IMG/VR virus record: IMGVR_UViG_3300046005_001513
Coordinates: 1-64,000 of that record
Reading direction: 5' to 3' (one strand)
Length of the DNA stretch: 64,000 nt
DNA from: a virus
Shown here: positions 1-64,000 of the stretch, piece after piece
How positions within the stretch are numbered: the stretch's first letter is position 1
Layout: each line of letters opens with the position of its first letter
The notes under the pieces: generated by a model
What the model was told of the DNA's origin: nothing
Seen by the model: only the letters and a program-made list of their open reading frames with translations
The model's database searches: none
Translations under genes and position numbers: made by a program

Positions 1-66
1 TCTCACGAAATCATGTATCAGGAAAGATTCCCAGAAGCACCAGAAACAAAGTGTTACGTTTTATAA
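1..66 (+). CDS. C-terminal end of a truncated upstream gene
   Basis: The first frame is open from base 1 to a TAA at 64-66 and would encode a 21-residue tail ending ETKCYVL. The start lies outside the window, so no function can be given. A 16-bp palindrome begins at base 67, directly after the stop, as it does in other intercistronic gaps of this genome. That supports this being a true gene end. Confidence 0.45.
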   Translation, partial: SHEIMYQERFPEAPETKCYVL

Positions 67-82
67 GTACCCCAAAGGGTAC
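67..82. repeat. 16-bp palindrome GTACCCCAAAGGGTAC
   Basis: Near-perfect palindrome directly following the stop codon at 64-66. The same 16-mer, in this or the opposite orientation, recurs at 284, 1013, 2265, 3075, 3687 and 6597, and as a variant at 9224. As RNA it folds to GTACCC/GGGTAC with a short loop. Confidence 0.85.
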
Positions 83-235
83 TTGTTGGTTCCACACAAC
101 AGGATTCCCTTTAAAGATACAAATGGGGCATTTATAAAGAATGTGGACGGACGTTCACGTTTTATATAACCTTACTATGGGTGTGGGAGTGTTACTTAGG
201 AGACCCTTCGTAACAGTTTCACACTTCAGTACGAA

Positions 236-299
236 CCTTCATTATGTGACAGGCGAGGCAAAATGTAATCTAGGGTGTACGATGTACCCTTTGGGGTAC
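236..299 (+). repeat. Degenerate copy of the hairpin leader
   Basis: The heptamer GTGACAG (246-252) is followed 38 nt later by the palindrome GTACCCTTTGGGGTAC (284-299). The complete leaders at 2211, 3021 and 6529 have the same order and almost the same spacing. The stem around the heptamer is poorly preserved here and no clear gene follows, so this is probably a decayed copy. Confidence 0.45.
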
Positions 300-540
300 T
301 TTGGCGCGGGGTTCACTCAAGAAAAGCCAGCGCGGAGCGGGTTAGTGCAACGGTTGCGGAATTTGAGACTCTTGTAAAGTATATATTTTATATATAATTG
401 TATAATTTACAGGTGTTTTATGGGCTGAATCAAGGTGTGGCGGGTCAAGATGGGAACAAAACCACTTGAGAGGTGAATGCACACTATTTGAAATCTGTCA
501 AGAAGAATAGAATTATATTTCTATGTATTCCTCTATAACG

Positions 541-813
541 TTTTGACAGGGGTCTCCCCTACTTTTGTAGGAAAAGTGGGAAAATGGCTGCAAGCCGCAC
601 CACCACTGGATAGTTGTTTTTAAGCAACAAATGTGGTTTTCGCAGAGTGGGTGTCAGAATCAAAAAGGGAGCCTATGACAGACCTTTACTTTATAAAAAA
701 AAAAATAATTATATTTATATATATATAATATAACCCCCTTTTTCCGCACTCCCTGCCCACCAGTCGTGTTCAGTAAAGTTGCAATTAAATAGGGGGAGAC
801 CCCTGTCAGAAAA
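541..813. repeat. Inverted repeat of about 20 bp flanking 228 bp
   Basis: The left arm TTTTGACAGGGGTCTCCCCT starts at 541. The right arm at 790-813 is its reverse complement apart from two single-base insertions. The enclosed DNA has no ORF and contains an A/T tract of about 45 bp. Terminal inverted repeats around a short non-coding core resemble a MITE, but no flanking target duplication is obvious. It could equally be a site for a protein that bends DNA. Confidence 0.6.
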
Positions 814-932
814 TTATATTAAAAATATTGTTTTGTAAAATATATAAAACTTGACAGATGTAACTCAAGTGTGTGCAAGTTGTCTGCTATTCTTGATAGC
901 ACTGATGAGCCTGTCGTCTAAGGCGAAACAAC

Positions 933-1005
933 TCATAGGGCATAGGATTAACTTAATCCTCCCCACTCACAAGGTCATAGGGCATAGGATTAACTTAATC
1001 CTCCC
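933..1005. promoter_or_regulatory. Duplicated operator-like palindrome
   Basis: A 31-bp sequence occurs twice without mismatch (933-963 and 975-1005). Each copy contains the 17-bp palindrome AGGATTAACTTAATCCT (944-960 and 986-1002). The centres are 42 bp apart, close to four helical turns, so two dimeric proteins would sit on the same DNA face. The pair lies just upstream of the small ORFs that precede the lysin. As RNA each copy would also form a short hairpin, so action in the transcript is an alternative. Confidence 0.6.
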
Positions 1006-1012
1006 TCACCAT

Positions 1013-1028
1013 GTACCCCAAAGGGTAC
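1013..1028. repeat. 16-bp palindrome GTACCCCAAAGGGTAC
   Basis: Same element as at 67. It lies 26 bp upstream of the ATG at 1055, the arrangement seen in front of other genes, which supports the small ORF at 1055 being translated. Confidence 0.8.
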
Positions 1029-1054
1029 TTTGAACCATCTAATAGGACATACAC

Positions 1055-1153
1055 ATGAACCGCCCAATGTACGCAATACTCCAATCCGTTACAGCTTTCC
1101 TCACGAGCCATGCAAAAGGGTCTGCATCCAACAACCCAGCGTGTGAGGCTTAA
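1055..1153 (+). CDS. Small ORF at head of putative lysis cassette (32 aa)
   Basis: ATG at 1055 preceded by AGGA (1043-1046) and by the palindromic leader element. It encodes MNRPMYAILQSVTAFLTSHA and twelve further residues. The stop (1151-1153) is one base before the next ATG (1155), which suggests translational coupling. Function unknown; the support is positional only. Confidence 0.35.
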   Translation: MNRPMYAILQSVTAFLTSHAKGSASNNPACEA

Positions 1154-1154
1154 A

Positions 1155-1244
1155 ATGTTAATAAACGGTCTTTTAGCAGTAGTCTTCTCTTTGTCCTTGG
1201 TATCCTTGATATGTCTTCTTGCTTGGAGAAGTATTCATGGATGA
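1155..1244 (+). CDS. 29-aa single-span membrane peptide, holin-like candidate
   Basis: Encodes MLINGLLAVVFSLSLVSLIC followed by LLAWRSIHG, i.e. one strongly hydrophobic helix with a short basic tail. It lies between two tiny ORFs and is followed by the SleB-type hydrolase, where holins or release peptides are often found. No homologue is recognised. The holin role is inferred from position and topology, and 29 residues is very short for a classical holin. Confidence 0.4.
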   Translation: MLINGLLAVVFSLSLVSLICLLAWRSIHG

Positions 1245-1314
1245 TTTACACATCATGCTTCACGAATCCTTGCAAGAGCTTTTAATCCTCCTTGAACTCT
1301 TAACCATTGATTAA
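1237..1314 (+). CDS. 25-aa leucine-rich small ORF
   Basis: The ATG at 1237 overlaps the end of the preceding ORF by 8 bp. The product MDDLHIMLHESLQELLILLE plus LLTID is acidic and leucine-rich and could form an amphipathic helix. Its only support is the overlap arrangement in front of the lysin gene. Confidence 0.25.
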   Translation: MDDLHIMLHESLQELLILLELLTID

Positions 1315-1358
1315 GTTTCATTTGATAAAATCCATTCAACTCAACAGATGGAAAAACA

Positions 1359-1805
1359 ATGAAATATCTAATTCTTCTCCTTGCGTCAATGAATATACAC
1401 GCCGCCACCGCTCAACAAACGTGTTTGGCATCCGTAATATGGCATGAGAGCCGTTCACAGCCTGTTTCAGCTCAACTTGATATAGTGACGGCTGTAACTT
1501 TGAATCGTGCCTCAGACAGGCTTGTAGACGGTCATTCTCGGTCAGGCAGTAGAGTTAATCCGAAGTTACTTAATGTATGTAAAGTAATTCATGAGAGGGG
1601 ACAGTATCAGTGGGTGAAGCGTCAGCCACTTGTACCGCATAAGGATATGGAATCGTGGGAGCAATCCTTGAAGTTGGCAGGAGAAATACTTCGCCAGAGG
1701 TATTATGTAGTTGGGAGCAGGAGATATTTTAATAACAGGACGTTAGGTATTTTACACAAGACAAACACAAAGCCATTGGCGATAGCGTCAATGGTGGCTT
1801 ATTAA
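1359..1805 (+). CDS. SleB-type cell wall hydrolase (probable endolysin)
   Basis: A 148-residue protein. Residues 1-18 (MKYLILLLASMNIHAATA) look like a cleavable signal or signal-arrest segment. The mature part has the Hydrolase_2/SleB pattern: C22-L-A with xxIWHES (likely catalytic E30), then TAVTLNRA, a QYQW motif and a C-terminal YFNN motif. These enzymes cleave the glycan strand of peptidoglycan (established for the family). Export through Sec would let it act without a large holin hole. It follows three tiny ORFs, one a membrane peptide, so the block is read as a lysis cassette. It ends in ASMVAY, slightly short of typical family members. Confidence 0.8.
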   Translation: MKYLILLLASMNIHAATAQQTCLASVIWHESRSQPVSAQLDIVTAVTLNRASDRLVDGHSRSGSRVNPKLLNVCKVIHERGQYQWVKRQPLVPHKDMESWEQSLKLAGEILRQRYYVVGSRRYFNNRTLGILHKTNTKPLAIASMVAY

Positions 1806-1927
1806 GCCAAGCCCTCAGCGAGCAGGTAGGGTATCATTGAAAAACGGCTCGCAGTATGTTGCCAGTAATTCCTTGGATGTGCATACCGTGTGATGGATAT
1901 ACGACTGAATGGGTGGAAGTATAGAAT

Positions 1928-1956
1928 TTGCATGACTTGAAATTTCAGGGTAATAC
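1928..1956 (+). promoter_or_regulatory. Sigma-70-like promoter for the early region
   Basis: TTGCAT (1928-1933), a 17-bp spacer, then TAATAC (1951-1956), 62 bp upstream of the ATG at 2019. It lies in the only non-coding gap before the long run of early genes. Predicted from spacing and consensus only. Confidence 0.5.
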
Positions 1957-2018
1957 GGTTGGATTATATGACTGTATTGCCGTGCCATTTTGGTACGCTT
2001 AAATAATTGGAGTTAGTC

Positions 2019-2210
2019 ATGAGAAAAGAAACATTTGAAGCACAAATAATTCATGTTGGGTTATCAACATTTTTCAACAACGCGAGAAGTGTTGAAGGAA
2101 TGCGAGTTGGAGAGGTGACTGCTTATTTGAACAAGTGGTATGACCATCACTTGCCAGACAGAAGTGAAGCGGAAAGATTTGAGTCATTGGTTGGGTACAT
2201 TCTCCGATAG
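2019..2210 (+). CDS. Small protein of unknown function (63 aa)
   Basis: The start is chosen at 2019 because TTGGAG (2008-2013) sits at proper distance; an in-frame upstream codon at 2007 lacks a binding site. The product begins MRKETFEAQIIHVGLSTFFN and looks helical. First gene after the promoter at 1928. A hairpin leader follows it. Confidence 0.6.
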   Translation: MRKETFEAQIIHVGLSTFFNNARSVEGMRVGEVTAYLNKWYDHHLPDRSEAERFESLVGYILR

Positions 2211-2304
2211 GGTTTAGGATTTAGTTCATGTGACAGGTGAACTACGTCCTACGTCCTGTAGGAAGTACCCTTTGGGGTACATTGATTATTATTTGGAGTT
2301 AAAG
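2211..2304 (+). promoter_or_regulatory. Triple-hairpin leader, copy 1
   Basis: Three consecutive hairpins fill the gap before the ATG at 2305. Stem AGTTCAT (2223-2229) pairs with GTGAACT (2237-2243) around loop GTGACAG. CCTAC pairs with GTAGG. The palindrome GTACCCTTTGGGGTAC is at 2265-2280. TTGGAGTT follows as the ribosome site. The copy at 6529 keeps the same loop but has compensatory changes in the first stem, indicating selection on RNA structure. Confidence 0.75.
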
Positions 2305-2547
2305 ATGACGTTACGAAGAATGAGTGAAACAGTGAAAGGCATTGTGTATTTCAGTGCTGATAAGTGTGTAGACGGTGGGATTATCTATCGTGGTTATTTG
2401 TCACTAAAGACGAATATTGGAAGTTTTACCATGCAAAGTAAGGTTTTCAGGTCTTTCCTTGACTGCTCAAGTCATGTTGAGGAATTGAAGTTTGATTTAT
2501 TAAATTATGATAATGACGCGCAGTCGTATTTACGAATGTTTGTGTAA
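2305..2547 (+). CDS. Unknown early protein (80 aa)
   Basis: Starts at ATG 2305 after TTGGAGTT. The frame stays open upstream to 2230, but that part is the conserved leader rather than coding sequence. Product MTLRRMSETVKGIVYFSADK and 60 more residues; mixed alpha/beta composition, no motif recognised. Confidence 0.6.
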   Translation: MTLRRMSETVKGIVYFSADKCVDGGIIYRGYLSLKTNIGSFTMQSKVFRSFLDCSSHVEELKFDLLNYDNDAQSYLRMFV

Positions 2548-2560
2548 CTTGGAGAATAAA

Positions 2561-2821
2561 ATGATTACTTTGGGGCAGGTAGTATTGACATGTGGCGTTG
2601 ACGCTATGGGATTTGAGTATTCTGAGTTGTTACATTTGTTGTCCCGCCATGTGAATGGTGATTGGGGAGCTGTGTGCGAAGAGGATGCACAGACGAATGA
2701 CGATGCAGTTGAGCATGGAGACAGGGTAATGTCGGTGTACATTCATAAAGGGGTTCGCTTGTGGGTAATCACGGAATGGGACAGAAGTGTCACCACGATT
2801 TTATTACCACAGGAGTATTGA
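2561..2821 (+). CDS. Conserved plasmid/ICE-type small protein (86 aa)
   Basis: Starts at ATG 2561 after TTGGAG. The pattern LGQVVLTCGVDA, LLSRHVNGDWG, a central run of acidic residues, then LWVITEWDRSVTTILLPQEY matches a small protein family I know from plasmids and integrative elements, usually annotated as hypothetical. Function is not established. Finding it in a phage background fits the phage-plasmid interpretation. Confidence 0.7.
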   Translation: MITLGQVVLTCGVDAMGFEYSELLHLLSRHVNGDWGAVCEEDAQTNDDAVEHGDRVMSVYIHKGVRLWVITEWDRSVTTILLPQEY

Positions 2822-2822
2822 A

Positions 2823-3020
2823 ATGATTAAAGTAGAAATGAACGATGGCAGTATCCATTTGATTAACCCTGCACATATAGTTAGGGTTACGAATGATGGA
2901 AGGACAATGGACATCTTTTGTGTGAACACGAGTTTCTTTTTCAAGTTGACGGAAGAGGATTGGGGTAACGGGTTGAGTCCTGCTCGATGGAATTTATTGT
3001 GGGAAGAGTTGAGTAAATAG
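2823..3020 (+). CDS. Unknown small protein (65 aa)
   Basis: ATG 2823 lies two bases after the previous stop and uses AGGAG (2811-2815) within the end of that gene, so the two are probably co-translated. Product MIKVEMNDGSIHLINPAHIV then a short sheet-rich domain. No motif recognised. Confidence 0.6.
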   Translation: MIKVEMNDGSIHLINPAHIVRVTNDGRTMDIFCVNTSFFFKLTEEDWGNGLSPARWNLLWEELSK

Positions 3021-3114
3021 GGTTTAGATTCTAGTTCATGTGACAGGTGAACTACGACCTACATCCTGTAGGAAGTACCCTTTGGGGTACATTGATTATT
3101 ATTTGGAGTTAGAA
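3021..3114 (+). promoter_or_regulatory. Triple-hairpin leader, copy 2
   Basis: Almost identical to the copy at 2211: AGTTCAT (3033-3039), loop GTGACAG (3040-3046), GTGAACT (3047-3053), then CCTAC/GTAGG and GTACCCTTTGGGGTAC (3075-3090), TTGGAGTT, ATG 3115. Differences from copy 1 fall mostly in loops and linkers. Confidence 0.75.
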
Positions 3115-3624
3115 ATGATTAACATAGAAAAATTAACCCGATTAGGTTACATGACTTTGATTGAAGATGAAGACTTGGGTGTAATTCATGAGTTTGTTGC
3201 GCCCTTGTGGTTGTTGCACCAATCGAAGTGGGAAGGACACATCACTGATTTGCGTGGTGTGTTACCTGATGGTAAAACGGGTATTGATTGGGAAGATGAG
3301 AAGTACGACTTGACAGAGAATAATTGGGTTCAGTTAATTAAGACACCAACGTTGACGATGCCTTGTAATAGAACGAGGGTAGCGAATTTGCTTGATTACC
3401 TTGCATTTGAGGGGGAGGATTTTGAGCAGAATCCGACAACAAATCACATTTGGAATAGTATTCAAATTGTGAGGCACATTTGGAATGTGCAGTGGCAGAG
3501 CGAGTTTGTGAGAACACATTTGGGAATTGTGCTTGAGTATTTGATTCAGTACGAGAAGGGTTCTGAGTCTGAAATTCTTGCTCAAGCGATTGAGTTGCGT
3601 GATGAGTATGGATTTGATGAGTAG
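3115..3624 (+). CDS. Unknown early protein (169 aa)
   Basis: Starts at ATG 3115 after TTGGAGTT; the open frame upstream is leader. Acidic protein beginning MINIEKLTRLGYMTLIEDED, with tryptophan-rich helical segments near the C-terminus (HIWNSIQIVRHIWNVQWQ). No family recognised. Confidence 0.65.
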   Translation: MINIEKLTRLGYMTLIEDEDLGVIHEFVAPLWLLHQSKWEGHITDLRGVLPDGKTGIDWEDEKYDLTENNWVQLIKTPTLTMPCNRTRVANLLDYLAFEGEDFEQNPTTNHIWNSIQIVRHIWNVQWQSEFVRTHLGIVLEYLIQYEKGSESEILAQAIELRDEYGFDE

Positions 3625-3723
3625 ATAGGTTCTAGGGCATACGAACAAGTTTTGTGTGCCTTACTGCCTAGCAATTCTGTTAGGAAGTACCCCAAAGGGT
3701 ACTTTGATTATTTGGAGTTAGAA
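3625..3723 (+). promoter_or_regulatory. Triple-hairpin leader, divergent copy 3
   Basis: The architecture is kept while the sequence differs. GGCATAC pairs with GTGTGCC, CCTAGC pairs with GTTAGG, and the palindrome is in the opposite orientation (GTACCCCAAAGGGTAC, 3687-3702). It is followed by TTGGAGTT and ATG 3724. Maintenance of three stems with changed sequence argues for a structural role. Confidence 0.65.
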
Positions 3724-4032
3724 ATGATTAAGTTATCTGATTATGTAGAATTAAATATGTTTGACCATACGCAGTACAAAGTTATTGCGTTGCCTATTCT
3801 CTTAGTGGTAGGGGAACGGGAAATTATTGGTGAGTATCGTCACCATCTTCTTTTCGATGTGATTTCTTCAAAAAGCGAATTAGAGTCAGCTGGGTATTGC
3901 ACGAAAGTTAAGTACAAAGGGTTGTTCCCGTTTCGTTTTGGGAATTACCTTGTATCAAACAAGACGCTGCTTTGCAGAGCTGAAGGCTCTGACAAGTGGA
4001 TAAAGATTGACGTTGAATGGAGTATAAAATGA
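3724..4032 (+). CDS. Unknown early protein (102 aa)
   Basis: Starts at ATG 3724 downstream of leader copy 3. Product MIKLSDYVELNMFDHTQYKV and 82 more residues, sheet-rich, no motif recognised. Its last codons overlap the next start. Confidence 0.6.
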   Translation: MIKLSDYVELNMFDHTQYKVIALPILLVVGEREIIGEYRHHLLFDVISSKSELESAGYCTKVKYKGLFPFRFGNYLVSNKTLLCRAEGSDKWIKIDVEWSIK

Positions 4033-4331
4033 GTATCGAACCAATTTCTGTATCGCAACAGAGTAAAATTGCGAAAAACGTGATTGCGGCTTGCAAGGAC
4101 ATCAGTAAACTGAACAAGACGGGTTACAACTTTGTGTATCTTTGCCCTGGGTTCATAGCCCACTATAACCTGCATGGTTTCATTGATTATTACTCTGAGA
4201 ATAGTCTTGCTGAGGACATACTTCGTAATCGTTCAATCAACATGTGGGGCAATTTCGCTCCACATGAGCAGAATTACGAGTATTACATGAGCAAAAAAGC
4301 TGTGTACATGCAAATCTTGGAGGCATTATGA
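4029..4331 (+). CDS. Unknown early protein (100 aa)
   Basis: ATG 4029 overlaps the previous stop in an ATGA junction, with GGAG 9 bases upstream. Product MSIEPISVSQQSKIAKNVIA and so on; aromatic-rich C-terminal half. No family recognised. Confidence 0.6.
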   Translation: MSIEPISVSQQSKIAKNVIAACKDISKLNKTGYNFVYLCPGFIAHYNLHGFIDYYSENSLAEDILRNRSINMWGNFAPHEQNYEYYMSKKAVYMQILEAL

Positions 4332-4483
4332 GTAATTACGGATTAACCCAACAACCTAGTGTGTTGGAGTTGGAAGCTCGTATGCTCGAAATTGAGCTTG
4401 AAAAGGCATTGTTAATGGTTGAGTTATTGACTAAGAAATTGGCAATCACTCGTGTACAGATTGGAATGGAGAATAAGTTATGA
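4328..4483 (+). CDS. Coiled-coil small protein (51 aa)
   Basis: ATGA overlap with the preceding gene and GGAGG upstream (4319-4323). Residues 12-45 form a heptad-like leucine/glutamate helix (LELEARMLEIELEKALLMVE), so a coiled coil is likely. Role unknown. Confidence 0.55.
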   Translation: MSNYGLTQQPSVLELEARMLEIELEKALLMVELLTKKLAITRVQIGMENKL

Positions 4484-4623
4484 GTTTTGAAGACGCGCAG
4501 TTCATTTACGACAACATGTCTGAGCCTGACTATCCAGACGAAGACGAAGTTGAACAGGATTATGAGCCTGACCTCGAAGAAGAAGAATTTGATTTAGACG
4601 CTGAGTGCGTTTGGGACATTTAA
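4480..4623 (+). CDS. Very acidic 47-aa protein
   Basis: ATGA overlap with the previous gene. About 20 of 47 residues are Asp or Glu and only three basic-type positions are evident, giving a very low predicted pI. Small acidic early phage proteins include DNA mimics that block restriction enzymes (Ocr is the known example). That role here is only a hypothesis; no homology is seen. Confidence 0.55.
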   Translation: MSFEDAQFIYDNMSEPDYPDEDEVEQDYEPDLEEEEFDLDAECVWDI

Positions 4624-4629
4624 CTAAGA

Positions 4630-4654
4630 AGGGCGTAGGTACGAACTACGCCCT
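4630..4654 (+). terminator. Intercistronic hairpin
   Basis: GGGCGTAG (4631-4638) pairs perfectly with CTACGCCC (4646-4653), plus an outer A-T pair. There is no U-run, so attenuation, transcript processing or stability control is as likely as termination. Confidence 0.45.
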
Positions 4655-4680
4655 AACCACAAATTAACAGGAGTAATATC

Positions 4681-5388
4681 ATGGCAGTAAAAAATTATAG
4701 AGGAATTCAAGCGGCATCGCCATACAATGGTGAAGAGTTCATTGAACTATTCAAGATGTATGGCAACGCGAAGGTAGGATTTCCTGCCATCGAAATCGGG
4801 TATTTCCCGCTCAACTTTTTTGAAGAAGATGCGGATGTTGCTGTATGCTATGACTGTAAGCATCGTAAAACCTCGTGTTATGTTGATAAACGTGGTTTGA
4901 TTGCGATGTTCAAAAGTTTTATAACAGGGACGAATTACGTTGAGCAAGTAAAGATGCGTCATTTCAAAAACCGCTTTGTGCGGTTTGGGTTATGGGGAGA
5001 CCCTGTGGTTGTGGGATATGAGCGATGCGATGAAATTCGGAACGCTGCAACGGGTCATGCGGGATATACGCATCAGTGGAGGACGTGTGACCAGCGTTTC
5101 TCAAAACTGATACAAGCATCAGCCGACACTGAGAAAGAGGCGTTAGAAGCCCAGCAGATGGGTTGGAAGACGTTTCGTGTGAAGTTACCAGCCATGGCAG
5201 TCATGGTAGGTGAAGTGGTGTGTCCGAATCAGAAGGACAAAGAAATCAACTGCATCACCTGTGGTATATGTGATGGAGTCACGGCGAATGTTGTGATTGA
5301 TGTGCATGGGTTAGAACACAAGCAGATTAAGTTTGAGAAGATTCAGGCTGATTTAATGGGGGTGGAAAATGTACACGATATTGGTTAG
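4681..5388 (+). CDS. Cysteine-rich conserved phage protein (235 aa)
   Basis: Starts at ATG 4681 after AGGAG. Features in order: VCYDCKHRKTSCYV near residue 55 (Cys-x2-Cys and a further Cys), RFGLWGDP, a GHAGYTHQW motif, an ASAD segment, GWKTFRV, then CPNQ-x5-CITCGIC at about residues 181-195. The Cys pattern looks metal-binding, either zinc or an Fe-S cluster. I recall similar GYTHQW-type proteins from other phages and plasmids, with no assigned function. Confidence 0.6.
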   Translation: MAVKNYRGIQAASPYNGEEFIELFKMYGNAKVGFPAIEIGYFPLNFFEEDADVAVCYDCKHRKTSCYVDKRGLIAMFKSFITGTNYVEQVKMRHFKNRFVRFGLWGDPVVVGYERCDEIRNAATGHAGYTHQWRTCDQRFSKLIQASADTEKEALEAQQMGWKTFRVKLPAMAVMVGEVVCPNQKDKEINCITCGICDGVTANVVIDVHGLEHKQIKFEKIQADLMGVENVHDIG

Positions 5389-5746
5389 GTTTAACTTATC
5401 GAAGGTTGATGGTAAGCACAAGATGATTCAGGTCAAGGATACGGTGACGGGTCTTGTTGAGCATCATGACCCTGCTAAAGTGCAGGTGAAGTTGACGAAT
5501 TGCAGGTTGGTTAATCGTAGGGGTGGAGCTAGAAAGATTTACGAAGGCGCGAACAAGAGTGTTGTGGCTTGGATTGCGTGCAGTAAGATTGAGATTTTAG
5601 AGCACCCTGTAGTACCTAGTAACAGACCTGTCAAGTACAACCCGAAGGACTATCCGAATTGGACTGATTATGCTAATCAGAACATTGATGGTCATATTTT
5701 CAAGAGCCTAGTATCGCTAGGAAACAAATTTTTCGTAGGAGCATAA
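5369..5746 (+). CDS. Unknown protein (125 aa)
   Basis: ATG 5369 overlaps the previous gene by 20 bp and has GGGGGTGG just upstream. Product MYTILVRFNLSKVDGKHKMI and 105 more residues, basic first half, no recognised motif. Probably co-translated with the Cys-rich protein. Confidence 0.6.
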   Translation: MYTILVRFNLSKVDGKHKMIQVKDTVTGLVEHHDPAKVQVKLTNCRLVNRRGGARKIYEGANKSVVAWIACSKIEILEHPVVPSNRPVKYNPKDYPNWTDYANQNIDGHIFKSLVSLGNKFFVGA

Positions 5747-5747
5747 G

Positions 5748-6044
5748 ATGAGCAAAGTATATTTAGGTGTGAGTGAATACACAAATCTTCCAGAATACGT
5801 GTTAGAAGTAATCAAGCGGACAGCATCATATGTAGTTGACAAGCCAAAGGGCAGAATCTTTGTCTGGACTGAAACGGCGTGGTACGCCATGAGTTATGAC
5901 GATATGTCTGAGATACATGAGTACATATACGACTTAGCATATTCTGAATACAAGTACGCCAATTTAATAAATGGCGATTCTTTTGAAATCAAAGGATGCG
6001 CTGACCTGTTTAATGTAACTGCTCAGGTAGAATTATCATGCTAA
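5748..6044 (+). CDS. Unknown protein (98 aa)
   Basis: ATG 5748 after AGGAG, two bases from the previous stop. Acidic, tyrosine-rich product (MSKVYLGVSEYTNLPEYVLE...). No family recognised. Confidence 0.55.
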   Translation: MSKVYLGVSEYTNLPEYVLEVIKRTASYVVDKPKGRIFVWTETAWYAMSYDDMSEIHEYIYDLAYSEYKYANLINGDSFEIKGCADLFNVTAQVELSC

Positions 6045-6325
6045 AAGTTAATAACGAGTTAGACCCATCGGGTACATCAAAGCAAGGTGTTTTGCATGCT
6101 TCATTCTTGGACATAGTCAATCATTTTGGTTATCCAGAAATAATAGGAGAAGATGGTGACAAGTCCCGTGTGGAGTGGGTTCTTCAGGATGATAACCGAG
6201 TCATCACCATTTACGACTGGAAAGAAATAGTCGAAATAGAAGATGTCACAAGCTGGAGTGTTGGAGGGAAAAGTACCCGTGATTGGACGAGTGTAGCGTT
6301 ATTGATTAAAGGGGAAAAGTCATGA
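6038..6325 (+). CDS. Conserved phage protein with FGYPEI motif (95 aa)
   Basis: Overlaps the previous gene by 7 bp. The pattern HFGYPEIIGEDGDKSRVEW, followed by VITIYDWK and a tryptophan-containing C-terminal part, matches small single-domain phage proteins of unknown function that I have seen in several siphoviruses. Confidence 0.6.
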   Translation: MLKVNNELDPSGTSKQGVLHASFLDIVNHFGYPEIIGEDGDKSRVEWVLQDDNRVITIYDWKEIVEIEDVTSWSVGGKSTRDWTSVALLIKGEKS

Positions 6326-6528
6326 GAACGCATTTAATCTCCCAAACAGTTGGGGAATCAAAAGACCCGATCAGTACAAAGTTCTACGCTGTAGTCATTA
6401 TTGATGGGTTACGTCACATCATTACGAATAACGGTAAGATGTACGCTTCAAAGACGACTATTAAAAAGTGGATTAAAGAACACAGGGCTGTTTTTAAACA
6501 TGAAGAATATGAGTGCCTTTCATCTTAA
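6322..6528 (+). CDS. Unknown protein (68 aa)
   Basis: ATGA overlap with the previous gene. Basic product (MRTHLISQTVGESKDPISTK...), last gene before leader copy 4. Nothing recognised. Confidence 0.55.
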   Translation: MRTHLISQTVGESKDPISTKFYAVVIIDGLRHIITNNGKMYASKTTIKKWIKEHRAVFKHEEYECLSS

Positions 6529-6637
6529 AGTTTAGAGTTTAGAGTTTAGAGTTTAGTCCCTGTGACAGGGGGACTACGCCCTACATTCTGTAGGAAGTAC
6601 CCCAAAGGGTACTTTAAATTTAAATTGGAGTTATATC
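6529..6637 (+). promoter_or_regulatory. Triple-hairpin leader, copy 4, with compensatory stem changes
   Basis: Begins with four tandem copies of a GTTTAGA-type heptamer (6530-6556). AGTCCCT (6555-6561) pairs with GGGGACT (6569-6575) around the invariant loop GTGACAG (6562-6568). Compared with copies 1 and 2, a T-A pair became C-G and an A-T pair became C-G. CCTAC/GTAGG and GTACCCCAAAGGGTAC (6597-6612) follow, then TTGGAGTT and ATG 6638. Confidence 0.8.
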
Positions 6638-7054
6638 ATGGCTAATTGGTACGGTGCGGCAAGAAGTAATTATGTTTCAATCACAGACGTTGAAGCAGTG
6701 GAAGCGATTGTTTCGCCTTTTGGTATTGAGATGAGTCAAGGCGAAAATGATAAATGGGCGTTCTTTCCATCAAACGACACGGATGGTGATTTCAACTACA
6801 GCACGGAAGATGAGGATGGTGACGAGATTGAGTTTGCTTGGGACGAAGTGATGGCGTATGTTCCTGAAGGGGAAGTTCTTGTTGTAATGTGTAGTGGGGC
6901 GGAGAAACTTCGGTTTATAACTGGGGAGGCTTTTGCAATTTGCAGGAAGGGTGCTGAGGTCAACTACACATGCCTTCGTTTGTATGACATTTACAAACAA
7001 GCTGCAACTAATTTCAATGTTGACATACAAACAATCAGCGTAGCGGAGTATTGA
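6638..7054 (+). CDS. Acidic unknown protein (138 aa)
   Basis: Starts at ATG 6638 behind leader copy 4. A strongly acidic stretch around residues 45-68 (FPSNDTDGDFNYSTEDEDGD) dominates. No motif recognised. First of three consecutive acidic proteins. Confidence 0.6.
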   Translation: MANWYGAARSNYVSITDVEAVEAIVSPFGIEMSQGENDKWAFFPSNDTDGDFNYSTEDEDGDEIEFAWDEVMAYVPEGEVLVVMCSGAEKLRFITGEAFAICRKGAEVNYTCLRLYDIYKQAATNFNVDIQTISVAEY

Positions 7055-7055
7055 G

Positions 7056-7358
7056 ATGAAAAAACTATTAAACTTTTTGGTGGCGATGGAAATCCTAGCC
7101 ACAGCGCATGATGAAGCACTTGTTGACCTAAGATTCGAGCCTAACCACAACGAGTATTTCGTTGAGGCTTTTGATGGTGAAGTATGGTGGGAAATCACCA
7201 ACATATGGGCAGATTTCACGGATGGGGATGACAACCAGTATTTTGCTTGGTGTTCAGATGCTGATGGCGAATTTGTGAAAGACATCCTTGTAATCCCAAA
7301 CACATTGCGTGTAAGGGATTGGGAATCTGATGAGTGTGTTTATTTTGGTGGTCAATAA
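7056..7358 (+). CDS. Acidic unknown protein (100 aa)
   Basis: ATG 7056 directly after the previous stop (TGAG ATG). Acidic with many aromatics (FDGEVWWEITNIWADFTDGD). Function unknown; shares strong acidity with its neighbours. Confidence 0.6.
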   Translation: MKKLLNFLVAMEILATAHDEALVDLRFEPNHNEYFVEAFDGEVWWEITNIWADFTDGDDNQYFAWCSDADGEFVKDILVIPNTLRVRDWESDECVYFGGQ

Positions 7359-7387
7359 TTAACTTTCAATTTAATAGGAGAATATTT

Positions 7388-7819
7388 ATGTTTGTTCCAT
7401 CGTGTGAAGTAAAAGATAAAGGTGAAATCGAACTTTGGAGATTCTTCGATTACGAAGAATTTATTGAGGACGTAGGTGAAGACCACGAGGTCCTGAGCGT
7501 GTTCCAAGTCCCAGACGGAATGTGGAATGATGGCAGGTTAGACCCAGACTTTTGGGAATTTATGAAAGTAGTTGAAGAATCCAGCTATGAGCAGGCTGAG
7601 GCAGGCTACGAACTGGGAATCCAATTCGACAAGATAAATAGGGCTTGTCGTGGGCATTTTGGGTCAGATAGATCATTTGCTCAAAGTATGCTGTATGACG
7701 AGTTTGAAGCGATGTCACCAGCCTTTCAGTGTGCAGTTGATTGGGACTTGGTTTGGAGCAGGTCACTAACCGTTAGCTATACAGAGCAGAACCACTACTA
7801 TTTTAGAAGTGACTGGTAA
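7388..7819 (+). CDS. ArdA-like antirestriction protein (tentative, 143 aa)
   Basis: Starts at ATG 7388 after AGGAG. Acidic protein. The C-terminal part (FEAMSPAFQCAVDWDLVWSR then a YTEQNHYYF ending) resembles the terminal pattern of ArdA proteins, where a Y/V-x-D-W segment precedes a hydrophobic turn and a terminal YxFR. ArdA proteins mimic DNA and inhibit type I restriction (known for the family). The N-terminal half is not recognisably ArdA, so the call is tentative. Confidence 0.4.
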   Translation: MFVPSCEVKDKGEIELWRFFDYEEFIEDVGEDHEVLSVFQVPDGMWNDGRLDPDFWEFMKVVEESSYEQAEAGYELGIQFDKINRACRGHFGSDRSFAQSMLYDEFEAMSPAFQCAVDWDLVWSRSLTVSYTEQNHYYFRSDW

Positions 7820-7836
7820 AAACTTGGAGAATAACA

Positions 7837-8067
7837 ATGTTATATGCTAAACGAGTAAAAGAAGACGTGGCTATCTTGTACTGCTACGAGGATATTGTGG
7901 GAACAATTAACCTTGATGGTGCTGTCACTGTGCACTTGAGGAATGTGGGGAACTACATGCACCTATTGCCCTTGATTACCTACGTTTTGACCACTGCATG
8001 GTCAAATTACATGTACATAACACCATCAGGTGTAGTGTATGGGGTAGATGAATTGATTGGTGAATAA
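7837..8067 (+). CDS. Unknown small protein (76 aa)
   Basis: ATG 7837 after TTGGAG. Product MLYAKRVKEDVAILYCYEDI and onward; a hydrophobic central segment (LLPLITYVLTTAW) may be a buried helix or weak membrane anchor. Last gene before a hairpin. Confidence 0.55.
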   Translation: MLYAKRVKEDVAILYCYEDIVGTINLDGAVTVHLRNVGNYMHLLPLITYVLTTAWSNYMYITPSGVVYGVDELIGE

Positions 8068-8075
8068 GTACCCAA

Positions 8076-8100
8076 AGCCCTACAAATTCCTTGTAGGGCT
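8076..8100 (+). terminator. Perfect 10-bp intercistronic hairpin
   Basis: AGCCCTACAA (8076-8085) and TTGTAGGGCT (8091-8100) around a 5-nt loop. No U-run follows, so Rho-independent termination is uncertain. Confidence 0.5.
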
Positions 8101-8121
8101 AATTAACTAGGAGTTACAAAA

Positions 8122-9060
8122 ATGAGTAAGATCGAAAATTTTGGGCAAGCGTTGCCACCTGTAACAAGAAACGTGGCGCGTAAAGTTGCTACAGTAAAAA
8201 CGCCAAGAGTTGTTAAGCCTGTGCAGTTCACTTGTTACCGACACACCTCCACTGGTGTGTGTTTCATAAGCAAAAAGGGTGATAGTATTCACCGCAGGTT
8301 ATTTGAGGGGAGTAGTTTCAAGGAATGCCAGAATTATTTGTACTCAGATGATGGTTATGCTGAGTTGTGTGTTCGTTGGGACATAATAAAAGAACAGGAT
8401 AACGTGTCTGACTCTGATGTACGAACTGACTCAGAAAGCATAAACACTTGGGATAAGTGGGAGTTAGATGGGTTGACAGTTGAGCGTTTTCACCGTACAT
8501 TCCCTTTCCGTGGAGTCGAGTTCGGGGATTGGGTTTCAGAAACTGAGCGCAGAAATTTCTTACAGAAAACGTTTGTTGCCTTATGCGACTTGGAAGCCTT
8601 GATTGGTAAGTTGCCATTGGAAGGCTTGGGCATTGCGTTTGGGGATCGTGGAGCTGGTCGTAAGGCTTCAGCCCATTACGAACCCACAAATCATGTAATC
8701 AATCTCACAAAACGAACAGGGGCTGGGTCGTTGGCGCATGAGCTTTTCCACAGCATGGATACAGATGACCAGTATTCAACGCAAGTAATGGGCTATGTGC
8801 CACGTTCTTTCCTTGACCGATGCCAACGCATGGACAAGTCCAGAAGTAAGGCTTACTGGGCAACAAAAAGGGAGATAGGGGCGCGTGTGTTCGAGTCATG
8901 GGTTAAGGATAAGATGGAGGAACAAGGATTTGTGAACGAGTTCTTAGTCAACATCATTTCGTTAAATGAGTTCTCAAAGAACAAAGGGATGTACCCATAC
9001 TTGCTAGAAAGTGAGAAGGCTTTTGTTTATAAGTATTTGGATGGGAAGTTTTTATGTTAG
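8122..9060 (+). CDS. LPD1-type polyvalent metallopeptidase (312 aa)
   Basis: Starts at ATG 8122 after AGGAG. The central and C-terminal part carries FRGVEFGDWVSE, LGIAFGDRGAG, a SAHYEP segment, VINLTKRTGAGSLAHELFHS and MD. That is the LPD1 pattern of large polyvalent proteins, with an HExxH zinc site at H206, E207 and H210. Polyvalent proteins are typically carried by phages and conjugative elements and may be delivered with the DNA to act on host defences (literature view; mechanism mostly unproven). Here the domain stands almost alone, after an N-terminal basic segment and a small domain containing FTCYRHTSTGVCF. A zinc protease acting early after entry is the simplest reading. Confidence 0.75.
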   Translation: MSKIENFGQALPPVTRNVARKVATVKTPRVVKPVQFTCYRHTSTGVCFISKKGDSIHRRLFEGSSFKECQNYLYSDDGYAELCVRWDIIKEQDNVSDSDVRTDSESINTWDKWELDGLTVERFHRTFPFRGVEFGDWVSETERRNFLQKTFVALCDLEALIGKLPLEGLGIAFGDRGAGRKASAHYEPTNHVINLTKRTGAGSLAHELFHSMDTDDQYSTQVMGYVPRSFLDRCQRMDKSRSKAYWATKREIGARVFESWVKDKMEEQGFVNEFLVNIISLNEFSKNKGMYPYLLESEKAFVYKYLDGKFLC

Positions 9061-9320
9061 GGCGTAGGTTATACAAACAAGGTGGAGTTCAGCTCCTCGT
9101 AGTAACGGAGACTTTGCAATCGGATGTGAAGAAGAGTTACAAGATATTACGTGGTGGCAAGTGGTACAGGTTGCATGAGGGATGGATTGAGAAGAGTGGT
9201 GAGACGATTGCTGAAATCATGAAGTACCCTGAAGGGTACATTGTTCATGAAGAAAGTTCAGAAAGTGTTGCTTGGATTAACAAGTATGACCTGCCTGGTG
9301 CAGAAGTTGAGGAGATGTAG
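9054..9320 (+). CDS. Unknown protein (88 aa)
   Basis: Overlaps the metallopeptidase gene by 7 bp. Product MLGRRLYKQGGVQLLVVTET and on, basic N-terminus, acidic C-terminus. A variant of the 16-bp palindrome (9224-9239) lies inside this reading frame and encodes KYPEGY. Confidence 0.55.
   Translation: MLGRRLYKQGGVQLLVVTETLQSDVKKSYKILRGGKWYRLHEGWIEKSGETIAEIMKYPEGYIVHEESSESVAWINKYDLPGAEVEEM
9224..9239. repeat. Variant palindrome GTACCCTGAAGGGTAC inside a gene
   Basis: One more copy of the 16-bp palindrome, altered in the loop and located within the 9054-9320 coding region. It may be a relic of an ancestral gene boundary, or a binding site that tolerates coding constraint. Confidence 0.6.
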
Positions 9321-9321
9321 A

Positions 9322-9489
9322 ATGGCGTTATTGATTTTGATAAGTGCGGTAACAACGTACAGTAGTTTAGGATCGCCGCACATAAATTATGTGGCGAGTG
9401 TTGAGAGAGTTCACTACAAGGACTGTCTTGTAATCAAGAAAGCTGCGCCGAAGCAGCACGTTGTTACTTGTTTGAAGGAGTCAAAATGA
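9322..9489 (+). CDS. Small protein with hydrophobic N-terminus (55 aa)
   Basis: ATG 9322 follows the previous stop by one base. Residues 1-15 (MALLILISAVTTYSS) form a signal-like or membrane segment, followed by a short basic domain with two cysteines. May be exported or membrane-bound; function unknown. Confidence 0.45.
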   Translation: MALLILISAVTTYSSLGSPHINYVASVERVHYKDCLVIKKAAPKQHVVTCLKESK

Positions 9490-9656
9490 GTCAGCACTTG
9501 ATATGTGACATCATTTTCAATTACGAGAATGAGTGGACGATTGATGACATCATTGACGTTGCGAATAGGGATTTCAAAAGAAAGATTACGTCTGAGCAAG
9601 TGCAACAGGCGATTGAGTTTTTAACTGAAAGAGGATGTATTGATGCCAACGATTAA
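9486..9656 (+). CDS. Small winged-helix-like protein (56 aa)
   Basis: ATGA overlap with the previous gene, AAGGAG upstream. Pattern WTIDDIIDVANRDFKRKITS followed by EQVQQAIEFLTERGCI resembles a short winged helix-turn-helix, suggesting nucleic-acid binding. No close family recognised. Confidence 0.5.
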   Translation: MSQHLICDIIFNYENEWTIDDIIDVANRDFKRKITSEQVQQAIEFLTERGCIDAND

Positions 9657-9771
9657 GAAAGATTTCAAAGATTTACGGGTAAGTAACACTGAGTTAGATT
9701 TTCAAATGGGTTTTGTATCGGCGCTTGCTGTGATTGCTGTTGTGTTAAAGATAGCAGGGGTGTTGGTATGA
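9643..9771 (+). CDS. 42-aa membrane peptide
   Basis: ATG 9643 overlaps the previous gene and has GAGG upstream; the end overlaps the next start. Basic N-terminal half, then MGFVSALAVIAVVLKIAGVL as a single membrane helix. Function unknown. Confidence 0.45.
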   Translation: MPTIKKDFKDLRVSNTELDFQMGFVSALAVIAVVLKIAGVLV

Positions 9772-9956
9772 AGGAGTGTAATAACTGTGGTGAGCGTAAG
9801 TCGCTTACTGAATTTAAGAGAACGATGGGTTACGTCAATTCAGTGTGTAACACGTGTTTACCGTTAATGAAAGGGAGAGTAACAAAGCCAGGAATAAAAA
9901 TAGATGTGAAGAAGTACGAGAAGTACACACAATTTTTAGTTCAACAAGGGGTATAA
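9768..9956 (+). CDS. Zinc-ribbon small protein (62 aa)
   Basis: ATGA overlap with the previous gene. CNNCGERKSLTEF followed by VCNTC gives two Cys-x2-Cys knuckles about 20 residues apart, a classic small zinc ribbon, with a basic helical tail. Probably binds nucleic acid or protein. Confidence 0.65.
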   Translation: MKECNNCGERKSLTEFKRTMGYVNSVCNTCLPLMKGRVTKPGIKIDVKKYEKYTQFLVQQGV

Positions 9957-9957
9957 C

Positions 9958-10347
9958 ATGAGTGCATTAAGAGCGGTAAAAGTTGAAGAAGATGTAGAAT
10001 TGAAAATGATGATTGATGAATTTTCTATGTTGCACTCTCACCTTGCTGAGAGTAAGAAGCGTTATGAGTTGATGAAAAAGCAGCTTGCCGAAGCTGCAAA
10101 TTCAGTACCATCAACAGAACAAAAGGTTTTAAGCGGGTTTGATTTTAGCGTAACTTTCTCAAATTCACCAGAGAATAATGTTGTACCGAAAGATGTGACA
10201 AACGAAATGTTGTTAGAACACTACGGTTTAGGTGCATTTGTCCCTTCAATTACCAAGATCAGTGTCATTGATGAGCGTGGGGAGAAGGTTAGTCTTTTGA
10301 CTAAAGTGTGGGGTGGTCGTAGGTTGTTGAATGCGTTTCGGCACTAA
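9958..10347 (+). CDS. Unknown protein with N-terminal coiled coil (129 aa)
   Basis: ATG 9958 right after the previous stop, with AAGGGG upstream. Residues 8-45 are a heptad-rich helix (EEDVELKMMIDEFSMLHSHL...), followed by a compact domain. No family recognised. Confidence 0.55.
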   Translation: MSALRAVKVEEDVELKMMIDEFSMLHSHLAESKKRYELMKKQLAEAANSVPSTEQKVLSGFDFSVTFSNSPENNVVPKDVTNEMLLEHYGLGAFVPSITKISVIDERGEKVSLLTKVWGGRRLLNAFRH

Positions 10348-10448
10348 ACTTAGTTTAGGCTGAGGGCTTGGGAGCCAGTTATGAAATCCATCATTGGCTT
10401 CCTTATAATCAACGTTTTGAAGTAAATATAACATTTTTTGGAGTTACC

Positions 10449-10826
10449 ATGATCAAGTTAGAATTGGGAAAGTCGTATCGTAACAGAAAAGGCGAAATTG
10501 TCGCAATTACAGGGATTGACAGAGAGTGCCGTGCATTCCCGTTTGAGGGTAGTGACATGGGTTTATATGCAGAAGACGGGTCGTACGACGAAAATGGAGA
10601 ATCCTGTCCAGATGATTTGATTGAAGAAGTAGTAGACAATCATGTTACTTTGTCATTTTCAAGGGAGGAGTTGGAATGTATGTTCAACATTGTGAACCAT
10701 GTCATAGCGTGGGAAGCACCTTTGGCGTTGCAATCCCCTGATTTAGAAGACCCTGTGTACTGTTTAGCACGGGACAATTACCTTGAAGCGAAGATGGCGT
10801 TGAATGCTTTGAGAAGGGCTTGTTGA
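10449..10826 (+). CDS. Unknown acidic protein (125 aa)
   Basis: The start is set at ATG 10449 because TTGGAG precedes it; the upstream open frame is intergenic. The N-terminal LELGKSYRNRKGEIVAITGI resembles the small beta-barrel opening also seen at 15133 (VGKTYRTFGG), then an acidic stretch and a helical C-terminus. Function unknown. Confidence 0.6.
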   Translation: MIKLELGKSYRNRKGEIVAITGIDRECRAFPFEGSDMGLYAEDGSYDENGESCPDDLIEEVVDNHVTLSFSREELECMFNIVNHVIAWEAPLALQSPDLEDPVYCLARDNYLEAKMALNALRRAC

Positions 10827-10851
10827 CGTGGCATTATTTGTGTATTACAAT
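10823..10851 (+). promoter_or_regulatory. Sigma-70-like promoter
   Basis: TTGACG (10823-10828), exactly 17 bp, then TACAAT (10846-10851). It lies between the end of one gene and the ATG at 10880, giving a leader of about 22 nt. One of the best promoter matches in the window. Confidence 0.65.
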
Positions 10852-10879
10852 AACATTACTCAGACAACCAAGGAGTTTT

Positions 10880-11062
10880 ATGAGTGAGCTAATAAAAGCT
10901 TTGATGGCAGACCCATCTAAGAAAACCCCAGAGACATTAGTATTAAGGATTCCATCCGAGATGCTTGCTGGGATTGCAGAAATCGCAGAGAAGACTGGAC
11001 ACACGAAGAGCAACGTAGTGAGAACTATGATAGCCAAGTGCTTGAAGGAATTGGAAGCGTAA
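10880..11062 (+). CDS. Ribbon-helix-helix DNA-binding protein (60 aa)
   Basis: ATG 10880 after AAGGAG. TLVLRIPSEMLAGIAEIAEK followed by TGHTKSNVVRTMIAKCLKEL is a typical ribbon-helix-helix: a short strand, helix, turn and second helix. Such dimers bind operators, often their own promoter. It has its own promoter and is followed by a hairpin, so it forms a small independent transcription unit and is a plausible regulator. Confidence 0.75.
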   Translation: MSELIKALMADPSKKTPETLVLRIPSEMLAGIAEIAEKTGHTKSNVVRTMIAKCLKELEA

Positions 11063-11067
11063 CAACC

Positions 11068-11087
11068 GCCCCTGCAGACACAGGGGC
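11068..11087 (+). terminator. Hairpin after the RHH gene
   Basis: GCCCCTG (11068-11074) and CAGGGGC (11081-11087), loop of 6 nt, followed by AATTTAAAA. Weak U content; likely a partial terminator. Confidence 0.5.
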
Positions 11088-11125
11088 AATTTAAAACTTA
11101 TTGCCAAAAGGCAAGGATGTATAGC

Positions 11126-11842
11126 ATGCAAAATGCGTTAAAGATTTTACCACAAACTATGTTGTCAACGGAAATTGCTGAGTTGACAGGCAAAGATAAG
11201 AGCCACGTTCACCGAGATATTCAAGTACAGTTGTTAAAAGGACTGTACGGATTAGATAATCCAGATTTGGATAATACTGATTTAAAAGGGATTTCTTCCG
11301 TAAAAGAATCAAGAGGCTTTGTGTCTTACTATGAGCTAGACAAAGAACACACGATGACGTTAATCTCTGGTTATGACGTTAAGTTGCGGCATAGAATTAC
11401 CCAAAGGTGGCTAGAACTTGAGGAGACTAAACCAATGTCTCAGCTTGACATTCTTGCGGGGCAGATTCAGATAATGCAAGAGCAAGAACGCAAACTTAAC
11501 AAAACGGTTGAGGATGTTAAGCAGTTGGAATCTAAAGTTGAAACTATGCAAATTGATTTACGCAACGGAGTCCCATTTGGGTGTATTGCGAAGAAGAATG
11601 CGTGGAATGTTTATTGTCCGAGTTTAGGCTATGAAACATTCAAACAAGTCATGGAACATTTCAAAGTTGAAACACAAAACTATGTACACCATGCTGAAGG
11701 GTTTTCGACACCAACATATGCTTATGTTGAGTCCCAGATTAAAACAGCTATCAATAAGTTTATCGAAGATTTAACACAAGAAACTAAGTGTTTCTGCCAC
11801 TCTAACTTCTTGAACAAACGAGTGAAGTATTTGAAGGCGTAA
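11126..11842 (+). CDS. Rha-family regulatory protein (238 aa)
   Basis: Start taken at ATG 11126 because AAGG is 9 bases upstream; ATG 11117 is too close. The N-terminal domain has MLSTEIAELTGKDKSHVHRD, then GFVSYYELDKEHTMTLISGY and KLRHRITQRWLELE, the phage Rha pattern. A coiled coil follows (residues about 110-150), then an antirepressor-like C-terminal domain. Rha proteins are associated with temperate phages and affect growth depending on host IHF (known for the P22-type example). It fits lysis/lysogeny control of a phage-plasmid. Confidence 0.75.
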   Translation: MQNALKILPQTMLSTEIAELTGKDKSHVHRDIQVQLLKGLYGLDNPDLDNTDLKGISSVKESRGFVSYYELDKEHTMTLISGYDVKLRHRITQRWLELEETKPMSQLDILAGQIQIMQEQERKLNKTVEDVKQLESKVETMQIDLRNGVPFGCIAKKNAWNVYCPSLGYETFKQVMEHFKVETQNYVHHAEGFSTPTYAYVESQIKTAINKFIEDLTQETKCFCHSNFLNKRVKYLKA

Positions 11843-11875
11843 TTCACGCTTAAACATCGAATTAAACAAAATCAA

Positions 11876-11911
11876 GGACACACAGCTCACGGACGAGCAT
11901 TAACATTGGAG
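11876..11911 (+). repeat. Small-hairpin leader, copy A
   Basis: GGACACACAGCTCACGGACG begins a segment of about 36 bp ending in TTGGAG that recurs at 12094. GCTC pairs with GAGC around ACGGAC. It places the ribosome site in front of ATG 11918. A second leader family, distinct from the triple-hairpin type. Confidence 0.65.
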
Positions 11912-11917
11912 ATTAAG

Positions 11918-12094
11918 ATGAAAGTAAAAATTGCAGAAGATGAGTTGTATCCGTTTTACACTTCGGGTCTTGATTACGGGGTGGAAGTGGAGGTTCCAGA
12001 AGATTTTTACGAGAGGTATAAGCGAGTAATGCGGGAGTTTGCGAGACTTCAGGGCGAGTTGGGTGAACTTTACGAAAAAGCTACATCAAACTAG
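11918..12094 (+). CDS. Conserved small phage protein (58 aa)
   Basis: Start at ATG 11918 with GGAG upstream. Pattern KVKIAEDELYPFY, then VEVPEDFYERYKRVMREFAR and an acidic helical tail. I recognise the arrangement (short strand, EVPEE-type helix) from small phage proteins without assigned function. Confidence 0.6.
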   Translation: MKVKIAEDELYPFYTSGLDYGVEVEVPEDFYERYKRVMREFARLQGELGELYEKATSN

Positions 12095-12130
12095 GACACA
12101 CAGCTCAGGGACGAGCATTTAACTTTGGAG
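12094..12130 (+). repeat. Small-hairpin leader, copy B
   Basis: Second copy of the 11876 element, starting at the last base of the preceding stop. GCTC/GAGC pairing is retained while the loop changes from ACGGAC to AGGGAC. It ends in TTTGGAG before ATG 12138. Confidence 0.65.
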
Positions 12131-12137
12131 AAATAAA

Positions 12138-12638
12138 ATGATTGATGATTTAAGATTTTCAAAATTGTACGGAATATCTGTGCATTTAGTCAGAGACTAT
12201 GTAAAAAAGAATAACATTGAGACTCAAGAAGACTTGGAACAGATTCTTAACGAGAAGCTGATAGACTTACAGCCCAAGTCAGAATCCCGTGAGGGTGTGA
12301 TGTCTATTAAAGAGTATGCAAGAACCACCAACGTACTAGAGCGATTCATTACGGCGTACGTAACAAAGAGTAAGTTTGAGAAGTATGGAAAAGGATGGAA
12401 TGGTACATCAATGGCATACTTGTACAGCATTGATGACTTAAAAACTATACCAGATCCAGACTATGTACCTGACGGGACAACAATTCTCCGTAAATTTGCA
12501 AGACTCCACAACTTGAAGAGGTCCCGCGTTTACTCCAGAGTCTTTCACTCTGGTGTTGAACCTGTGGGAATTAGCGGGGTGGGGGTATATGCCTATAAAA
12601 TTTCAGACTTAGAGTATTTGATGAAGGATGTAATATGA
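12138..12638 (+). CDS. Protein with three helix-turn-helix-like repeats (166 aa)
   Basis: Three similar segments can be seen: FSKLYGISVHLVRDYVKKN (about 7-25), IKEYARTTNVLERFITAYVT (about 57-76) and LRKFARLHNLKRSRVYSRVF (about 116-135). Each has the hydrophobic spacing of a MerR/excisionase-type helix-turn-helix. The protein may wrap or bridge DNA. It overlaps the ligase gene by 4 bp. Confidence 0.5.
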   Translation: MIDDLRFSKLYGISVHLVRDYVKKNNIETQEDLEQILNEKLIDLQPKSESREGVMSIKEYARTTNVLERFITAYVTKSKFEKYGKGWNGTSMAYLYSIDDLKTIPDPDYVPDGTTILRKFARLHNLKRSRVYSRVFHSGVEPVGISGVGVYAYKISDLEYLMKDVI

Positions 12639-13531
12639 GTAACACGATTATTAAACCAATGCGTCCAAGTGACACAATCATTGAAAAAATTCAGTACCCT
12701 GTAATTGCCCAGCCGAAAGCGGATGGAATTTGTGGTGTTACACAGCATGGTGTTGGGTATTCAAGAACGTTAAAGCCTTTTGCAAACAGATATACGCAAA
12801 AAAGTTTATCTAATGATTTGTTCAATGACTTCCATTATGAAATTTACGTTGGAAACATCACTGACCAAGATTTGTGCCGTAACACGACTTCTGCGCTCAA
12901 TTCTCACGAAGGTGAACCAAGTATCAACTTAATGGTTTTCGACTTGCTACGGAGCAGCTTACCGTATCAAGCTAGGTTATACGAATTAGAAACTCGTCTA
13001 CGCAATTTGGCGTTTGAGAATGTGAAGTTAGTCGATTGGGTTATGTGTTATTCTGAGGATCATTTACTTGATCTTGAGACGATGTGGCTTGAGCAGGGAT
13101 ATGAGGGCGTGATCGTTAGAACACTTGATGGTGGGTACAAGGAAGGTAAAGTAGGAAAGACGAATCCGATTTCTACTCGTATCAAACGCTTCACAGATTC
13201 TGAAGCGGTAGTAACTGCACTTGTTGAAGCTGAAGAGAACTTGAATGAAAAGCAAATCAATGAGTTAGGAGTTAGTTTCCGATCTTCACATCAAGAGAAT
13301 AAGATTGGAAAATCTTCAGTAGGTTCGCTTATTTGTACAGACGTTTTGACTGGGAATGAAATCACAGTAGGACCAGGAGCAATGACGCATGCTGAAAGGG
13401 ATACGTTTTGGTTAAACCCAGATACGATTGTTGGCAAAACAATTAAGTACAAATCATTTATGAAGGGCGTGAAAAATTTGCCGAGATTTCCTACATATTT
13501 GTCAATTAGAGCGGACTGGGATTTACAATGA
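12635..13531 (+). CDS. ATP-dependent DNA ligase (298 aa)
   Basis: Nucleotidyltransferase motifs occur in order: K28-A-D-G in motif I (lysine to be adenylated), HYEIYV (motif III), EGVIVR (motif IV) and IKRF (motif V). A short OB-fold-like C-terminus follows. It seals nicks using ATP. The length is close to small phage ligases of the T7 type. It lies in the early region away from the polymerase. Start at ATG 12635 overlaps the previous gene. Confidence 0.85.
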   Translation: MSNTIIKPMRPSDTIIEKIQYPVIAQPKADGICGVTQHGVGYSRTLKPFANRYTQKSLSNDLFNDFHYEIYVGNITDQDLCRNTTSALNSHEGEPSINLMVFDLLRSSLPYQARLYELETRLRNLAFENVKLVDWVMCYSEDHLLDLETMWLEQGYEGVIVRTLDGGYKEGKVGKTNPISTRIKRFTDSEAVVTALVEAEENLNEKQINELGVSFRSSHQENKIGKSSVGSLICTDVLTGNEITVGPGAMTHAERDTFWLNPDTIVGKTIKYKSFMKGVKNLPRFPTYLSIRADWDLQ

Positions 13532-13740
13532 AGTTACATTTAACAGCGTATCGCGTGATGGCACCGTTGAGAGCAACACGTGTAAAAACAGAGAATTATC
13601 TCAACATACATCAGTTACTAAGCCGTGCTGCACCAGATTTGGCTGATGCGGAGTTTGATGAGCTTGTTGCACAATTAACTGATTTTTGGGAACGCTCAAG
13701 AGCTGAGTACCCCGCAATTTACTTCTGGGTTGGAGAATAA
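13528..13740 (+). CDS. Unknown small protein (70 aa)
   Basis: ATGA overlap with the ligase gene, so probably co-translated. Basic N-terminus, acidic C-terminal helix. Nothing recognised. Confidence 0.55.
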   Translation: MKLHLTAYRVMAPLRATRVKTENYLNIHQLLSRAAPDLADAEFDELVAQLTDFWERSRAEYPAIYFWVGE

Positions 13741-13741
13741 A

Positions 13742-13864
13742 ATGAAATACACAAAAATTATGGCTGGAATGCACCACTGCAACACTTGTGGAGCGATTAT
13801 ATACATCAGCGCAGGTAATTACTGCTCATGGCGTTGTGAAGCGATTGGCGAAAGTGGAGAATAA
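13742..13864 (+). CDS. 40-aa zinc-knuckle protein
   Basis: ATG 13742 after TTGGAG. MKYTKIMAGMHHCNTCGAII and 20 more residues contain Cys-x2-Cys, then Cys-x3-Cys (NYCSWRCEA), enough for one zinc site. Stop at 13862, one base before the next ATG. Confidence 0.5.
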   Translation: MKYTKIMAGMHHCNTCGAIIYISAGNYCSWRCEAIGESGE

Positions 13865-13865
13865 G

Positions 13866-13976
13866 ATGAACGTAGAACATATTTTCGCAGGACTGATATT
13901 TATTCCAGTATTAGTCACAATCTGGAGCGTAACTATTTTGGTGGTTAAGTGGGCGTGGAAGGAGATAATGAGATGA
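13866..13976 (+). CDS. 36-aa single-span membrane protein
   Basis: ATG 13866 with GGAG upstream. LIFIPVLVTIWSVTILVVKW forms one membrane helix with a basic end. Function unknown; first of two adjacent membrane peptides. Confidence 0.5.
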   Translation: MNVEHIFAGLIFIPVLVTIWSVTILVVKWAWKEIMR

Positions 13977-14050
13977 ACAAAGCAGATATTATGTGGTTTG
14001 TGGTGACAATCACGTTGTCATTGATTGTAACTTTTGTTTTTGGGAGATAA
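13973..14050 (+). CDS. 25-aa single-span membrane peptide
   Basis: ATGA overlap with the preceding gene and GGAG upstream. MNKADIMWFVVTITLSLIVT plus FVFGR is essentially one membrane helix. Function unknown. Confidence 0.4.
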   Translation: MNKADIMWFVVTITLSLIVTFVFGR

Positions 14051-14054
14051 TGAG

Positions 14055-14447
14055 ATGAACAAAGAAAAGATTACAAGTTTGGTTGATTTTGTATTAGACC
14101 AACACAGAAAAGGAAATCATTTAAGAACTGAAGTTACAAAGTGGTTTGAGGAAAACCCAATCGAGCCAGTTCTTGTGGGACTTTCACAAGAACAAGTAAC
14201 AGGCTTAACTGCAAAGCTGCTTGAACTAACTGATGATTGCGGCGTGCTGATAGGGGAAGCACCAGTTAGGAATTGCATTCTAAGGCTTTTAGCTTCTCAA
14301 GATTTTTCCGAACTAAGTTACAAGAACTTGGATAAGAAGGATGCTGAGATTAGGGCATTACAAGCGGCAAATAAAGTCCATGTACAAACACATATTGAAC
14401 TAAGCAAAGAGCTTGAACGATTAAATTCATTTATGAGGAAATTATGA
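14055..14447 (+). CDS. WFEEN-repeat protein (130 aa)
   Basis: ATG 14055 after GGGAG. The N-terminal unit ITSLVDFVLDQHRKGNHL...VTKWFEENP followed by VLVGLSQEQV is repeated in related form in the next gene. C-terminal coiled-coil tail. A phage accessory family of unknown function, apparently spread by duplication. Confidence 0.55.
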   Translation: MNKEKITSLVDFVLDQHRKGNHLRTEVTKWFEENPIEPVLVGLSQEQVTGLTAKLLELTDDCGVLIGEAPVRNCILRLLASQDFSELSYKNLDKKDAEIRALQAANKVHVQTHIELSKELERLNSFMRKL

Positions 14448-15136
14448 TGAACGAAGAACAAATTAGTGATTTAGCGAATTACATCTGGGAAGGCGGGTTG
14501 CACCTTGCTGACATTAAGGGTTCAGTTGAACAGTGGTTCGAGGAAAACCAACAACCCGCAATGCTAAGTTCAAAAGACCTGTACAACTTGGCGGATTTCA
14601 TAAGATGCAGATACGAGTTGGATTACAGTAATCAGTACATCCAAGACGATTTGGAAACATGGTTTGGTGAAGGTATGAAGCAAGAACCCACAGTCGTTGG
14701 GCTTAGTGATGAGCAAGCAAAGAGCTTTATTAAATACTGGATGAATGATAATAGGGACGAAACAACGTGTTACAAAGAATGGGTTAAAACCCAAACATTC
14801 ACACAGTCACAGCAATTTACACCTGACTGGTCAAAAATACCAGATGATTCAGCTATTGACGGATGCAAAATTGATTTAGTTTGGACTTGCTGCGGAGGGT
14901 TGATTGAAAGAGAAACTTTGGCAAAGTTTGAACGCCCTAAGCCACCAGCACCGAAAGTTGGGCAGGTTTGGATGCACAAACGAAAAGGTACAGAGTACGA
15001 AGTTTTGGGTTTTACGAGAACTGATGTTAATGGGCAATGGTCAGATTATGTCAGATACGAAGAAGTGAATGGGAATGCTGAATACAGCAGATTAGTTGAT
15101 GTTTTCCTTACTAAATTTGAACAGGTGCAAGCATGA
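14444..15136 (+). CDS. WFEEN-repeat protein with C-terminal barrel domain (230 aa)
   Basis: ATGA overlap with the previous gene. Two copies of the helical unit (ISDLANYIWEGG...WFEENQ and LYNLADFIRCRY...WFGEG), then VVGLSDEQA as in the preceding protein. Residues about 165-230 (PKVGQVWMHKRKGTEYEVLG...) resemble a small beta domain common in phage proteins. Function unknown. Confidence 0.55.
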   Translation: MMNEEQISDLANYIWEGGLHLADIKGSVEQWFEENQQPAMLSSKDLYNLADFIRCRYELDYSNQYIQDDLETWFGEGMKQEPTVVGLSDEQAKSFIKYWMNDNRDETTCYKEWVKTQTFTQSQQFTPDWSKIPDDSAIDGCKIDLVWTCCGGLIERETLAKFERPKPPAPKVGQVWMHKRKGTEYEVLGFTRTDVNGQWSDYVRYEEVNGNAEYSRLVDVFLTKFEQVQA

Positions 15137-15483
15137 TTCAAGTAGGTAAAACGTACAGAACATTTGGTGGTCAGAATGTACAGATTATGACCATGACAAC
15201 TACTGCTACGGATATTGTGTTCACAGGCGATAACGGTGTTGGGTATGACAGGTTTGGCAGAACCGAGCGTGGGCATGATTTGAGTTTAATCGTCATTGAG
15301 GTTCATCCTGCTTATCCTGACAAACAACTGACGGAAAACGAGCGCGAATTACTTCAAACCTTGAAAGATTTAACCGAAGATTTTGGACTTCGTTCAGTAG
15401 GGTTAGACACTACCGACACTCGGTACAGGAAAGCGAAGGATGTAATTGCTAAGTTCAACCGCGTGGGAGAATTGCATGACTGA
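15133..15483 (+). CDS. Unknown protein (116 aa)
   Basis: ATGA overlap. N-terminal VGKTYRTFGGQNVQIMTM resembles the opening of the protein at 10449; C-terminal helical region. It ends FNRVGELHD, similar to the end of the next protein (FNRVGGSK), which hints at duplicated gene junctions. Confidence 0.55.
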   Translation: MIQVGKTYRTFGGQNVQIMTMTTTATDIVFTGDNGVGYDRFGRTERGHDLSLIVIEVHPAYPDKQLTENERELLQTLKDLTEDFGLRSVGLDTTDTRYRKAKDVIAKFNRVGELHD

Positions 15484-15757
15484 TTTAGTTAGAGAAGAAG
15501 ACGGTTCAATCCGTTGGTGTGACAAAAACATTGCCAAACTTGGTTACTGGTGGACTGTAAAGCATTATTACCGTGTTGAGTATTTCGTTGAAACATTGAC
15601 TGAGTGTTGTGAATACATTTGGCAAGGACTACAAGCAACATTGGCAGTAGTAATCCTGCCCGTATTACCACTGATACTAGCGAACACAAAGCTCAAAGAA
15701 GCTAAAGAAAATGTTGAGTATGAAAGAGTGTTCAACCGCGTGGGAGGTTCAAAATGA
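15476..15757 (+). CDS. Small membrane protein (93 aa)
   Basis: ATG 15476 overlaps the previous gene by 8 bp. A hydrophobic segment near residues 48-68 (LQATLAVVILPVLPLILAN) is a likely membrane helix, with a charged C-terminal tail. Function unknown. Confidence 0.5.
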   Translation: MTDLVREEDGSIRWCDKNIAKLGYWWTVKHYYRVEYFVETLTECCEYIWQGLQATLAVVILPVLPLILANTKLKEAKENVEYERVFNRVGGSK

Positions 15758-16032
15758 CAATTAGACACACACCAGCACCTTGGCACTGCTACACAAAAGG
15801 TTCTGACATTTATGTTGAGGATGCAAAAGAACACGGAATCGCAAACATTAGACGTAATTTCGATTTACCGTTCAATGAGAAAATGGCAAATGCGTATTTA
15901 ATCACTGCTGCACCTGATTTGCTTGTGTCTTTGATTGCATTACTAAATGAAGATATGACTGAGCTTGAAATAGCATACTGGTATGAAAAAGCCCGTGCTG
16001 CAATCGCTAAAGCAACAGGAGACATCACATGA
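15754..16032 (+). CDS. Conserved phage protein with APW and AAPDLL motifs (92 aa)
   Basis: ATGA overlap. HTPAPWHCY at the start and NAYLITAAPDLLVSLIALLN match a widespread small phage protein of unknown function. Helical C-terminus. Confidence 0.65.
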   Translation: MTIRHTPAPWHCYTKGSDIYVEDAKEHGIANIRRNFDLPFNEKMANAYLITAAPDLLVSLIALLNEDMTELEIAYWYEKARAAIAKATGDIT

Positions 16033-16184
16033 GAACCACAATCTACATGGCAGGCATAGGCATCGGTGTGATGTTTGCTGATGTGTCAAATGGCACAAGT
16101 AATTTGGGGCTTCTAGCTACGATAATGTTCATCTTGTTGGGATCAGGGGCTATAGCATATGACGTAACGGAGGATGTAAAATGA
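16029..16184 (+). CDS. 51-aa membrane protein
   Basis: ATGA overlap both ends. MRTTIYMAGIGIGVMFADVS and then LGLLATIMFILLGSGAIAY indicate one or two membrane segments. Function unknown. Confidence 0.45.
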   Translation: MRTTIYMAGIGIGVMFADVSNGTSNLGLLATIMFILLGSGAIAYDVTEDVK

Positions 16185-16276
16185 TCCCTCATAGCAGAAG
16201 AATGTTACGCAAATTCCCATCGCCAAAAGATGATTGGGATATTACCAAGATACTAAAGTCGTTGAGGGGTGAGTGA
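16181..16276 (+). CDS. 31-aa basic peptide
   Basis: ATGA overlap with the previous gene, GGAGG upstream, and a stop overlapping the next start. Product MIPHSRRMLRKFPSPKDDWD plus ITKILKSLRGE. Supported mainly by perfect coupling to neighbours. Confidence 0.4.
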   Translation: MIPHSRRMLRKFPSPKDDWDITKILKSLRGE

Positions 16277-16455
16277 TGGAAGATTTAATCAAAGTGTGGC
16301 TTCACGATCTTAATGTCTTAAAAGAAAAACTTTACGACATAGGGGATAAGAGTGATTCATTACAGTACAACTTGTTAAGCACTGAGGCATTGACTTTGGC
16401 AACGTGTATACTGGGGTTGCAACAACAAATTATTAACAATAACGGAGAGAATTAA
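16276..16455 (+). CDS. Unknown small helical protein (59 aa)
   Basis: Chosen start ATG 16276, overlapping the previous stop, with GAGGGG upstream. Helical, amphipathic product (MEDLIKVWLHDLNVLKEKLY...). Precedes nrdA by one base. Confidence 0.5.
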   Translation: MEDLIKVWLHDLNVLKEKLYDIGDKSDSLQYNLLSTEALTLATCILGLQQQIINNNGEN

Positions 16456-16456
16456 G

Positions 16457-18679
16457 ATGCACGTATTAAAGCGTAATGGGCAGTTAGAAAAGTTAGACAT
16501 TGGTAAGATTCATCAAGCGGTAGAGTTTGCGAGTAAAGGGCTTGATGTATCGTTATCTGAGATTGAGACGGGCGCACACATTCAATTCTTTGATGGGATT
16601 AAAACGTCACAGATTCACACAGCGATTGTGAATAGTGCGGCGAGTATGATTGACGTGGGTAAGACAGATTACGAGTTCGCTGCGGCACGTTTATTGTTAC
16701 AACAGGTTTACAAAGAAGTAACGAAAAGTAACGAATATCCAACGCTTTCTAATTACATTTCAAAAGCAATTGAGCTTGGAAAGATCAAACCAGAAATGCA
16801 ATCGTTTGATTTAGAAGTATTAAATTCAGCGATTGATGTCTCACGAGATATGTTATTCAAGTATTTGGGTATGCAAACGGTTTATGATCGTTATCTAATC
16901 AGATCGGAAGGCAAGCCTATTGAAATGCCTCAGCATTTTTGGATGCGTGTTGCGATGGGGATTGCGTTAAATGAGCCTGTTGAAACCCGTACAAAGCATG
17001 CGATGGACTTTTACGAGGTACTGTCTAAGTTTGAGTTTGTTAGTTCTACCCCAACGCTTTTCAATTCTGGCACGCTCTTTTCACAGATGTCATCATGTTT
17101 TGTGACTACGACTGATGACTCAATTTGGGAGGAGCAAGAGGGTGTGAATTTTGGCAAGGGTATCATGGCAACGATGGTAGAGTGTGGTTTGTACTCAAAG
17201 TTTGCGGGTGGTATTGGTACAGATTTTACCAGAGTTCGCTGTGCTGGAAGTGAAATCAAAACTACGGATGGCATTAGTTCGGGTGTTATTCCGTATTTGA
17301 AAGTGTTTAATGATACAGCGGTAGCTATAAATCAAAGCGGGAAACGAAATGGAAGTTTTGCTGCTTACCTTGAGCCTTGGCATGGTGACGTTGAGCGTTT
17401 TATCAATTTGAAAAAGCCACAGGGTGATGAGCGTTTAAGAGCGCGTGAAATTTTTCCGTACTTGTGGATCAATGATCTGTTCATGGAAAGAGTACGGGAA
17501 AAAGGTAAGTGGTCGCTTTTCTGCTCACATCGTAATCCTGAATTATGCGAGACATTTGGTGACGAGTTTAGACAAGCGTATTTAGCCGCAGAAGAGCGTG
17601 GTGACGCGGTTAAAGTTATTGAAGCTATGGAGTTATGGAAAAGCGTTATTACAGCGTTAGTTGAGTCAGGAGCGCCGTTAATCACGTTCAAAGATGAACA
17701 CAATCGCCGCAACCCACAGAGCCATGTTGGTGTGATTCGTAGCTCTAACTTATGTTCAGAAATCTCGTTAAACACTAGTGACACAGAGTCAGCTGTGTGT
17801 AATTTAGGCTCAGTCAATGTGTCGGTAGTACGACCTGAAGACTTCTCACGTGTCATTCCGATTGCGATGAGAATGCTTGATAACGTGATTGATTTGAATT
17901 TTTACCCAACTGAAAAAGCAAGACGTTCAAACTTGAAACATCGTCCAGTAGGATTGGGTTTAATGGGTTGGACGGATTATTTGGTAGGAAAAGGTATTGA
18001 TTGGGAATCGTTGGAACATCTGAGAGAAACGGATAAAGTATTCGAGTTGTACTCTTACTGGGCGATTCGTTCATCGATGCAACTTGCAATAGAAAAAGGT
18101 GCGTATGATTCGTTCATCGGGTCTTCATGGCATAATGGAATACTACCGATTGACACTGCAAGGGCGTTACCTGAAGAATGGTTATCGGATGGAATTTGTC
18201 AGTGGAATGAATTACGCAAGGCAGTCAAGCAATACGGAATGAGAAATTCAAACTGTATGGCTATTGCGCCGACTGCGACGATAGCAAACATCGTTGGTAC
18301 AACGCCTTGTATCGAACCGATTTACAAGCAGGTATTTGTCAAAGAAAACAAATCTGGCAAGTTCAAAGTTGTGGATCCAGCGATGCGTCACAACCGTCCT
18401 GAATTGTGTAAAACATCGTTTGATATTGACCAGACATGGTTGATTAAGGCGGCTGCAGTAAGACAGAGATGGATTGATCAAGCTCAGTCGGTTAATTTAT
18501 TCAAGAAAGCAAATGTGAAAGGTAACGTAATTTCTGAGTGGTATTTCTTGGCTTGGGAATTAGGATTGAAATCAACGTATTACTTGAAGCAACAGATTTC
18601 AGAGTTATCACACAATGATGTTATCGAGCCAGTGTTATTATGCTCGATTGATAATCCTGAATGTACAGCATGTGAGTAA
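16457..18679 (+). CDS. nrdA: Ribonucleotide reductase class I alpha subunit
   Basis: 740 residues, typical for NrdA. Residues 1-95 form an ATP-cone (MHVLKRNGQLEKLDIGKIHQ...). Active-site residues can be placed: C214 in SSCFVTT, N431-x-C433-x-E435 in NLCSEIS, and C448 in VCNLGS, the second redox cysteine. C-terminal CTACE supplies the cysteine pair that is re-reduced by thioredoxin or glutaredoxin. The enzyme reduces ribonucleoside diphosphates to deoxy forms with NrdB. nrdB lies 21 kb away at 39649 in the same orientation, an unusual separation. ATG 16457 with GGAGAG upstream. Confidence 0.95.
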   Translation: MHVLKRNGQLEKLDIGKIHQAVEFASKGLDVSLSEIETGAHIQFFDGIKTSQIHTAIVNSAASMIDVGKTDYEFAAARLLLQQVYKEVTKSNEYPTLSNYISKAIELGKIKPEMQSFDLEVLNSAIDVSRDMLFKYLGMQTVYDRYLIRSEGKPIEMPQHFWMRVAMGIALNEPVETRTKHAMDFYEVLSKFEFVSSTPTLFNSGTLFSQMSSCFVTTTDDSIWEEQEGVNFGKGIMATMVECGLYSKFAGGIGTDFTRVRCAGSEIKTTDGISSGVIPYLKVFNDTAVAINQSGKRNGSFAAYLEPWHGDVERFINLKKPQGDERLRAREIFPYLWINDLFMERVREKGKWSLFCSHRNPELCETFGDEFRQAYLAAEERGDAVKVIEAMELWKSVITALVESGAPLITFKDEHNRRNPQSHVGVIRSSNLCSEISLNTSDTESAVCNLGSVNVSVVRPEDFSRVIPIAMRMLDNVIDLNFYPTEKARRSNLKHRPVGLGLMGWTDYLVGKGIDWESLEHLRETDKVFELYSYWAIRSSMQLAIEKGAYDSFIGSSWHNGILPIDTARALPEEWLSDGICQWNELRKAVKQYGMRNSNCMAIAPTATIANIVGTTPCIEPIYKQVFVKENKSGKFKVVDPAMRHNRPELCKTSFDIDQTWLIKAAAVRQRWIDQAQSVNLFKKANVKGNVISEWYFLAWELGLKSTYYLKQQISELSHNDVIEPVLLCSIDNPECTACE

Positions 18680-18687
18680 GTAAACTA

Positions 18688-18707
18688 GAGCCACATTCGT
18701 GTGGCTC
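18688..18707 (+). terminator. Hairpin after nrdA
   Basis: GAGCCACA (18688-18695) pairs with TGTGGCTC (18700-18707) around a UUCG tetraloop, followed by ATTTC. Very stable stem but a poor U-run; it may act as a transcript stabiliser or partial terminator. Confidence 0.55.
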
Positions 18708-18726
18708 ATTTCAAAAGGAGCTAGGA

Positions 18727-19089
18727 ATGACAGATTACGAGTTATTTTTGCAGGAGATGGGATTAAGTGAAGCTCAAGCAGAAAAGATCAAACAGAATCC
18801 GAAAGATCAAGTTGGAATGCCCCATGATGCGTTAGTAGTGGTAAGTGAGTCTAGCATATCGGGGATGGGCATATTTGTTAAGAAGGATGTGTACGCTGGA
18901 ACGACATTATCAGCGGTTAGGGTGTGTGGATTTCGTACAGCAGCAGGGGCATATGTTAATCATGACGCAAAACCGAATGCGTTGATGGTAAAAGACAATG
19001 CAGGTAATATAAATTTAGTTGCGATAACTGACATTAAGAGTGGTGTTGAAGCAACTGTGTGCTATCGGCAATCAATGAGGTTAAGATGA
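18727..19089 (+). CDS. SET-domain protein (120 aa)
   Basis: ATG 18727 after AAGGAG. After a helical 30-residue start come the SET signatures in order: SSISGMGIFVKKDVYAGTTL, GAYVNHDAKPNA (the NHxxxPN motif that builds the AdoMet pocket) and ITDIKSGVEATVCY. SET enzymes methylate protein lysines using S-adenosylmethionine. The substrate here is unknown; a host chromatin or transcription protein, or a phage protein, are options. Compact SET proteins are uncommon in phages. Follows nrdA in the same operon. Confidence 0.7.
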   Translation: MTDYELFLQEMGLSEAQAEKIKQNPKDQVGMPHDALVVVSESSISGMGIFVKKDVYAGTTLSAVRVCGFRTAAGAYVNHDAKPNALMVKDNAGNINLVAITDIKSGVEATVCYRQSMRLR

Positions 19090-19292
19090 CAGAAATTTTT
19101 TGCACAAGTTTTAATTGCTTGAAAAGGCATCAATGTAAAAAAGCTCTTCCAATCGAAGAGTTTAAATTAGCAAAGCCGTACTTGCATACTAACGGCTATT
19201 GTACTGGTTTTGTACCTGTAACTGAGGAGTGTGTAGTCACGAGGAGTTGGCTAGACCGTTTAATTGATTTAGACTGGCAATTTTGTAAGTAA
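19086..19292 (+). CDS. Cysteine-rich unknown protein (68 aa)
   Basis: ATGA overlap with the SET gene. MTEIFCTSFNCLKRHQCKKA and a total of about seven cysteines suggest metal binding. Probably co-translated with the SET protein. Function unknown. Confidence 0.55.
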   Translation: MTEIFCTSFNCLKRHQCKKALPIEEFKLAKPYLHTNGYCTGFVPVTEECVVTRSWLDRLIDLDWQFCK

Positions 19293-19306
19293 ATTTGGAG
19301 TTAAAA

Positions 19307-19798
19307 ATGAGTAATATCAAACAGTTTCCGACTAAAAAGAAGGAACTAGTAGAAGTTAAAGCCGTACCGAGTTACACGAATGGGTATTGGCATGAAGAAA
19401 CGAGACCGTCAGACAAGGAGTTTGACAAAGGATATAAATTCTTACGATCTCATGATTATCGGGGGTCATTTGCAAGTTTGCCTGATAAGCCTGCAAGCGG
19501 GTGTAAGACAAAAGAAGAGATTTATAACACAGTAATTCCGATATACGATTTGGTTAAAGCGGCGGTTTTCATCCACGATATTCTTGACGATTCAGAAGCA
19601 AGTGAGTATTTATTGGGAAGATTCAAGCATTACTATGACAGACATGTCGTATTCATAAATTTAAAATGCCTGCCTGATGAGTATATCGGGTTTATTGTTT
19701 TTATCGGGGAAGAGTTAAAAACAATGCTTTCAATGGGTCAGCATCCTGCTTCAAAAATCCTATGGAGATATGAACACTTGCAAACCTGCTGGAAATAG
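19307..19798 (+). CDS. Unknown protein (163 aa)
   Basis: ATG 19307 after TTGGAG. Basic N-terminus (MSNIKQFPTKKKELVEVKAV), helical C-terminal half (YDLVKAAVFIHDILDDSEAS...). Nothing recognised. A terminator follows. Confidence 0.6.
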   Translation: MSNIKQFPTKKKELVEVKAVPSYTNGYWHEETRPSDKEFDKGYKFLRSHDYRGSFASLPDKPASGCKTKEEIYNTVIPIYDLVKAAVFIHDILDDSEASEYLLGRFKHYYDRHVVFINLKCLPDEYIGFIVFIGEELKTMLSMGQHPASKILWRYEHLQTCWK

Positions 19799-19810
19799 TT
19801 TGAAATTACG

Positions 19811-19838
19811 TCCCACATTCTCAGAGTGTGGGATTTTT
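19811..19838 (+). terminator. Rho-independent terminator
   Basis: TCCCACATTC and GAGTGTGGGA form a 10-bp stem (one T-G pair) with loop TCA, followed by five Ts. Canonical intrinsic terminator between the 19307 and 19855 genes. Confidence 0.8.
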
Positions 19839-19854
19839 ATCAATTGGAGGAAAT

Positions 19855-20508
19855 ATGATTAGTTTTTTAAGGGATGACGAAGGATGTCTGATACTTGCAG
19901 GATACACGGAAGATGGCGTTGCGTTGTACACATCAGAATGTCGCAGTTGCCATAAGATTTACAATTTATCAAATACAAAGAAAAGTTTCACTGCAAAATG
20001 CACGTGTGAGCGTGAGGATCGCTTATTAACAATAGGTGGTGTAACAAAGTCGATTACAGATTGGTGCATTGATAATCCAACTGTTTCTGAAAGCAGTGTG
20101 TATCAAAGGTTTCTATCAAGAAAAGCAGGTAAGCTAGAGTTATCTGATGTTGGTGTGCTGTTTGGAAAACGCAAAGAAACGGAGGTCTTGCATGTTGAGC
20201 CTATATCAAAAGCAACGTGGGAAAGGGAGTTAGCGGATGAAATCAACGCACGTATATCAAGCATGCCTCTCATGACTGCGATCATACAAGCGGTAAAATT
20301 GGTAAGTCCTAGGATGTCTTTCGTACAGGAAGTCACTATGGTGTATAAAGAGTTTAGTGCAGCTGGGGTAGACTACACAATTGGTGGAACAACATTGCCT
20401 GAGTTATTCACAATGTATGACAACGACATTGATGCGATCATCATGTTATTACACGGTGAAGGGTTAACCGACACTGAAATTAGTAAATTAGTTAATTTAG
20501 GGGAATGA
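19855..20508 (+). CDS. Unknown protein with zinc-ribbon N-terminus (217 aa)
   Basis: ATG 19855 after GGAGG. ECRSCHKIYN and KCTCERE give a possible zinc ribbon at residues 29-55, followed by a helical region with IGGVTKSITDWCIDNP resembling a homeodomain-like segment of phage HNH/AP2 proteins. It precedes the primase operon. Function unknown; a DNA-binding role is an inference. Confidence 0.55.
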   Translation: MISFLRDDEGCLILAGYTEDGVALYTSECRSCHKIYNLSNTKKSFTAKCTCEREDRLLTIGGVTKSITDWCIDNPTVSESSVYQRFLSRKAGKLELSDVGVLFGKRKETEVLHVEPISKATWERELADEINARISSMPLMTAIIQAVKLVSPRMSFVQEVTMVYKEFSAAGVDYTIGGTTLPELFTMYDNDIDAIIMLLHGEGLTDTEISKLVNLGE

Positions 20509-20509
20509 A

Positions 20510-20863
20510 ATGGTAGGCGTAGTCAAAACAGGAATCAAAGAAAGTGACGTATTGGTTTTATGTGATCCATTTGAAGAAAAGGTGGCAGAAGTTTTTTACA
20601 TAAGAACTTTAACGGATGATAGACAGGTCGTAGTCAGTGACAGCGCAGGAAGGCTTTTCTCGCGTGATGATGGAAAATTGGACATGTGGGTTCACCCTTT
20701 AGTGATGCTTAGATTCCCTGCAGAAAACATGAGTGTAGCAACAAAATTTGGGTATAAAACAAAAGTTGAGTTGCATGTAAATGACAATCACCGCATTCAC
20801 TCAGCTCACAGACTTCGGAACAGCGAGTTGTACCAACAACTTCCAGCCTGGGCGAGGAGTTAA
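20510..20863 (+). CDS. Unknown protein (117 aa)
   Basis: ATG 20510 directly after the previous stop (GGGGAATGAA upstream). Sheet-rich product (MVGVVKTGIKESDVLVLCDP...). Directly precedes the primase-helicase gene, so a replication-associated role is possible but unproven. Confidence 0.55.
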   Translation: MVGVVKTGIKESDVLVLCDPFEEKVAEVFYIRTLTDDRQVVVSDSAGRLFSRDDGKLDMWVHPLVMLRFPAENMSVATKFGYKTKVELHVNDNHRIHSAHRLRNSELYQQLPAWARS

Positions 20864-20865
20864 GC

Positions 20866-23724
20866 ATGATCTTTTACTACAAAGTCACAGACGAAAAAGA
20901 GGGGGAAACTTGGAAACTTGGCTCCCAAGCGGAATTTGAAGAAATTAAGAATCTCTCTGCTAAACATATAGGGACTACGTTTATCTCGGAAGAGCCTAAT
21001 AACAATAACGCACCACTTTATGAAGGTGATTTTTGGTTAGACATTGACCATACGGCACCTGACGCGGGAAGTGAACTTGTAGCGATTGACAGATCAATTG
21101 AAGACGTTAGAAACATCCAGCTGTTCTTAAAAGTATTAGGTGTTGATGTAAATAGCTGTACGCTTTTCATCTCAGGTGGGAAAGGATTTCATATTCGCAT
21201 CCCAATGGTATGTTTTGGTGGCGCGAAACACGCAAAACTCCCCAGGATTTACAAAGAAGTAGCGACAGAATTTCTCAGTAAAACAGGGGCTTCAGGCATA
21301 GACCCATCTATGTACAACATGAGTAAGGGCAAGTTAATTCGTGTTGAGAATAAGCAAAGAAAGAATGGAAGATACAAAGTTCAAATCAGATGGAGTGACT
21401 TAGATACGCTGACACCTGAAGCCTACTTCCTTTTGGCATCTGCTCCAGGCATAGGCTATCCTGTTACTGCCCCTGTTGTTAATAAGAACATGGTTAAGAT
21501 GTTCAACGCAGCACAAAGGTGTGTAACAGATACGGAAAAGTTTGAAAGTGCTCCTGCGTTGGATGGTGAGTACATGAAGATTATGGAAGGTGGTGTTACA
21601 AACTGCGGAAGGTCATTAGCACAGGGAACAAATTTCAGATCAAACGTAAACTTCAATTCAGCTAAGATGACGTTTGTGCGTTACTTGGCTGTGAGTGGAT
21701 TGCGTCAAAGAGAAAAAGATTTGCTGATCATAGAATTTAGTGAAAACTTTGTACGTAATAGCAAGGCAACACCACGAGATACTGAGGCAGCTGTTCGTTC
21801 AAGCATGAAGTTTGGGGAAGATGGCGCGGCAAATTTTAGTTGCAAGTGGATTAGAGGGACGTTAAAAGAAGATGTCTGTAGTGGATGTCCAGTTCAGGAG
21901 ACCCGTGCGATTAAAATGTGTAACAGTGATAGGCTCAAGGTAGTCAACGGTTGTTACTTCAACTTGAATAAGCAGGGAGAGTTAAACGCATCAATCAGTC
22001 GTTTCACGATGAAAGCCCTCGAAGTGTCGTATGAAATTGATGAAAATGGAACTGAACGTGACATGGTATTTACAACAAATATCATCAGTAACGATCCGAG
22101 TGTACGAACTAGGGTAATGGATTTAAGCTCAGATGTATTTTTGTCTAAGACAGCAATACAAAAAGCGTTAAAGAATTTACCAATGGCAGAGTGGACGGGA
22201 AGTGACAATGAGGTACTGTACTTACGTGGCGTATTGACAAGTAATCTTGAAGAGGTAGAAAGAGTGATTAGGGTAAAAAAATTAGGGGTACAGCGAGTCA
22301 TTGATAACACCCGTGACGAACCAATAGACGAGTATGTTTGGGTAGAAGACAACTGGAGCATGAACAAGTCGGGTGTTGCTAAGACTGTAAAGTATCGTGG
22401 GATGTTACAAGAAGGTGAGAGCAGTGAAATGACATCATTGACGCTCAAACTTGAAGATGTTGAAGCGGTGGAAACAGAGCTGTCTGCTCGTGCGTTAGCA
22501 GCAATTTTTAAAAGCCGTGATGACATGACAATGGCGGTTTTCTTCGGTTGGATGGCATCTTGCTGGTTAAAACCGATGTTACAGTCACAGGCATATCGAG
22601 ATTCATTTCCGCTTCTTCATGTGTACGGAGAACCAGGCGTTGGCAAGTCCGAAGCGTCAAAAGCTCTATCTATCTTTGCAGGAAATGATGGTGTAAACGG
22701 CAGTATTACTAGCGTTAACGGTAACACGGCATTTTTCTTAAAAGCTGAAGCGAGTACGACAACAAGCGTTCCTAGGATTATTGATGAGTTTAATAAGCAA
22801 AAAATCCCAGCGGCGAAATACTTAGAAGTATTAGATACTTTAAAGATGGCAGGAACAAAAGGTAGTCGTGGGAACGGAAAAGTTAAAGAAGTTGGTGGGT
22901 CATCTAAAACGGTTACGGAAGTAACTGTGATGAGTAGCCCAATCGTCTACATGGGTACGGTTCAAACGGACGATGAAGAATTACTACAGCGTTCACTTGT
23001 ACTCGAGTTAACGAAAGATGGCGTGTTGAATGACAAGTCGATTAGCCAGAACTTTTACTTTGCTTGTGAACACAAAGAAGAACTTTTCAGATATGCGAAG
23101 ATGCTTATGCAGTACACCATTGCATTAACTCCTGAGCAATTGAAAGAGCAGTGGGCGAAAACATCGTGGGTTACAAATTCTGAGGATCCTAATCATATCA
23201 AAGACCACCGCAAAGCTAAGAGTTTGCAATGCGCTCATGTAGGATTAGAAATTGCTATCACTGCATTTAAAAATGCTGGTTGTTCTCAAGGAACAATTCA
23301 AATGATTGAGAATATGATCCCTTTGATTAAAGAATACCGTAATCATCCGTCATACCGATTCTTATTTGAAACACAGTTCAATGAGTCAGATCGTCTTGTT
23401 TCAAGATTGGTTGAGCTGACTATGGTGTATGATTCAAAAGGTGAGCCACTTTTGAAAAAGGGCGTACATTATACAGCAGACTCTCTGCACCTTCACATCA
23501 ACATCATAGCATCATGGCACATTGTTTTTAAGTATTATGAGTCTATGAAATTTCAGGTAGAATTTACCACGCATAAGTCATTTTTAACCGCAACGGCTAA
23601 ATCTGATTATTACAAAGGTACAGGCATTGCAAGTGGCGTAGCAGGTGTTGATTACTGGCATACTTTTAGCATTGCTGGTCTTCATGAGAAAGGTATCAGT
23701 ACAAGCGCATTACAACCGAAATAG
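20866..23724 (+). CDS. AEP-type primase fused to AAA+ helicase (952 aa)
   Basis: The N-terminal part shows archaeo-eukaryotic primase features: DFWLDID with catalytic D59/D61, SGGKGFH (S103 to H109) and GKLIRVEN around residue 160. A Cys-rich segment (CKWIRGTLKEDVCSGCP, about residues 325-341) may bind zinc. The C-terminal part has Walker A GEPGVGKS (588-595) and PRIIDEF as Walker B, so it is a DUF927-like or SF3-like AAA+ helicase. It should synthesise primers and unwind at the fork. No DnaB-type helicase is seen in the window. Related fusions occur in phages and plasmids. Confidence 0.85.
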   Translation: MIFYYKVTDEKEGETWKLGSQAEFEEIKNLSAKHIGTTFISEEPNNNNAPLYEGDFWLDIDHTAPDAGSELVAIDRSIEDVRNIQLFLKVLGVDVNSCTLFISGGKGFHIRIPMVCFGGAKHAKLPRIYKEVATEFLSKTGASGIDPSMYNMSKGKLIRVENKQRKNGRYKVQIRWSDLDTLTPEAYFLLASAPGIGYPVTAPVVNKNMVKMFNAAQRCVTDTEKFESAPALDGEYMKIMEGGVTNCGRSLAQGTNFRSNVNFNSAKMTFVRYLAVSGLRQREKDLLIIEFSENFVRNSKATPRDTEAAVRSSMKFGEDGAANFSCKWIRGTLKEDVCSGCPVQETRAIKMCNSDRLKVVNGCYFNLNKQGELNASISRFTMKALEVSYEIDENGTERDMVFTTNIISNDPSVRTRVMDLSSDVFLSKTAIQKALKNLPMAEWTGSDNEVLYLRGVLTSNLEEVERVIRVKKLGVQRVIDNTRDEPIDEYVWVEDNWSMNKSGVAKTVKYRGMLQEGESSEMTSLTLKLEDVEAVETELSARALAAIFKSRDDMTMAVFFGWMASCWLKPMLQSQAYRDSFPLLHVYGEPGVGKSEASKALSIFAGNDGVNGSITSVNGNTAFFLKAEASTTTSVPRIIDEFNKQKIPAAKYLEVLDTLKMAGTKGSRGNGKVKEVGGSSKTVTEVTVMSSPIVYMGTVQTDDEELLQRSLVLELTKDGVLNDKSISQNFYFACEHKEELFRYAKMLMQYTIALTPEQLKEQWAKTSWVTNSEDPNHIKDHRKAKSLQCAHVGLEIAITAFKNAGCSQGTIQMIENMIPLIKEYRNHPSYRFLFETQFNESDRLVSRLVELTMVYDSKGEPLLKKGVHYTADSLHLHINIIASWHIVFKYYESMKFQVEFTTHKSFLTATAKSDYYKGTGIASGVAGVDYWHTFSIAGLHEKGISTSALQPK

Positions 23725-23732
23725 GAGATAAG

Positions 23733-25274
23733 ATGAAGTTAATTGAGTATTTTACAGAATCAGGGCTATCCGTTAAGGGTGTCCCTGCGTGGGCTGCGGA
23801 GGTGGTGATGAGTAAGACTCCTTTTGCACACCAGATTGAAGACTTGAAGTACATGGGGCACTTGCAGCGTTCTGGCTTGTATTCAGAACCTGGCACGGGA
23901 AAAACGTTACCAATGCAAGCGTATGGCATTTACAAAGCGTGTCAGGGCAGTAAGGGCATTTATATCATGCCACCAATCCTGATCACGCAGTTTATGAACT
24001 CACTCAAGTTGAATTACAGTGGGATTGAAAACCATCTAAGTATTGTTGCGTATCATGGTAGTCCATCTGATCGTGAGAAGATGCTTAAAGAATGGGTAGA
24101 AAAAGATTTCCCCGACATTCTTGTGATGAGTAACGTCATGTTTGTGAAAGCTCCTGCTGAGTTTAAAGAGGCGGGTGCTGGTAAAGTGCGTAACAGATAC
24201 AGATGGTTAGTCGTGGACGAAGCAACGTCTATTAAAACGCCGTCCTCGCACTTACACAAAACGGTTCTTGACTTTGTGCGGGGTGAGAAAGAAGCATGGA
24301 ACAATCAAATAGTTTTAGCAACTGGAACTCCTGTCGAAACTAACGTAGAAGATTGTTACGGTCTAATACGAATTCTTGTACCCAATGCTTACACATCAAT
24401 CAAGAATTTTGAGTACAACCACATAATCAAGTTCGGAATTTTCATACCATCAAAAGCTAGGGTTGTGCATCAAACTCAAGGGTATAAGAACTTGGATTTA
24501 CTTCATGATAATTTGTATGCAAGAGCACGCCGTGTGCTGAAATCAGATGTGTCTGATCTCCCACCCCGCTTGATTTCTGAGTATGTCATAAATTTGTCTA
24601 AGCAGCATGCTCGTCTTTACAAAAAGCTCGTAGATGAAAGAATGGTAGAGATTGGCGAAGAAATGATTGACATGGTAACTGCTCAGGCGTTGTATCAGGC
24701 AACACAGCAAGTGCTATTGAATCCTGAGAAGTACGGGGAAGTCATCAAAGAAAATACATTGTTTGAAGCACTTGATGAAATTATCAATGAGTTGGAAGGA
24801 CGTAAAGTTTTAATTTACGCATGGTACAACGCATCAGTTGATACAATCTGTGAAAGATACGCGCACTTAAACCCTGTAAAAATCAATGGCACAGTGACAG
24901 GGGATAAGCGTGAGCAAGCGAAACAGAGCTTTATCAATGACAAAGAATGCAAGCTATTAGTATCAAACCCGAAATCTGGTGGTGTGGGCATTGATGGATT
25001 GCAAGATGTTTGTAGCCATGTAATCTATGCGGAAGTATGTCCATTTATTGGTACGTTTCAGCAGTCAGTTGACAGACTACACCGTAAGGGGCAGAAAGCT
25101 GAGTCAGTGAATGTGTATGTGTTGGTTGCAAACAACACTGTTGCTGTAAAGCTACGGAATGACTTAGTCAAGAAGGACTCTTACCAAGAATCAGTTATGA
25201 AAGATAAACGTGCGATATTAGCTGATTTACAAGGGGCGGATGGCATTCAGGGGAGTTTAGATGACGTAGATTAA
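23733..25274 (+). CDS. SNF2-type DNA helicase/translocase (513 aa)
   Basis: Superfamily 2 motifs in order: motif I SEPGTGKT (K57), motif II VVDEAT (D162, E163), motif III ATGTPVE, then in the second lobe LLVSNPKSGGVGIDGLQ (motif V) and QSVDRLHRKGQ (motif VI). The HRKGQ ending is typical for SNF2 proteins. Length is normal for phage SNF2 helicases, which take part in replication restart and recombination. ATG 23733 after GGAG. Ends just before a promoter. Confidence 0.85.
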   Translation: MKLIEYFTESGLSVKGVPAWAAEVVMSKTPFAHQIEDLKYMGHLQRSGLYSEPGTGKTLPMQAYGIYKACQGSKGIYIMPPILITQFMNSLKLNYSGIENHLSIVAYHGSPSDREKMLKEWVEKDFPDILVMSNVMFVKAPAEFKEAGAGKVRNRYRWLVVDEATSIKTPSSHLHKTVLDFVRGEKEAWNNQIVLATGTPVETNVEDCYGLIRILVPNAYTSIKNFEYNHIIKFGIFIPSKARVVHQTQGYKNLDLLHDNLYARARRVLKSDVSDLPPRLISEYVINLSKQHARLYKKLVDERMVEIGEEMIDMVTAQALYQATQQVLLNPEKYGEVIKENTLFEALDEIINELEGRKVLIYAWYNASVDTICERYAHLNPVKINGTVTGDKREQAKQSFINDKECKLLVSNPKSGGVGIDGLQDVCSHVIYAEVCPFIGTFQQSVDRLHRKGQKAESVNVYVLVANNTVAVKLRNDLVKKDSYQESVMKDKRAILADLQGADGIQGSLDDVD

Positions 25275-25283
25275 AATTAGTGT

Positions 25284-25312
25284 TTGCAACACGCTAGAGT
25301 GTGGGGTATAGT
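25284..25312 (+). promoter_or_regulatory. Promoter with embedded palindromic operator
   Basis: TTGCAA (25284-25289), 17 bp, TATAGT (25307-25312). The spacer contains the near-palindrome ACACGCTAGAGTGT (25289-25302), which recurs inverted at 31791. Binding there would block RNA polymerase. It drives the HU-like gene at 25367. Confidence 0.6.
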
Positions 25313-25316
25313 CTTG

Positions 25317-25341
25317 CCCTTGAGAGGAAATCTCAAGGGTT
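25317..25341 (+). promoter_or_regulatory. 5' UTR hairpin before the HU-like gene
   Basis: CCCTTGAGA (25318-25326) can pair with TCTCAAGGG (25331-25339) around GGAA, at the 5' end of the expected transcript. It may stabilise the mRNA. Confidence 0.5.
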
Positions 25342-25366
25342 TAACAATAATCAAATAGGGTGCAAA

Positions 25367-25630
25367 ATGGGTACGTACAAGGATTTAGTAAGAGCAGTAG
25401 GGGATGCTTCAGGGCAAACGCAGGTAGTTGTTAATGATGTTTTGAGATTAACGTTTTCCATTATTCCCCGAATTGCTGGTGAAAAAGGATTACGTTTAGG
25501 TCGAATGGGCTTTGGTACATTCAAGATGGTAACAAGACATGCACGTGCTGGGCGAAATCCCCAGACGGGCGAACCAATCCAAATCGCTGAGTCAACAAGA
25601 TTGGCGTTTAAAGCAGTAAAAACTAAATAA
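25367..25630 (+). CDS. HU/IHF-family DNA-binding protein (87 aa)
   Basis: ATG 25367. The C-terminal two thirds match the family: GLRLGRMGFGTFKMVTRHAR then AGRNPQTGEPIQIAESTRLA with the conserved proline-containing beta-arm. Family members bend DNA as dimers. It could serve the phage as a nucleoid or replication protein, or take part in iteron opening by Rep; which is not known. It has its own promoter with an operator-like site. Confidence 0.85.
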   Translation: MGTYKDLVRAVGDASGQTQVVVNDVLRLTFSIIPRIAGEKGLRLGRMGFGTFKMVTRHARAGRNPQTGEPIQIAESTRLAFKAVKTK

Positions 25631-25657
25631 CTTAAAATCTAAAATCAGAGAATTAAA

Positions 25658-26383
25658 ATGGCACTAGAACACATTGGTTCAGCAGCAGCAACAACAACAG
25701 CAGTAGTAGCATCACACGTAGTAGAAGTAGAACAAGAATGGCAGAGTGAAGGTGGTCATACCGCTGTGTATGCTCCCGTAGTAGTTAATTCACAGATTCA
25801 AGCGCCATCTACTGAAAGTGTTGCTACACAAGCGGCATCAATCGCAGCTGATATGGCAACTCGGGGTATCTCGACAATCAAGTTTGATTGGACATCATTC
25901 CCAATGATTGCTTTGAAAACGGAAGGCGCGTTTGAAGACTCTTCAGGTCGTTCATACGGTAAGTCTTTCCAAGCCAAAATTGTACAAAATCGGATCAAAT
26001 ACGCTCATAGCTTTGATGGTTCTAAAGATCCGAAAAATGAACTAATGTATTCTTATGACAAAATCACATCGACAAACGGCAAGTCTGTTGATGAGTTCTT
26101 GGCAACATTACGTGCAAAAGGTAAAGGTCCTGAAATTACCTGTAAAGAGTACACGGAATTACTTGTTGAGATGATTGCTCCTGATGATGAAGATTTGCAT
26201 GAAGACTTCAGATTACTTTCAATTTCACCATCGGCTCAGGGTGCATATTCAGCGTTTGCTTTCCGACTTGATAGAAAACGTGAGTACAACACTGCAATTA
26301 TTGAGTTTTCATGTGGTGAAAAAGTTCGTACAGTTGCGAACCCGTATTACCCTTGGGCGTTTGCAAAAGCAAAACAGCAGTAA
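25658..26383 (+). CDS. Unknown protein, possible ssDNA-binding role (241 aa)
   Basis: ATG 25658, first 30 residues Ala/Thr/Val-rich and low complexity, then a mixed domain (FDWTSFPMIALKTEGAFEDS...). Placed between an HU-like protein and the tRNA cluster and under the same promoter. A single-strand binding protein would be expected in this operon, but no motif proves it. Confidence 0.5.
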   Translation: MALEHIGSAAATTTAVVASHVVEVEQEWQSEGGHTAVYAPVVVNSQIQAPSTESVATQAASIAADMATRGISTIKFDWTSFPMIALKTEGAFEDSSGRSYGKSFQAKIVQNRIKYAHSFDGSKDPKNELMYSYDKITSTNGKSVDEFLATLRAKGKGPEITCKEYTELLVEMIAPDDEDLHEDFRLLSISPSAQGAYSAFAFRLDRKREYNTAIIEFSCGEKVRTVANPYYPWAFAKAKQQ

Positions 26384-26421
26384 ATGAGAGTCTCACTGGC
26401 GGACGTAAAATGCCAGTTTTT

Positions 26422-26495
26422 GGTTACTGTAGCTCAAAAACGAGAGAGCGATTGCGATAAACTCTAGGTTGTCGGTGCAAGTCCGATCAGTAACC
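26422..26495 (+). tRNA. tRNA-like gene with His-type acceptor, anticodon arm atypical
   Basis: GGTTACTG (26422-26429) pairs perfectly with CAGTAACC (26488-26495), an 8-bp acceptor like the extra G-1:C73 pair of tRNA-His. A GCTC/GAGC D-arm and a GTCGG-TGCAAGT-CCGAT T-arm are present. The segment where the anticodon arm should be (about 26450-26470) does not form a 5-bp stem with a 7-nt loop, so the anticodon is not assignable. CCA is not encoded (ACC follows). It may be degenerate, or deliberately non-canonical. Confidence 0.55.
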
Positions 26496-26500
26496 ACCTT

Positions 26501-26577
26501 GGGACAATACCTTAACGGTTAAAGGACTCCGCTCATAACGGATGCAAGTCTCAGTTCAAATCTGAGTTGTCCTACCA
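26501..26577 (+). tRNA. tRNA-Met(CAT) or tRNA-Ile2
   Basis: Acceptor GGGACAA/TTGTCCT, D-arm CCTT/AAGG, anticodon loop CTCATAA with CAT at 26534-26536, T-arm CTCAG-TTCAAAT-CTGAG, discriminator A and encoded CCA. The anticodon stem has one terminal mismatch. No initiator features (GGG:CCC) are present. Whether C34 is lysidine-modified to read AUA cannot be seen. Confidence 0.85.
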
Positions 26578-26586
26578 AATAAAATT

Positions 26587-26671
26587 GGATGATTATTCTC
26601 GTAAGGGGCGAGGGGGCACTGTAAATGCTCTGTCTTTGGCACTGTTGGCTCGAATCCATCATCATCCACCA
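26587..26671 (+). tRNA. tRNA-Tyr(GTA)
   Basis: 85 nt with perfect acceptor GGATGAT/ATCATCC, anticodon stem GGGCA/TGCTC with loop CTGTAAA (GTA at 26621-26623), a long variable arm with stem TGTC/GGCA, T-loop CTCGAAT and encoded CCA. The class II variable arm together with GTA identifies Tyr. Confidence 0.8.
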
Positions 26672-26686
26672 AACACTACAAAGATT

Positions 26687-26860
26687 ATGAAAGAAAGACA
26701 AACACATGGCGGGAAAGGCGATCTAGCCAGGAAGATAAACAAAGCCAAGTATGATGCTAATTTTGATAAGATTTTTGGAAAGAAGGACACAACAGCACCA
26801 CTTGTTGCTGAAAATACAAGTCGAATTGAATCTCGTCAGGATTCTAAAGAAGTAGGCTAA
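26687..26860 (+). CDS. Conserved small phage protein (57 aa)
   Basis: ATG 26687 is preferred; the open frame upstream runs through the tRNA-Tyr gene. THGGKGDLARKINKAKYDAN followed by FDKIFGKK matches a small family found in many phages (HGGKG...FDENWDRIFGKK type), of unknown function. It is embedded between tRNA genes. Confidence 0.7.
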   Translation: MKERQTHGGKGDLARKINKAKYDANFDKIFGKKDTTAPLVAENTSRIESRQDSKEVG

Positions 26861-26936
26861 CGATATTTGTGTCCCTGCGTTAGTAACGAGAGTTCATGGC
26901 GATAGTTTTCTCTGATTAACTTGCGCCGCCTTTAAC

Positions 26937-27009
26937 GGGACAGCACTTGGCAAAAAGCTCTGTTTGAAACTCAAGCAACTAACTGGTTCGATTCCAGCCT
27001 GTTCCACCA
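26937..27009 (+). tRNA. tRNA-like gene with encoded CCA, anticodon arm atypical
   Basis: GGGACAG (26937-26943) pairs with CTGTTCC (26999-27005), followed by A and CCA. T-arm CTGG-TTCGATT-CCAG is good. The D region is short, and the anticodon region folds best as GTTTGA-AAC-TCAAGC, leaving no normal 7-nt loop. Identity cannot be assigned. It shares with the 26422 gene canonical ends and a non-canonical middle. Confidence 0.5.
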
Positions 27010-27092
27010 ATGTGTATATGCCTGTCCATATTACCGTTGACAGGGGTTGACAGTGGCATTGTCTGTGGTGCGATACCATCAAAGCGCATCTC

Positions 27093-27158
27093 GGTGGTAA
27101 CGTGAGAACCAACCAGTTTATCAATCGCACAATTTGATAAACACCCAGCTCGCCCACC
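27093..27158 (+). ncRNA. Compound hairpin with pseudoknot potential
   Basis: GGTGG/CCACC (27093-27097 with 27154-27158), GTGAG/CTCGC (27102-27106 with 27149-27153), and a perfect 9-bp stem GTTTATCAA/TTGATAAAC (27116-27124 with 27134-27142). The terminal loop and one stem base read ATCGCAC (27124-27130), complementary to GTGCGAT at 27068-27074 upstream. No known RNA family recognised. Confidence 0.5.
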
Positions 27159-27252
27159 ATGTGTGGAAGGAGTTACGGATTCGGTCAGCGAATCCAGCCC
27201 GTGCTAAGTGAGACCGTGTGGCAACGCAGGTTGAAGTCCTGAAAGCACAAAA

Positions 27253-27280
27253 CTCCAGCTTGCAGAGGTTAAATGCAAGC
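27253..27280 (+). repeat. Hairpin repeat, copy 1
   Basis: Starts CTCCAGCTTGCAGAGGTTAA and ends TGCAAGC. GCTTGC pairs with GCAAGC around an 11-nt loop. Other copies at 27309 and 27570. Confidence 0.75.
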
Positions 27281-27308
27281 AAACACACAAGTGTATAACT
27301 GAATACTG

Positions 27309-27342
27309 CTCCAGCTTGCAGAGGTTAAACGCAAGCACTATC
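27309..27342 (+). repeat. Hairpin repeat, copy 2
   Basis: Same element as at 27253 with one base change, extended by ACTATC as in copy 3. It lies 20 bp upstream of the start at 27362. Confidence 0.8.
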
Positions 27343-27361
27343 TATTATCAGGAGAATTTAA

Positions 27362-27559
27362 ATGCAAGAGTTTCAAGAAAGAGTGATTGAAGAGCGAAAT
27401 GATTTAGTTGAAAAGCTAAACAAATTACAAGAATTTTTGGGTAACCCTGAAGCTGTTAGTAACTTAATTCCTGGTGAAGAAGCTCGGTTACATTGCCAGG
27501 CAGACATCATGGAGCGGTACATTGAAGTTCTGGATGAACGTATCCAGTATTTCCAATAA
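27362..27559 (+). CDS. Conserved small helical phage protein (65 aa)
   Basis: ATG 27362 with AGGAG upstream. MQEFQERVIEERNDLVEKLN, a short linker, and HCQADIMERYIEVLDERIQY match a two-helix phage family related to the crAss001_48-type small proteins. Function unknown. It sits between copies 2 and 3 of the hairpin repeat. Confidence 0.7.
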   Translation: MQEFQERVIEERNDLVEKLNKLQEFLGNPEAVSNLIPGEEARLHCQADIMERYIEVLDERIQYFQ

Positions 27560-27569
27560 GGTTAAACAC

Positions 27570-27603
27570 CTCCAGCTTGCAGAGGTTAAACGCAAGCACT
27601 ATC
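27570..27603 (+). repeat. Hairpin repeat, copy 3
   Basis: Same sequence as copy 2 including the trailing ACTATC. Its last bases (27599-27603) are the first bases of the long helix that closes the 27599-27783 RNA domain. Confidence 0.8.
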
Positions 27604-27783
27604 AATAAAGCATCGCTCGAACCATACCGCAATTTGGTTCCTTGCAGCGGTTATTCGTGAGTAAGCGGGACAGTCGAGACCCTGCCCTCATAGCTCGTTC
27701 ATTGAATTCGTAAGGATTCGGGTTACTACGATAGGGATGAGAAACTGACTCGTAGGACGTAGGAAACGGTGCTTTATTGATAG
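27599..27783 (+). ncRNA. RNA domain closed by a 17-bp helix
   Basis: CTATCAATAAAGCATCG (27599-27615) pairs with CGGTGCTTTATTGATAG (27767-27783): 16 Watson-Crick pairs and one U-G. Inside, GAACCA/TGGTTC, CCGC/GCGG, GGG-CAG/CTG-CCC, GAAT/ATTC and GAG/CTC can form local stems, some mutually exclusive. No convincing ORF with a ribosome site. A GCAA-capped terminator follows. This is strong evidence for a structured RNA, but the family is not recognised. Confidence 0.7.
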
Positions 27784-27796
27784 TCCTCCTGAACTC

Positions 27797-27821
27797 AAGG
27801 CTTCGCAAGAAGCCTCTTTTT
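27797..27821 (+). terminator. GNRA-capped intrinsic terminator
   Basis: GGCTTC (27799-27804) and GAAGCC (27809-27814) around a GCAA tetraloop, then TCTTTTT. It may end a transcript 3' of the 27599 domain, or be an internal helix of a larger RNA if read through. Confidence 0.75.
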
Positions 27822-28020
27822 GAAGTGCATTGTCTAAGTGCATTTCACAAAGAATTCATCACACAGTTCTTTATTCTCGCCCTAGAATTAAAACTTGGGA
27901 GTCAGGCTTGTGGACGGTACTGGCGGATAAAAGATCCACTGACTGCTAGGAAGAGACTGGCATCTTAGAGTGTTTAGATTTTGCTTGTCGCAGGGCTTAT
28001 AAATCTAAGAACTTTGTTCT
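27822..28020 (+). ncRNA. Chain of hairpins upstream of the 28084 gene
   Basis: Successive stems: GAAGTGCAT/GTGCATTTC (27822-27846), AAAGAA/TTCTTT (27849-27872), AGTCA..GTGG/CCAC..TGACT (27900-27944), CTAGGA/TCTTAG (27946-27968) and TTAGATTT/AAATCTAA (27974-28008). The last hairpin presents GTCGCAG (27987-27993) in its loop, complementary to the loop of the following terminator. Reads as a long structured leader or an independent ncRNA. Confidence 0.6.
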
Positions 28021-28069
28021 ACCCTTATTAGTTAGAAGACTGCGACCTTCTAGTTGATAAGGGTTTTTT
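28021..28069 (+). terminator. 18-bp terminator hairpin with loop complementary to upstream loop
   Basis: ACCCTTATTAGTTAGAAG (28021-28038) pairs with CTTCTAGTTGATAAGGGT (28047-28064), with a few G-U pairs, followed by TTTTT. The loop ACTGCGAC contains CTGCGAC (28040-28046), the exact complement of GTCGCAG at 27987-27993. A ribosome site (GGAGG, 28075) lies just downstream, so the hairpin can act as an attenuator for the next gene. Confidence 0.75.
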
Positions 28070-28083
28070 ATTATGGAGGTATT

Positions 28084-28545
28084 ATGTCTCATTTAGGTTT
28101 AGATTTAGAGTTCTTGATGGTAGTTATGGCTGGGCTGAATGCAGGTGCTTCATCTTATACACAACTAACTAGGGGTGAAGAGCTAATTCTCAGATTTGGT
28201 AACGACCACGCAGTCATTTTCACAGCAGAAGATTATAATTACCACTTGGCAATGCTTGAGCAAGAGGGTTATCTGCTGTTACACGATTCTAAATACAGAT
28301 TAAGTTTAAAAGGCTGGAGTGTTTTTAATAAGTTGAAATACTTAGACCGAACTGATTCATTTAGTTGGCTGGATGGGGTTGGTTTGGACGATGCTTTAGA
28401 ATACGTTCCATCAGGTTCAGAAGTAATAAAAAGTATCCAGGTTAATTTTGATACAGGTACTATTTACGGTGTCACGAAGGGCGGGGATGTTATAGCCAAG
28501 CATAGGCATAAAAAGGAAATAGAAGTATTGCTGCAAAGCATATAA
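28084..28545 (+). CDS. Unknown protein with winged-helix-like centre (153 aa)
   Basis: ATG 28084 with GGAGG at 28075. The segment MLEQEGYLLLHDSKYRLSLK followed by GWSVFNKL resembles the recognition helix and wing of a winged helix-turn-helix. The C-terminal part (IQVNFDTGTIYGVTKGGDVI) is sheet-rich. It is the first gene behind the attenuator-like structure, so a regulatory product is plausible but unproven. Confidence 0.55.
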   Translation: MSHLGLDLEFLMVVMAGLNAGASSYTQLTRGEELILRFGNDHAVIFTAEDYNYHLAMLEQEGYLLLHDSKYRLSLKGWSVFNKLKYLDRTDSFSWLDGVGLDDALEYVPSGSEVIKSIQVNFDTGTIYGVTKGGDVIAKHRHKKEIEVLLQSI

Positions 28546-28559
28546 GGTTTTAATCAAAG

Positions 28560-28585
28560 GCTCAAGCATAACGCTTGAGCTTTTT
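28560..28585 (+). terminator. Rho-independent terminator
   Basis: GCTCAAGC (28560-28567) and GCTTGAGC (28573-28580), loop ATAAC, then five Ts. Lies between the 28084 gene and the polymerase gene. Confidence 0.85.
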
Positions 28586-28610
28586 CTTGTACAAAAAAAA
28601 AGGATAAGAA

Positions 28611-31600
28611 ATGACAGACACATACGCGATCTTGGATTTCAACGGCTGTATTATTCACAGCTACAATTCAGGAAAAGATCCAGATGCTTACTTGGAAGAT
28701 GGAAAGTTATTAAACACACCAGGGTATGGCATCCAGGTATTGCTAGAACGGTACATATTACGAGTAGCTGCGTACGTACCACTGAATCATATCATCATCG
28801 TTGACGATGATGTCAAACCAGACAAAGAAGGTAAATTTAAAGACTTCCGCACGTTGCATGAGCCAAAGTACAAAAAAGCACGCAGAGAGAAAGGACCATC
28901 ACCAGAGATGAAGTATCTCCCAGAATTGAAGCGCCTAGCGATAGAGTTAGTCGAAGCAATGGGGATTCCATACGTGACCTTAGCGAATACAGAAGCGGAT
29001 GACGTGATTGCTTATCTTGCGATGAATTTACCAGGTGAAAAGCATATTTACACAACGGACGGTGATTTAGTAGCACTGGCGCAGTACCCAGGTGTAAGAA
29101 TTTTCCAAAAATTAGTAGAGACATTTAATTTTAAGGGTATAGCACCGAAGCATGTCAATTTGTACAAGTCGTTATGCGGTGATTCGTCTGATGGATATGG
29201 CGGTGTTAGCGGTTTTGGTCAGGTCAAATGGGATGCATTAAATCTCGCTCAAATCAACTATTTGGACGATGTTATTTCTAACAAGAACTTTGAAAAATTA
29301 GAAGCGGCTTATGCTAAGAGTCAAGATAAGTCCCTGAAAATTCTGTTAACAAAGCAAGAGGAATGGATATTAGCGTATGACATCCTTGCTAAACTTCAGC
29401 CTCAACGGGTCAATAGTAAACCAACAGAAACTTTCTTTGATGAAGTGTCAGGGCTTACAGTTAAGATCAAAGGAACAAACTTCAACAGATTAAACTGGGT
29501 TAAGAGAGTACCGAACCGCGCAGATTTGTTAGCAGTATTAGCACGAGCAGGGACTGATTACATGATGGATGTGCTTGAACAGTTCATGCCAACCCAGACG
29601 CTTGTTACCCCCGAAAACTTGAATTTAGAGGAAATCAAAGACCAGATTATGGAATCTCGTTATGTTTCACTCGATTGGGAAACTTATCAGGAAGATAACG
29701 CCAATTTTAAGAAGGCAAATCAAGGTAAAACATATGTAGATATGCTAGGGAGTAGGATTTCTGGCATGGGCATTACAATCGGGGATAACCTTGAACACAC
29801 GTATTACTTTCAGTTCGATCATGCTGATACTGAAAATAACTTAGACAAGGCGGTATTACTTGATATTTTGGACTCGATACCTTCAGATATGCCTGTTGTT
29901 GCGTTCAACTCATATTTCGAGATTTCTGTATTGCTTGCTGAGTTCAAAGCCACATTACCGATCATGCACGACCCGATGATTATGCACAAGCATATTGATG
30001 AGTTGAGTGATAAGCATGGCTTGAAAGATTTGAGCAAACGCTACTTATCGTATGACCAGTTACATTACGAAGATGTAATTGAAAAAGAAAAAACGATGCG
30101 GGATTACACAGGTGCTCATGTATTCCAGTACGGGGCGGATGATCCATTAGTAACTGGACATTTGTACGACTTCTTCGCTCTAACTTTGAACCTTGAAAAG
30201 TCATGGGATTTCGTCAGAGAGTGTGAATTCCCTACAGTACAGCTTCTTGCTGAGTCGTATGTATCAGGTGTTAGTTTTGATATTGATAAAGCGGAACATC
30301 AACTACAGGAAGATAAAGTGGTGTATGACAGATGCGTCTCACAGATACGAACTTTGTTGGATGATAACCCACTTACATACGCAGAAGCATTGCATAATGC
30401 AGCAGTGCTTTACAAAGCGGATGTAGACCCATTTGGTACGGACAGTGACCCTGCTGTGCACACATTAGCTGAAGCATTAAAATACTCTGAGTATAAAGAA
30501 ATCCCTCTAACTGGCACGCAGAAGATAGCAAGATGGACAGGAACGGAATTAAACTTAGATTCACCATTGCAAATGCAACGGCTGTTCTACGGTACACTAG
30601 GATTACCCATCAAAATTCGGGACTTCAAAGTATCAAAAACCCGTAAAAGTAAAGGATTAGAAGGAACTCCGCAAGTAAACAGTGATGCAATTGAAGAAGC
30701 AATATGTTCTGGTGACGCTGTTGATTGGAAAAAAGAGGTGCTTGAATGTTTTACTGAAGCGAAGAAATGTGCGACCAGGATCAAACTTTACTACAACAAG
30801 TTCCCTTTGTGGGTGCATCCGATTGATGGCAATGTACACCCGCGCTTTCAGTCTTGCGGCACAGAAAGCCGTAGACCTACTGGCGGTTCACCAAATTTAC
30901 TCCAACTTGGGAAGAAGGGAGAAGGTGTTAAAGTTAGAGAATGTATCGTACCGAATCGCAATAAGGGTCATGACTTAGTCTGCTCGATTGATTGGGATGG
31001 TGAAGAATTGCGAGTTATGGCTGGTCTATCAGGTGATGCAAACTTAACCTCATGTTATGTCGGTGATAACTTAAAAGACGCACACAGTATCGTTGCTGCT
31101 CAAATCATGGGATGTGACTATGATGTATTCATAGCCAACCGTAAAAGTGATGATAAAGAGATTTCTAAGAAGTATGATGACATTCGTAAGGCTGCGAAAA
31201 ACGTAAACTTTGCTTCAGCATATGGTTGTGGAGTTCCAAAACTAGCCCGAATGGTAAAAGTAGACGAGGACACTGCAAAAATGTACTTGGATGCAAAGAA
31301 AGCATCATACGCACGCCTTGAAGAGTGGAAAGAAGAAGTTAAAGAAGATTTGAAGCGTGATGGAAAAGTAACAACGCTGATGGGAAGCGTCAAGCATGCT
31401 TATGATTACTACACAGAAAGTGCTAAGGACATGCAAAGTTACTACGAAAGATCGTCTGTTAACTATGTTGTACAAGGTGTATGTGCTGATTATTTGAAAA
31501 GCGTATTAGCCACATTGCACAAATCAAGAACATTTAAAAGGCACAATGCTGACTTGATTGCACCTATTTATGACGAAATTGTGTTCTCGTGCCATTCATC

Positions 31601-31799
31601 CCAAGCAGTATCTTTGATTAAAGAAATCTATGCTGCGATGACGGTAGGAATCCCTGGGATACCAGTAAGAATGCTGGCTAACCCTGCTGTTGGAATCAAC
31701 TTTGGAAAGCAAATTGAAGTGCTCGAAGATTGTAATCAGATTTTAACAGATGAACTAATCGTAAAAGCTATCAATAAGGCTATCAGTCCCACACTCTAG
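28611..31799 (+). CDS. polA: DNA polymerase I with 5'-3' and 3'-5' exonuclease domains (1062 aa)
   Basis: Three domains in order. Residues 1 to about 310 are FEN-like (ILDFNGCI, ANTEADDVIAYLA, IYTTDGDL, LCGDSSDG acidic clusters). About 345-520 is a DnaQ-like proofreading domain (SLDWET at about 353, VVAFNSYFE, YGADDP). The rest is a family A polymerase: motif A SIDWDGEELRV (about 791-801), motif B RKAAKNVNFASAYG (about 859-872) and motif C PIYDEIVF (D987), where the common histidine is tyrosine. A complete three-domain Pol I is unusual in phages, which often lack the 5' nuclease. ATG 28611 after AAAGGA. Confidence 0.93.
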   Translation: MTDTYAILDFNGCIIHSYNSGKDPDAYLEDGKLLNTPGYGIQVLLERYILRVAAYVPLNHIIIVDDDVKPDKEGKFKDFRTLHEPKYKKARREKGPSPEMKYLPELKRLAIELVEAMGIPYVTLANTEADDVIAYLAMNLPGEKHIYTTDGDLVALAQYPGVRIFQKLVETFNFKGIAPKHVNLYKSLCGDSSDGYGGVSGFGQVKWDALNLAQINYLDDVISNKNFEKLEAAYAKSQDKSLKILLTKQEEWILAYDILAKLQPQRVNSKPTETFFDEVSGLTVKIKGTNFNRLNWVKRVPNRADLLAVLARAGTDYMMDVLEQFMPTQTLVTPENLNLEEIKDQIMESRYVSLDWETYQEDNANFKKANQGKTYVDMLGSRISGMGITIGDNLEHTYYFQFDHADTENNLDKAVLLDILDSIPSDMPVVAFNSYFEISVLLAEFKATLPIMHDPMIMHKHIDELSDKHGLKDLSKRYLSYDQLHYEDVIEKEKTMRDYTGAHVFQYGADDPLVTGHLYDFFALTLNLEKSWDFVRECEFPTVQLLAESYVSGVSFDIDKAEHQLQEDKVVYDRCVSQIRTLLDDNPLTYAEALHNAAVLYKADVDPFGTDSDPAVHTLAEALKYSEYKEIPLTGTQKIARWTGTELNLDSPLQMQRLFYGTLGLPIKIRDFKVSKTRKSKGLEGTPQVNSDAIEEAICSGDAVDWKKEVLECFTEAKKCATRIKLYYNKFPLWVHPIDGNVHPRFQSCGTESRRPTGGSPNLLQLGKKGEGVKVRECIVPNRNKGHDLVCSIDWDGEELRVMAGLSGDANLTSCYVGDNLKDAHSIVAAQIMGCDYDVFIANRKSDDKEISKKYDDIRKAAKNVNFASAYGCGVPKLARMVKVDEDTAKMYLDAKKASYARLEEWKEEVKEDLKRDGKVTTLMGSVKHAYDYYTESAKDMQSYYERSSVNYVVQGVCADYLKSVLATLHKSRTFKRHNADLIAPIYDEIVFSCHSSQAVSLIKEIYAAMTVGIPGIPVRMLANPAVGINFGKQIEVLEDCNQILTDELIVKAINKAISPTL

Positions 31800-31804
31800 C
31801 GTGT
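31791..31804. promoter_or_regulatory. Shared palindromic operator-like site
   Basis: ACACTCTAGCGTGT, lying across the polA stop codon. In an 18-bp context (CCCACACTCTAGCGTGTT) it is the exact reverse complement of the site inside the promoter at 25284. A TACAAT box follows at 31805. A related sequence is at 37049 inside a gene. Confidence 0.55.
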
Positions 31805-31827
31805 TACAATCTGAACAGTACGAACGC

Positions 31828-31858
31828 ATACGCAGCAGTTTATCTGTTGCGTATTTTA
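31828..31858 (+). terminator. Rho-independent terminator after polA
   Basis: ATACGCAGCAG (31828-31838) pairs with CTGTTGCGTAT (31844-31854) over 11 bp with one G-U, followed by TTTATT. Confidence 0.7.
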
Positions 31859-31887
31859 TTATTTAGAAATTCAACTTGAGAAATGAT

Positions 31888-32523
31888 ATGAGCAAAGAAG
31901 AACACATTCTGGCAGTAAAAAATAAAAATGTTTGGACAAATGGGTACTCAGAAATCCCAGCAGAACTAGGTTTGTCTGATATTTTTGGTGCGGAAGATTT
32001 AGTGATTGGTTCACGAGAATGGTTGGAAGAGGATGAAGGCTTTTTACAGCTGATTCCGTACTGTGTAATCACTTCTGAAAATGGTAATGTGTTAGCTTAC
32101 TCAAGAACAACTCAAACAGGCGAAAGTCGGTTGTCTGGTAAAGTTTCAATTGGGATTGGAGGTCACGTTAATGTTGAAGGGTTGAAACAGAGATCTGGAG
32201 TTATTGATACACTCGGCACAATTATGAACTCTACGTACCGTGAATTAGATGAAGAAATTTCACTCCCGCTAGACACTGATGCGCCGTTTAACATTCAGTT
32301 TAGAGGGTTTATCTACGACCCATCTGACGCGGTTGGAAGAGTACATCTTGGTTTGCTCATGGACTGCAAAATTGCACCAGAGCTTGAAAATTTAAAACAT
32401 AAGTTTTCTTCTGTAGACAAAGGTATCAATATTTTAGGATTTTTCCCTAAAGAATACTTGTTAAACTCAGATGAAATTTCACTTGAAGGTTGGTCGCGTA
32501 TCGCGTTAGAGGCTTTGAAATGA
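31888..32523 (+). CDS. Nudix-type phosphohydrolase-like protein (211 aa)
   Basis: ATG 31888 chosen over a TTG at 31876. GIGGHVNVEG, a longer than usual insertion, then STYRELDEEISL give the GG...REUxEE core of the Nudix box, as in the MutT-related predicted phosphoesterases of the COG4112 type. Such enzymes hydrolyse nucleoside diphosphate derivatives. Here it might remove damaged nucleotides or nucleotide signals during infection. The substrate cannot be told from sequence. First gene of the nuclease operon after the polA terminator. Confidence 0.65.
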   Translation: MSKEEHILAVKNKNVWTNGYSEIPAELGLSDIFGAEDLVIGSREWLEEDEGFLQLIPYCVITSENGNVLAYSRTTQTGESRLSGKVSIGIGGHVNVEGLKQRSGVIDTLGTIMNSTYRELDEEISLPLDTDAPFNIQFRGFIYDPSDAVGRVHLGLLMDCKIAPELENLKHKFSSVDKGINILGFFPKEYLLNSDEISLEGWSRIALEALK

Positions 32524-32732
32524 GATTTTTAAACAACGTTGTAGTTATATTGGTCTGGCAATTACTACAAATGTGTAGGTTGACATTAACCATGATTTCC
32601 AACCCAATTTTGATTCTTTTAAGATACAAATGGTTTTTAAAACAAGAAGATGACATTATTTGGGATGTTACTGTACAGTATGAAGAACAAATGATAGCTG
32701 TGACTAAATTTGTAGCGAGGTACTGGAAATGA
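32520..32732 (+). CDS. Small membrane protein (70 aa)
   Basis: ATGA overlap with the previous gene. One or two hydrophobic segments (FLNNVVVILVWQLLQMC and ISNPILILLRYKWFL), then a charged tail. Function unknown. Confidence 0.5.
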   Translation: MRFLNNVVVILVWQLLQMCRLTLTMISNPILILLRYKWFLKQEDDIIWDVTVQYEEQMIAVTKFVARYWK

Positions 32733-33454
32733 TCTGCATTTTTGATACAGAGACAACAGGATTCAAAGGGGATGTGATGGAACTTGGTTCCGTTATCATT
32801 ACTGATACAGGTGAAATGTATCACTTTAATGAACGGTGCAAGCCAATTGAGCCAGTTTCAAAAGGTGCTTTTGAAACGCATGGCATCTCTGATGAAGACG
32901 TTGCGGATTGCAGATCATCTTCTGTAGTCGTAAACGAATGGTTCAATGATATAAAAGAACTAGCATTGCGAGTCAAAGAGGATGTAGTATTCTGCGCTCA
33001 CAATCTTGTTTTTGACATGGGAATTTTAAAACAGCACATTTCCTTAGAGCCTGAAAAAAGAGTCTGTTCTTTAGAAGCCGCACGTAGGCTTTTCCCAGAG
33101 CTACCAAGTAAAAGTTTAGGTGATTTATACACTTATTTCGGGCTCAAGGAAGAAGTAAAAGCACATTCAGCTTTGGATGATTGTCTCATGGTTCATAGAA
33201 TCTTACCTTATCTCATGTCAGACTACTACGCTGAGGCGCATTACCAGTTACCTTTCGCCTTAGAAAAGGCAAGATTAAAGGCAATTGAAGACGCAAAGCC
33301 ACCAAAAATGCTTGAGCGTGTTCTTACTGGAAAAAAGAATAAGGGAAAACTTTTTACAGATGTAACGAAATCAGATTTAGAGTGGATGTACAACAACATG
33401 TTGAATAACAAGGATGTTATTTACACAACAGGGGTACTTCTTGGCAAACACTAA
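32729..33454 (+). CDS. DnaQ-like 3'-5' exonuclease (241 aa)
   Basis: ATGA overlap. DEDDh motifs: IFDTETTG (D5, E7), FCAHNLVFDMGIL (second Asp) and HSALDDCLM (His and Asp). The core spans about 165 residues, like the proofreading or exonuclease X families. The C-terminal extension ends in a WMYNN segment. Since polA has its own proofreading domain, a recombination or nucleotide-scavenging role is more likely. Confidence 0.8.
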   Translation: MICIFDTETTGFKGDVMELGSVIITDTGEMYHFNERCKPIEPVSKGAFETHGISDEDVADCRSSSVVVNEWFNDIKELALRVKEDVVFCAHNLVFDMGILKQHISLEPEKRVCSLEAARRLFPELPSKSLGDLYTYFGLKEEVKAHSALDDCLMVHRILPYLMSDYYAEAHYQLPFALEKARLKAIEDAKPPKMLERVLTGKKNKGKLFTDVTKSDLEWMYNNMLNNKDVIYTTGVLLGKH

Positions 33455-33875
33455 TGATGGCAAAGCACTTGAGGGTAAACTTCAAGAAACTTTGAAAACA
33501 TTTGCAAGTAAGCAACGAGGGTTTAATCATAGGTTTCCTGACACACGCACAGCGCGATCAGGAATAATTCCTTCGCAACCAGGCGATTACATGCTTTTAG
33601 TCCCAGGAAAAGCGATATTGATAGAAGCTAAAAGTACGATTACCGAAGCTCATATTTTTACGTTGGCGCATAAGAACAAAGTACAAATTGCACAGCATAG
33701 GAAGTGGCATAGGTCTTGCCACCCTAGTTTGTACCTCTGGATGGATTTAAAGCATGACATCATTGAGTTTCATGATGGAAGAAACATCGTTGAAAAAGTA
33801 GATAAACCACTATTCGTAGGCAAGAGTAAAGATATGTTATCAGCACTTAAAAAAATTGTAGAGGATTTAACATGA
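33441..33875 (+). CDS. PD-(D/E)xK nuclease, resolvase-like (144 aa)
   Basis: Start taken at TTG 33441 with AGGGG upstream, overlapping the previous gene; an ATG at 33414 is an alternative. PSQPGDYMLL (Asp) and ILIEAKST (E-x-K) form the PD-(D/E)xK site, preceded by a conserved RxGIIPS loop. This arrangement resembles phage Holliday-junction resolvases (RecU/Hjc-like). It sits with exonuclease and SbcCD genes, so recombination is the likely role. Confidence 0.65.
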   Translation: MANTNDGKALEGKLQETLKTFASKQRGFNHRFPDTRTARSGIIPSQPGDYMLLVPGKAILIEAKSTITEAHIFTLAHKNKVQIAQHRKWHRSCHPSLYLWMDLKHDIIEFHDGRNIVEKVDKPLFVGKSKDMLSALKKIVEDLT

Positions 33876-34096
33876 AAGTAGAAACATTAGACGGAGTGGA
33901 TTACCAGTTCGCCAAGATCAAGTCAGCAAGGCTTGTTCAGGGTGTGATTACCATTATCAACTGCCATAACATCAGCATAAGTTTTGTTAAGCAATCGGAG
34001 TACCCAAACGGGTTTAAGCAGATGGATTTGGGTGGTATTTTGAAAGATGCTGATTTTTCAGCCTTAGCTAACCATTTTTATTTGAGTGATTTCTGA
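33872..34096 (+). CDS. Unknown small protein (74 aa)
   Basis: ATGA overlap with the nuclease gene and one-base overlap with sbcD. Sheet-rich product (MKVETLDGVDYQFAKIKSAR...). Function unknown; its place in a recombination operon is the only clue. Confidence 0.55.
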   Translation: MKVETLDGVDYQFAKIKSARLVQGVITIINCHNISISFVKQSEYPNGFKQMDLGGILKDADFSALANHFYLSDF

Positions 34097-35112
34097 TGAT
34101 TAAGATATTTTCTGATCCACACATAGGGTGTACTCGTTCAAGCCACACAACTACAGCCAGTCGTGAAAAGTTAAAAGAGCATTTGTACTCATCTGCGATT
34201 CAACAAGTAACGTTTGATAACGATGATTTTGTTGTTTGTTGTGGTGATATGTTTGATACGTATTGGTCAGATTCACGTAGCCTACAGCTTGGCATGGAAG
34301 TTTATCATGGATGTGACTTAGTGCTCGAAGGAAATCACGATCACGCAAATAGAATGAATACGGACTCGTCCTTGTCATTCTTGAAGAAGTTAAATTCGCA
34401 TGTCCGAAACGAAGCAAATCAGCCAAAAGTCAATTATGAGTTCCACAAAGGTATTACCATGCAGGTGATTCATCATAAGTTTACTCAAGATTTGTTTGAT
34501 GAAGCCTTGTCTAAGGTTGTTGATGGAGACATACTTTTCTTACACTGTAACTATAACTCAGGATATGCAAAAGATGATGCGAGCCTTAACTTAACTAAAG
34601 AACAAGCTGAAATCTTGCTGACCAAGGTTAAACTGATTTTTATTGGACATGAACATGCTTACTCGGAACATTTTGGTGGAAGACTCATCTTGACGGGCAA
34701 CACACACCCTACATCCTTTTCTGACATTTCTGATAAATATTCTTGGAGCGTTGATCAGGATTTGAATGTAACGAAAAAGCTGATATGGGATGCAAAGAAA
34801 AACTCTATTAAGTTTGACTACAAGTCCCTTTTTGAAGACATTTATTTAGACGGCTATCAGTTTATTGAGATCACTGGTGTAGCTGAAAGATCAGAATTAC
34901 CAGCGATTGCTCGTGCAGTCTCGAATCTTTGGAAAACTTATTCTACGGCATTGATGATTAAAAATTCAGTAGTCTGTGAAAAACAGGAAGTCAAAGTTGC
35001 TGAAACGACTAAGTTTGTAGATTCGTTAGCTCAAGTGACATCTGAGTTACATGATACAAAATTGAAAGAAATATGGGAGTATTACATGGAGAAGCTAAGT
35101 GAGACTGATTAG
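34096..35112 (+). CDS. sbcD: SbcD/Mre11-type nuclease subunit
   Basis: 338 residues. Metallophosphoesterase motifs in order: D7-x-H9 (FSDPHIG), CCGDMFD, GNHDH (N80, H81, D82), and GHEH (H185, H187). This is the two-metal site of Mre11-family nucleases, corresponding to gp47 of T4. It should pair with the SbcC-like ATPase at 35428 to process DNA ends and hairpins. Two small helix-turn-helix ORFs separate the pair. Confidence 0.88.
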   Translation: MIKIFSDPHIGCTRSSHTTTASREKLKEHLYSSAIQQVTFDNDDFVVCCGDMFDTYWSDSRSLQLGMEVYHGCDLVLEGNHDHANRMNTDSSLSFLKKLNSHVRNEANQPKVNYEFHKGITMQVIHHKFTQDLFDEALSKVVDGDILFLHCNYNSGYAKDDASLNLTKEQAEILLTKVKLIFIGHEHAYSEHFGGRLILTGNTHPTSFSDISDKYSWSVDQDLNVTKKLIWDAKKNSIKFDYKSLFEDIYLDGYQFIEITGVAERSELPAIARAVSNLWKTYSTALMIKNSVVCEKQEVKVAETTKFVDSLAQVTSELHDTKLKEIWEYYMEKLSETD

Positions 35113-35257
35113 TATAAAAGAGTTTGCAAAAGAAACAGGCAAGCCAAAAATGCTAGTTAAGTCCTATGTAAAAAGTTTTGGATTGAGACCTGCGGGGGTC
35201 AATAGCTTTAAGGATTTTGTTTATGATCATAACGCATTAAAAAGAATTGTAATGTAA
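35099..35257 (+). CDS. Small helix-turn-helix protein (52 aa)
   Basis: GTG start overlapping the end of sbcD, with GGAG upstream. MRLISIKEFAKETGKPKMLV then KSYVKSFGLRPAG has the spacing of an excisionase-like helix-turn-helix and resembles the repeats of the 12138 protein. Likely a DNA-binding accessory. Confidence 0.45.
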   Translation: MRLISIKEFAKETGKPKMLVKSYVKSFGLRPAGVNSFKDFVYDHNALKRIVM

Positions 35258-35260
35258 GCC

Positions 35261-35431
35261 ATGAAAACTTATCAAGACATAATGGACAGACTTGGGGTGA
35301 CTAGAATGCAAGTAGAAATGGCATGTTACTCTGGAAGAATCCCCCACGACTGGGCTGACGATGAAAAACTAGAGTTCTACTTACGCATATGGCAATTAAG
35401 ACTCAACAAAAATAAGGACAACAGTAAATGA
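35261..35431 (+). CDS. Small helix-turn-helix-like protein (56 aa)
   Basis: ATG 35261, ending in an ATGA overlap with sbcC. MKTYQDIMDRLGVTRMQVEM then ACYSGRIPHDW resembles a phage Cro/excisionase helix-turn-helix in which the SGRIP turn follows the recognition helix. Confidence 0.5.
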   Translation: MKTYQDIMDRLGVTRMQVEMACYSGRIPHDWADDEKLEFYLRIWQLRLNKNKDNSK

Positions 35432-37548
35432 TTTACAAATTAGCATTAAAAAATTTTCGTCAACACGTAGACACTGAAATTGATTTCAAAAGTGGATTAA
35501 ACTCACTAAGCGGGGACAATGGAGCGGGTAAATCTGGTGTCTTGAAAGCAATCATGTATTGTCTTTTTGGAAGCGCAGCTACTGCGAGTAAAAAAGAAAA
35601 TTTAACTACGTGGGGAAGTACGGAGAAAATGGAGTGCCAACTATATTGTAGCATAGGTGGAAAATTCACTCACATTATTAGGGGGTTAGAAAAAGCTGCG
35701 ATTTATGTTGCAGATGAACTAGTCGCATCAGGTCATACTCCTTGTACAAGATGGGTAGAACAGGAATTAGGACTTGACGCGAAGGCGTTTAAACACTTAT
35801 TGTATGCACCCCAAGGCGAGACGCAAGCGTTGTTAAAACTGGGTGCATCTGATTTACAAAGAAAGATAGAGCTAATAACTAAAGTTGATGGTATTGATAA
35901 AATCGTCAAGCTAGTTAGCGAAGACTTGTCAGTCTTAGCGGGTAAGCTATCAGTGTTACCTCCTGTTGAGGATATACAGGGGCTAGAATTAACCGTATCT
36001 TTGTCACGAGCTGATGAGGATGCATTAACTACGTCTATTAGGAGTAAAGAGAGCATGTACGAAGAAAACCAAAAAACCCTTGCAGATCGTAGAAAATTCG
36101 CTATGGAAATGGCAGCGGAGTTAAAAGTTACACAAAGGGCTTTTGCTGAGAGAGAAGCACTCACAGCCGAATTAGGCAGGGTTAGTGAAGATTTCAGAGT
36201 AATCGAAGCATCACAGCCTGCTCGAACAGTACCTCAATTAAACTTGGAAATTGAAGCAATCAAACTTGACTTGACAAAAAAACAACGTGCTATTCAAACA
36301 TCAGGGGACAATTCAAAATACGTCTCAAGAGCAAACAAAAAACACGAAGATGCCGTAATCTCAATATCAAACCTTAAAGATAACAAAATTGGTATTAACC
36401 ACAGATTAGGATTAGTACGCTTAGTTGAAGATTCTGAAACAAACGTGCATAAAACCAATAAAGACTTAAAAGCGGCATCAGAGCAAAAAACTCACTGCCC
36501 AGCATGTGAACGTAAGTATGATGACGTGAACACAGAAGCATTCCAAGCTAGGGTTGCGAAATTAAAGGCTGACTATCTTTTAGCAATACAAGACAACAGA
36601 GCAGCATCTCTTAGCTTGAGCGCGTTTGATGCAAGCAGCAGCAATGCTTTTGTAGGGTTTAAGGACTACGATGAATTAGAAAACAAGCTGGGTCAGGACG
36701 TAGCTCGTACATTACAAACTCTAGTCTCAGCAAACGCTGAGTTTGAAATCCTTAGTGACGCTGAACTCATTTATTTAACTTCAGTAGTGCATAACGACAA
36801 GCTAGATTTGGAGATTAAATCACGTGACTTGATAACTGCGTTAGCATGGGATCAGGACTGTGTCGTGATTATCAAACAAAAAGCACGTATCTTGAGCAGA
36901 CTAGGTGATATTGAATCAGTTACATGTGGATGGACAGAAGAAGAATTAGTTGCCCTTGAGCAAGAAATTGATGTCATGCAAGTAAAGGCACAAGCAGATT
37001 ATGTGTTGCTTATGGCTGAAAAATTTAAACTAAAAGAGGCAGAATCCCACAGTCTAGCGTGTGCCAAACAGCTTCTTGAGTCTAAACAGAATGCTGAAGC
37101 ACGCAAAAAAACTGAATCAGAACAGGCAGATAGAAAAGAATTATCCTTGTTTCTTAGAAATAATCGCGCACGTTTAATGACAGGTACATGGGACACTATT
37201 ACAAGTTTGACAAGTGCCTATGCAAGTGATATTACAAGTGGATTATTATCAAATTTGATTAGAGACGATGCAGGTGATTTCTTAGTGACGGAAGGTTACA
37301 TCACAGTTCCTGTTTCAGAATTATCAGGCGGTAGACAATCTATTATTGGTTTAGCCCTAAGAGTTGCATTAGTCCAAACATTCTATGGTGAGCATGGGTT
37401 TATTCTGTTAGACGAAGTAGCAAGTGATTTGACAGAAGAAAACTCAGCAGCTGTTGCAGGGTTCTTGGCGGGACTGAATACACAAGTAGTTTCCGTAACA
37501 CACAGACAGGGTGAGGCAGTAAATGCAACAAACATTATCCTACTTTGA
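35428..37548 (+). CDS. sbcC: SbcC/Rad50-type ATPase
   Basis: 706 residues. Walker A GDNGAGKS (29-36), long coiled-coil arms, zinc-hook CPAC (C357, C360), signature LSGGR (632-636) and Walker B FILLDE (D662, E663) in the expected order. The shorter arms are typical of phage gp46-like proteins. With SbcD it forms the end-processing complex used for recombination-dependent replication and possibly degradation of competing DNA. Confidence 0.92.
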   Translation: MIYKLALKNFRQHVDTEIDFKSGLNSLSGDNGAGKSGVLKAIMYCLFGSAATASKKENLTTWGSTEKMECQLYCSIGGKFTHIIRGLEKAAIYVADELVASGHTPCTRWVEQELGLDAKAFKHLLYAPQGETQALLKLGASDLQRKIELITKVDGIDKIVKLVSEDLSVLAGKLSVLPPVEDIQGLELTVSLSRADEDALTTSIRSKESMYEENQKTLADRRKFAMEMAAELKVTQRAFAEREALTAELGRVSEDFRVIEASQPARTVPQLNLEIEAIKLDLTKKQRAIQTSGDNSKYVSRANKKHEDAVISISNLKDNKIGINHRLGLVRLVEDSETNVHKTNKDLKAASEQKTHCPACERKYDDVNTEAFQARVAKLKADYLLAIQDNRAASLSLSAFDASSSNAFVGFKDYDELENKLGQDVARTLQTLVSANAEFEILSDAELIYLTSVVHNDKLDLEIKSRDLITALAWDQDCVVIIKQKARILSRLGDIESVTCGWTEEELVALEQEIDVMQVKAQADYVLLMAEKFKLKEAESHSLACAKQLLESKQNAEARKKTESEQADRKELSLFLRNNRARLMTGTWDTITSLTSAYASDITSGLLSNLIRDDAGDFLVTEGYITVPVSELSGGRQSIIGLALRVALVQTFYGEHGFILLDEVASDLTEENSAAVAGFLAGLNTQVVSVTHRQGEAVNATNIILL
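37049..37062. repeat. Operator-like sequence inside sbcC
   Basis: ACAGTCTAGCGTGT, preceded by TCCC as at 31787. Differs by one base from the 31791 site. In coding sequence, so it may be chance. Confidence 0.3.
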
Positions 37549-37633
37549 TTTTTCACAAGTTGAATTAGTGTTGAGGCTGATGATTGTATCAGCCTTGATT
37601 TTCGCAGTTAATCATAATGACAAGTTGAGGTAA
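37523..37633 (+). CDS. 36-aa membrane peptide
   Basis: ATG 37523 within the end of sbcC, with GTGAGG upstream. LRLMIVSALIFAVN gives a short membrane segment. The stop TAA is three bases before the next start. Confidence 0.35.
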   Translation: MQQTLSYFDFSQVELVLRLMIVSALIFAVNHNDKLR

Positions 37634-37636
37634 AAA

Positions 37637-38056
37637 ATGGTACAAAGTAGAATTGCAGCTCCACCTAGACTAAACCCTAATTTAGAGCACGCATTACACG
37701 ATTTTGAAAGTAGGCTGGAATCACCATCTAAAGCGGTAAGAGATGTTGTAAATGGGGCAACAATGCTTGAAACAATACTGGGCAGAAAAGATGACCAAGA
37801 CAAACTTGATTGGACTCTGCTCCCATTCGGTGCGTTGAAAGGCATTGTTAAGGTGTTAATGTTTGGAGAGCGTAAATATGCTCGAGACAACTGGAAACAC
37901 GTCCCAGACGCTAAGAACAGGTACAAATCTGCATTTCTTAGACATTACGTTGAGTACCAAGAGGGCAACCCACTCGATGAAGAATCAGGCTTGCCGCACT
38001 TGTACCATATGGGGTGTTGTTTATTGTTTTTAATTTGGTTTGAGGAGCAAGCGTAA
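37637..38056 (+). CDS. dATP/dGTP diphosphohydrolase-like protein (139 aa)
   Basis: Start ATG 37637. LDWTLLPFGALKGIVKVLMF, GERKYARDNWK, YKSAFLRHYVEY and ESGLPHLYHMGCCLLFLI match the phage domain annotated as dATP/dGTP diphosphohydrolase N-terminal (MazG-like fold). It would adjust dNTP or modified-nucleotide pools. Located between recombination genes and nrdB, consistent with nucleotide metabolism. Confidence 0.75.
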   Translation: MVQSRIAAPPRLNPNLEHALHDFESRLESPSKAVRDVVNGATMLETILGRKDDQDKLDWTLLPFGALKGIVKVLMFGERKYARDNWKHVPDAKNRYKSAFLRHYVEYQEGNPLDEESGLPHLYHMGCCLLFLIWFEEQA

Positions 38057-38631
38057 TGCAATTAAAAATCACACTTGAAGCTGGGTATGAGCAGTCTTTA
38101 AAATTTATGAGCTTCAGTTACTTAGATGAAGCAGATGATGTGGATGAATGGTGGGAAAACCAGCATCCGAAAGCAATTAAACGTGCAGGAATTCTGGCAT
38201 CTAAATCACCAGAACACGCGAAGTTCTTACGAGCCATTCAGGTCTGGGTAGAGATTAAAGCAACACGAGCGTACTGGCAAGAATATGCAACATACAAGGT
38301 AGGTTCTACTGAGTTGTCAGCATCTACCATGCACAAACTTTCTAAGCGCAGACCAGAAGCCTGTGACTTTTCTGTTAACACACCTTTCATAGTCATTGAA
38401 ACGTTTCAGAAAATTTGGGATGTGCACAAAGCAGGGGAAATTGATTTCATGGCTTTGAAAGATTCTCTCCCAGAGGGTTACTTACAAACTCGTGGTGTTA
38501 ACCTTAACTACGCTACCTTGCGTAACATTATTGTGCAAAGAAAAGGGCATCGTTACAAGTATTGGGACGATCTTATTGCACAAGTGATGGAGCAGATTGA
38601 ACATCCTGAATTACTTGAGGACTTACTATGA
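38056..38631 (+). CDS. Conserved phage protein, W-x-E...YKVG family (191 aa)
   Basis: One-base overlap with the previous gene. Conserved-looking segments: FLRAIQVWVEIKATRAYWQE, YATYKVGSTELSASTMHKL and TLRNIIVQRKGHRYKYWDDL. I recognise this arrangement from many phages but not an assigned function. The spacing of Arg, Tyr and the S-ST-MH motif is loosely reminiscent of flavin-dependent thymidylate synthase (ThyX), which would suit the nucleotide context. That is only a hypothesis. Confidence 0.5.
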   Translation: MQLKITLEAGYEQSLKFMSFSYLDEADDVDEWWENQHPKAIKRAGILASKSPEHAKFLRAIQVWVEIKATRAYWQEYATYKVGSTELSASTMHKLSKRRPEACDFSVNTPFIVIETFQKIWDVHKAGEIDFMALKDSLPEGYLQTRGVNLNYATLRNIIVQRKGHRYKYWDDLIAQVMEQIEHPELLEDLL

Positions 38632-38723
38632 TTTCATACTTTGCTAGTTATGGTATTGCAACAGCAACTGTTAGCGTAGTAGTAACTTTACTGATGATTT
38701 GGGCATACTTACCCTATGATTAA
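38628..38723 (+). CDS. 31-aa membrane peptide
   Basis: ATGA overlap with the previous gene. MISYFASYGIATATVSVVVT then LLMIWAYLPYD is one membrane helix. Its stop overlaps the next start at 38716. Confidence 0.4.
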   Translation: MISYFASYGIATATVSVVVTLLMIWAYLPYD

Positions 38724-38967
38724 AGTTAAAGAACTAAAGTTTCATTATCAAGGTGATGTTATCCGAATCCCTGTAGAGAGAATATGGGGATTCTCAGTTA
38801 AAAACACTGTAAGTCGATTGGACTCAGTTAAAGGTTTATCCTACTTGACATTACGATTGGATAGCCCACCTGAAGACAAAGAAGTGTGTTGTTCAATGCA
38901 AACGTGTTGGCAACCAACACTGGATTTTTTATTAAAATTAAAAGAAGAAAGGGAAAGTGATGAATGA
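38716..38967 (+). CDS. Unknown small protein (83 aa)
   Basis: Overlaps the preceding ORF by 8 bp. Sheet-rich product (MIKVKELKFHYQGDVIRIPV...). The following homing-endonuclease-like gene begins inside its last codons. Confidence 0.5.
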   Translation: MIKVKELKFHYQGDVIRIPVERIWGFSVKNTVSRLDSVKGLSYLTLRLDSPPEDKEVCCSMQTCWQPTLDFLLKLKEERESDE

Positions 38968-39661
38968 AAATAAACCAGCTAGGCACCATAACTTCAAGGA
39001 CATAACAGGAAATGTTTATTCTAGGTTAACCGTTTTGCACTGTGAGGGGAGGAAAGGTGAGTCACCAAGATATTCTTGGGCATGTAGGTGTGAGTGTGGG
39101 AACGTGGTATCCGTTCTAGGGTGTAATTTGGGGCGCATAAATGGAACTCAGTCATGTGGTTGTCTAAGCCGTGAGGTATTACATAAACGATCTTTCAAGC
39201 ATGGAAAACTTGGCTCTAGTGTGTACAACTCCTGGCAGTGTATGCTACAAAGGTGCAACAGCAAAAATGATGCTGAGTACAGCAACTACGGGGGTAGGGG
39301 TATAAGTGTCTGCGAGTCATGGAGAACTTTTGATAATTTTTATGCAGATATGGGGGATGCAGGTGTTGGGATGACACTAGATAGAATAGACAACAACCAA
39401 GGGTACTACAAAGAAAATTGCAGGTGGGCTTCCAGAAGCGAGCAGTCCAATAACAAGCGAACCAATCTCAGATTCTTATTTGAAGGAAAGGACCAGACCC
39501 TAGCTGAAATTTGTGGGGGGAGCAAAAATGCTAAGTATTACAGGGTGCATTCACGGATACGGAATGGTTGGGACGTAGAGTCCGCATTAAACGTACCCTC
39601 AAACTCATCGTATCAAAGAACCAGCATCAAGCGTAAAGGGGAAAAGTTGTGCAAGTTATAA
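38960..39661 (+). CDS. Free-standing HNH/AP2-type homing-endonuclease-like protein
   Basis: ATG 38960 with AGGGA upstream. N-terminal zinc-binding part (FKDITGNVYSRLTVLHCEGR, CRCECGN, SCGCLS), then YNSWQCMLQRCN, NYGGRGISVCESW, MTLDRIDNNQGYYKENCRWA and SRSEQSNNKR. This is the pattern of mobile HNH/AP2 endonuclease-like proteins scattered in phage genomes. A DNA-binding tail follows. It lies directly before nrdB and overlaps its start by 13 bp. Ribonucleotide-reductase genes are known insertion hot spots for such elements. Confidence 0.75.
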   Translation: MNENKPARHHNFKDITGNVYSRLTVLHCEGRKGESPRYSWACRCECGNVVSVLGCNLGRINGTQSCGCLSREVLHKRSFKHGKLGSSVYNSWQCMLQRCNSKNDAEYSNYGGRGISVCESWRTFDNFYADMGDAGVGMTLDRIDNNQGYYKENCRWASRSEQSNNKRTNLRFLFEGKDQTLAEICGGSKNAKYYRVHSRIRNGWDVESALNVPSNSSYQRTSIKRKGEKLCKL

Positions 39662-40665
39662 ACAAAGCAGAAGCAGTAAATAATAGAAGACTTATTGAAG
39701 GTACTTCAGAATTTAATAAACTCATGCAAATTCGCCCCGTTAAGCACACTTGGGCAATGCAGATACTAGAACAAATGCAGAATAATTCTTGGGATCAGCG
39801 TGAAGTTGATTTAACAGAAGATGCAAAGCAATATGCGACAGGGATGCTTACAGATGGAAACCTACATGCTTACCGAAAAGCCTTAGCATTTTTAAGTAAT
39901 TTAGACGGGATACAACTGAACAATCTGACGACAAATATTGGCAAATGGGTTACGAGCCCTGAAGTAACTCTTTGTTTAGTAAGGCAATCTTGGGAAGAAG
40001 CGTTACATGTCCTAAGCTACGCACAGATGATTGAAAGCATTGGTTTTGACCCTATCAAGGTATATTGGGAGTTTCTCGATGACCCAATTTTAGCTGAGAA
40101 GAACGAATTCATTGTCCAATCTAGTGAAATACTGGGGAAGGATTATTCCCCAAAAAACTTTGTCAAAGCAGTTGTTGCTAATATCGCTTTAGAAGGTATT
40201 TATTTTTTCAATGGGTTCTTAACCTTCTACACATTGGAACGTCAGGGGTTAATGAAAAACAGCGCAAAGATGATACAGTTAATTCAGCGTGACGAGGAGG
40301 GTACGCACTTACCTCTGTTTGTTAACATGTTCCGAACACTGAAAGAAGAGAATCCACAATTGTTCGATGAACAGCTGCTATTTGAATGCTCAGAAATAAT
40401 TAGGCTTGCGGCGGCACACGAGATAGTTTGGGGGAAATGGATTATTTCAGGCGGTGTAATGGGTTTAACAGATGTTATCGTGACAGAATTTATCCAGTAC
40501 CTTGCTGATAAACGTCTGACAAGCATTGGTTTAGACCCCATTTATGGAACCAAGAACCCCGTCTCATGGTTTGATGAGGCTAGTAATATCAATAATGGCG
40601 AGACTAACTTTTTTGAGGGAAAAAATTCCTCGTATGTTGCTGGAGGTAGTCTTCAGTGGGATTAG
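39649..40665 (+). CDS. nrdB: Ribonucleotide reductase class I beta subunit
   Basis: 338 residues, GTG start at 39649 with AGGGG upstream. Metal ligands can be placed: D86 (NLDGIQ), E117 and H120 (EEALH), E182 (ALEGIYF), E217 and H220 (DEEGTH). The radical tyrosine is Y124, four residues after H120 as in the E. coli enzyme. It therefore should be an active Tyr-radical R2 partner for NrdA at 16457. The homing-endonuclease-like gene intrudes on its 5' end. Confidence 0.93.
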   Translation: MQVINKAEAVNNRRLIEGTSEFNKLMQIRPVKHTWAMQILEQMQNNSWDQREVDLTEDAKQYATGMLTDGNLHAYRKALAFLSNLDGIQLNNLTTNIGKWVTSPEVTLCLVRQSWEEALHVLSYAQMIESIGFDPIKVYWEFLDDPILAEKNEFIVQSSEILGKDYSPKNFVKAVVANIALEGIYFFNGFLTFYTLERQGLMKNSAKMIQLIQRDEEGTHLPLFVNMFRTLKEENPQLFDEQLLFECSEIIRLAAAHEIVWGKWIISGGVMGLTDVIVTEFIQYLADKRLTSIGLDPIYGTKNPVSWFDEASNINNGETNFFEGKNSSYVAGGSLQWD

Positions 40666-40757
40666 TGAATAGCAAATCAAAATCAAGATTGTAGGAACTA
40701 CGGGGGCTAGAGCGATTTTAGCCCCTAAAAGTGAATAGCAAAGTGAATAGCAAATCA
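40665..40757. repeat. Repeats of GTGAATAGCAAATCA flanking a terminator
   Basis: GTGAATAGCAAATCA occurs at 40665-40679 and 40743-40757, with a shortened copy GTGAATAGCAAA at 40731-40742. They flank the terminator at 40703 and touch the stop codons of both nrdB and rep. They may reflect recombination when the plasmid module joined the phage genes. Confidence 0.6.
40703..40725. terminator. Bidirectional terminator between nrdB and rep
   Basis: GGGGCTA (40703-40709) pairs with TAGCCCC (40719-40725). It lies between convergent genes; U-rich tracts are modest on both strands. Confidence 0.6.
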
Positions 40758-41567
40758 CATTTTGTACTTCTTCACAATGTCCTCTCCGAATCGTCTCACT
40801 AGTTCTTCTTTGTGGGACAAGTCACTTTTAGCCTCAGCAGGTTTACTTGTTGGGGCTTTCTTTTGCGTGGTGACTTTCTTCGGTAAAGAATAAGCAAAGA
40901 TTATACCGCTCACCCTCTTCCCACGATGTACTTGATCCCAACTCACTTTCACATCAGATGTTTCATTGATGTCCTTTACCACTGGGATTAGGACCTTTGC
41001 CTTGAAGTTATCCCACCTAGCATACTTATCACCTAGTTCTAACAGTTCTTGCAAATCTTCAAGGTCAATCTCCTTTCCTGTTCCTCCCCATCGTTTGAAC
41101 AGCTCGTAGAATCTTATGCTGTAGATACATTTGAACCCAAGCACATTCTCGAGTTTGTACTGAGTGAAGTTTTTTGTAATGTCACTTAGCAGGTTTGAAA
41201 TGCTTGGTGTGAAGAATAATTCAATAACCCCCTCTGTTGGTATATACGCAATTTCAGAAACCCAGCGTATTTTTCTTTCTGAAATTCTTTTGGATGGCTT
41301 TAACAGAACAACCCAGCGTTCAGCTAACCTGTTCACCGCATCGCGTAGGTTCTCATACGCACTTCTCCCTCCCACACCAACAAGGTCTTTGATGTCCTCA
41401 ACAGACAGGACAAATTTAATGCTTGGGTCCAACACTTCTTTTGAGTTGACGCGGGAGATACAAGTCAAAATAATCCTGCTTTCAAGCACGGAAAGTTGTT
41501 GGGCAGCATCGATCAAGTCATTGTGTTTAACTACCACGAGCTTTTCTATGGGCGGTATGTGCGGCAT
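40755..41567 (-). CDS. rep: Rep_3-family plasmid replication initiator (270 aa)
   Basis: Start ATG 41567 on the minus strand with AGGGG upstream; a TTG at 41585 is further out. LVVVKHNDLIDAAQQLSVLE and SRIILTCIS mark the first winged helix of Rep_3 initiators. YSIRFYELFKRW and LQELLELGDKYARWDNFK mark the second. A basic, disordered C-terminal tail follows. These proteins bind iterons and open the origin; four iterons lie upstream. It shows that the element can replicate as a plasmid. Its ribosome site lies in a 10-bp inverted repeat, suggesting self-regulation. Confidence 0.9.
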   Translation of the reverse strand: MPHIPPIEKLVVVKHNDLIDAAQQLSVLESRIILTCISRVNSKEVLDPSIKFVLSVEDIKDLVGVGGRSAYENLRDAVNRLAERWVVLLKPSKRISERKIRWVSEIAYIPTEGVIELFFTPSISNLLSDITKNFTQYKLENVLGFKCIYSIRFYELFKRWGGTGKEIDLEDLQELLELGDKYARWDNFKAKVLIPVVKDINETSDVKVSWDQVHRGKRVSGIIFAYSLPKKVTTQKKAPTSKPAEAKSDLSHKEELVRRFGEDIVKKYKM

Positions 41568-41570
41568 TTT

Positions 41571-41604
41571 ATCCCCTACAGACAAAATTATTATTGTAGG
41601 GGAT
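41571..41604 (-). promoter_or_regulatory. Inverted repeat covering the rep ribosome-binding site
   Basis: ATCCCCTACA (41571-41580) and TGTAGGGGAT (41595-41604) are perfect inverted copies with a 14-nt spacer. In the rep mRNA the downstream arm contains the AGGGG ribosome site, so the hairpin would hide it. As DNA it is also a likely Rep-dimer operator. Confidence 0.7.
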
Positions 41605-41692
41605 AGTCCCTAATTTGTAGTGTTTCAGTCCCTAATCGGTAGGTAGTTCGTCCCTATTTGGTAGTAATTCAGTCCCTATTTTGTAGGGAGTA
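41605..41692. repeat. Four 22-bp iterons (plasmid origin)
   Basis: Copies begin at 41605, 41627, 41649 and 41671, exactly 22 bp apart, with core GTCCCTAATTTGTAG and variants. An A-rich stretch follows (about 41735-41770), the usual place for strand opening. Iterons plus an adjacent Rep_3 gene define a theta-type plasmid origin. Confidence 0.88.
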
Positions 41693-41859
41693 AAACCTCC
41701 ACAACCCTTGTTATTCCTACAAAGTAGGTGTCGCTAAAAGAAAAAATAATAAAAATAAAAAAAGAGATTTTGGTTAGGTATTGGTTGCGGAAAAATAAAC
41801 TTTTGCATAACCCAATTTCATGTGATAGCGTAATCGAAAGTTAATTTGGAGTCTAAGCA
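41693..41859. other. A/T-rich origin-side spacer upstream of parA
   Basis: Contains a partial iteron-like CCTACAAAGTAGG at 41725, a long A-rich run, and TTGCAT with TAGCGT 17 bp downstream, a possible weak parA promoter. TTGGAG precedes ATG 41860. A partition site could also lie here, but none is recognised. Confidence 0.5.
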
Positions 41860-42483
41860 ATGATAATAATCGTCGGTAGTGAAAAAGGTGGAGTCGGTAA
41901 ATCAACTATGGCAACTAACATTTCTGTCTTTTTGGCAAAAGCAGGCAAGGAAGTCATTCTTGTTGATGCTGATCGTCAAGGTACAAGCTCCACTTGGTCT
42001 CAAGACAGAAAAGAATCAGGTGTTGAATGCGTCTCTAAACACGAAGATATTCAGTCAGCTTTAGAAACACTTAACAGCAAGTTTGAATACGTTGTTGTAG
42101 ATTGTCCTGGTAGGGACTCCGTAGAGCTTCGTTCTGGGCTGATGGTGGCAGACATATTCATTTCACCAGTTCGCCCCTCACAAGCCGATTTAGACACACT
42201 CCCGAAAGTAATTTCATTGATTGCTACTTCTAGGGTCTACAACAAGAAGCTAAAGTCATATTGTGTGCTTACTCAATCGCCAAGTTCATCAACAGAAACA
42301 AAAGAAGCAAGAGAAGCCTTATTAGCTTATGAAGACTCATTAACTCCTTTAGAATCAATAATTTATGAACGTAGGTCCTACAGGGACGCTCTAGGTTATG
42401 GTTTGGGTGTGATTGAAATGAAAGATCCGAAAGCAACATTAGAAATGACAAACGTTTGTAAGGAGATATTTACATGGTTTTAA
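41860..42483 (+). CDS. parA: ParA-type partition ATPase (207 aa)
   Basis: Deviant Walker A KGGVGKST (9-16), DADRQGT as the A' motif, VVVDCPG as Walker B. It starts directly with the ATPase core and lacks the N-terminal helix-turn-helix of large ParA proteins, so it is of the small (type Ib) class. It positions plasmid copies on the nucleoid, together with a centromere-binding partner, probably the next gene. Confidence 0.88.
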   Translation: MIIIVGSEKGGVGKSTMATNISVFLAKAGKEVILVDADRQGTSSTWSQDRKESGVECVSKHEDIQSALETLNSKFEYVVVDCPGRDSVELRSGLMVADIFISPVRPSQADLDTLPKVISLIATSRVYNKKLKSYCVLTQSPSSSTETKEAREALLAYEDSLTPLESIIYERRSYRDALGYGLGVIEMKDPKATLEMTNVCKEIFTWF

Positions 42484-43073
42484 GAGCCAGAGAACCACAG
42501 GTGTTTAAAGACGCTAAACTTGCATCAGGTGCAGTTGATTTTGTGCAGTCATCACAAAAGACTACGTTGGCTGACTTATCCTTGGAAGAGTTGGCTGATC
42601 GGTATTCCCAAGTTGACATACAATCGCATATGATGAAAGGGTTGATCTTGTTAGAAGCAAGAAATCGCTTTGCATCTGACAAGGAATTTGGGCAATGGGT
42701 TGAGGCTACTGTAACATTATGTGACAGCAGAATGAATCGTAGCAGACTTATGCACTATGCTAAATTCTTCAAAGATAGGGATGCAACAGGGATTTCATTG
42801 ACAGCAGGGTATCTAATCGCTTCACCAGCCAATGAAGATATTGCAGAAGTAGTTTATTCAATCGTACAAGGTCAAGACTTACCAGTCGAAGAAGTTAAGC
42901 AAATCATTCTAAAAACAAAAGGTATTCCTGAGTTGAAAACAACACAGAAATCTATAAACAAGAATCAGGCTGAAAAGAAAGTCATTAACATTGTGCATCA
43001 GTTTGAAAAAGCTGAAGCAATCGAGATACTTGAAAATTGTTTGCAAAGCGTGAAGCAGACTAGCGAGGATTAA
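42474..43073 (+). CDS. Putative partition partner / plasmid protein (199 aa)
   Basis: Overlaps parA by 10 bp, with AAGGAG upstream. Acidic N-terminal segment, then HMMKGLILLEARNRFASDKE, FGQWVEAT and SRLMHYAKFF, a helical region resembling DUF3102-like or KorB-like plasmid proteins, and a helical C-terminus. No ParB nuclease motif. Gene order suggests the centromere-binding partner, which is typically unrelated in sequence between small ParA systems. Confidence 0.55.
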   Translation: MVLRAREPQVFKDAKLASGAVDFVQSSQKTTLADLSLEELADRYSQVDIQSHMMKGLILLEARNRFASDKEFGQWVEATVTLCDSRMNRSRLMHYAKFFKDRDATGISLTAGYLIASPANEDIAEVVYSIVQGQDLPVEEVKQIILKTKGIPELKTTQKSINKNQAEKKVINIVHQFEKAEAIEILENCLQSVKQTSED

Positions 43074-43076
43074 AGA

Positions 43077-43098
43077 AAGCCCCTTAGTAGGGGCTTTT
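43077..43098. terminator. Terminator between partition and tail modules
   Basis: AAGCCCC (43077-43083) and GGGGCTT (43090-43096) with loop TTAGTA and a T-run on the plus strand; on the minus strand the reverse complement also ends in A/T. Works for the convergent units meeting here. Confidence 0.8.
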
Positions 43099-43129
43099 GT
43101 TTAAAACTGAAGATCAGTGTGAATTTCTA

Positions 43130-43327
43130 CTAGCCAAAACTCACACTACCTGCTTTAAGTTCTTTCTTTGAAAGCTCTTGAATAGGCGTTGTGGTGCCTA
43201 GAATGACTTTACCTTCAAGTTCACTTTGATAAAACGGCACATCAATTTCTGCCAACTCTTTATCCGTTACATCAACGTAAATAAACTCTGCATTCGGTAA
43301 CAAGTTCTTTACTTCAAAATAATTCAT
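43130..43327 (-). CDS. Small distal tail-operon protein (65 aa)
   Basis: Start ATG 43327 with TTGGAG upstream on the minus strand. Product MNYFEVKNLLPNAEFIYVDV and on. Last gene of the tail operon; small proteins in this position are often fibre chaperones or attachment accessories. No motif proves it. Confidence 0.5.
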   Translation of the reverse strand: MNYFEVKNLLPNAEFIYVDVTDKELAEIDVPFYQSELEGKVILGTTTPIQELSKKELKAGSVSFG

Positions 43328-43331
43328 GTTT

Positions 43332-43688
43332 TTAACTCCAAAATTCAACAATAGTTCTTACAGCAGCTTGAGCATTTGTCGTAGCAAATGCTAATCGCGT
43401 TTTAAATGTTGCCAGTTTTGCCCCGCTGATGCCAAGCGTTTTTATTTTTTGCGTGATAGCTTTTGTGTTTTTAATCGAGGTCACTTTTGCAGTTTGCAAA
43501 CTGGTGGCTTTTTTAAATCCACTAATTGCGACCGAAAAATTATTTTCCGCTTTAAACGACACCAACGTTGCCGAATTGATACCCCCAACTTTTGCTTTGC
43601 CGAGTAACGCGCTCAATCTCTTACTGCCAGGCACTTTAATTGTGCGAATAGGCGAGGTTTTGGTAAAAAGCGTTGTTATGTTTATCAC
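43332..43688 (-). CDS. Basic Ser/Thr/Ala-rich protein (118 aa)
   Basis: Lysine- and threonine-rich product (MINITTLFTKTSPIRTIKVP...) with repeated K-A-x-S/T-x-x motifs, little aromatic content. Overlaps the next upstream gene by 4 bp. May be a fibre-associated structural protein; nothing recognised. Confidence 0.5.
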   Translation of the reverse strand: MINITTLFTKTSPIRTIKVPGSKRLSALLGKAKVGGINSATLVSFKAENNFSVAISGFKKATSLQTAKVTSIKNTKAITQKIKTLGISGAKLATFKTRLAFATTNAQAAVRTIVEFWS

Positions 43689-45751
43689 GCTGGTATCACA
43701 GCTTGCGCGAGCGTCACATTAGAAGCCACAAACTGACTATTCAGATTTCCATACACTTTGAAGCCGTTAGCAGTAGGGGCAATTACTCGTGAGCCATCAT
43801 AAGCAATAAATTGATTGGTGGTTGAAGGTACAAGCACGGTACTGGCCCCAGTTGCACTAAAAGCTGTAGCCAAATCTCCAGCACTATTTCCACCTAGTGA
43901 GAGCGTTTGCAACCCGCCACCAGCAGCACCTGTGCGGTGTAATGCGTGAATCACACCTTGTATTTTTGTCAACGTGATGGGCTGTGAGAGGGTAGTAACA
44001 ACTGCCGCCCCCCCTGCTACAACTGCTGTAGCAGTTGGTGTTGGACTAACTGGGGATTGTAAAGTTAAACTAGATAATCCATTTACTCTTACTTGCTGGG
44101 TTGCTGCTGTTCCTGTGGTTGTACCATACTGCACCAGTAGAGTATTTTCATCAAGTAATAACAAACCACCGTATATGCCGAGTAACGCGACACTCAATAC
44201 GATAATACCTACCGCGTTTGTGTCTGGATAAAACATAGCAATTCTTGCCGCTGCGCCAAGTGTATAGCGACAAAAACCGAACACAGTGCCATTTTTATCA
44301 ACCACCATATCAGAAATGACGCAGGTATTAGTTGCATCTCCAGTCACAATCGGGATAGCCGCCGAAACGTTTGCGGTGCTAAAGTTATTAACGGGGATTT
44401 TTCGTACATTTGGGTTTAGAGCTACGGGAGGGTTTGATACGACGACAAAAGTATCAGTGACGGCTAACGCAGCCGCACCGCCTGAAATATCAACTGCTGA
44501 AATCGCATCTGTTCTAATGTCAATGCGGCGCACTGTATTCGTGTTTGCGGTAGAACCAACATAGACATAAAACTCGCCGTCATAAACAATATCAACTAGC
44601 GTAGTGTCTGATACCAAAACAGTTTCGACATTCGTAATGGCGTTCCATTTTGATACACCAAACGATGTAATGAAATAGTAAAACCCACCAGTTGAAATCA
44701 TATCCGTTGGTCTAGCGCCGCTGGGAAGAATGTAAGTGTTGGTAACTAAATTAGTAATAGAGGATAAATCGTAAGCTGCTATAGGTTTGTGGTGAGTATT
44801 CAAAACCCAATGGTCTTTGTCTGTTGCACCTGCACCATAATTGCCGTTTTCATTTGCGCTCACCTTGATGCTGCTCATATTGTTGCCGACTGGCGAAATA
44901 AATTTTAAGCCGCATACCGTGCCATAATTAGCAACATAGTTCCCTGCATAATTGAATAGTGGTTTAATTGGGAATGCCATTTTGCTCGTGATGTCCCACG
45001 CATTAGCACTAAATTTATTGCCACCATTACCCAAATACTGCGTAAACGCGCTTCCTGTGTTGTGCAACCAGTTTGGATAGGACACGATGCCGTAATCGGC
45101 AGCAAAGTTTTTCGCAGCATTCACCCCTGTTTCGCCTGAGCGGGTTCTTGGCATACAAATTAGCGGAAAATCAGTACCACCAAGAGGTCTTCCTATTCCA
45201 CCTATGGTTGCTGCACCTAGGGTAAATAACACGCTATTCATCACACCCCAGCAAGGAAAGTTATTTGCAGCCGTGTCATTCACATCTTCACGCTCCATTT
45301 CAAACACGCCTGCCCATAAATCGGGTTCACTCAAAATGTAACTATGCACCACGCAAAAACGTTTATGCGTCACAATTAGCAAATCACATGCGCTCAAATT
45401 AAAATGAATCGGCGCACAACTGTAATAAGTGAAGGCTTCATTGACAGGCGTTTTTGTTGTGAGATTCCATGACTCGCAGGTCGAAACATTGATTTCTTGC
45501 ACCAGCTTATGAATACGCAAAATTAAATACTTGTAAGTTAAGCCGTCGATATTGGGTGAGCGATACACCTTCGTGACTTGGGTATTAGCTGGATTTACAG
45601 TATCGTAGAGAGTCCAGCCTGTTTCTCGCACGGGATTACTGCCTAAAATGGCATTGTCGATTGCGCTGATTAAATCTGCAAAGGTGCTACCTATGCCACT
45701 GAGTGTAATTTGACTGGTACTACTGCCAAGAGATGTTACGTTTATTGCCAT
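43685..45751 (-). CDS. Tail fibre / receptor-binding protein, propeller-like (688 aa)
   Basis: The N-terminal half has GWTLYDTVNPANTQVTKVYR, a domain seen at the base of other phage fibre proteins. The C-terminal half has serial units such as MISTGGFYYFITSFGVSKWN and IVYDGEFYVYVGSTANTNTV, suggesting a beta-propeller. Gly/Ala/Thr-rich end. Likely contacts the host surface. Confidence 0.6.
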   Translation of the reverse strand: MAINVTSLGSSTSQITLSGIGSTFADLISAIDNAILGSNPVRETGWTLYDTVNPANTQVTKVYRSPNIDGLTYKYLILRIHKLVQEINVSTCESWNLTTKTPVNEAFTYYSCAPIHFNLSACDLLIVTHKRFCVVHSYILSEPDLWAGVFEMEREDVNDTAANNFPCWGVMNSVLFTLGAATIGGIGRPLGGTDFPLICMPRTRSGETGVNAAKNFAADYGIVSYPNWLHNTGSAFTQYLGNGGNKFSANAWDITSKMAFPIKPLFNYAGNYVANYGTVCGLKFISPVGNNMSSIKVSANENGNYGAGATDKDHWVLNTHHKPIAAYDLSSITNLVTNTYILPSGARPTDMISTGGFYYFITSFGVSKWNAITNVETVLVSDTTLVDIVYDGEFYVYVGSTANTNTVRRIDIRTDAISAVDISGGAAALAVTDTFVVVSNPPVALNPNVRKIPVNNFSTANVSAAIPIVTGDATNTCVISDMVVDKNGTVFGFCRYTLGAAARIAMFYPDTNAVGIIVLSVALLGIYGGLLLLDENTLLVQYGTTTGTAATQQVRVNGLSSLTLQSPVSPTPTATAVVAGGAAVVTTLSQPITLTKIQGVIHALHRTGAAGGGLQTLSLGGNSAGDLATAFSATGASTVLVPSTTNQFIAYDGSRVIAPTANGFKVYGNLNSQFVASNVTLAQAVIPA

Positions 45752-46164
45752 TTTTGACGCTCTAAAATGATGGTTAAATTTTCGCTATTGCTTGCTTGCA
45801 CAACATCAACGGTTAAATAATCTGACGCTAAAATGACATTTTCATTTATGCTAAAGGTAGCGATTGCGGATTTAAAATTGTTGGCTTGGGCCGTGAGTTC
45901 AAATAACGCTGCGCCATTCTTTTTAATTCGCACGGTAACAGGCGCAGTATCTGATTTACCTAAAATGAAATAGGCGTTAATTAGCGTTACGTCATAAGCT
46001 GGCGACCACTTTGCAGTGCCTACAAACGGGGAAAGGCTTCCGATTAAGTTTAACTTGGTTTCATAAGTCTGTTGTATCGCGCTTAAATCAATCCCAGCTA
46101 AACTTTGTGCGATTTGAGCAAGTTCATTTATGCCTTCAATTTGTTTAAGCGCGATTTTTGACAT
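45742..46164 (-). CDS. Tail-fibre-region protein (140 aa)
   Basis: Starts MSKIALKQIEGINELAQIAQ, an amphipathic helix, then a beta-sandwich-like domain (APVTVRIKKNGAALFELTAQ). Its opening resembles that of the next upstream gene (MSKIKGKQINQL), suggesting a shared virion-docking helix. Confidence 0.55.
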   Translation of the reverse strand: MSKIALKQIEGINELAQIAQSLAGIDLSAIQQTYETKLNLIGSLSPFVGTAKWSPAYDVTLINAYFILGKSDTAPVTVRIKKNGAALFELTAQANNFKSAIATFSINENVILASDYLTVDVVQASNSENLTIILERQKWQ

Positions 46165-46166
46165 AG

Positions 46167-46847
46167 TTAGTAAGCGTATTCAATCAAAAGTGTGTCAGTG
46201 GTTTGCAAGGTGAAATCAACATCAAGCCACGTTACCGTTGTACCCAATACACTAAAATCAACACCAATTTTGTAGCGAATGCCATTGACAGTTAACGCTA
46301 AATCGTTAATGTCTTTTGGTGTCTGCGCTAACGCAAAACCTGTTTGACCGTTTGTTGTAATTGCGGGTGATTCAACAATATGTAAATGCGAAGCGGGTGA
46401 CGATGCGTCAAACTCATCAATACCTTCACCTGCATAAACAATCGCCGATGGTGTCGATACGCCAATTTGAACTGATTCGCACCAGCGAAAATCAAACGTT
46501 GCGCCTGCTTGTAAATCAGCAGTAAAGTCAAACGCGGTTTCAATTCCAGACACAAGACTAAAAAACGACACTAACCATGTGCCACCACTTTCTGTTAGTC
46601 TGCCAAAGATTGACGATTCGTTTTCAAGGTCAACGAGCGGCTTACCTGTTGCTGCATTGCGTAAGAAAACTTTATTATGTGGCGTGGTTGTATAAACTCC
46701 AGCTAACGCATCAGAGCCGCCAGGAGCTTTACCTGTAAACGCAGTAGTTACTGTCACAGATGCAGCAGAAGGCACTGCGATTCCTGTAGTATTCCAGTGC
46801 GCTTGACCCACAAGTTGGTTAATCTGTTTACCTTTAATTTTTGACAT
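46167..46847 (-). CDS. Tail-fibre-region protein (226 aa)
   Basis: Starts MSKIKGKQINQLVGQAHWNT; the rest is sheet-rich with YAGEGIDEFDASSPASHLHI and a terminal DTLLIEYAY strand typical of phage distal-tail adhesins. Probable minor fibre or collar protein. Confidence 0.55.
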   Translation of the reverse strand: MSKIKGKQINQLVGQAHWNTTGIAVPSAASVTVTTAFTGKAPGGSDALAGVYTTTPHNKVFLRNAATGKPLVDLENESSIFGRLTESGGTWLVSFFSLVSGIETAFDFTADLQAGATFDFRWCESVQIGVSTPSAIVYAGEGIDEFDASSPASHLHIVESPAITTNGQTGFALAQTPKDINDLALTVNGIRYKIGVDFSVLGTTVTWLDVDFTLQTTDTLLIEYAY

Positions 46848-46862
46848 TTTTCTATCTCTCTC

Positions 46863-47279
46863 TTAGTAATAAATTGTTAGAATATCCGAGTTGTCAACCT
46901 CTCCAGGTGTTAAGTCATCAATGTGTATGTTTACGCCGTCTATCGAAGTTGATGTTTCTATACCATTGACGAATGCCAATACTACTCCGACAGCAACATC
47001 GTCCAGTACATAATCCAAAATTCCTGTCTGTAAGGGTATTGAAACCTTACGAAGACCTGAAAGGTTAGACTCTCCAGCAGGTCCTGCTGGACCCGAAGGA
47101 CCTACTGAACCTGAAGGTCCTGCTGGACCTTGTACGCCAATCGTAACTACATTTTCATTGCCAGGGGTTGCAATGATGTTGATATTATTTGAGCCATTGC
47201 TTGCAGCAAATTCACCGCTGCCTTTAGCAACAATGTTGGTTACGGCATTCTGAGCATAGACCAAATAAGTGTCTGTCAC
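46863..47279 (-). CDS. Collagen-like tail fibre protein (138 aa)
   Basis: Residues about 50-70 carry Gly-x-y triplets (GPAGPSGSVGPSGPAGPAGE), about seven in a row, forming a short collagen-like triple helix. Flanked by an N-terminal beta domain and a C-terminal domain ending DILTIYY, similar to the end of the neighbouring protein. Indicates a trimeric fibre component. Confidence 0.75.
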   Translation of the reverse strand: MTDTYLVYAQNAVTNIVAKGSGEFAASNGSNNINIIATPGNENVVTIGVQGPAGPSGSVGPSGPAGPAGESNLSGLRKVSIPLQTGILDYVLDDVAVGVVLAFVNGIETSTSIDGVNIHIDDLTPGEVDNSDILTIYY

Positions 47280-47683
47280 CGCACAACCTCTAAGTTTGGC
47301 TCGAGAATCCCAACAACAAGAGTGCTGGTGATCCCATTAGGCGAAGTTACCTCGAGACCAAAGATTGCTTTGCGGAACGCAATTGCAGAAGTAACAGAAC
47401 TAGGAACATTCAACTGCACACCCTGAGCTTGTGGGATCATAATACCTTTTGCATCTTCAGCATCAGCAGTAACAATGACAAGTCCACCATTTACAGTGGT
47501 TAAATCAAATCCTGGTAACACTTCTTCAGCTGTAGGGTTTAACCTTGCCTGGAACTGAGCAGTGTATCCTGTCATATCAATAACAGAGTTATTCTTGCCT
47601 AAGTAGAAAAAGATCGGGTTTAAAGTTGCACCCTTGGTGAACTTAATTGTAATGTTTGGCGGTCTTAGATCTAATACTTGCAT
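47276..47683 (-). CDS. Beta-sandwich tail accessory protein (135 aa)
   Basis: Overlaps the collagen-like gene by 4 bp. NITIKFTKGATLNPIFFYLG followed by VIDMTGYTAQFQARL is a pattern common in phage distal-tail or baseplate proteins (BppU-type or Ig-like N-domains). AAGGAG upstream of the start. Confidence 0.6.
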   Translation of the reverse strand: MQVLDLRPPNITIKFTKGATLNPIFFYLGKNNSVIDMTGYTAQFQARLNPTAEEVLPGFDLTTVNGGLVIVTADAEDAKGIMIPQAQGVQLNVPSSVTSAIAFRKAIFGLEVTSPNGITSTLVVGILEPNLEVVR

Positions 47684-47731
47684 TTAACGCTCCTTGAAAG
47701 TAGTGGTATTGTATCATAGATAAGCTATTGA

Positions 47732-49450
47732 TTACACAACAGTCCAGCCTTTTGCAGTGGCGAGTGATTCGTCAATGTAGGCTGTAGTGTCTTGAGATTT
47801 GAAACCCACCCCGAATACACCACTAACTGTTTGAGTAGTGTCTAACGTAACAGTATTGCCGTTTATGGCAGTGATGATTCCAGACACACTTGTGTTAATA
47901 ATGTCCAATGCAAACTCTACCACCGTCCCTGCTGTAGCCACTGGGTAGTAATCTTGCGTGTAAAAACCCCCACTTCCGTCATTACTTGACTTGCTTGTTA
48001 TTTTAAACAACTGCATTCCTGAGTTGGATGCAAATGGGTTTGACGAGGCTATTGGCAGCAATCTAGTCCCGTATCCAAGAATTGTAATCGTGCTGCTTGT
48101 TGGATTCACAAAGCGGTTATTTCCAGAGGCTTGTAATGAAGCAGAAAAGCTACTTGCGTATGCGCCGACTATCTTCATTCCCACAGCAAGTCCCGTACTG
48201 TCAGAAACAGTAATATCTTGAGACCCAGACACTGTAACAGCTCGCTTCATAACGGTTGGAGCGACAAACTTCCCGTTGGTTGTTAATTTCGGACTGAATG
48301 TTGATGCTATAAGACAATTGGTAATGAACCACTCAACTTGCGCTTTGTTCCAATTAAAGTCAGAAATACTTATTGAGCGTTTTAGATTTAACACAACAAA
48401 GCTAGTTATCTTATCTAAACCGTACTCACCAACGCCATACGCACTATATGCCAAGCTATTCAAATTCCAAACAGGAACAGCTTCTAGGTTGTAACAGTCG
48501 CTAACAATCGAACCCACATCCGTAGCTGCTGCTGTTGTGTACGATTCTGGAATAGTCTTTATCGTTACGCAGTATTGGAAAGCACCATAGAAATTAGTAA
48601 CTGCACTGGTATCTATCAGTGGCAACTCTGGTAATAAATTGCATCTATAAAAACACTGGCTCATGTTTGTAACAACGCCTAGAGCAACAATATCTATCTT
48701 TTCCAAAAAGCCAGCCACATAAAAAGCCTGACTCATGTCTGTGACATAAGGTGCATTTACTTTTGCATATTTTATAAGTCCACCTCTAAACATATTCGGC
48801 ATTTTAGTCAGGCTAGGTGCGGTATTTATCAACTCAATACTCGACAAGGCGATAAATGATGCTCCAAGCTGAGATGCTGACTGGCAAGTAAATCCTGGAC
48901 CGCCAAATCTTATATCCAACCACCGAACTCGTGATTTTCTCGCAACATAGAATGCTGGCGATGCTGCATCAAGATGTTTTCCCAAGTCTAAATCAATAAA
49001 CCCTCCAGCAACTGTTGGAGTCATTGTTACCACTACTTGCTTGTTGCCACTTGATAGCGCTGCATTTGAAATAGACGCAAAAGTATAATTGTGAATCGCG
49101 TAGGTCCCAGAAGCAAAAGTCTCTGTATTACCGTCACCCCAATCAATCGTGCAATCGCATGGTATTAGCGGAAAGCAGCAAACACTGTTTGCAGGTATCA
49201 CCTCGAACAGCCCAGAGAAGCCTTCTGTAATTTCGGCAAGTGGCAGCCATTCTGCTGGTCTTGTCCAAGCCCCACCGCCAGTTCCAGTTCCAGTTCCAGG
49301 TATAAAAGCTGTCGGCGGATTAGCCCACACCGCAGTAGTTGCGCTGGTTGCTCTCAATACTTGACCTGCCATCGGCGGTGCTATTGTTGATATGTCAATC
49401 ACACCCGTTGCCGTTTTAAGTCTTACGGCTGTTCCTAAAATTTCTGTCAT
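47732..49450 (-). CDS. Tail fibre with PKD and BspA-type leucine-rich repeats (572 aa)
   Basis: Start set at ATG 49450, in an ATGA overlap with the upstream gene. N-terminal AGQVLRATSATTAVWANPPT is a fibre-base motif. Then CDCTIDWGDGNTETFASGTY, a PKD-like domain. Then repeats like VTDMSQAFYVAGFLEKIDIV and VTNMSQCFYRCNLLPELPLI, the BspA/DUF285 leucine-rich repeats better known from cell-surface proteins. A C-terminal beta region follows. Probably a receptor-binding fibre. Confidence 0.7.
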   Translation of the reverse strand: MTEILGTAVRLKTATGVIDISTIAPPMAGQVLRATSATTAVWANPPTAFIPGTGTGTGGGAWTRPAEWLPLAEITEGFSGLFEVIPANSVCCFPLIPCDCTIDWGDGNTETFASGTYAIHNYTFASISNAALSSGNKQVVVTMTPTVAGGFIDLDLGKHLDAASPAFYVARKSRVRWLDIRFGGPGFTCQSASQLGASFIALSSIELINTAPSLTKMPNMFRGGLIKYAKVNAPYVTDMSQAFYVAGFLEKIDIVALGVVTNMSQCFYRCNLLPELPLIDTSAVTNFYGAFQYCVTIKTIPESYTTAAATDVGSIVSDCYNLEAVPVWNLNSLAYSAYGVGEYGLDKITSFVVLNLKRSISISDFNWNKAQVEWFITNCLIASTFSPKLTTNGKFVAPTVMKRAVTVSGSQDITVSDSTGLAVGMKIVGAYASSFSASLQASGNNRFVNPTSSTITILGYGTRLLPIASSNPFASNSGMQLFKITSKSSNDGSGGFYTQDYYPVATAGTVVEFALDIINTSVSGIITAINGNTVTLDTTQTVSGVFGVGFKSQDTTAYIDESLATAKGWTVV

Positions 49451-52400
49451 AAAGTTGTCCATTCTGCGCTTGTAGCAGAGGTAGCGATTAAATAATCCCC
49501 ATCAACAGGGTCGTTAGAGTCAATAACCACACCACCAAGTTTGCTTGCCGTGAGTAGTGTATACGGTTCATAAATTACCGTGTCATCAATAATGTCTATA
49601 GTGATTGTTGTTGACGCTGACCCATCGTGTGAGCTAACAGTAAAGGTTTCGGTTATAAGCACCCCGTTTTGCGAAAAGGCAGATTCAAAGTTTGCGGAGT
49701 AACTCCAATCCCCATTCTCGTCAACACTGAATAAGCCATAAGTCCCCTGGGTTTGAAATTGAGGTACATACTTATTTTCACCCAAGTCCGCGTCAACAAC
49801 ATTTTGTAACTTTCCAGTTTTGTAAAAAATAGATGAGCGATAAGCCGCTATTGACTGGGGGTTAGAAACAACAGCCACCTCCCCTGTTCCAGTTACATCA
49901 ATGCTAACAACACTCAACACAGTCCCACTGTAGCTTCGGATACTGAAGATTTCTGTAACTGTTTGACCTTCTACCAATGACTCAACAGAATCTTCCGTTG
50001 TATAACTCCAATAAGCCGTCCCCCTGTTTTCTAGCTGGTGTTCGATGTAATAGCTAAAGGTTCCGTATACCCCTAATATGTTTTTACTAGAAACACTGGG
50101 TACCCCAAATTCATAGTCAAAATAGGTGATAACCCCGCTTGTTGTTTGAGGTGAATTTCCTTCTAAAATAGCGTATACGCCCACAGAGCTTACAGTTTCT
50201 GTTGGCATATCGTAGCCTGAAACGTAAAAATACAGTCTGACGTATTTAAAACTTGAATTTGTACCATTACTCGCCAAAGAAGAAATCCAGACGTATCCAA
50301 CCGCAATGAAATTGCTTCCGCTGACGGAGTATTTGTACTGCGCCATAGGTATGGTAACTTGCCAGCTTCCGTCATTTTGCAGCGATAAACTATAACTAGG
50401 GTTGTTCGGACCGTCCCCAACTTTTGTTACCGTTAGACCCTCTGAAGTAACAGGTGTTGAGTAGTCTGCTATCCCATTGGGTGCACCTGTGGCGTAGGCA
50501 AAAGTGTATGAAGTTGCGCCGTAGTCGTGAGGAGTTATTTTCCCAGAAAGTATTAAGTCATCTTTTTGTTTTAAATATGTCGCTGAAGAACTTCCGAAAA
50601 GACTTCCAGTTAATACAAGTTCCATTGGAAAAGTAGGGGCGAGTATATCACAAAACAGCGTTGCGCTAACACTGTCCTGGACAGTAGTAACGGTGAATAT
50701 ACAATGTTCTCGTTGGTCGAGCTTTATTCTGTCTGGGCGGTATGTTGGGGTGTAAAACTTAAACTCCCAGTACCCGTTTTCAAATACAGTAAAATCTCCC
50801 ATGTAAGACTCTGTCGTCTGTTCTACAAAGGTTATAGTGGTATTGTCGGGGTTGGAGTGAATAAAATTACCTGACAGAGTGTAATTAGCTGAAGCGTAGT
50901 TACTTGACCACGTTTCAAGTCCGCTTCTTGTTAAACGCCATGTATTACTCGGAAGCCACCCAACAACCAAGTTATACAGATCGCCAAACCCGTAGAGCCT
51001 CCCACCAGGGTCGTAAGTGAAAGATATTTCAGAATTATTAAGAGATAAATCTGTTATTTCTCCAATCGTCAATGCCCCTGTGATTTCCATTGATGCGCTT
51101 TCACCACCAATAAATAAAGTGTCTATATACTTTTCCCCTCCAAACAATTGCGTAACATCGTAATCCGCTAGGCTGTACGTAACTTTATAGGCATATTTGG
51201 GGAGTTTTTTAATCTCATAGTAAACCCCCTCTTTTGCAAATTGTGTTTTGTATCCCACAACTGCGTAGCGGTACAGTATCTGGGATATGTAAACTTCGCA
51301 CCCTTCAAGCAAGATGTCATTTATCGAGTAGGCATATCTTTCAAATATAAACTTTCCGTAGGTTCCTTGAACCTCAAACGAGGCAATTGTTGGCTCGTTA
51401 AATATGCTTTTTTCGGTTACTACGCCGAATGGAGCTGTCACATCTGTTTCTGCAATGCTAGTTGAAGAGGGGTACTCCAAAAAACCCCAAACAAAGTCTG
51501 GAGACGTTGTTGTTAATTTAAGAGTTATTGCGGTAACTTCTGTGGCGGACGTGTAAATAGGGGAGTGCAGTGTCGAATTTATCCCTGTCAGCCTTTTCAA
51601 CCCCACTGGAATCTCATAATAAATTTCTGTCCCTATAGGTAGATCGCTATTTTTTGCAACTTCGTTAAGCCTACACTCCCATACTTGGTCCTGCTTGTAT
51701 TTAAAGTAGGGTCTAAAATAGAATGTAATGTAGCTATCGGGAACAACAGTGCCGTCATTTAACTTACCCAAAACCGAAACAGCATTTACAGTTACGAAAG
51801 GGTCGCCACCGAATGAGTAATACGCTGAATAGACTCCAGCTGTATTTGAAAACTCGAAATAAAAGGAAGGGTAATAAGATTCATAAGAAAACGGTATATA
51901 AACCATCTCAGGACTTACTACCTCATTATTCCTTTTAGCTAAAAATTTCCCCGTCAGTATTGTCGAATCTAGCTCATTATATGATGGCGTGTGAATTTGA
52001 CTGGCTTCAAGATTTTTAAGCACCACTGACAAATTTGTAGTGTCTATGTTGTCTGCACCGATTATTCTAATAGTTACAACTCTATCAGTAGGTGAAATTT
52101 CACCATCAATAGTATATTTTACTGGAATACTTAACGTCTTTGTGTCGCCAGAATCAATTCCTTGCATTCTTACGGGGTCAAACTCACAAACCCATTTCCC
52201 ATTAGGGAGTATCGTGAACAACCCATTTTCGACATCATAATTATTTACAGGAATGTAGGAGACTTGATACCCTTCCCCTTCGTCAAGATAGGACAAATCA
52301 CCTTGAGCGAAGAAGCTGTCGTAAAAAACTGGCTCTGTAACAACTGTTTCCAATATTGCCTTAGTTTCTTTTACGATTGTCAAATTCACCCTGTAAGGCT

Positions 52401-54549
52401 GTATAGTTGTTTTTGTTGTGGTAGCCTTCCAGGACACGGGTCTTGTTGTGTAAAGTGGTCTCATTTCCCACACAGTCTTATCTGCTATTCCCCAAGTTGT
52501 AACCGTACCATCGAACTCTAAATTATCAATTGATTGGGAATAACCAGTAGCCACCTCCATGTACCCGCTAATCACGTTCTCATCTACGGGAATATATTTT
52601 GTCGTGATGTCCTCCCTGACCCTGTTTACTAAAATGTCTGAAATGGTTACGGAAGTGCCTTGCCTCAAGTGCCTTATGGATGCTTTGTTTATAACAAAAT
52701 CCACCCCATCAATAACATCCTTAACACCCCCAGAAAGAGCAAGTGAAAGGTATTCGTCTAGTTTAGAACGCACAGTCTCTGTTTTGCTTATTGTCCCATA
52801 TAGCGGCTGACCAGACACTAATTCAAACTTAACATCTCTTCCTGTAAGCGTTCCGTTCATTTTTGAATGGTTGGAAAGAATTTGTATTTTCCCATCTTTT
52901 GATGACATGGATAGGTTAAGAGTAATCTCTGGCAAAGTTTCTGTCTGGGCTTTGGGCTCATACTTAAAGACATAAAATCTTAAATTTTCCCAAAGTTCTT
53001 TTGTCTGTCCAGATGGGGTAGTTGCGCTTAACTTAATAGGTATGGAGACGTTGGCACCTACGTCACCAGTCGGCGGAGAGGTTATTTCATAAGTATAAGC
53101 CCCGTATTCTGTTATAGAGAATGTACCGTAACTTACTTGCTGGTTTACAATGGGGGTTATTGATGTTTGTAAATCTAAATTGTTGCCAGCCTCGAGTCTA
53201 AATATAGTGGCTATGATAGACCCAGTATTGATTATATCCTCAGCATACTGATCGTACCCTGAAACCCTACTCAAATAATAAGCTGAGTCGGCTTTGAGCT
53301 TTACCTCTGCAAGCTCTGCCTTCATGCGGTTGTACATATCCAACTGCTGCATTTTAAAGTCTAAAAGGTCTTTTGCCTCTTGTTCTTTTTCAAGTTCATA
53401 CCTTAATGCAGCCTGGTATCTCGGGTCGGACGTTGTGATTCCTGTAGTCTTTCCAAATACGGCTGCTATTTCTGGGATTTCATCAATGTTCATCATTTTC
53501 AAATTGACAAACAGTGTAATTGGCAGAGCTGGTAGTTTTTTTAACCAGATGTAAAAACTCTCTTCGTTTATTCTTGTGACACCAGGGACCACTATATCGT
53601 TGTTTGCAAACGCATCCCTTTGGGCTTGAGTGGATATTCTAATTGTTATAAATCCGCTTCTTGTACATCTTAAAGTTACATGGTTTCCTTCAACCTCGTA
53701 ATCATCTTCAAAAAACATTGGAGTGATGATAAGTTTTTTAGGGTCTTGCGGGTCAGGAGCAGCAACGGTCTCATAGGCGTAAGAAGCATCAAGCGGCATT
53801 TGACCACATACATAAGCGTAGTAGACCATGCTGAGGTTCATAAAGTAGTCGATTTCAAAACATAATGCACCGTCCTTCTTTTTATAGTCTATCTCTTTAT
53901 CCGTTGTTCTTAAAAACTTCCTAGTGTAAGCATACTGAAGAGAGTCTTCAGAGATGGATGGTGTGTTCAGAGTTGCTGACTTAACTAGGAAATCTAGCTT
54001 TTCTATTTTCGCAATTAGACTCCAGCGATATTCTCTTTCCTTAGCAACAAACAAATCAGCGTCTGAGACAGACGCGAACAGTATGTTGGTTACTGATACT
54101 ACTATGCCCGTAGTTATGCCGATACTGGATACAAAACTAGACAGGTCTCCAGAGTTTTTAAAGCCAAAATAAGCTATATTCGTCCGAATACTCACGCCAC
54201 CAGGTTCTACCACAGTAGACAAGCCGCTAAGTGCCTGGTGAGATGTATTTGCCTCGGCAATAAGACGGTCATAGCTGTTTATCGTCGAGCCAATTGCATC
54301 TTCAACTATTGAGGCTATAGATGTTTGATTTGCCAGCGACACCATGTCGGCAGCACTGGAGTACACGTAGACTTTCGGTACCGCAGGAGGGTCTGGAGGT
54401 GTGTCTGGGATGTAATCATTTATTGCTACTATTCCTATCTTTGTGCCTAAACTCCCGTCAACAATAAGATCTTGTGCAGTTTTTTTCTCATCGCCGCTAA
54501 ACCCATCACTGTTGAGTATGTTAACGTCAAGACTGATTGTACTTTCCAT
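49447..54549 (-). CDS. Giant VCBS-like repeat fibre protein (1700 aa)
   Basis: Many units of about 90-110 residues with G-x-YGTFS or GTYGLFSVDENGDWSYS, DG-x-x-STTITIDI and similar, the VCBS/cadherin-like pattern of extracellular adhesins. A helical region (about 390-450, rich in E, A, L) breaks the repeats. The C-terminal GDYLIATSATSAEWTTL resembles the fibre-base motif at the start of the next protein. It is likely a long side fibre. Confidence 0.7.
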   Translation of the reverse strand: MESTISLDVNILNSDGFSGDEKKTAQDLIVDGSLGTKIGIVAINDYIPDTPPDPPAVPKVYVYSSAADMVSLANQTSIASIVEDAIGSTINSYDRLIAEANTSHQALSGLSTVVEPGGVSIRTNIAYFGFKNSGDLSSFVSSIGITTGIVVSVTNILFASVSDADLFVAKEREYRWSLIAKIEKLDFLVKSATLNTPSISEDSLQYAYTRKFLRTTDKEIDYKKKDGALCFEIDYFMNLSMVYYAYVCGQMPLDASYAYETVAAPDPQDPKKLIITPMFFEDDYEVEGNHVTLRCTRSGFITIRISTQAQRDAFANNDIVVPGVTRINEESFYIWLKKLPALPITLFVNLKMMNIDEIPEIAAVFGKTTGITTSDPRYQAALRYELEKEQEAKDLLDFKMQQLDMYNRMKAELAEVKLKADSAYYLSRVSGYDQYAEDIINTGSIIATIFRLEAGNNLDLQTSITPIVNQQVSYGTFSITEYGAYTYEITSPPTGDVGANVSIPIKLSATTPSGQTKELWENLRFYVFKYEPKAQTETLPEITLNLSMSSKDGKIQILSNHSKMNGTLTGRDVKFELVSGQPLYGTISKTETVRSKLDEYLSLALSGGVKDVIDGVDFVINKASIRHLRQGTSVTISDILVNRVREDITTKYIPVDENVISGYMEVATGYSQSIDNLEFDGTVTTWGIADKTVWEMRPLYTTRPVSWKATTTKTTIQPYRVNLTIVKETKAILETVVTEPVFYDSFFAQGDLSYLDEGEGYQVSYIPVNNYDVENGLFTILPNGKWVCEFDPVRMQGIDSGDTKTLSIPVKYTIDGEISPTDRVVTIRIIGADNIDTTNLSVVLKNLEASQIHTPSYNELDSTILTGKFLAKRNNEVVSPEMVYIPFSYESYYPSFYFEFSNTAGVYSAYYSFGGDPFVTVNAVSVLGKLNDGTVVPDSYITFYFRPYFKYKQDQVWECRLNEVAKNSDLPIGTEIYYEIPVGLKRLTGINSTLHSPIYTSATEVTAITLKLTTTSPDFVWGFLEYPSSTSIAETDVTAPFGVVTEKSIFNEPTIASFEVQGTYGKFIFERYAYSINDILLEGCEVYISQILYRYAVVGYKTQFAKEGVYYEIKKLPKYAYKVTYSLADYDVTQLFGGEKYIDTLFIGGESASMEITGALTIGEITDLSLNNSEISFTYDPGGRLYGFGDLYNLVVGWLPSNTWRLTRSGLETWSSNYASANYTLSGNFIHSNPDNTTITFVEQTTESYMGDFTVFENGYWEFKFYTPTYRPDRIKLDQREHCIFTVTTVQDSVSATLFCDILAPTFPMELVLTGSLFGSSSATYLKQKDDLILSGKITPHDYGATSYTFAYATGAPNGIADYSTPVTSEGLTVTKVGDGPNNPSYSLSLQNDGSWQVTIPMAQYKYSVSGSNFIAVGYVWISSLASNGTNSSFKYVRLYFYVSGYDMPTETVSSVGVYAILEGNSPQTTSGVITYFDYEFGVPSVSSKNILGVYGTFSYYIEHQLENRGTAYWSYTTEDSVESLVEGQTVTEIFSIRSYSGTVLSVVSIDVTGTGEVAVVSNPQSIAAYRSSIFYKTGKLQNVVDADLGENKYVPQFQTQGTYGLFSVDENGDWSYSANFESAFSQNGVLITETFTVSSHDGSASTTITIDIIDDTVIYEPYTLLTASKLGGVVIDSNDPVDGDYLIATSATSAEWTTL

Positions 54550-56120
54550 TATGCCACCTGCATTATTGCGACTACTCTAACGTCATTAGACGATACATAT
54601 GCCGAGGCGTTGGCAGATTTACTCAATACACCTGCAGATACGAAAATCTTCACTGCTTCTCCTGCCGCAACGGTAAGACTATAACTTACAGAGAAATTCG
54701 CGTATTTTGGCGGAGAACCAACCGTGACCGCTGAATCCAGCAACTTAACTGCTGTTCCATCCTTCACCGTACCTTTGTAAATAGCAAAGACGCAGTCTGC
54801 ATAATCCCCAGAGGAAAAAGACCATGCCCTAACATCCCCAGAAAATATAAGTGCATACTTTACCGAGTATCCTGTTCTGACTGGCAGGACCAGCTCCCCT
54901 GTAGCGAAAGTGCTTCCAAGAGTTTGCGTTAGCGATGCAGGTGTTAACGGAAATATAGAGGAAAATGTAGCCATTTTCACTGTCCCTAAAGTCTCTGGGG
55001 CAATGTAATTGGTTATGTTCATGTCTGGAGTCAACTGACCTTCGATATTAGCAAACAAACCAGTATTTTTTGTTGCTCCGTCCACTGCTTTTTTTCCGTT
55101 GTCGTTTACAACCTGCGACCATTTTTGCACAGCGTTATCAACTGTAACGCCTGCAGAGCCTATACCTTTCAAAACCCCAGAATCAATTATTATTTTGGTG
55201 TTTAATATATCAGCCACATCTGTTAAGTGGCTTGAGTGTGTTACCAGATTTGATGCTGCCTTCCAGCGTATTTGCTCCAACGCACTTTCATAAGATATAA
55301 AAACTGTTTTTCTCCCATTTTCCGCACCAGGGGCAGTGTTGGTGTGAATTACAATATCTCCAGCAGAAGAGTTTGAAGGGTAGACAAGCGGCTCATTTCC
55401 TTCTCCGTCAGTGTTGAACACAGCATTAGTTTTTGCTCTAGCTTCCCAGTTATCTAAAGTTTTGTAAAACAAAGTATTTGTGGTTTCAGAGAAAAACTCA
55501 TCTGACATCGTTGCTTGAGCGTTTATATTAACCCAGCCCCCCGAGGCGCTTTTGTAGAGACTGTAGCTCTTGCTTGAAATGGTTCCAGATGCAAGTAAGA
55601 AGAATTTTTCTGCTGCAACAGAAGATGGCAAGGTTGTTCCGCTTGCACCCGTGAATTTTTTATTTATTGTCCCTTTCAAATCCCAAACATCAGAGGATTT
55701 TTTATAAACAAATCCCTTTATTTTGTTTACCCACACATCGCCGTTATTACCATCCGCACTGGTTGGGTCCGTTATTTTGTCGTAGGAAACACTTGTTAAA
55801 ATTTTGAACTGTGTCCCGTCCCACACTGCCTCGCCGTTTGTATCTATGTCATATGTTTTTCCACCCGCCGTGAATGTCTGATTTGGTCCTGTATTTACCC
55901 AGTAATCACCAACGGTTAGACCAGACGTACTTGGAGGATTATCGGAGTGAATCCTTTTGTTCAACCCATCCACCGCACTCCAAGGTGTCTTCAACAATTC
56001 CCAAACACTACCATTCCATTTAGCAGATTCTCCTGGTGGGATCATTACACCCCCAGGGGCAGAGATACTAGAAGTACCTCCGTTTATAAAAATATCTCCA
56101 ATATACACAATATCCGACAT
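54549..56120 (-). CDS. Tail fibre protein with GDYWVN-type repeats (523 aa)
   Basis: Opens MSDIVYIGDIFINGGTSSIS. Several units share the form GDYWVN or GDVWVN, a hydrophobic strand, then VWDG or VWDLKG. These are carbohydrate-binding-like modules typical of phage fibres. The C-terminal part is a jelly-roll-like strand-rich domain. Confidence 0.6.
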   Translation of the reverse strand: MSDIVYIGDIFINGGTSSISAPGGVMIPPGESAKWNGSVWELLKTPWSAVDGLNKRIHSDNPPSTSGLTVGDYWVNTGPNQTFTAGGKTYDIDTNGEAVWDGTQFKILTSVSYDKITDPTSADGNNGDVWVNKIKGFVYKKSSDVWDLKGTINKKFTGASGTTLPSSVAAEKFFLLASGTISSKSYSLYKSASGGWVNINAQATMSDEFFSETTNTLFYKTLDNWEARAKTNAVFNTDGEGNEPLVYPSNSSAGDIVIHTNTAPGAENGRKTVFISYESALEQIRWKAASNLVTHSSHLTDVADILNTKIIIDSGVLKGIGSAGVTVDNAVQKWSQVVNDNGKKAVDGATKNTGLFANIEGQLTPDMNITNYIAPETLGTVKMATFSSIFPLTPASLTQTLGSTFATGELVLPVRTGYSVKYALIFSGDVRAWSFSSGDYADCVFAIYKGTVKDGTAVKLLDSAVTVGSPPKYANFSVSYSLTVAAGEAVKIFVSAGVLSKSANASAYVSSNDVRVVAIMQVA

Positions 56121-59100
56121 CTAGTTTGTTCCTGGTAACGTGGTTCCGTAGATAGTGATCGGTTTTGTTATGTCTACTAATGACCAGCTATCTGTTGTCT
56201 TTCTTCTGGTGTAGTATAACCCATTTTGAGTGTCGTAGAAACGAATGATAGTTGAGTTTGCCCCCGTCCCTTTATCAGGTGTCTGCCCAGCATCTAAGTT
56301 ACCGTACCCTTCATTTGCAGACGCGAGTATCACAACTAATACCCAAAAACTTGAACGGACACCGTATAGCCGTTTTTGACCTACGTCAGGGTTCCAATAA
56401 AATGATCCAGGTACTTTTGGTTTATCAACTGCAATAGCCCCAGCAGTTGTAGCAGAACCTACCCATTTCCCTCTTTCATGCAATTTAGCGGCTGTATTTC
56501 TCCTCAACTGGTAATTAGCAATAACCACTCTGAATGCTGCAATATCAGTTATTAAGTGTGATTTTTGGTAACAGGTTTTGTAAGCTCTTCCACCTGTGTT
56601 GTTAATTACCCCCGTTGATGTGTATTCCTCTTTCTCAATACCCAGCAAGCGACTGAAGCGATTAACCACAAGTTTTTTGCCTGGCATGTCACAAATTTGA
56701 TAACGAGTAACCTCCAACGCAGTAACTAAAGCATTGTAAGTTGATGTGTACCCTGCATCAGGGACACCGTAGAATCTGTATCGCTCTAACACATCAGCGT
56801 GTTCAGCTTTAGCGTCATCAAGAATTGCCTTCAATCCTGTCTTTTCTTTACTAACAATCACGTCATCATCAAGAATTGTGTCCACACCTTTCATGTAATC
56901 CACAATGGTCACAGTCACAGGGAGTTGAGTTTCTGGATCTGTCGTAACTACTGTTGCGGTAGGCTCAATTACGAGTTTTGCGGCTTCAGTAATAGCTGAC
57001 TTTAACGCCACACGCACTGCAAGGTAATCAGCAATCACTAAATTAAACGCAATCGGATCAACCTTGTTATTACATTTCGTGTCACTACCACCTACATACC
57101 CCCCAGAACTACCATTAGCAAAGTAGACTGAAGTACCCGTACCAAACATACGTCTGTACCAATTTGGGCTATACGATTTTAAATTAGGTTTTAGCATCTC
57201 ATGCCTAGTAACCGTCAACATAGTTTCTAATGCTGCAAACTTACTCGCGTATGTTGTTGTTATGTTGTACTTTGCAATATCAGCAGTAAATTTTTCCGAT
57301 TCAAGTCTTGCTGTATCAAGAAGAGATTGTAAACTACCCGATCCAGATGTTTTTTCAGCAATAGAGATAACAGAATCGTTACCGAAACTCGCTGTTTTCG
57401 CTAACAAATCGCTTAAAGTTGCAAAATCTGCACCACCATCTGGGATATTTGAGTCAACACTGATAGAGTCCACAACCCAGGTTGTGCCATCGTAATGACT
57501 TCGTAATCCTGTAAGTTTGTCAACATACTGATCACCTTTTACAAACACGAGTAAAGTGTTCGCAGCAAGAAATAGTGCAAGTGTTTTTGAGTCAGAATAA
57601 ATTTGACTTAGACTCAACCCTAAACTTATGGCTAATGCTTGTTTAGCAACATACATCTCAACAGCTTTGTTAAACAGAGACTCTAAAGAGGTAATACTTT
57701 TTAAGATAATATACGCATTGTTACCCTTAAAAGTCTTAATAGTTGTTACGTCTTGTGCAAATACATAAGTTTTCGTATTAAATGTATCTTGATTAGCATT
57801 GAGCAGAGTTAGGAGTTGTGCCCGTAAGGTAGTTAACGTATTTGTTACGTTATTGTTCACCATTAGTTTGTTATTTTTCTTCTCCCATGTATCATCTAGC
57901 CAGTTAAGCAACGTAGACTGAAAGCTATTGGTTAAAATAAGACCCCATTTTTTATCCAACTGAGATAATAGGTTTATACGGTAGTCCGTACTATGGTCAA
58001 ATGAAGAAATACTTGTTAAAGTCGATTCTGATGCTGCCTTAGTTACTACATCAAATGCGTCTGATGCGGCATACCAAGCATCCCATAGGTTATAAAAAGT
58101 AATCACGTCTACGCGATCAACAAAAATACGCCTTAAACTACTCGAAGCACCACCATTCAATTTTGGCAGAAACGGTGTATCTGCTGAACTTGACGTTACG
58201 TTAAGTGCAGACAATGTAAATCTGGGTGTAGTCAGCCCTGTTTTAAGGTTATTAAACGCTGTAGTAACTGGTGTAATACTAGCTTTCGTTACCGCCGCAG
58301 CCATCAAATGGTTATTGTAAGAATCAGTTACTGCTTGGAAGCGAGCGTCTAAACTAACAAGCTCTCCAACGTCCATAATTAAGTCAGCGATTGTTGAAAT
58401 TAAGCCTTGAGCTTGATCATTTGCGTTTAGCAAGAAAAGTGTAATCGCAAAGTCAATAGAAATTAGGCTTTTCTCATACGTGTCAAACACAGCGAGGAAT
58501 AAAGCTTTGTCAGAAATAAGATGCGTCTTTTTCCGATTCGCTCCAGTTAAAAGATCAGACATAACCGTGCTTGCTGTGTTATCTGGCTTTGCCTCGTGGT
58601 ATGTTTGAGTCAACAACTGGTTAAGCGCATTTCTGGCTGTTGTTATGTTGCTCGTGAGACTAGCAGGTATCCCCGTAAGTCCAGCTAGTTTAGCAAGGAC
58701 ATTACTATATTCTGAATCTGGGGTTGTCGCTATTTTGGCTAAGTAAGGGAGTACAAAGAACTTTTTTTCATATGGCTCAATTACTCCATCTTCTATGACA
58801 TTATTGTAAGATATGCTTAATGCTGATACGTCTATGTTATTGAATTTTAACGCATAGCTTTGTGTTCTGCTTGATGTTGTGGGTGGACCATAAATAACTG
58901 TAGCCTCAGAAGCTAATAACGCTTTCACAGTTCTGTACGGCGTGATTCTCATCGTGTAAAAAGAATTCATTACGCCATTAAACGTGTAATGAAACGTCTT
59001 ATGATCACCTCCCACAGCAGGTAAGAACTTTATGATGTCACCTGACGTTTTGCTATTGAGTGTGAAATCTGCGGCTACGTCTGCTGTAGAACCTACAACC

Positions 59101-59441
59101 TGAATAAAAAACCCGTCTATTGGTTGAACGATTTTACCGTTAACATCCACGTGTTCCCACTTCCAAGAAGCACGAAAATCAACCGTGCCGTCACCTACGT
59201 CTGTTGGGGTTGAAAAAACTACACTCGTGAGAGCATCAGTAATTGGTGTGGTAATCAGGTTATTATCAGCGTAGAAATCGGCTTTAGTCGTGACTAGTTC
59301 TTCAACTGTAATGCCGTCTAACTCAATAGGAGAACCCGCAGGGGCTCCTATCGTAGCGATAAGTCTTAATTTACCATTGTCATTAAAATAAGTTCTATTT
59401 GATAATTCATCGATGAAAATTTCGTTAGGTATTAGTTTCAT
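56121..59441 (-). CDS. Large tail structural protein (1106 aa)
   Basis: Begins MKLIPNEIFIDELSNRTYFN with fibronectin-like strands, then long helical repeats of about 100 residues with recurring DLLTGANRKKTHLISDKALF-like and AVTDSYNNHLMAAAVTKASI-like blocks, and KGDQYVDKLTGLRSHYDGTTW near the middle. Overlaps the tail-tip gene by 4 bp. Most likely a central fibre or tail-tip extension. Confidence 0.6.
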   Translation of the reverse strand: MKLIPNEIFIDELSNRTYFNDNGKLRLIATIGAPAGSPIELDGITVEELVTTKADFYADNNLITTPITDALTSVVFSTPTDVGDGTVDFRASWKWEHVDVNGKIVQPIDGFFIQVVGSTADVAADFTLNSKTSGDIIKFLPAVGGDHKTFHYTFNGVMNSFYTMRITPYRTVKALLASEATVIYGPPTTSSRTQSYALKFNNIDVSALSISYNNVIEDGVIEPYEKKFFVLPYLAKIATTPDSEYSNVLAKLAGLTGIPASLTSNITTARNALNQLLTQTYHEAKPDNTASTVMSDLLTGANRKKTHLISDKALFLAVFDTYEKSLISIDFAITLFLLNANDQAQGLISTIADLIMDVGELVSLDARFQAVTDSYNNHLMAAAVTKASITPVTTAFNNLKTGLTTPRFTLSALNVTSSSADTPFLPKLNGGASSSLRRIFVDRVDVITFYNLWDAWYAASDAFDVVTKAASESTLTSISSFDHSTDYRINLLSQLDKKWGLILTNSFQSTLLNWLDDTWEKKNNKLMVNNNVTNTLTTLRAQLLTLLNANQDTFNTKTYVFAQDVTTIKTFKGNNAYIILKSITSLESLFNKAVEMYVAKQALAISLGLSLSQIYSDSKTLALFLAANTLLVFVKGDQYVDKLTGLRSHYDGTTWVVDSISVDSNIPDGGADFATLSDLLAKTASFGNDSVISIAEKTSGSGSLQSLLDTARLESEKFTADIAKYNITTTYASKFAALETMLTVTRHEMLKPNLKSYSPNWYRRMFGTGTSVYFANGSSGGYVGGSDTKCNNKVDPIAFNLVIADYLAVRVALKSAITEAAKLVIEPTATVVTTDPETQLPVTVTIVDYMKGVDTILDDDVIVSKEKTGLKAILDDAKAEHADVLERYRFYGVPDAGYTSTYNALVTALEVTRYQICDMPGKKLVVNRFSRLLGIEKEEYTSTGVINNTGGRAYKTCYQKSHLITDIAAFRVVIANYQLRRNTAAKLHERGKWVGSATTAGAIAVDKPKVPGSFYWNPDVGQKRLYGVRSSFWVLVVILASANEGYGNLDAGQTPDKGTGANSTIIRFYDTQNGLYYTRRKTTDSWSLVDITKPITIYGTTLPGTN

Positions 59442-62400
59442 TTTGTTACTTGAACCTCTTTAGTTAAGTTAGTTATCGTGTCCATTTCCAGCCGAGTTAT
59501 ATCTAAAGTTTTAGGGTGGATTACATCTAGTCCTGTCATGTCTAAAACAGAATCAATAACAGTTGCCCCTAGTACATTAAACTTGTACACAGGCGTTACG
59601 TCTACTGCTGTTACAGTACCTTTCCTAACATAGTAATAGTTTACGTCTTTAGAAATAGTAGCGTCTCTAGTCAAAGTTGCTGTTGTTCCAAGAATGGCAA
59701 CTAAGCCCTGTCTAGGCGCATTACTTGGTACTTTTAAACCTGTAGAGCTTGTTACGGTAGTGAAAGAATCAGGAGTGTTAAACGTTTCACCAGCTTTAGT
59801 TTTTACTGTGGAGTGGGCTAAACTTAAATTCCCATGAATATCTTCAACGTACACCATAAACCCAAAAGTTGGTGATGGTAAATTATCGTGCACCTGAGCC
59901 GCATTCTTATGATCTGAAGCGTTATCGTGAAGCACGTAATTAAAGTAATCTTCTTTAGTGTACTTTGTGACAAGGATTGGGGAAGTAAATTCTCCAGGAA
60001 TTACAACGCCACTACTGTTCAGTTTTGGTACTACCGTCTCTAGGTTGTAGAAATCAATTCGGTATCTTTTAAACCACGAATCAAGCTCTTCCTGAGAGTG
60101 GAACATCTTTTCATCTTCAAGGATGGTATTGATGTTTGTTTTAAAAGACAGTTTTAACTCCTCACCTTCAAATTCATACCTACTTTGATCTGGGTCATAG
60201 TCAAAATCACCACTAACTTCTACACGGAGCTTAGTCATCAAGTCCATTGTAACTGGCGTGAACGTACCAAAGAAGCTTTGTGGGTAACTTTTATTCGTAA
60301 CAGTGTTTGTTACTGTATTGTACTCAACGTAAGCCCAGTCACTGTGTAACTCGCCTTCTACTGCTTTTACCGCAACAACCACAACAGGCAAAGCCCACCA
60401 ATTATCCACCATGTCATAGGTCACATATTCAGTATCAAATCCACCTGTAACATTCTTTGCACCAACGTATCTGGGTATATTCATTGGGTTAGGAGTTAGG
60501 TTTCCATCCGTAGTCAGTACACGAATGGCATAGTAAATACCTGGTCTTCTTGGCATACCCGCATCAGACTCGCTTAACAACTTGTCTTGTTGTGCCACAG
60601 CATCCCTATGCTTCCAGTGAATACGCATGTATCCGCTATCATCTGACTCAACACCAATGCTTGCAGGTGGGTAAGGGTTTGCCCAATTTGAATTCACTGT
60701 AACAACTTTCGTAGGTGGCGCATTCTCATCTTTAAGGCGGTTATTATTCGAGACAGGGAACATGGTTCCACCAATCTGTTGCTTCGCTACCCATTCAATA
60801 TCAATAGTAACTTTGTCTAAATCTTGGCTGTAAAACCAGATAGTAGACCCTACAGGAATTTCTTGTGGTACAGATGATATACATCCACGTCCAACAGTTA
60901 CTGTTTCGTAGTTAACCCCAAATTCAATGATTTGCAAGTATTCCCCGTTACAATAAGCATACACATCTTGACCTTTAACGGTTTGTAACAGCAAACTTAC
61001 CTCTACGTTTAGGTGGATTACTGTTTCATGGCGATGGGCTAAAACGCTTGTTTCAGCATAAGGGACAGTATCGTAGACTCCAATAGTTCTGTACAACTTA
61101 GAATTTTCAGGGTGTGTGTAATCTGATGGGGTATTATCTACTTCGATAATTCCTGTGCCTATGGTACTTCTAACTGCCAACTCAAATATCTTTTCATTCT
61201 CGGTTTTTGCTCCACAGAAAGCTGCAATAGCACCACCTGATGTATCAACGTAATCAAAGGAAGTTGTAGCACCTGCCTGTAATCTTAATCTGAGCAAATC
61301 AACATAGTTTAAGTTTACTAAGTCATACTCCACGGGTATGTGAGCAGTGTCTGTTTTTACTGCTGCCATTTCAGGCTCAGACATGGGAATGAAAGAGGCA
61401 ATACCTACGTTGTACACATCTTCAACACACTTCAGCGTGATTCTTCCATCTTCAATTAAACCATATCCAATATCCACAATACGCAAGATCATGCTTTCGA
61501 TGCCAAGGTCTAACCAGTGAAATTCAATCACCTCGCCAAGATGAGAGTCCATAAAATCTCTGTTTACAATTAACTCCACGGTTGCTAATGGCTGAGATAA
61601 AATAGCTAAATCCCTTGCAGCTAATTGGTTTGCGAGTTTATCAGACGTAATCCCTACGTAATTTCTAATCGTACCAATGATACCTCCCTGCATTTCTCTC
61701 ATAGCTGTATTGTGCACAGTCATTGAACGCTGAGTACCCAAGATCGCATCTGTCCACTGTAACGTAACTTGGTTTGTAAGTTCCGATATTGCGGGTCTTG
61801 CAAAACTTCTCATCTCCAAGACGTTATATTCATTCGCCAGTTTCTTATTTCCAGTCCACTTACGGATAAGTTGAAGCGTGAATTTGCTTGTTAGCGGATG
61901 TACATATAAAACCGCATTGATCGTCTGAATGACTGTGCTTATGAAGTCCTCCACAGTAGCATTGTTTTCCCATACCGCAGACATCCCAAATTCTTCTGTA
62001 GCTAGTGTTTCCGCAGCAAATTCAAAAGAATCAAAATCAATGAATTCTAATGGGTATGACATTCCATATTCAGGGCTAACTAAGCACTCAAGTATGATCA
62101 AGGCTGGGTTTGCTTCTTCATGTGATGCTTTACGCCCGTCATTTGATGCTACAGATTGGGATGCAATTTCAGCTAACTTATCTGCTTGGCTGAACATTAC
62201 CTCCGCAGAAGCGTAGTAAGAGCTACTGATAGCAGCACAGAAAGCCTGAGTCCATTCCAGTTTTACCCACACTTGTGATGAAGTCCCCGACTCGTTAAGC
62301 CCCGTAGTCAACTCGTAATACGCCCACGATACAACACTAGGTGGGACTACTGTTTTTACACCTGAGTCAGCTGTAATTTTGCGACCAGTCCAGATTACCT

Positions 62401-63454
62401 TTGCATTCCAGTAAAACTGATCAAGTGCATATGGTTTACCTGCTGGACCATTAGATGTGTAGTAAGCCGTTTTCTTCCATGGGAAAGTCACGAGCATATC
62501 GTTTATCTTGAAAGAAGGGTCTCCCACTCCCCCTTTCTTGGACACACTCCCCATATCCGCACCACCCATGAGTGCTATAGAGTTGACGTTATCCTTTGTA
62601 TCATTATTGATTACCCCTATAGCTTTACCCGCTTTAGTTTTAGCAAGTCGAAACGGTACACGGCAGACTTTAAAGTTCCACGGCTTGGGTCGTGAGGAAT
62701 TCGTCTGGTAATGCAAGTCATCCCACACACAATAAGCAATTCCTCGGTATGCGGATAATCTATCAGCGTAACCAACCTCGTTTACCAGTGCGTTCTGAGT
62801 AACAGGAACAACTGACGTTTGAGTCGTAGTTGTTGTCGTTGCTACGACTACTTTCTTCTCCTCTGTAGTCGATACAGGCGCACTTGTAACTGGATCCGTA
62901 ACTACTTTTGTTTCTACAAGAATCTGTATATCTTCTGCAACTAATGTTGTTGCTACATCCACATTACTCGGAGTAGCCATAACAGTTGATCTTAAATGCT
63001 GTGCTAAGTCTTTTAAAGTGAAGGATGTAATCGGAACGTAAGCACTAGGTGAAGCTCCAAACGATGTAATAGCATTACGACTTTCTCCTGTACCTGCAAC
63101 TAACTCAGCGAGACGTGTCATACGCGGTTGGGAATACCCACCATTTGCTAAGTACACGGTACTCCCATTAGCCGTACCCGACACACCCACGCCACCTTCT
63201 CGCTTAACCCCACCATAGATATTTGGATGCTCTACATTCACAGAAAGTAAATCATCCGTGTTATAACTCCCATCACTTCTTAAAGATGGTCGCAAACTAG
63301 TTTGTTCTATATCATTTTTACCATGAATAATGACGTTTTCATACGAGCGAATATCTTTTACATAATCTACGGGTCCTTTACAAATGGCTAACTGCATACT
63401 CAAAAAGTAATGATAACCAATGGTTATGGGACCGCCTGACTCTTTACCGCCCAT
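59438..63454 (-). CDS. Tail tip attachment protein J-like (1338 aa)
   Basis: GYHYFLSMQLAICKGPVDYV and GGVKREGGVGVSG at the N-terminus are hallmarks of gp13/J-type tail-tip proteins of siphoviruses, followed by the tail-hub core (about 400-700, TNQVTLQWTDAI and similar) and fibronectin-like domains towards the C-terminus. It assembles at the distal end of the tail and carries host specificity. Preceded by two small conserved tail-tip genes in the normal order. Confidence 0.85.
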   Translation of the reverse strand: MGGKESGGPITIGYHYFLSMQLAICKGPVDYVKDIRSYENVIIHGKNDIEQTSLRPSLRSDGSYNTDDLLSVNVEHPNIYGGVKREGGVGVSGTANGSTVYLANGGYSQPRMTRLAELVAGTGESRNAITSFGASPSAYVPITSFTLKDLAQHLRSTVMATPSNVDVATTLVAEDIQILVETKVVTDPVTSAPVSTTEEKKVVVATTTTTTQTSVVPVTQNALVNEVGYADRLSAYRGIAYCVWDDLHYQTNSSRPKPWNFKVCRVPFRLAKTKAGKAIGVINNDTKDNVNSIALMGGADMGSVSKKGGVGDPSFKINDMLVTFPWKKTAYYTSNGPAGKPYALDQFYWNAKVIWTGRKITADSGVKTVVPPSVVSWAYYELTTGLNESGTSSQVWVKLEWTQAFCAAISSSYYASAEVMFSQADKLAEIASQSVASNDGRKASHEEANPALIILECLVSPEYGMSYPLEFIDFDSFEFAAETLATEEFGMSAVWENNATVEDFISTVIQTINAVLYVHPLTSKFTLQLIRKWTGNKKLANEYNVLEMRSFARPAISELTNQVTLQWTDAILGTQRSMTVHNTAMREMQGGIIGTIRNYVGITSDKLANQLAARDLAILSQPLATVELIVNRDFMDSHLGEVIEFHWLDLGIESMILRIVDIGYGLIEDGRITLKCVEDVYNVGIASFIPMSEPEMAAVKTDTAHIPVEYDLVNLNYVDLLRLRLQAGATTSFDYVDTSGGAIAAFCGAKTENEKIFELAVRSTIGTGIIEVDNTPSDYTHPENSKLYRTIGVYDTVPYAETSVLAHRHETVIHLNVEVSLLLQTVKGQDVYAYCNGEYLQIIEFGVNYETVTVGRGCISSVPQEIPVGSTIWFYSQDLDKVTIDIEWVAKQQIGGTMFPVSNNNRLKDENAPPTKVVTVNSNWANPYPPASIGVESDDSGYMRIHWKHRDAVAQQDKLLSESDAGMPRRPGIYYAIRVLTTDGNLTPNPMNIPRYVGAKNVTGGFDTEYVTYDMVDNWWALPVVVVAVKAVEGELHSDWAYVEYNTVTNTVTNKSYPQSFFGTFTPVTMDLMTKLRVEVSGDFDYDPDQSRYEFEGEELKLSFKTNINTILEDEKMFHSQEELDSWFKRYRIDFYNLETVVPKLNSSGVVIPGEFTSPILVTKYTKEDYFNYVLHDNASDHKNAAQVHDNLPSPTFGFMVYVEDIHGNLSLAHSTVKTKAGETFNTPDSFTTVTSSTGLKVPSNAPRQGLVAILGTTATLTRDATISKDVNYYYVRKGTVTAVDVTPVYKFNVLGATVIDSVLDMTGLDVIHPKTLDITRLEMDTITNLTKEVQVTK

Positions 63455-63642
63455 TATGCAACTCCTTCTTTATATTTGATAATTTTGGATATAAAAGCAT
63501 CACCTTTTAAATGTTCAACTTCTTGCACAGTATATCCTTCCCTTAATAACTTTTTGAAATCCAAGCCGAGAGTTTCAGCGTGGTACTTAATGCCCTTTAC
63601 ACAGAATCCTGCTGCTCTAACATCTTCGATTGTGACTATCAT
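63454..63642 (-). CDS. Conserved small tail-module protein (62 aa)
   Basis: One-base overlap with the J-like gene. VTIEDVRAAGFCVKGIKYHA and LDFKKLLREG match a small protein regularly found just upstream of J-type genes in siphoviruses; function unknown but structural linkage is consistent. Confidence 0.75.
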   Translation of the reverse strand: MIVTIEDVRAAGFCVKGIKYHAETLGLDFKKLLREGYTVQEVEHLKGDAFISKIIKYKEGVA

Positions 63643-63890
63643 TGTACGTTAACACGGTTAGGTAACGCTCTTGGATTACCCCACCAAACTACATTCGGCG
63701 TAGTAATTACTCGAGTACCAAATACAATTGGTACAGCCTTCCCTTGTTCAGCTGTTGGTATGTAACTGATATTCTGTGCAGGTGGGACAGGTGGTTCTGG
63801 CGTTTTTGCTGTCATCATTTGGTAAATACTAATCCCCATAGATATAACGCCCAGTACGATACCAACTATTGCTACGACAACCCAAGACAT
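63639..63890 (-). CDS. Tail-tip associated membrane-anchored-like protein (83 aa)
   Basis: VVVAIVGIVLGVISMGISIY forms one hydrophobic helix, followed by a Pro-rich linker and GKAVPIVFGTRVITTPNVVW, a motif shared with the start of J-like tail proteins (EGxPIPVVFGTR...NVVWYG). ATG 63890 with AAGGAG upstream. Confidence 0.75.
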   Translation of the reverse strand: MSWVVVAIVGIVLGVISMGISIYQMMTAKTPEPPVPPAQNISYIPTAEQGKAVPIVFGTRVITTPNVVWWGNPRALPNRVNVQ

Positions 63891-64000
63891 AACGTATCTC
63901 CTTTATATTTCTGTTCAAATTCCTTAAAGGTATCTGAAACTAATTCTTCTTCAATCAAGTTTAAATCACTCTCATGTGTGTGATGTATATTCAAAAATAG
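63872..64000 (-). CDS. C-terminal part of the next tail gene (partial)
   Basis: One minus-strand frame stays open from the right edge to a TAG at 63872-63874, coding at least 42 residues (ending KYKGDTLCLGLS) and overlapping the next start by 19 bp. Acidic helix near the end. Its main part lies outside the window. Confidence 0.5.
   Translation of the reverse strand, partial: LFLNIHHTHESDLNLIEEELVSDTFKEFEQKYKGDTLCLGLS

Follow-up and report, generated by a model that had tools for sequence, protein, structure and literature searches.

The structured non-coding locus described here most likely consists of one or two small RNA genes belonging to the tRNA cluster of a phage, with a putative functional role. 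On the + strand its most likely organization, as judged from the letters, is a unit A (27568-27822, approximately 255 nt including a pseudoknot at the 5' end) followed by a unit B (27823-28070, approximately 245 nt). It is located in a window of 64,000 nucleotides, the whole stretch of DNA that was analysed, which corresponds to positions 1-64000 within a virus record of 70,383 bases. The locus is indeed folded and non-coding. Its stems, among them two helices of 18 base pairs, the terminator-like hairpins at the unit ends, the absent coding signal and the recurrence of its pseudoknot, with one pair changed on both sides, before tRNA-Trp in Corynebacterium phages are observed, and they are the argument for small RNAs. 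It is this pseudoknot of 30 nt, not the large folded region, that has the best comparative support.

Long helices and coding signal

A closing helix of 17 base pairs had been proposed in the sequence-only reading of this DNA. The helix is present and in fact comprises 18 base pairs including one G-U pair (27598-27615 with 27767-27784). The proposed terminal terminator was found again as a hairpin of 18 base pairs at 28021-28064 (28021-28038 with 28047-28064) with a T-rich tail after it. To judge these helices we used dinucleotide shuffles of the window, with a span of at most 260 nt, G-U pairs allowed and six shuffles only. Helices of at least 18 base pairs occur approximately 0.67 times per 64 kb in the shuffles compared to two within 470 nt here, so that chance is an unlikely explanation.

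The fold of the whole region has a z-score of -5.4, which is mostly due to the long helices. Unit A with its closing helix reaches z = -3.65, whereas the interior of A without this helix behaves like shuffled sequence (z = +0.17) and unit B minus its terminator remains at z = -1.34. In a scan of 200-nt windows z-scores of -3 or lower occur in 31 of 638 windows, and the locus is unexceptional there and not among the most structured parts. The real signal therefore lies in the long helices and not in the stability of the fold as a whole. Further hairpins are also predicted, as had been claimed.

The codon model is negative in all six frames of both A and B, in agreement with the earlier statement that there is no coding signal, and the same model is positive for the neighboring open reading frames (ORFs) at 27362-27559 and 28084-28545. 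The chance ORFs in the locus have no PHROG match. Promoter-like matches in the region are no commoner than in shuffles, and a clear promoter was not found among them.

Two proposed units and their terminator-like hairpins

The body of unit A (27598-27784, + strand) is formed by the closing helix around approximately 150 nt of weakly structured sequence. It is followed by a first hairpin (27798-27822, + strand) detected by the terminator scan. The GNRA-capped hairpin of the sequence-only reading is indeed present at 27798-27815, with a GCAA loop on a 7-bp stem, but together with the following CTTTTTG it is built like an intrinsic terminator. The locus thus divides into A and B, and a single transcript of 470 nt is not implied. 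The body of unit B (27823-28020, + strand) contains several hairpins and ends at the second terminator-like hairpin (28021-28070, + strand), which is found both by the terminator scan and by the helix statistics. Both terminator-like hairpins are strong and well placed. Their form alone proves little, since the three such sites in the region compare to 2.3 expected in shuffles and are therefore not rarer in the latter.

The suspected complementarity between loops was confirmed with a length of 7 bp. It connects GTCGCAG (27987-27993) in a hairpin of unit B with CTGCGAC (28040-28046) in the loop of the second terminator, and the free duplex was calculated at -12.9 kcal/mol. As the complementarity includes the terminator loop, it also speaks for a serious, albeit rather unlikely, alternative: unit B, and perhaps A, could be the untranslated leader of the downstream ORF and the DNA polymerase; the terminator would then limit read-through, and the contact between the loops might serve as a switch. 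This ORF of 153 amino acids (28084-28545, + strand, function unknown) lies outside the RNA and was taken from the ORF list; it has no PHROG or tblastn match and no Pfam match above the cut-off. Its ribosome-binding site (28075-28080) follows 9-11 nt after the end of the second terminator, which would suit an attenuator. What argues against this function is that no convincing competing antiterminator was found, as a blocked 3' arm costs approximately 15 kcal/mol and leaves weak alternative pairing only, that another terminator lies upstream, and that the recurring pseudoknot is tied to tRNAs in the corynephages and not to this ORF.

The pseudoknot element

Three copies of a direct repeat of 37 nt start at 27253, 27309 and 27570. 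From start to start their distances are 56 and 261 nt, and they are thus not arranged head to tail. By direct repeat and alignment each of them corresponds to one copy of the pseudoknot on the + strand. Copies 1 (27251-27280) and 2 (27307-27336) have kept stem 2 with a shortened stem 1. Copy 3 (27568-27597) is predicted to form an H-type pseudoknot of 30 nt with the stems ACCTC/GAGGT and GCTTGC/GCAAGC, and it directly adjoins the helix of unit A, which starts at 27598.

The element shares 28 of its 30 letters with ceetrepoviruses (13 Corynebacterium phage records, E 4e-4), in which it is located 3 nt upstream of tRNA-Trp. The two letters that differ are the two sides of one pair of stem 1, C-G in the window and G-C in the corynephages, so that the pairing is kept. 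In total 11 pairs form in copy 3 as well as in the corynephages, with one compensatory change. The four distinct rows of this alignment are too few for statistics, and the covariation may be regarded as suggestive but not statistically strong. Of 500 shuffles 126 reach the score of the pseudoknot; slid structures stay far below in cells paired.

Relaxed pseudoknot patterns run against viral_contigs and genome_contigs yielded no further convincing member. The matches beyond one contig were judged to be due to chance because most lack stem 1, three have an A/T-rich one and no viral one is near a tRNA. A search with 17 exact letters gave five viral matches, approximately at the chance level by our own estimate. 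The relaxed scan of genome_contigs also revealed no bacterial toxin locus carrying the element.

A blastn search of the locus against phages and plasmids returned the pseudoknot match, a match of the tRNA cluster to T4-like phages and otherwise chance matches, with no DNA-level relative at the usual thresholds. Relatives of unit A or B were found in none of the phages, plasmids and IMG/VR relatives examined, so that the covariation seen is confined to the pseudoknot.

Genomic neighborhood

The locus is surrounded by phage replication genes, namely primase, helicase, an HU-like DNA-binding protein, DNA polymerase and exonuclease (ORF list, PHROGs). The relatives of the DNA polymerase are at approximately 30% identity, with Vibrio phage SHOU24 and Pseudomonas phage PMBT3 at the top. 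No close relative was found in viral_contigs in a search that may leave out records very near the window. The protein-guided search for related phages led to relatives of low identity only, none of which contains the RNA; in L004, L005 and Vibrio phage SHOU24 no such RNA lies between the corresponding genes.

The proposed position of the locus beside tRNA genes holds in the sense of a neighborhood, but not of direct adjacency. A first tRNA gene (26423-26495, + strand) has an Rfam tRNA score of 33.0 bits, above the gathering score, and a second one with a CAT anticodon (26501-26577, + strand) was found by ARAGORN and scores 55.1 bits in Rfam. The latter is the last confident tRNA. The sequence between it and the locus contains a weak tRNA-like element, an ORF of 65 amino acids and other structured-looking sequence. 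The tRNA-like element (26937-27006, + strand, letters TGGTTCGATTCCAGCCTGTTCCACCA) is below the Rfam cut-off with 14.4 bits and E 0.17; its T-arm is good and CCA is encoded, and its D and anticodon arms are poor. A tmRNA was not found by ARAGORN, and the tmRNA models gave matches of 14 bits only, near this element at 26982. By eye the 3' end of unit A is similar to a part of the tmRNA of E. coli, but the tmRNA models are unmatched there and the idea was dropped. For a retron, no RVT_1 match was obtained in the 70-kb record, which is possibly a fragment.

The 65-aa ORF (27362-27559, + strand) lies between pseudoknot copies 2 and 3 and outside the RNA. It is related to crAss001_48 and similar to DenB.1 of T4-like phages (Pfam PF21825, E 1.4e-16; PHROG 774, E 4e-14; also tblastn). 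As the repeat copies flank it, the ORF may be a cassette that can be deleted by recombination. This arrangement, as in a cassette that is gained and lost, leads to another explanation that has to be taken seriously although we give it a low probability: the region could be ordinary intergenic sequence without any RNA gene, made up of insulating terminators, tRNA-like relics and repeats that recombination left around the cassette. It would agree with the interior of A, which is no more structured than shuffles, and with the inconspicuous place of the locus in the window-wide scan. Insulation leaves the 18-bp closing helix unexplained, however, and intergenic filler hardly accounts for a pseudoknot that agrees in nearly all letters, with its pairing kept, between very different phages.

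Other structured or repetitive parts of the window were also noted. The palindrome GTACCC-N4-GGGTAC is present eight times (67, 284, 1013, 2265, 3075, 3687, 6597 and 9224) with a chance expectation of 0.01. All copies lie in the first 9.3 kb and their loop letters vary. Some lie shortly before small ORFs, whose listed N-termini read through them as KYPLGY, and this suggests a repeat with a role in regulation or termination. Positions 1-1060 are largely non-coding and repeat-rich, with A/T-rich DNA enclosed by long inverted repeats (534-559 and 793-818; 26 nt, 88%) and with a perfect direct repeat of 31 nt at 933 and 975. It may represent an origin or a region of early control. At 3100-5000, in or between small ORFs, several fold z-scores are among the lowest of the window, down to -5.8 at 4601-4800.

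Comparison with known RNAs

In the covariance search against Rfam the GOLLD and ROOL models are unmatched and no family except tRNA reaches its gathering score; up to E = 10 only tRNAs are of substance. GOLLD and ROOL are structured phage RNAs which are often found near tRNA islands, and many GOLLD RNAs are longer than 800 nt (PMC12286853). The trait they have in common with our locus is the setting near phage tRNAs, whereas the locus has at most approximately 500 nt and is split by the first terminator-like hairpin. Of the earlier comparison with large ornate RNAs the structured non-coding RNA locus is retained; membership in or close kinship with GOLLD or ROOL is not, given the unmatched models and the internal terminator-like hairpin. 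A large ornate RNA of this type, whether divergent or new, approximately 470 nt long and forming multimers, as ROOL does in its homo-oligomeric cage, would suit the nearby tRNAs, the multi-hairpin fold and the loop-loop complementarity, but is very improbable as the locus is also far shorter than GOLLD and its interiors are not more stable than shuffles.

Two stable RNAs of phage T4, rnaC and rnaD (species 1 and 2), provide a closer comparison in terms of setting. Neither of them is a tRNA; both measure 100-250 nt and are encoded where the tRNA cluster of the phage has its edge. The similarity to our locus is restricted to this setting: the T4 RNAs are stable while those of the window are predicted transcripts, and the sequence similarity of rnaC and rnaD to the region is at chance level only.

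Other RNAs occur in phage tRNA clusters as well. In the corynephages the pseudoknot element is followed by the tRNA and then by a manA-like RNA (47.2 bits, E 8e-10; gathering score 55.2). It is located at 3126-3312 of the Corynebacterium phage record L087 and is well conserved in related ceetrepoviruses. The description of manA covers a marine and cyanophage range (PMC2864571), and the corynephage RNA falls outside it. The manA model RF01745 has no match in the record of the window. By eye, positions 27029-27122 resemble the manA core, with a hairpin CCTGTC/GACAGG, GGTTG and later GGTGGTAACGTGAGAACCAACC. At 27160-27255 a hairpin GGATTCGGTCAGCGAATCC is similar to GGACTCGGTTAGCGAGGTCC, which is part of the manA-like RNA in Corynebacterium phage C3PO. 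A fold z-score of -3.95 was obtained for the 200 nt at 27101-27300.

The tRNA cluster of cyanophage S-CREM1 contains manA together with an abiF motif (RF03085) 4 nt upstream of tRNA-Gly. This motif and the corynephage pseudoknot are alike in being short elements that precede a phage tRNA by 3-4 nt, and abiF is of the antitoxin type. In sequence and fold the two RNAs differ, and the abiF model has no match in the record.

A further comparison concerns ToxI. ToxI and the pseudo-ToxI of phage PhiTE resemble our element, a predicted H-type pseudoknot, in its size, the order of its parts, a repeat unit of approximately 36 nt and in being phage-borne. By eye, the order of parts is AGGU-GAU-UUGC-U-ACCU-UUAA-GUGCA in ToxI and ACCUC-CA-GCUUGC-A-GAGGU-UAAAC-GCAAGC in the element; the ToxI letters match plasmid NC_011767 of Pectobacterium atrosepticum and others at 100%. 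ToxI pseudoknots are 34-36 nt long. In type III ToxI the repeats are arranged head to tail, with a terminator and then a toxin gene behind them, whereas the copies in the window are spaced and no toxin gene follows. The ORFs next to the element are not ToxN-like according to Pfam and PHROGs. The ToxI model RF02519 has chance-level matches elsewhere in the record only, and none in C3PO. As neither the ToxI nor the abiF model is matched, the pseudoknot was filed in neither family.

Potential function

If the locus contributes the small RNAs of a phage tRNA cluster, in a setting like that of T4 rnaC and rnaD, it would most likely give rise to two separately terminated structured RNAs, which would be transcribed and presumably stable. 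In unit A the pseudoknot would stack directly on the RNA closed by the 18-bp helix, and this RNA would end at the first terminator. Unit B would run to the second one. The closing helix could set the ends of A, e.g. via RNase III.

The pseudoknot itself may represent a small protein-binding module. Most plausibly it would act as a decoy similar to an antitoxin and sequester a ribonuclease of the host defense, as abiF motifs or ToxI mimics can. Several observations lead to this idea, which is based on analogy: abiF and manA are found in phage tRNA clusters, T4 forms stable RNAs in such a place, RNA of the abiF type is an antitoxin which works on the AbiF toxin in cis as well as in trans and neutralizes it in trans (PMC12373285), phage PhiTE overcomes ToxIN with ToxI mimics that it expresses (PMC3475682), and phage tRNAs themselves serve against defense systems (PMC11555353). 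The shortened stem 1 in two of the three copies, the unmatched ToxI and abiF models and the failure to find the element in a bacterial toxin locus weigh against the decoy.

The full reading, i.e. small RNAs of a tRNA cluster in two terminated units with a pseudoknot that is perhaps an antitoxin-like decoy, is therefore a tentative one which we consider possible rather than probable. The lack of a clear promoter, the ordinary interior folds, the lack of relatives of A and B and the limitation to one covarying pair speak against it. An even more general proposal would be that phage tRNA clusters are a common home for decoys of RNA-antitoxin defense, that one and the same undescribed pseudoknot decoy is present in the phage of the window and in the Corynebacterium phages, and that unit A, as a new structured RNA, carries it. 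We regard this as quite unlikely.

If the locus consisted only of terminators and relic repeats it would be of little significance. If the pseudoknot is functional, a 30-nt RNA recognized by no current Rfam model would connect tRNA clusters in phages whose hosts are very different, and this would suggest where to seek RNA-based counter-defense.

Follow-up and report, generated by a model that had tools for sequence, protein, structure and literature searches.

The stretch of DNA analysed here, referred to as the window, comprises 64 kb of a 70,383-base IMG/VR virus record. It codes for a family A DNA polymerase that carries a 5'-3' exonuclease domain, for a primase and a helicase, for the two subunits of ribonucleotide reductase and for an SbcC-like exonuclease, and this gene content indicates that the source is a tailed phage. 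The polymerase has ~30% identity to those of Vibrio phage SHOU24 and the Pseudomonas phages PMBT3 and UAntarctica, in which the interval between helicase and polymerase consists of coding genes only. In this phage, the interval holds an island of ~2.2 kb (26384-28610) that contains two tRNAs, a small crAss001_48-like ORF (PF21825, E 1.4e-16), structured non-coding sequence and an orphan gene, gene 28084. The region of interest is the 3' end of the tRNA and non-coding RNA island (~26384-28070), set between replication genes, and the hairpin H1 together with the terminator behind it is the closing module of this island (Table 1).

Table 1. Features of the RNA island and of the gene that follows it, in window coordinates.
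Feature	Coordinates	Strand	Remarks
Two tRNAs at the start of the island	26423-26574	+	26423-26495 weak; 26501-26574 tRNA-Met
Second element, copy 1	27253-27280	+	Repeat present in three copies
Second element, copy 2	27309-27336	+	Before ORF 27362-27559
Second element, copy 3	27568-27597	+	Reads as H-type pseudoknot, ACCTC / GCTTGC / GAGGT / GCAAGC
Structured RNA, ~190 nt	27598-27784	+	Long, nearly perfect closing stem, arms ~27598-27615 / 27767-27784
UGAC hairpin	27940-27962	+	TGAC, 6-bp stem TGCTAG/CTGGCA, 7-nt loop GAAGAGA
Linker TCT between UGAC hairpin and H1	27963-27965	+	From the fold; equals the commonest hairpin-tRNA distance
Hairpin H1	27966-28016	+	From folding; extended form of the hairpin first described
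GTCGCAG, complement of the terminator loop	27987-27993	+	Within the H1 loop
Intrinsic terminator hairpin	28021-28064	+	18 bp, -20.7 kcal/mol; 8-nt loop ACTGCGAC, fully open
CTGCGAC in the terminator loop	28040-28046	+	From the sequence
T-rich tail of the terminator, TTTTTATTAT	28065-28074	+	From the sequence
GGAGG, Shine-Dalgarno-like site	28075-28079	+	From the sequence
Orphan gene 28084, 153 aa	28084-28545	+	No relatives found; weak winged-helix-like hint

A search of 26400-28700 with Rfam 15 (E up to 5) brought only the two tRNAs to the gathering threshold and gave nothing at 27940-28070, and no match to GOLLD, ROOL or any other non-tRNA family reached that threshold in the window. Two further stretches read by eye as tRNA-like (26588-26671 and 26937-27010) end in CCA, one of them with an apparent Tyr GTA anticodon; they were accepted by neither ARAGORN nor Rfam (E up to 5). 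Relatives of the locus were sought by DNA, by gene 28084 and by the polymerase without success, a result that does not imply their absence, as the nearest records of the same virus possibly lie outside the searches. For the island DNA, neither blastn in phages nor the exact repeat pattern gave a relative; the exact pattern of the terminator loop occurs in 41 stretches, whose contexts were unrelated where compared, none of those compared having GTCGCAG within 120 nt upstream; and the polymerase led only to the phages at ~30% identity named above, which have no RNA island before this gene. Protein relatives of gene 28084 were found neither in viral contigs nor in phages or genomes, and the model that AlphaFold builds for it without relatives cannot be used (pLDDT 39.8). 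The winged-helix-like segment with which this gene had been credited shrinks to a hint at residues ~47-82, given by two Pfam matches below threshold (E 0.065 and 0.089).

The preliminary description of this DNA placed a hairpin at 27974-28008, exposing GTCGCAG, upstream of a terminator whose loop exposes the complement CTGCGAC. Folding recovers the first hairpin, which is better described as the longer H1, with a stem of 6 bp, one mismatch and 9 bp and an apical loop of 19 nt (27982-28000). Its 7-mer is only partly exposed, because in the minimum-energy fold the GTC forms a weak 3-bp helix with GGC at 27994-27996 (19-32% unpaired), so that three of the seven bases pair locally. The terminator folds as had been described, with its loop fully open, and it stands directly before the GGAGG ribosome site. 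It shares with intrinsic terminators the 18-bp stem, the G-C pairs at its foot and the T run behind it, and differs from them in two respects: it ends ~13 nt before the ATG of gene 28084, leaving the next gene no room for a promoter, and its loop is complementary to that of H1. That the two 7-mers are exact complements is likewise borne out by the sequence, and their 7-bp duplex is worth -10.5 kcal/mol; the complementarity of apical loops over 6-7 nt that is expected of a kissing-loop attenuator is present, though within H1 three of the seven bases are mostly engaged in local pairs. No sigma70-like promoter is listed between 26665 and 28084 in a scan to which phage-specific promoters are invisible. 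Together with the short distance from T run to ATG, this means that gene 28084 probably needs either read-through or a promoter that such a scan does not see, and control at the terminator is therefore reasonable.

How often loops match by chance was estimated by counting hairpins whose loops share a 7-nt complement over the whole window and over shuffled windows. With permissive hairpins, 43 loop pairs were counted on the + strand and 33 on the - strand, against 31-66 in 20 shuffles. When only stable hairpins at most 60 nt apart were admitted, one pair remained on the + strand, that of H1 and the terminator, and four on the - strand, with 0-3 pairs in 12 shuffles (mean ~1.8) and a mean of 3.2 in 33 shuffles by a slightly different script. 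As shuffled windows give ~2-3 pairs each, some 7-nt loop match is expected in 64 kb. Stricter thresholds applied to the same 33 shuffles left a mean of 0.52 pairs per shuffle when both stems had to reach -13 kcal/mol or below, and 0.03 when the duplex had in addition to reach -9, and a duplex of -10.5 or below was found in none of them at any hairpin threshold. For two loops of such sizes fixed beforehand, the probability of a match is 0.0017. A match this strong beside a terminator is unusual, but it was picked post hoc.

A smaller hairpin, the UGAC hairpin, precedes H1. A permissive blastn search with 27880-28090 returned weak repeated matches to 27939-27970, which sit in gaps without annotation in unrelated phages of Acinetobacter, Salmonella and Vibrio and which, once aligned, display a small hairpin with compensating changes in its stem. 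The motif is defined by TGAC, a stem of 5-6 bp closed by a G-C pair and the loop GAA(N)AGA, and the window copy conforms to it. Pattern scans found the form with a 7-nt loop in 18 IMG/VR stretches, and a looser form, in which a 6-nt loop is also admitted and two stem positions per side are left free, in at least 119. The 7-nt form matched twice in 84,980 genomes of bacteria and archaea, once inside a long ORF, a number estimated to be about chance level.

Judged from the sequences, the motif is an RNA hairpin with a covarying stem. Among the matches listed, both free positions are paired in 107 of 111 hits with distinct flanks, from 106 IMG/VR loci, and the remaining four break a free pair; redealing the 3' arms gave a mean of 51 and a maximum of 65 such hits (2,000 shuffles). 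This test is unselected, in that it concerns the positions left free and only repeats with identical flanks were removed. In an alignment of 53 rows, 96.4% of the cells are paired compared with 81.2% after shuffling, five of the six pairs have changed on both sides, and sliding the partner by 1-3 columns lowers pairing to 16-44%. These rows were hand-picked from 63 representatives of 141 instances, which include two chromosomal ones and loci of named phages and which come from a finder requiring at least five of the six pairs. The rows omitted are L136, L152, L153, L156, the second copy of L172, L179, L217, L222, L227 and L242, L152 and L153 being chromosomal, L136 and L227 near-repeats, and L179, L217 and L242 rows with a broken pair; the figure of 96.4% is somewhat flattering because these last three were left out. 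Copies on the same contig can have quite different stems (AGCCCG/CGGGCA, AAAAAG/CTTTTA and AACTTG/CAAGTC), so the sequence of the stem is largely free. What stays fixed is TGAC together with the closing G-C pair and the loop, and beyond ~23 nt the flanks are unconserved except for a T at -1 (95%; the T of TGAC) and a scarcity of G immediately behind the hairpin.

The covariance model R1, trained on the 53 rows, gives the window copy 35.9 bits (E 4e-7) as its only clear match in the window, which is itself a training row, and finds one to six copies in each of 18 out of 18 phage records, all known beforehand to carry the motif and 17 of them selected on that ground. Rfam yielded no match at gathering level over the motif in 16 related loci. 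The motif is apparently undescribed: searches of the open literature for it and for leader hairpins of phage tRNAs found no paper whose title or opening lines of the abstract describe such an element. A reading of the motif as a peptide, LTARxRLA, was rejected, as alternating loops of 6 and 7 nt shift the frame, and a match in Gordonia phage Sapo was dropped because its loop differs. The string GGAAAGAC is presumably also a stretch of the peptidyl-transferase region of 23S rRNA.

Since the loci were chosen by the motif, the counts of its context describe the hits and not phages in general. The motif lies outside ORFs of at least 100 aa in 134 of the 141 instances, and its neighbours mostly share its strand (nearest gene upstream, 116 of 126; nearest gene downstream, 110 of 123). 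The window copy has this setting too, as it lies between ORF 27362-27559 and gene 28084, both on the + strand; a 63-aa frame that overlaps it (27777-27968) is taken as spurious. ARAGORN recognises a tRNA on the same strand near 42 instances and none in the examined context of the other 99, so the motif is not tRNA-specific. Where a tRNA follows, its start lies 2-5 nt after the hairpin in 16 of 33 cases, with 3 nt as the mode and many amino acids represented; most tRNAs of the same loci (125 of 145 distinct upstreams) are not preceded by the motif. The stem of H1 starts 3 nt after the UGAC hairpin, and by this same gap H1 holds the position that a tRNA holds elsewhere. Other copies precede terminators (L137, L151, L240 and L241) or ORFs (L144, L147 and L150), and behind some of them nothing recognisable follows. 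In Acinetobacter phages (L131, L133, L158, L161 and L162) and the contig L192, the stem AAYTTAGAGAAGTGAA/TTCACTTCATYTAAGTT is found downstream of the motif, a conserved stem of 15-17 bp whose interiors vary and are in part unrelated, as though different RNAs were framed by one common closing stem.

Carriers identified by sequence include the Acinetobacter phages BS46, Brutus, XC1, Phab24, Bestia and Abp95, Salmonella phage SE131, the Vibrio phages HNL01, VBP47 and D79, Cellulophaga phage phi19:3 and the crAss-like phage cr128_1, together with the Streptococcus phages phiS10 and Javan444, whose stems are shortened. In some contigs and one Streptococcus phage (L137, L145, L151, L211, L255 and L274), a long Shine-Dalgarno-like stretch, for example AAAGGAGGTGATC, stands ~10 nt before TTGAC. 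In a raw count over loci L130-L269 and the window, a different hairpin with a stem of 5 bp or more ends at most 6 nt before the tRNA in 28 of 145 distinct tRNA upstreams.

What follows the motif also bears on the loop match. Among the 138 instances with at least 140 nt of downstream sequence, 72 have two or more stable hairpins there, and a 6- or 7-nt loop complement occurs behind the window copy only; mononucleotide-shuffled controls gave a 6-nt complement in 1 of 414 and a 7-nt complement in none of 414. With a single copy in 138 having one, the loop match does not belong to the leader motif as such and is either a coincidence or private to the RNA of the window.

The island holds a second leader-like element in three copies. 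Records of 13 Corynebacterium phages have a 30-nt match to it at 93% (E 3e-4), and in Corynebacterium phage C3PO (L269, 1001-1030) the match ends exactly 3 nt before a tRNA-Trp, a spacing seen there only. A reading as a putative H-type pseudoknot is a lead from four distinct sequences: a compensating change separates copy 3 from C3PO (ACCTC/GAGGT against ACGTC/GACGT), while copies 1 and 2 of the window can form only three of these five pairs. Directly behind copy 3 comes the structured RNA, which has no Rfam match and is followed by a terminator at 27798-27820. At the other end of the island, a hairpin ACTGGC/GCCAGT with an A-rich loop (26391-26417) ends 5 nt before the first tRNA and, as read by eye, may be a further pseudoknot-like leader.

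Among known systems, lambda boxB is a small hairpin with a purine-rich loop of 5 nt that starts with GAA and has the N protein as partner. The UGAC hairpin shares the small size and the purine-rich loop starting with GAA, but its loop has 6-7 nt and no N-like gene was identified. GOLLD and ROOL are large phage RNAs found in tRNA clusters, and in Acinetobacter phage Bestia an unannotated GOLLD (L158, 2097-2444; 186 bits, Rfam) shares a tRNA island with a UGAC hairpin, whereas the window matches neither family. HDV-like ribozymes have a nested pseudoknot fold, and the motif, in contrast, is single-stemmed and without conserved flanks. The theta ribozymes of gut phages, which are HDV-like, lie beside phage tRNAs and have been proposed to act in tRNA maturation (PMC10879173). 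Proximity to phage tRNAs is thus common to both, but, in the accessible part of that source, theta ribozymes are discussed in connection with 3' processing of the tRNA, whereas the UGAC hairpin has one stem and lies just 5' of tRNAs. The put RNA of phage HK022, according to the part of its description that was accessible, has ~70 nt and two stem-loops (PMC9378689), and it offers a model worth testing, that of a phage RNA acting in cis without a phage protein. The UGAC motif differs from put, so far as that text describes it, in being one hairpin of 23 nt in which TGAC forms the 5' flank, the loop GAA(N)AGA is conserved and conservation ends after ~23 nt.

It had been suggested that the loops of H1 and the terminator could kiss, and such a kissing-loop attenuator would change read-through into gene 28084. 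This is improbable, even though the complement is exact over 7 bp between two stable adjacent hairpins, with a strength that none of the 33 shuffled windows attained, and even though any expression of gene 28084 driven from upstream must cross the terminator; as a matter of geometry, the large loop of H1 could also let this hairpin fold back beside the terminator stem. About 2-3 loop matches as such are expected per window, three of the seven H1 bases are mostly occupied locally, and no complementary loops occur behind the 137 further copies of the leader motif. The view that the loops kiss or regulate is not supported, no relative of the locus having been found in which the two 7-mers might covary. 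Moreover, pairing at the tip would leave the 18-bp stem and the T run intact, and by itself it explains no change in termination. Most likely the 7-bp match is a coincidence, or at best an accessory tertiary contact within one RNA. A further reading regards H1 and the terminator as ordinary intergenic hairpins and the window copy of the motif as functionless, intergenic phage sequence being often rich in hairpins and the 7-mer match lying within reach of chance. We consider this quite improbable, as the match to the motif is far above chance (with the window in the training set, as said), the family covaries, and of 200 shuffles of the 131-nt region 198 fold less well than the region itself.

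Two other proposals concern the motif itself. In the first, the UGAC hairpin would bind RNA polymerase or Nus factors, in the manner of HK022 put or lambda boxB, so that terminators and untranslated operons are read through. Terminators, tRNAs and long untranslated stretches do follow the motif, which is mostly on the transcribed strand, and RNA polymerase, being present in every host, would explain its spread; the tight spacing of 3 nt to tRNAs is nevertheless needless for such a function, and put, in the description accessible, has ~70 nt and two stem-loops against one hairpin of 23 nt, so that antitermination appears unlikely. In the second, the motif would be a hairpin of single-stranded DNA by which small modules, for instance tRNA cassettes, are exchanged or captured, in keeping with its sharp borders of conservation, its modular neighbours and a structure kept while the stem sequence varies. 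The bias to the coding strand and the preferred distance to RNA 5' ends fit RNA better, and no recombinase was recognised beside the window copy, which makes an element of this kind a rather remote prospect.

The best explanation overall, which we regard as evenly poised between right and wrong, takes the motif as the leader of an RNA module, the terminator as one with read-through and the loop match as coincidental. The island would be a series of leader-plus-module units, the last of which consists of the UGAC hairpin and, 3 nt behind it, a short RNA made up of H1 and the terminator. These two probably form a single small module, and as such the proper unit for tests of the loop contact. The motif would be a leader element at work on the nascent or the primary transcript, where it would mark the RNA module that follows and help to mature or protect it, whether this is a tRNA, a small RNA or an mRNA 5' leader. 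That it occurs in phages of distant hosts and has a preferred distance to RNA 5' ends points to an action in cis, either through a partner common to many hosts or through its own fold. While the anatomy of the locus and the motif's spread, covariation, intergenic placement and distance to tRNAs are observed, its function is what we infer, with processing or protection of the following RNA as the first choice and antitermination as the second. The terminator would end the island transcript, while some polymerases may continue into gene 28084 and perhaps into the DNA polymerase gene.

A wider proposal can be made more tentatively, and it has somewhat less in its favour than against it. The motif would be an undescribed, host-independent cis element of ~23 nt at the 5' borders of tRNAs, small RNAs and mRNA leaders, with carriers spanning Proteobacteria, Bacteroidota and Bacillota and with processing, protection or antitermination as its action. 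The second element, which is pseudoknot-like, stands 3 nt before a tRNA in a Corynebacterium phage and has three copies in the window, would then be another solution to the same task. If true, phage RNA islands would be built as leader-plus-module units. In such islands, the read-through and cutting of long untranslated transcripts are little understood, and a motif with a preferred distance to tRNA 5' ends across distant hosts would give a direct handle on the maturation of island RNAs, as well as a marker by which annotators could recognise phage RNAs that are at present unannotated.
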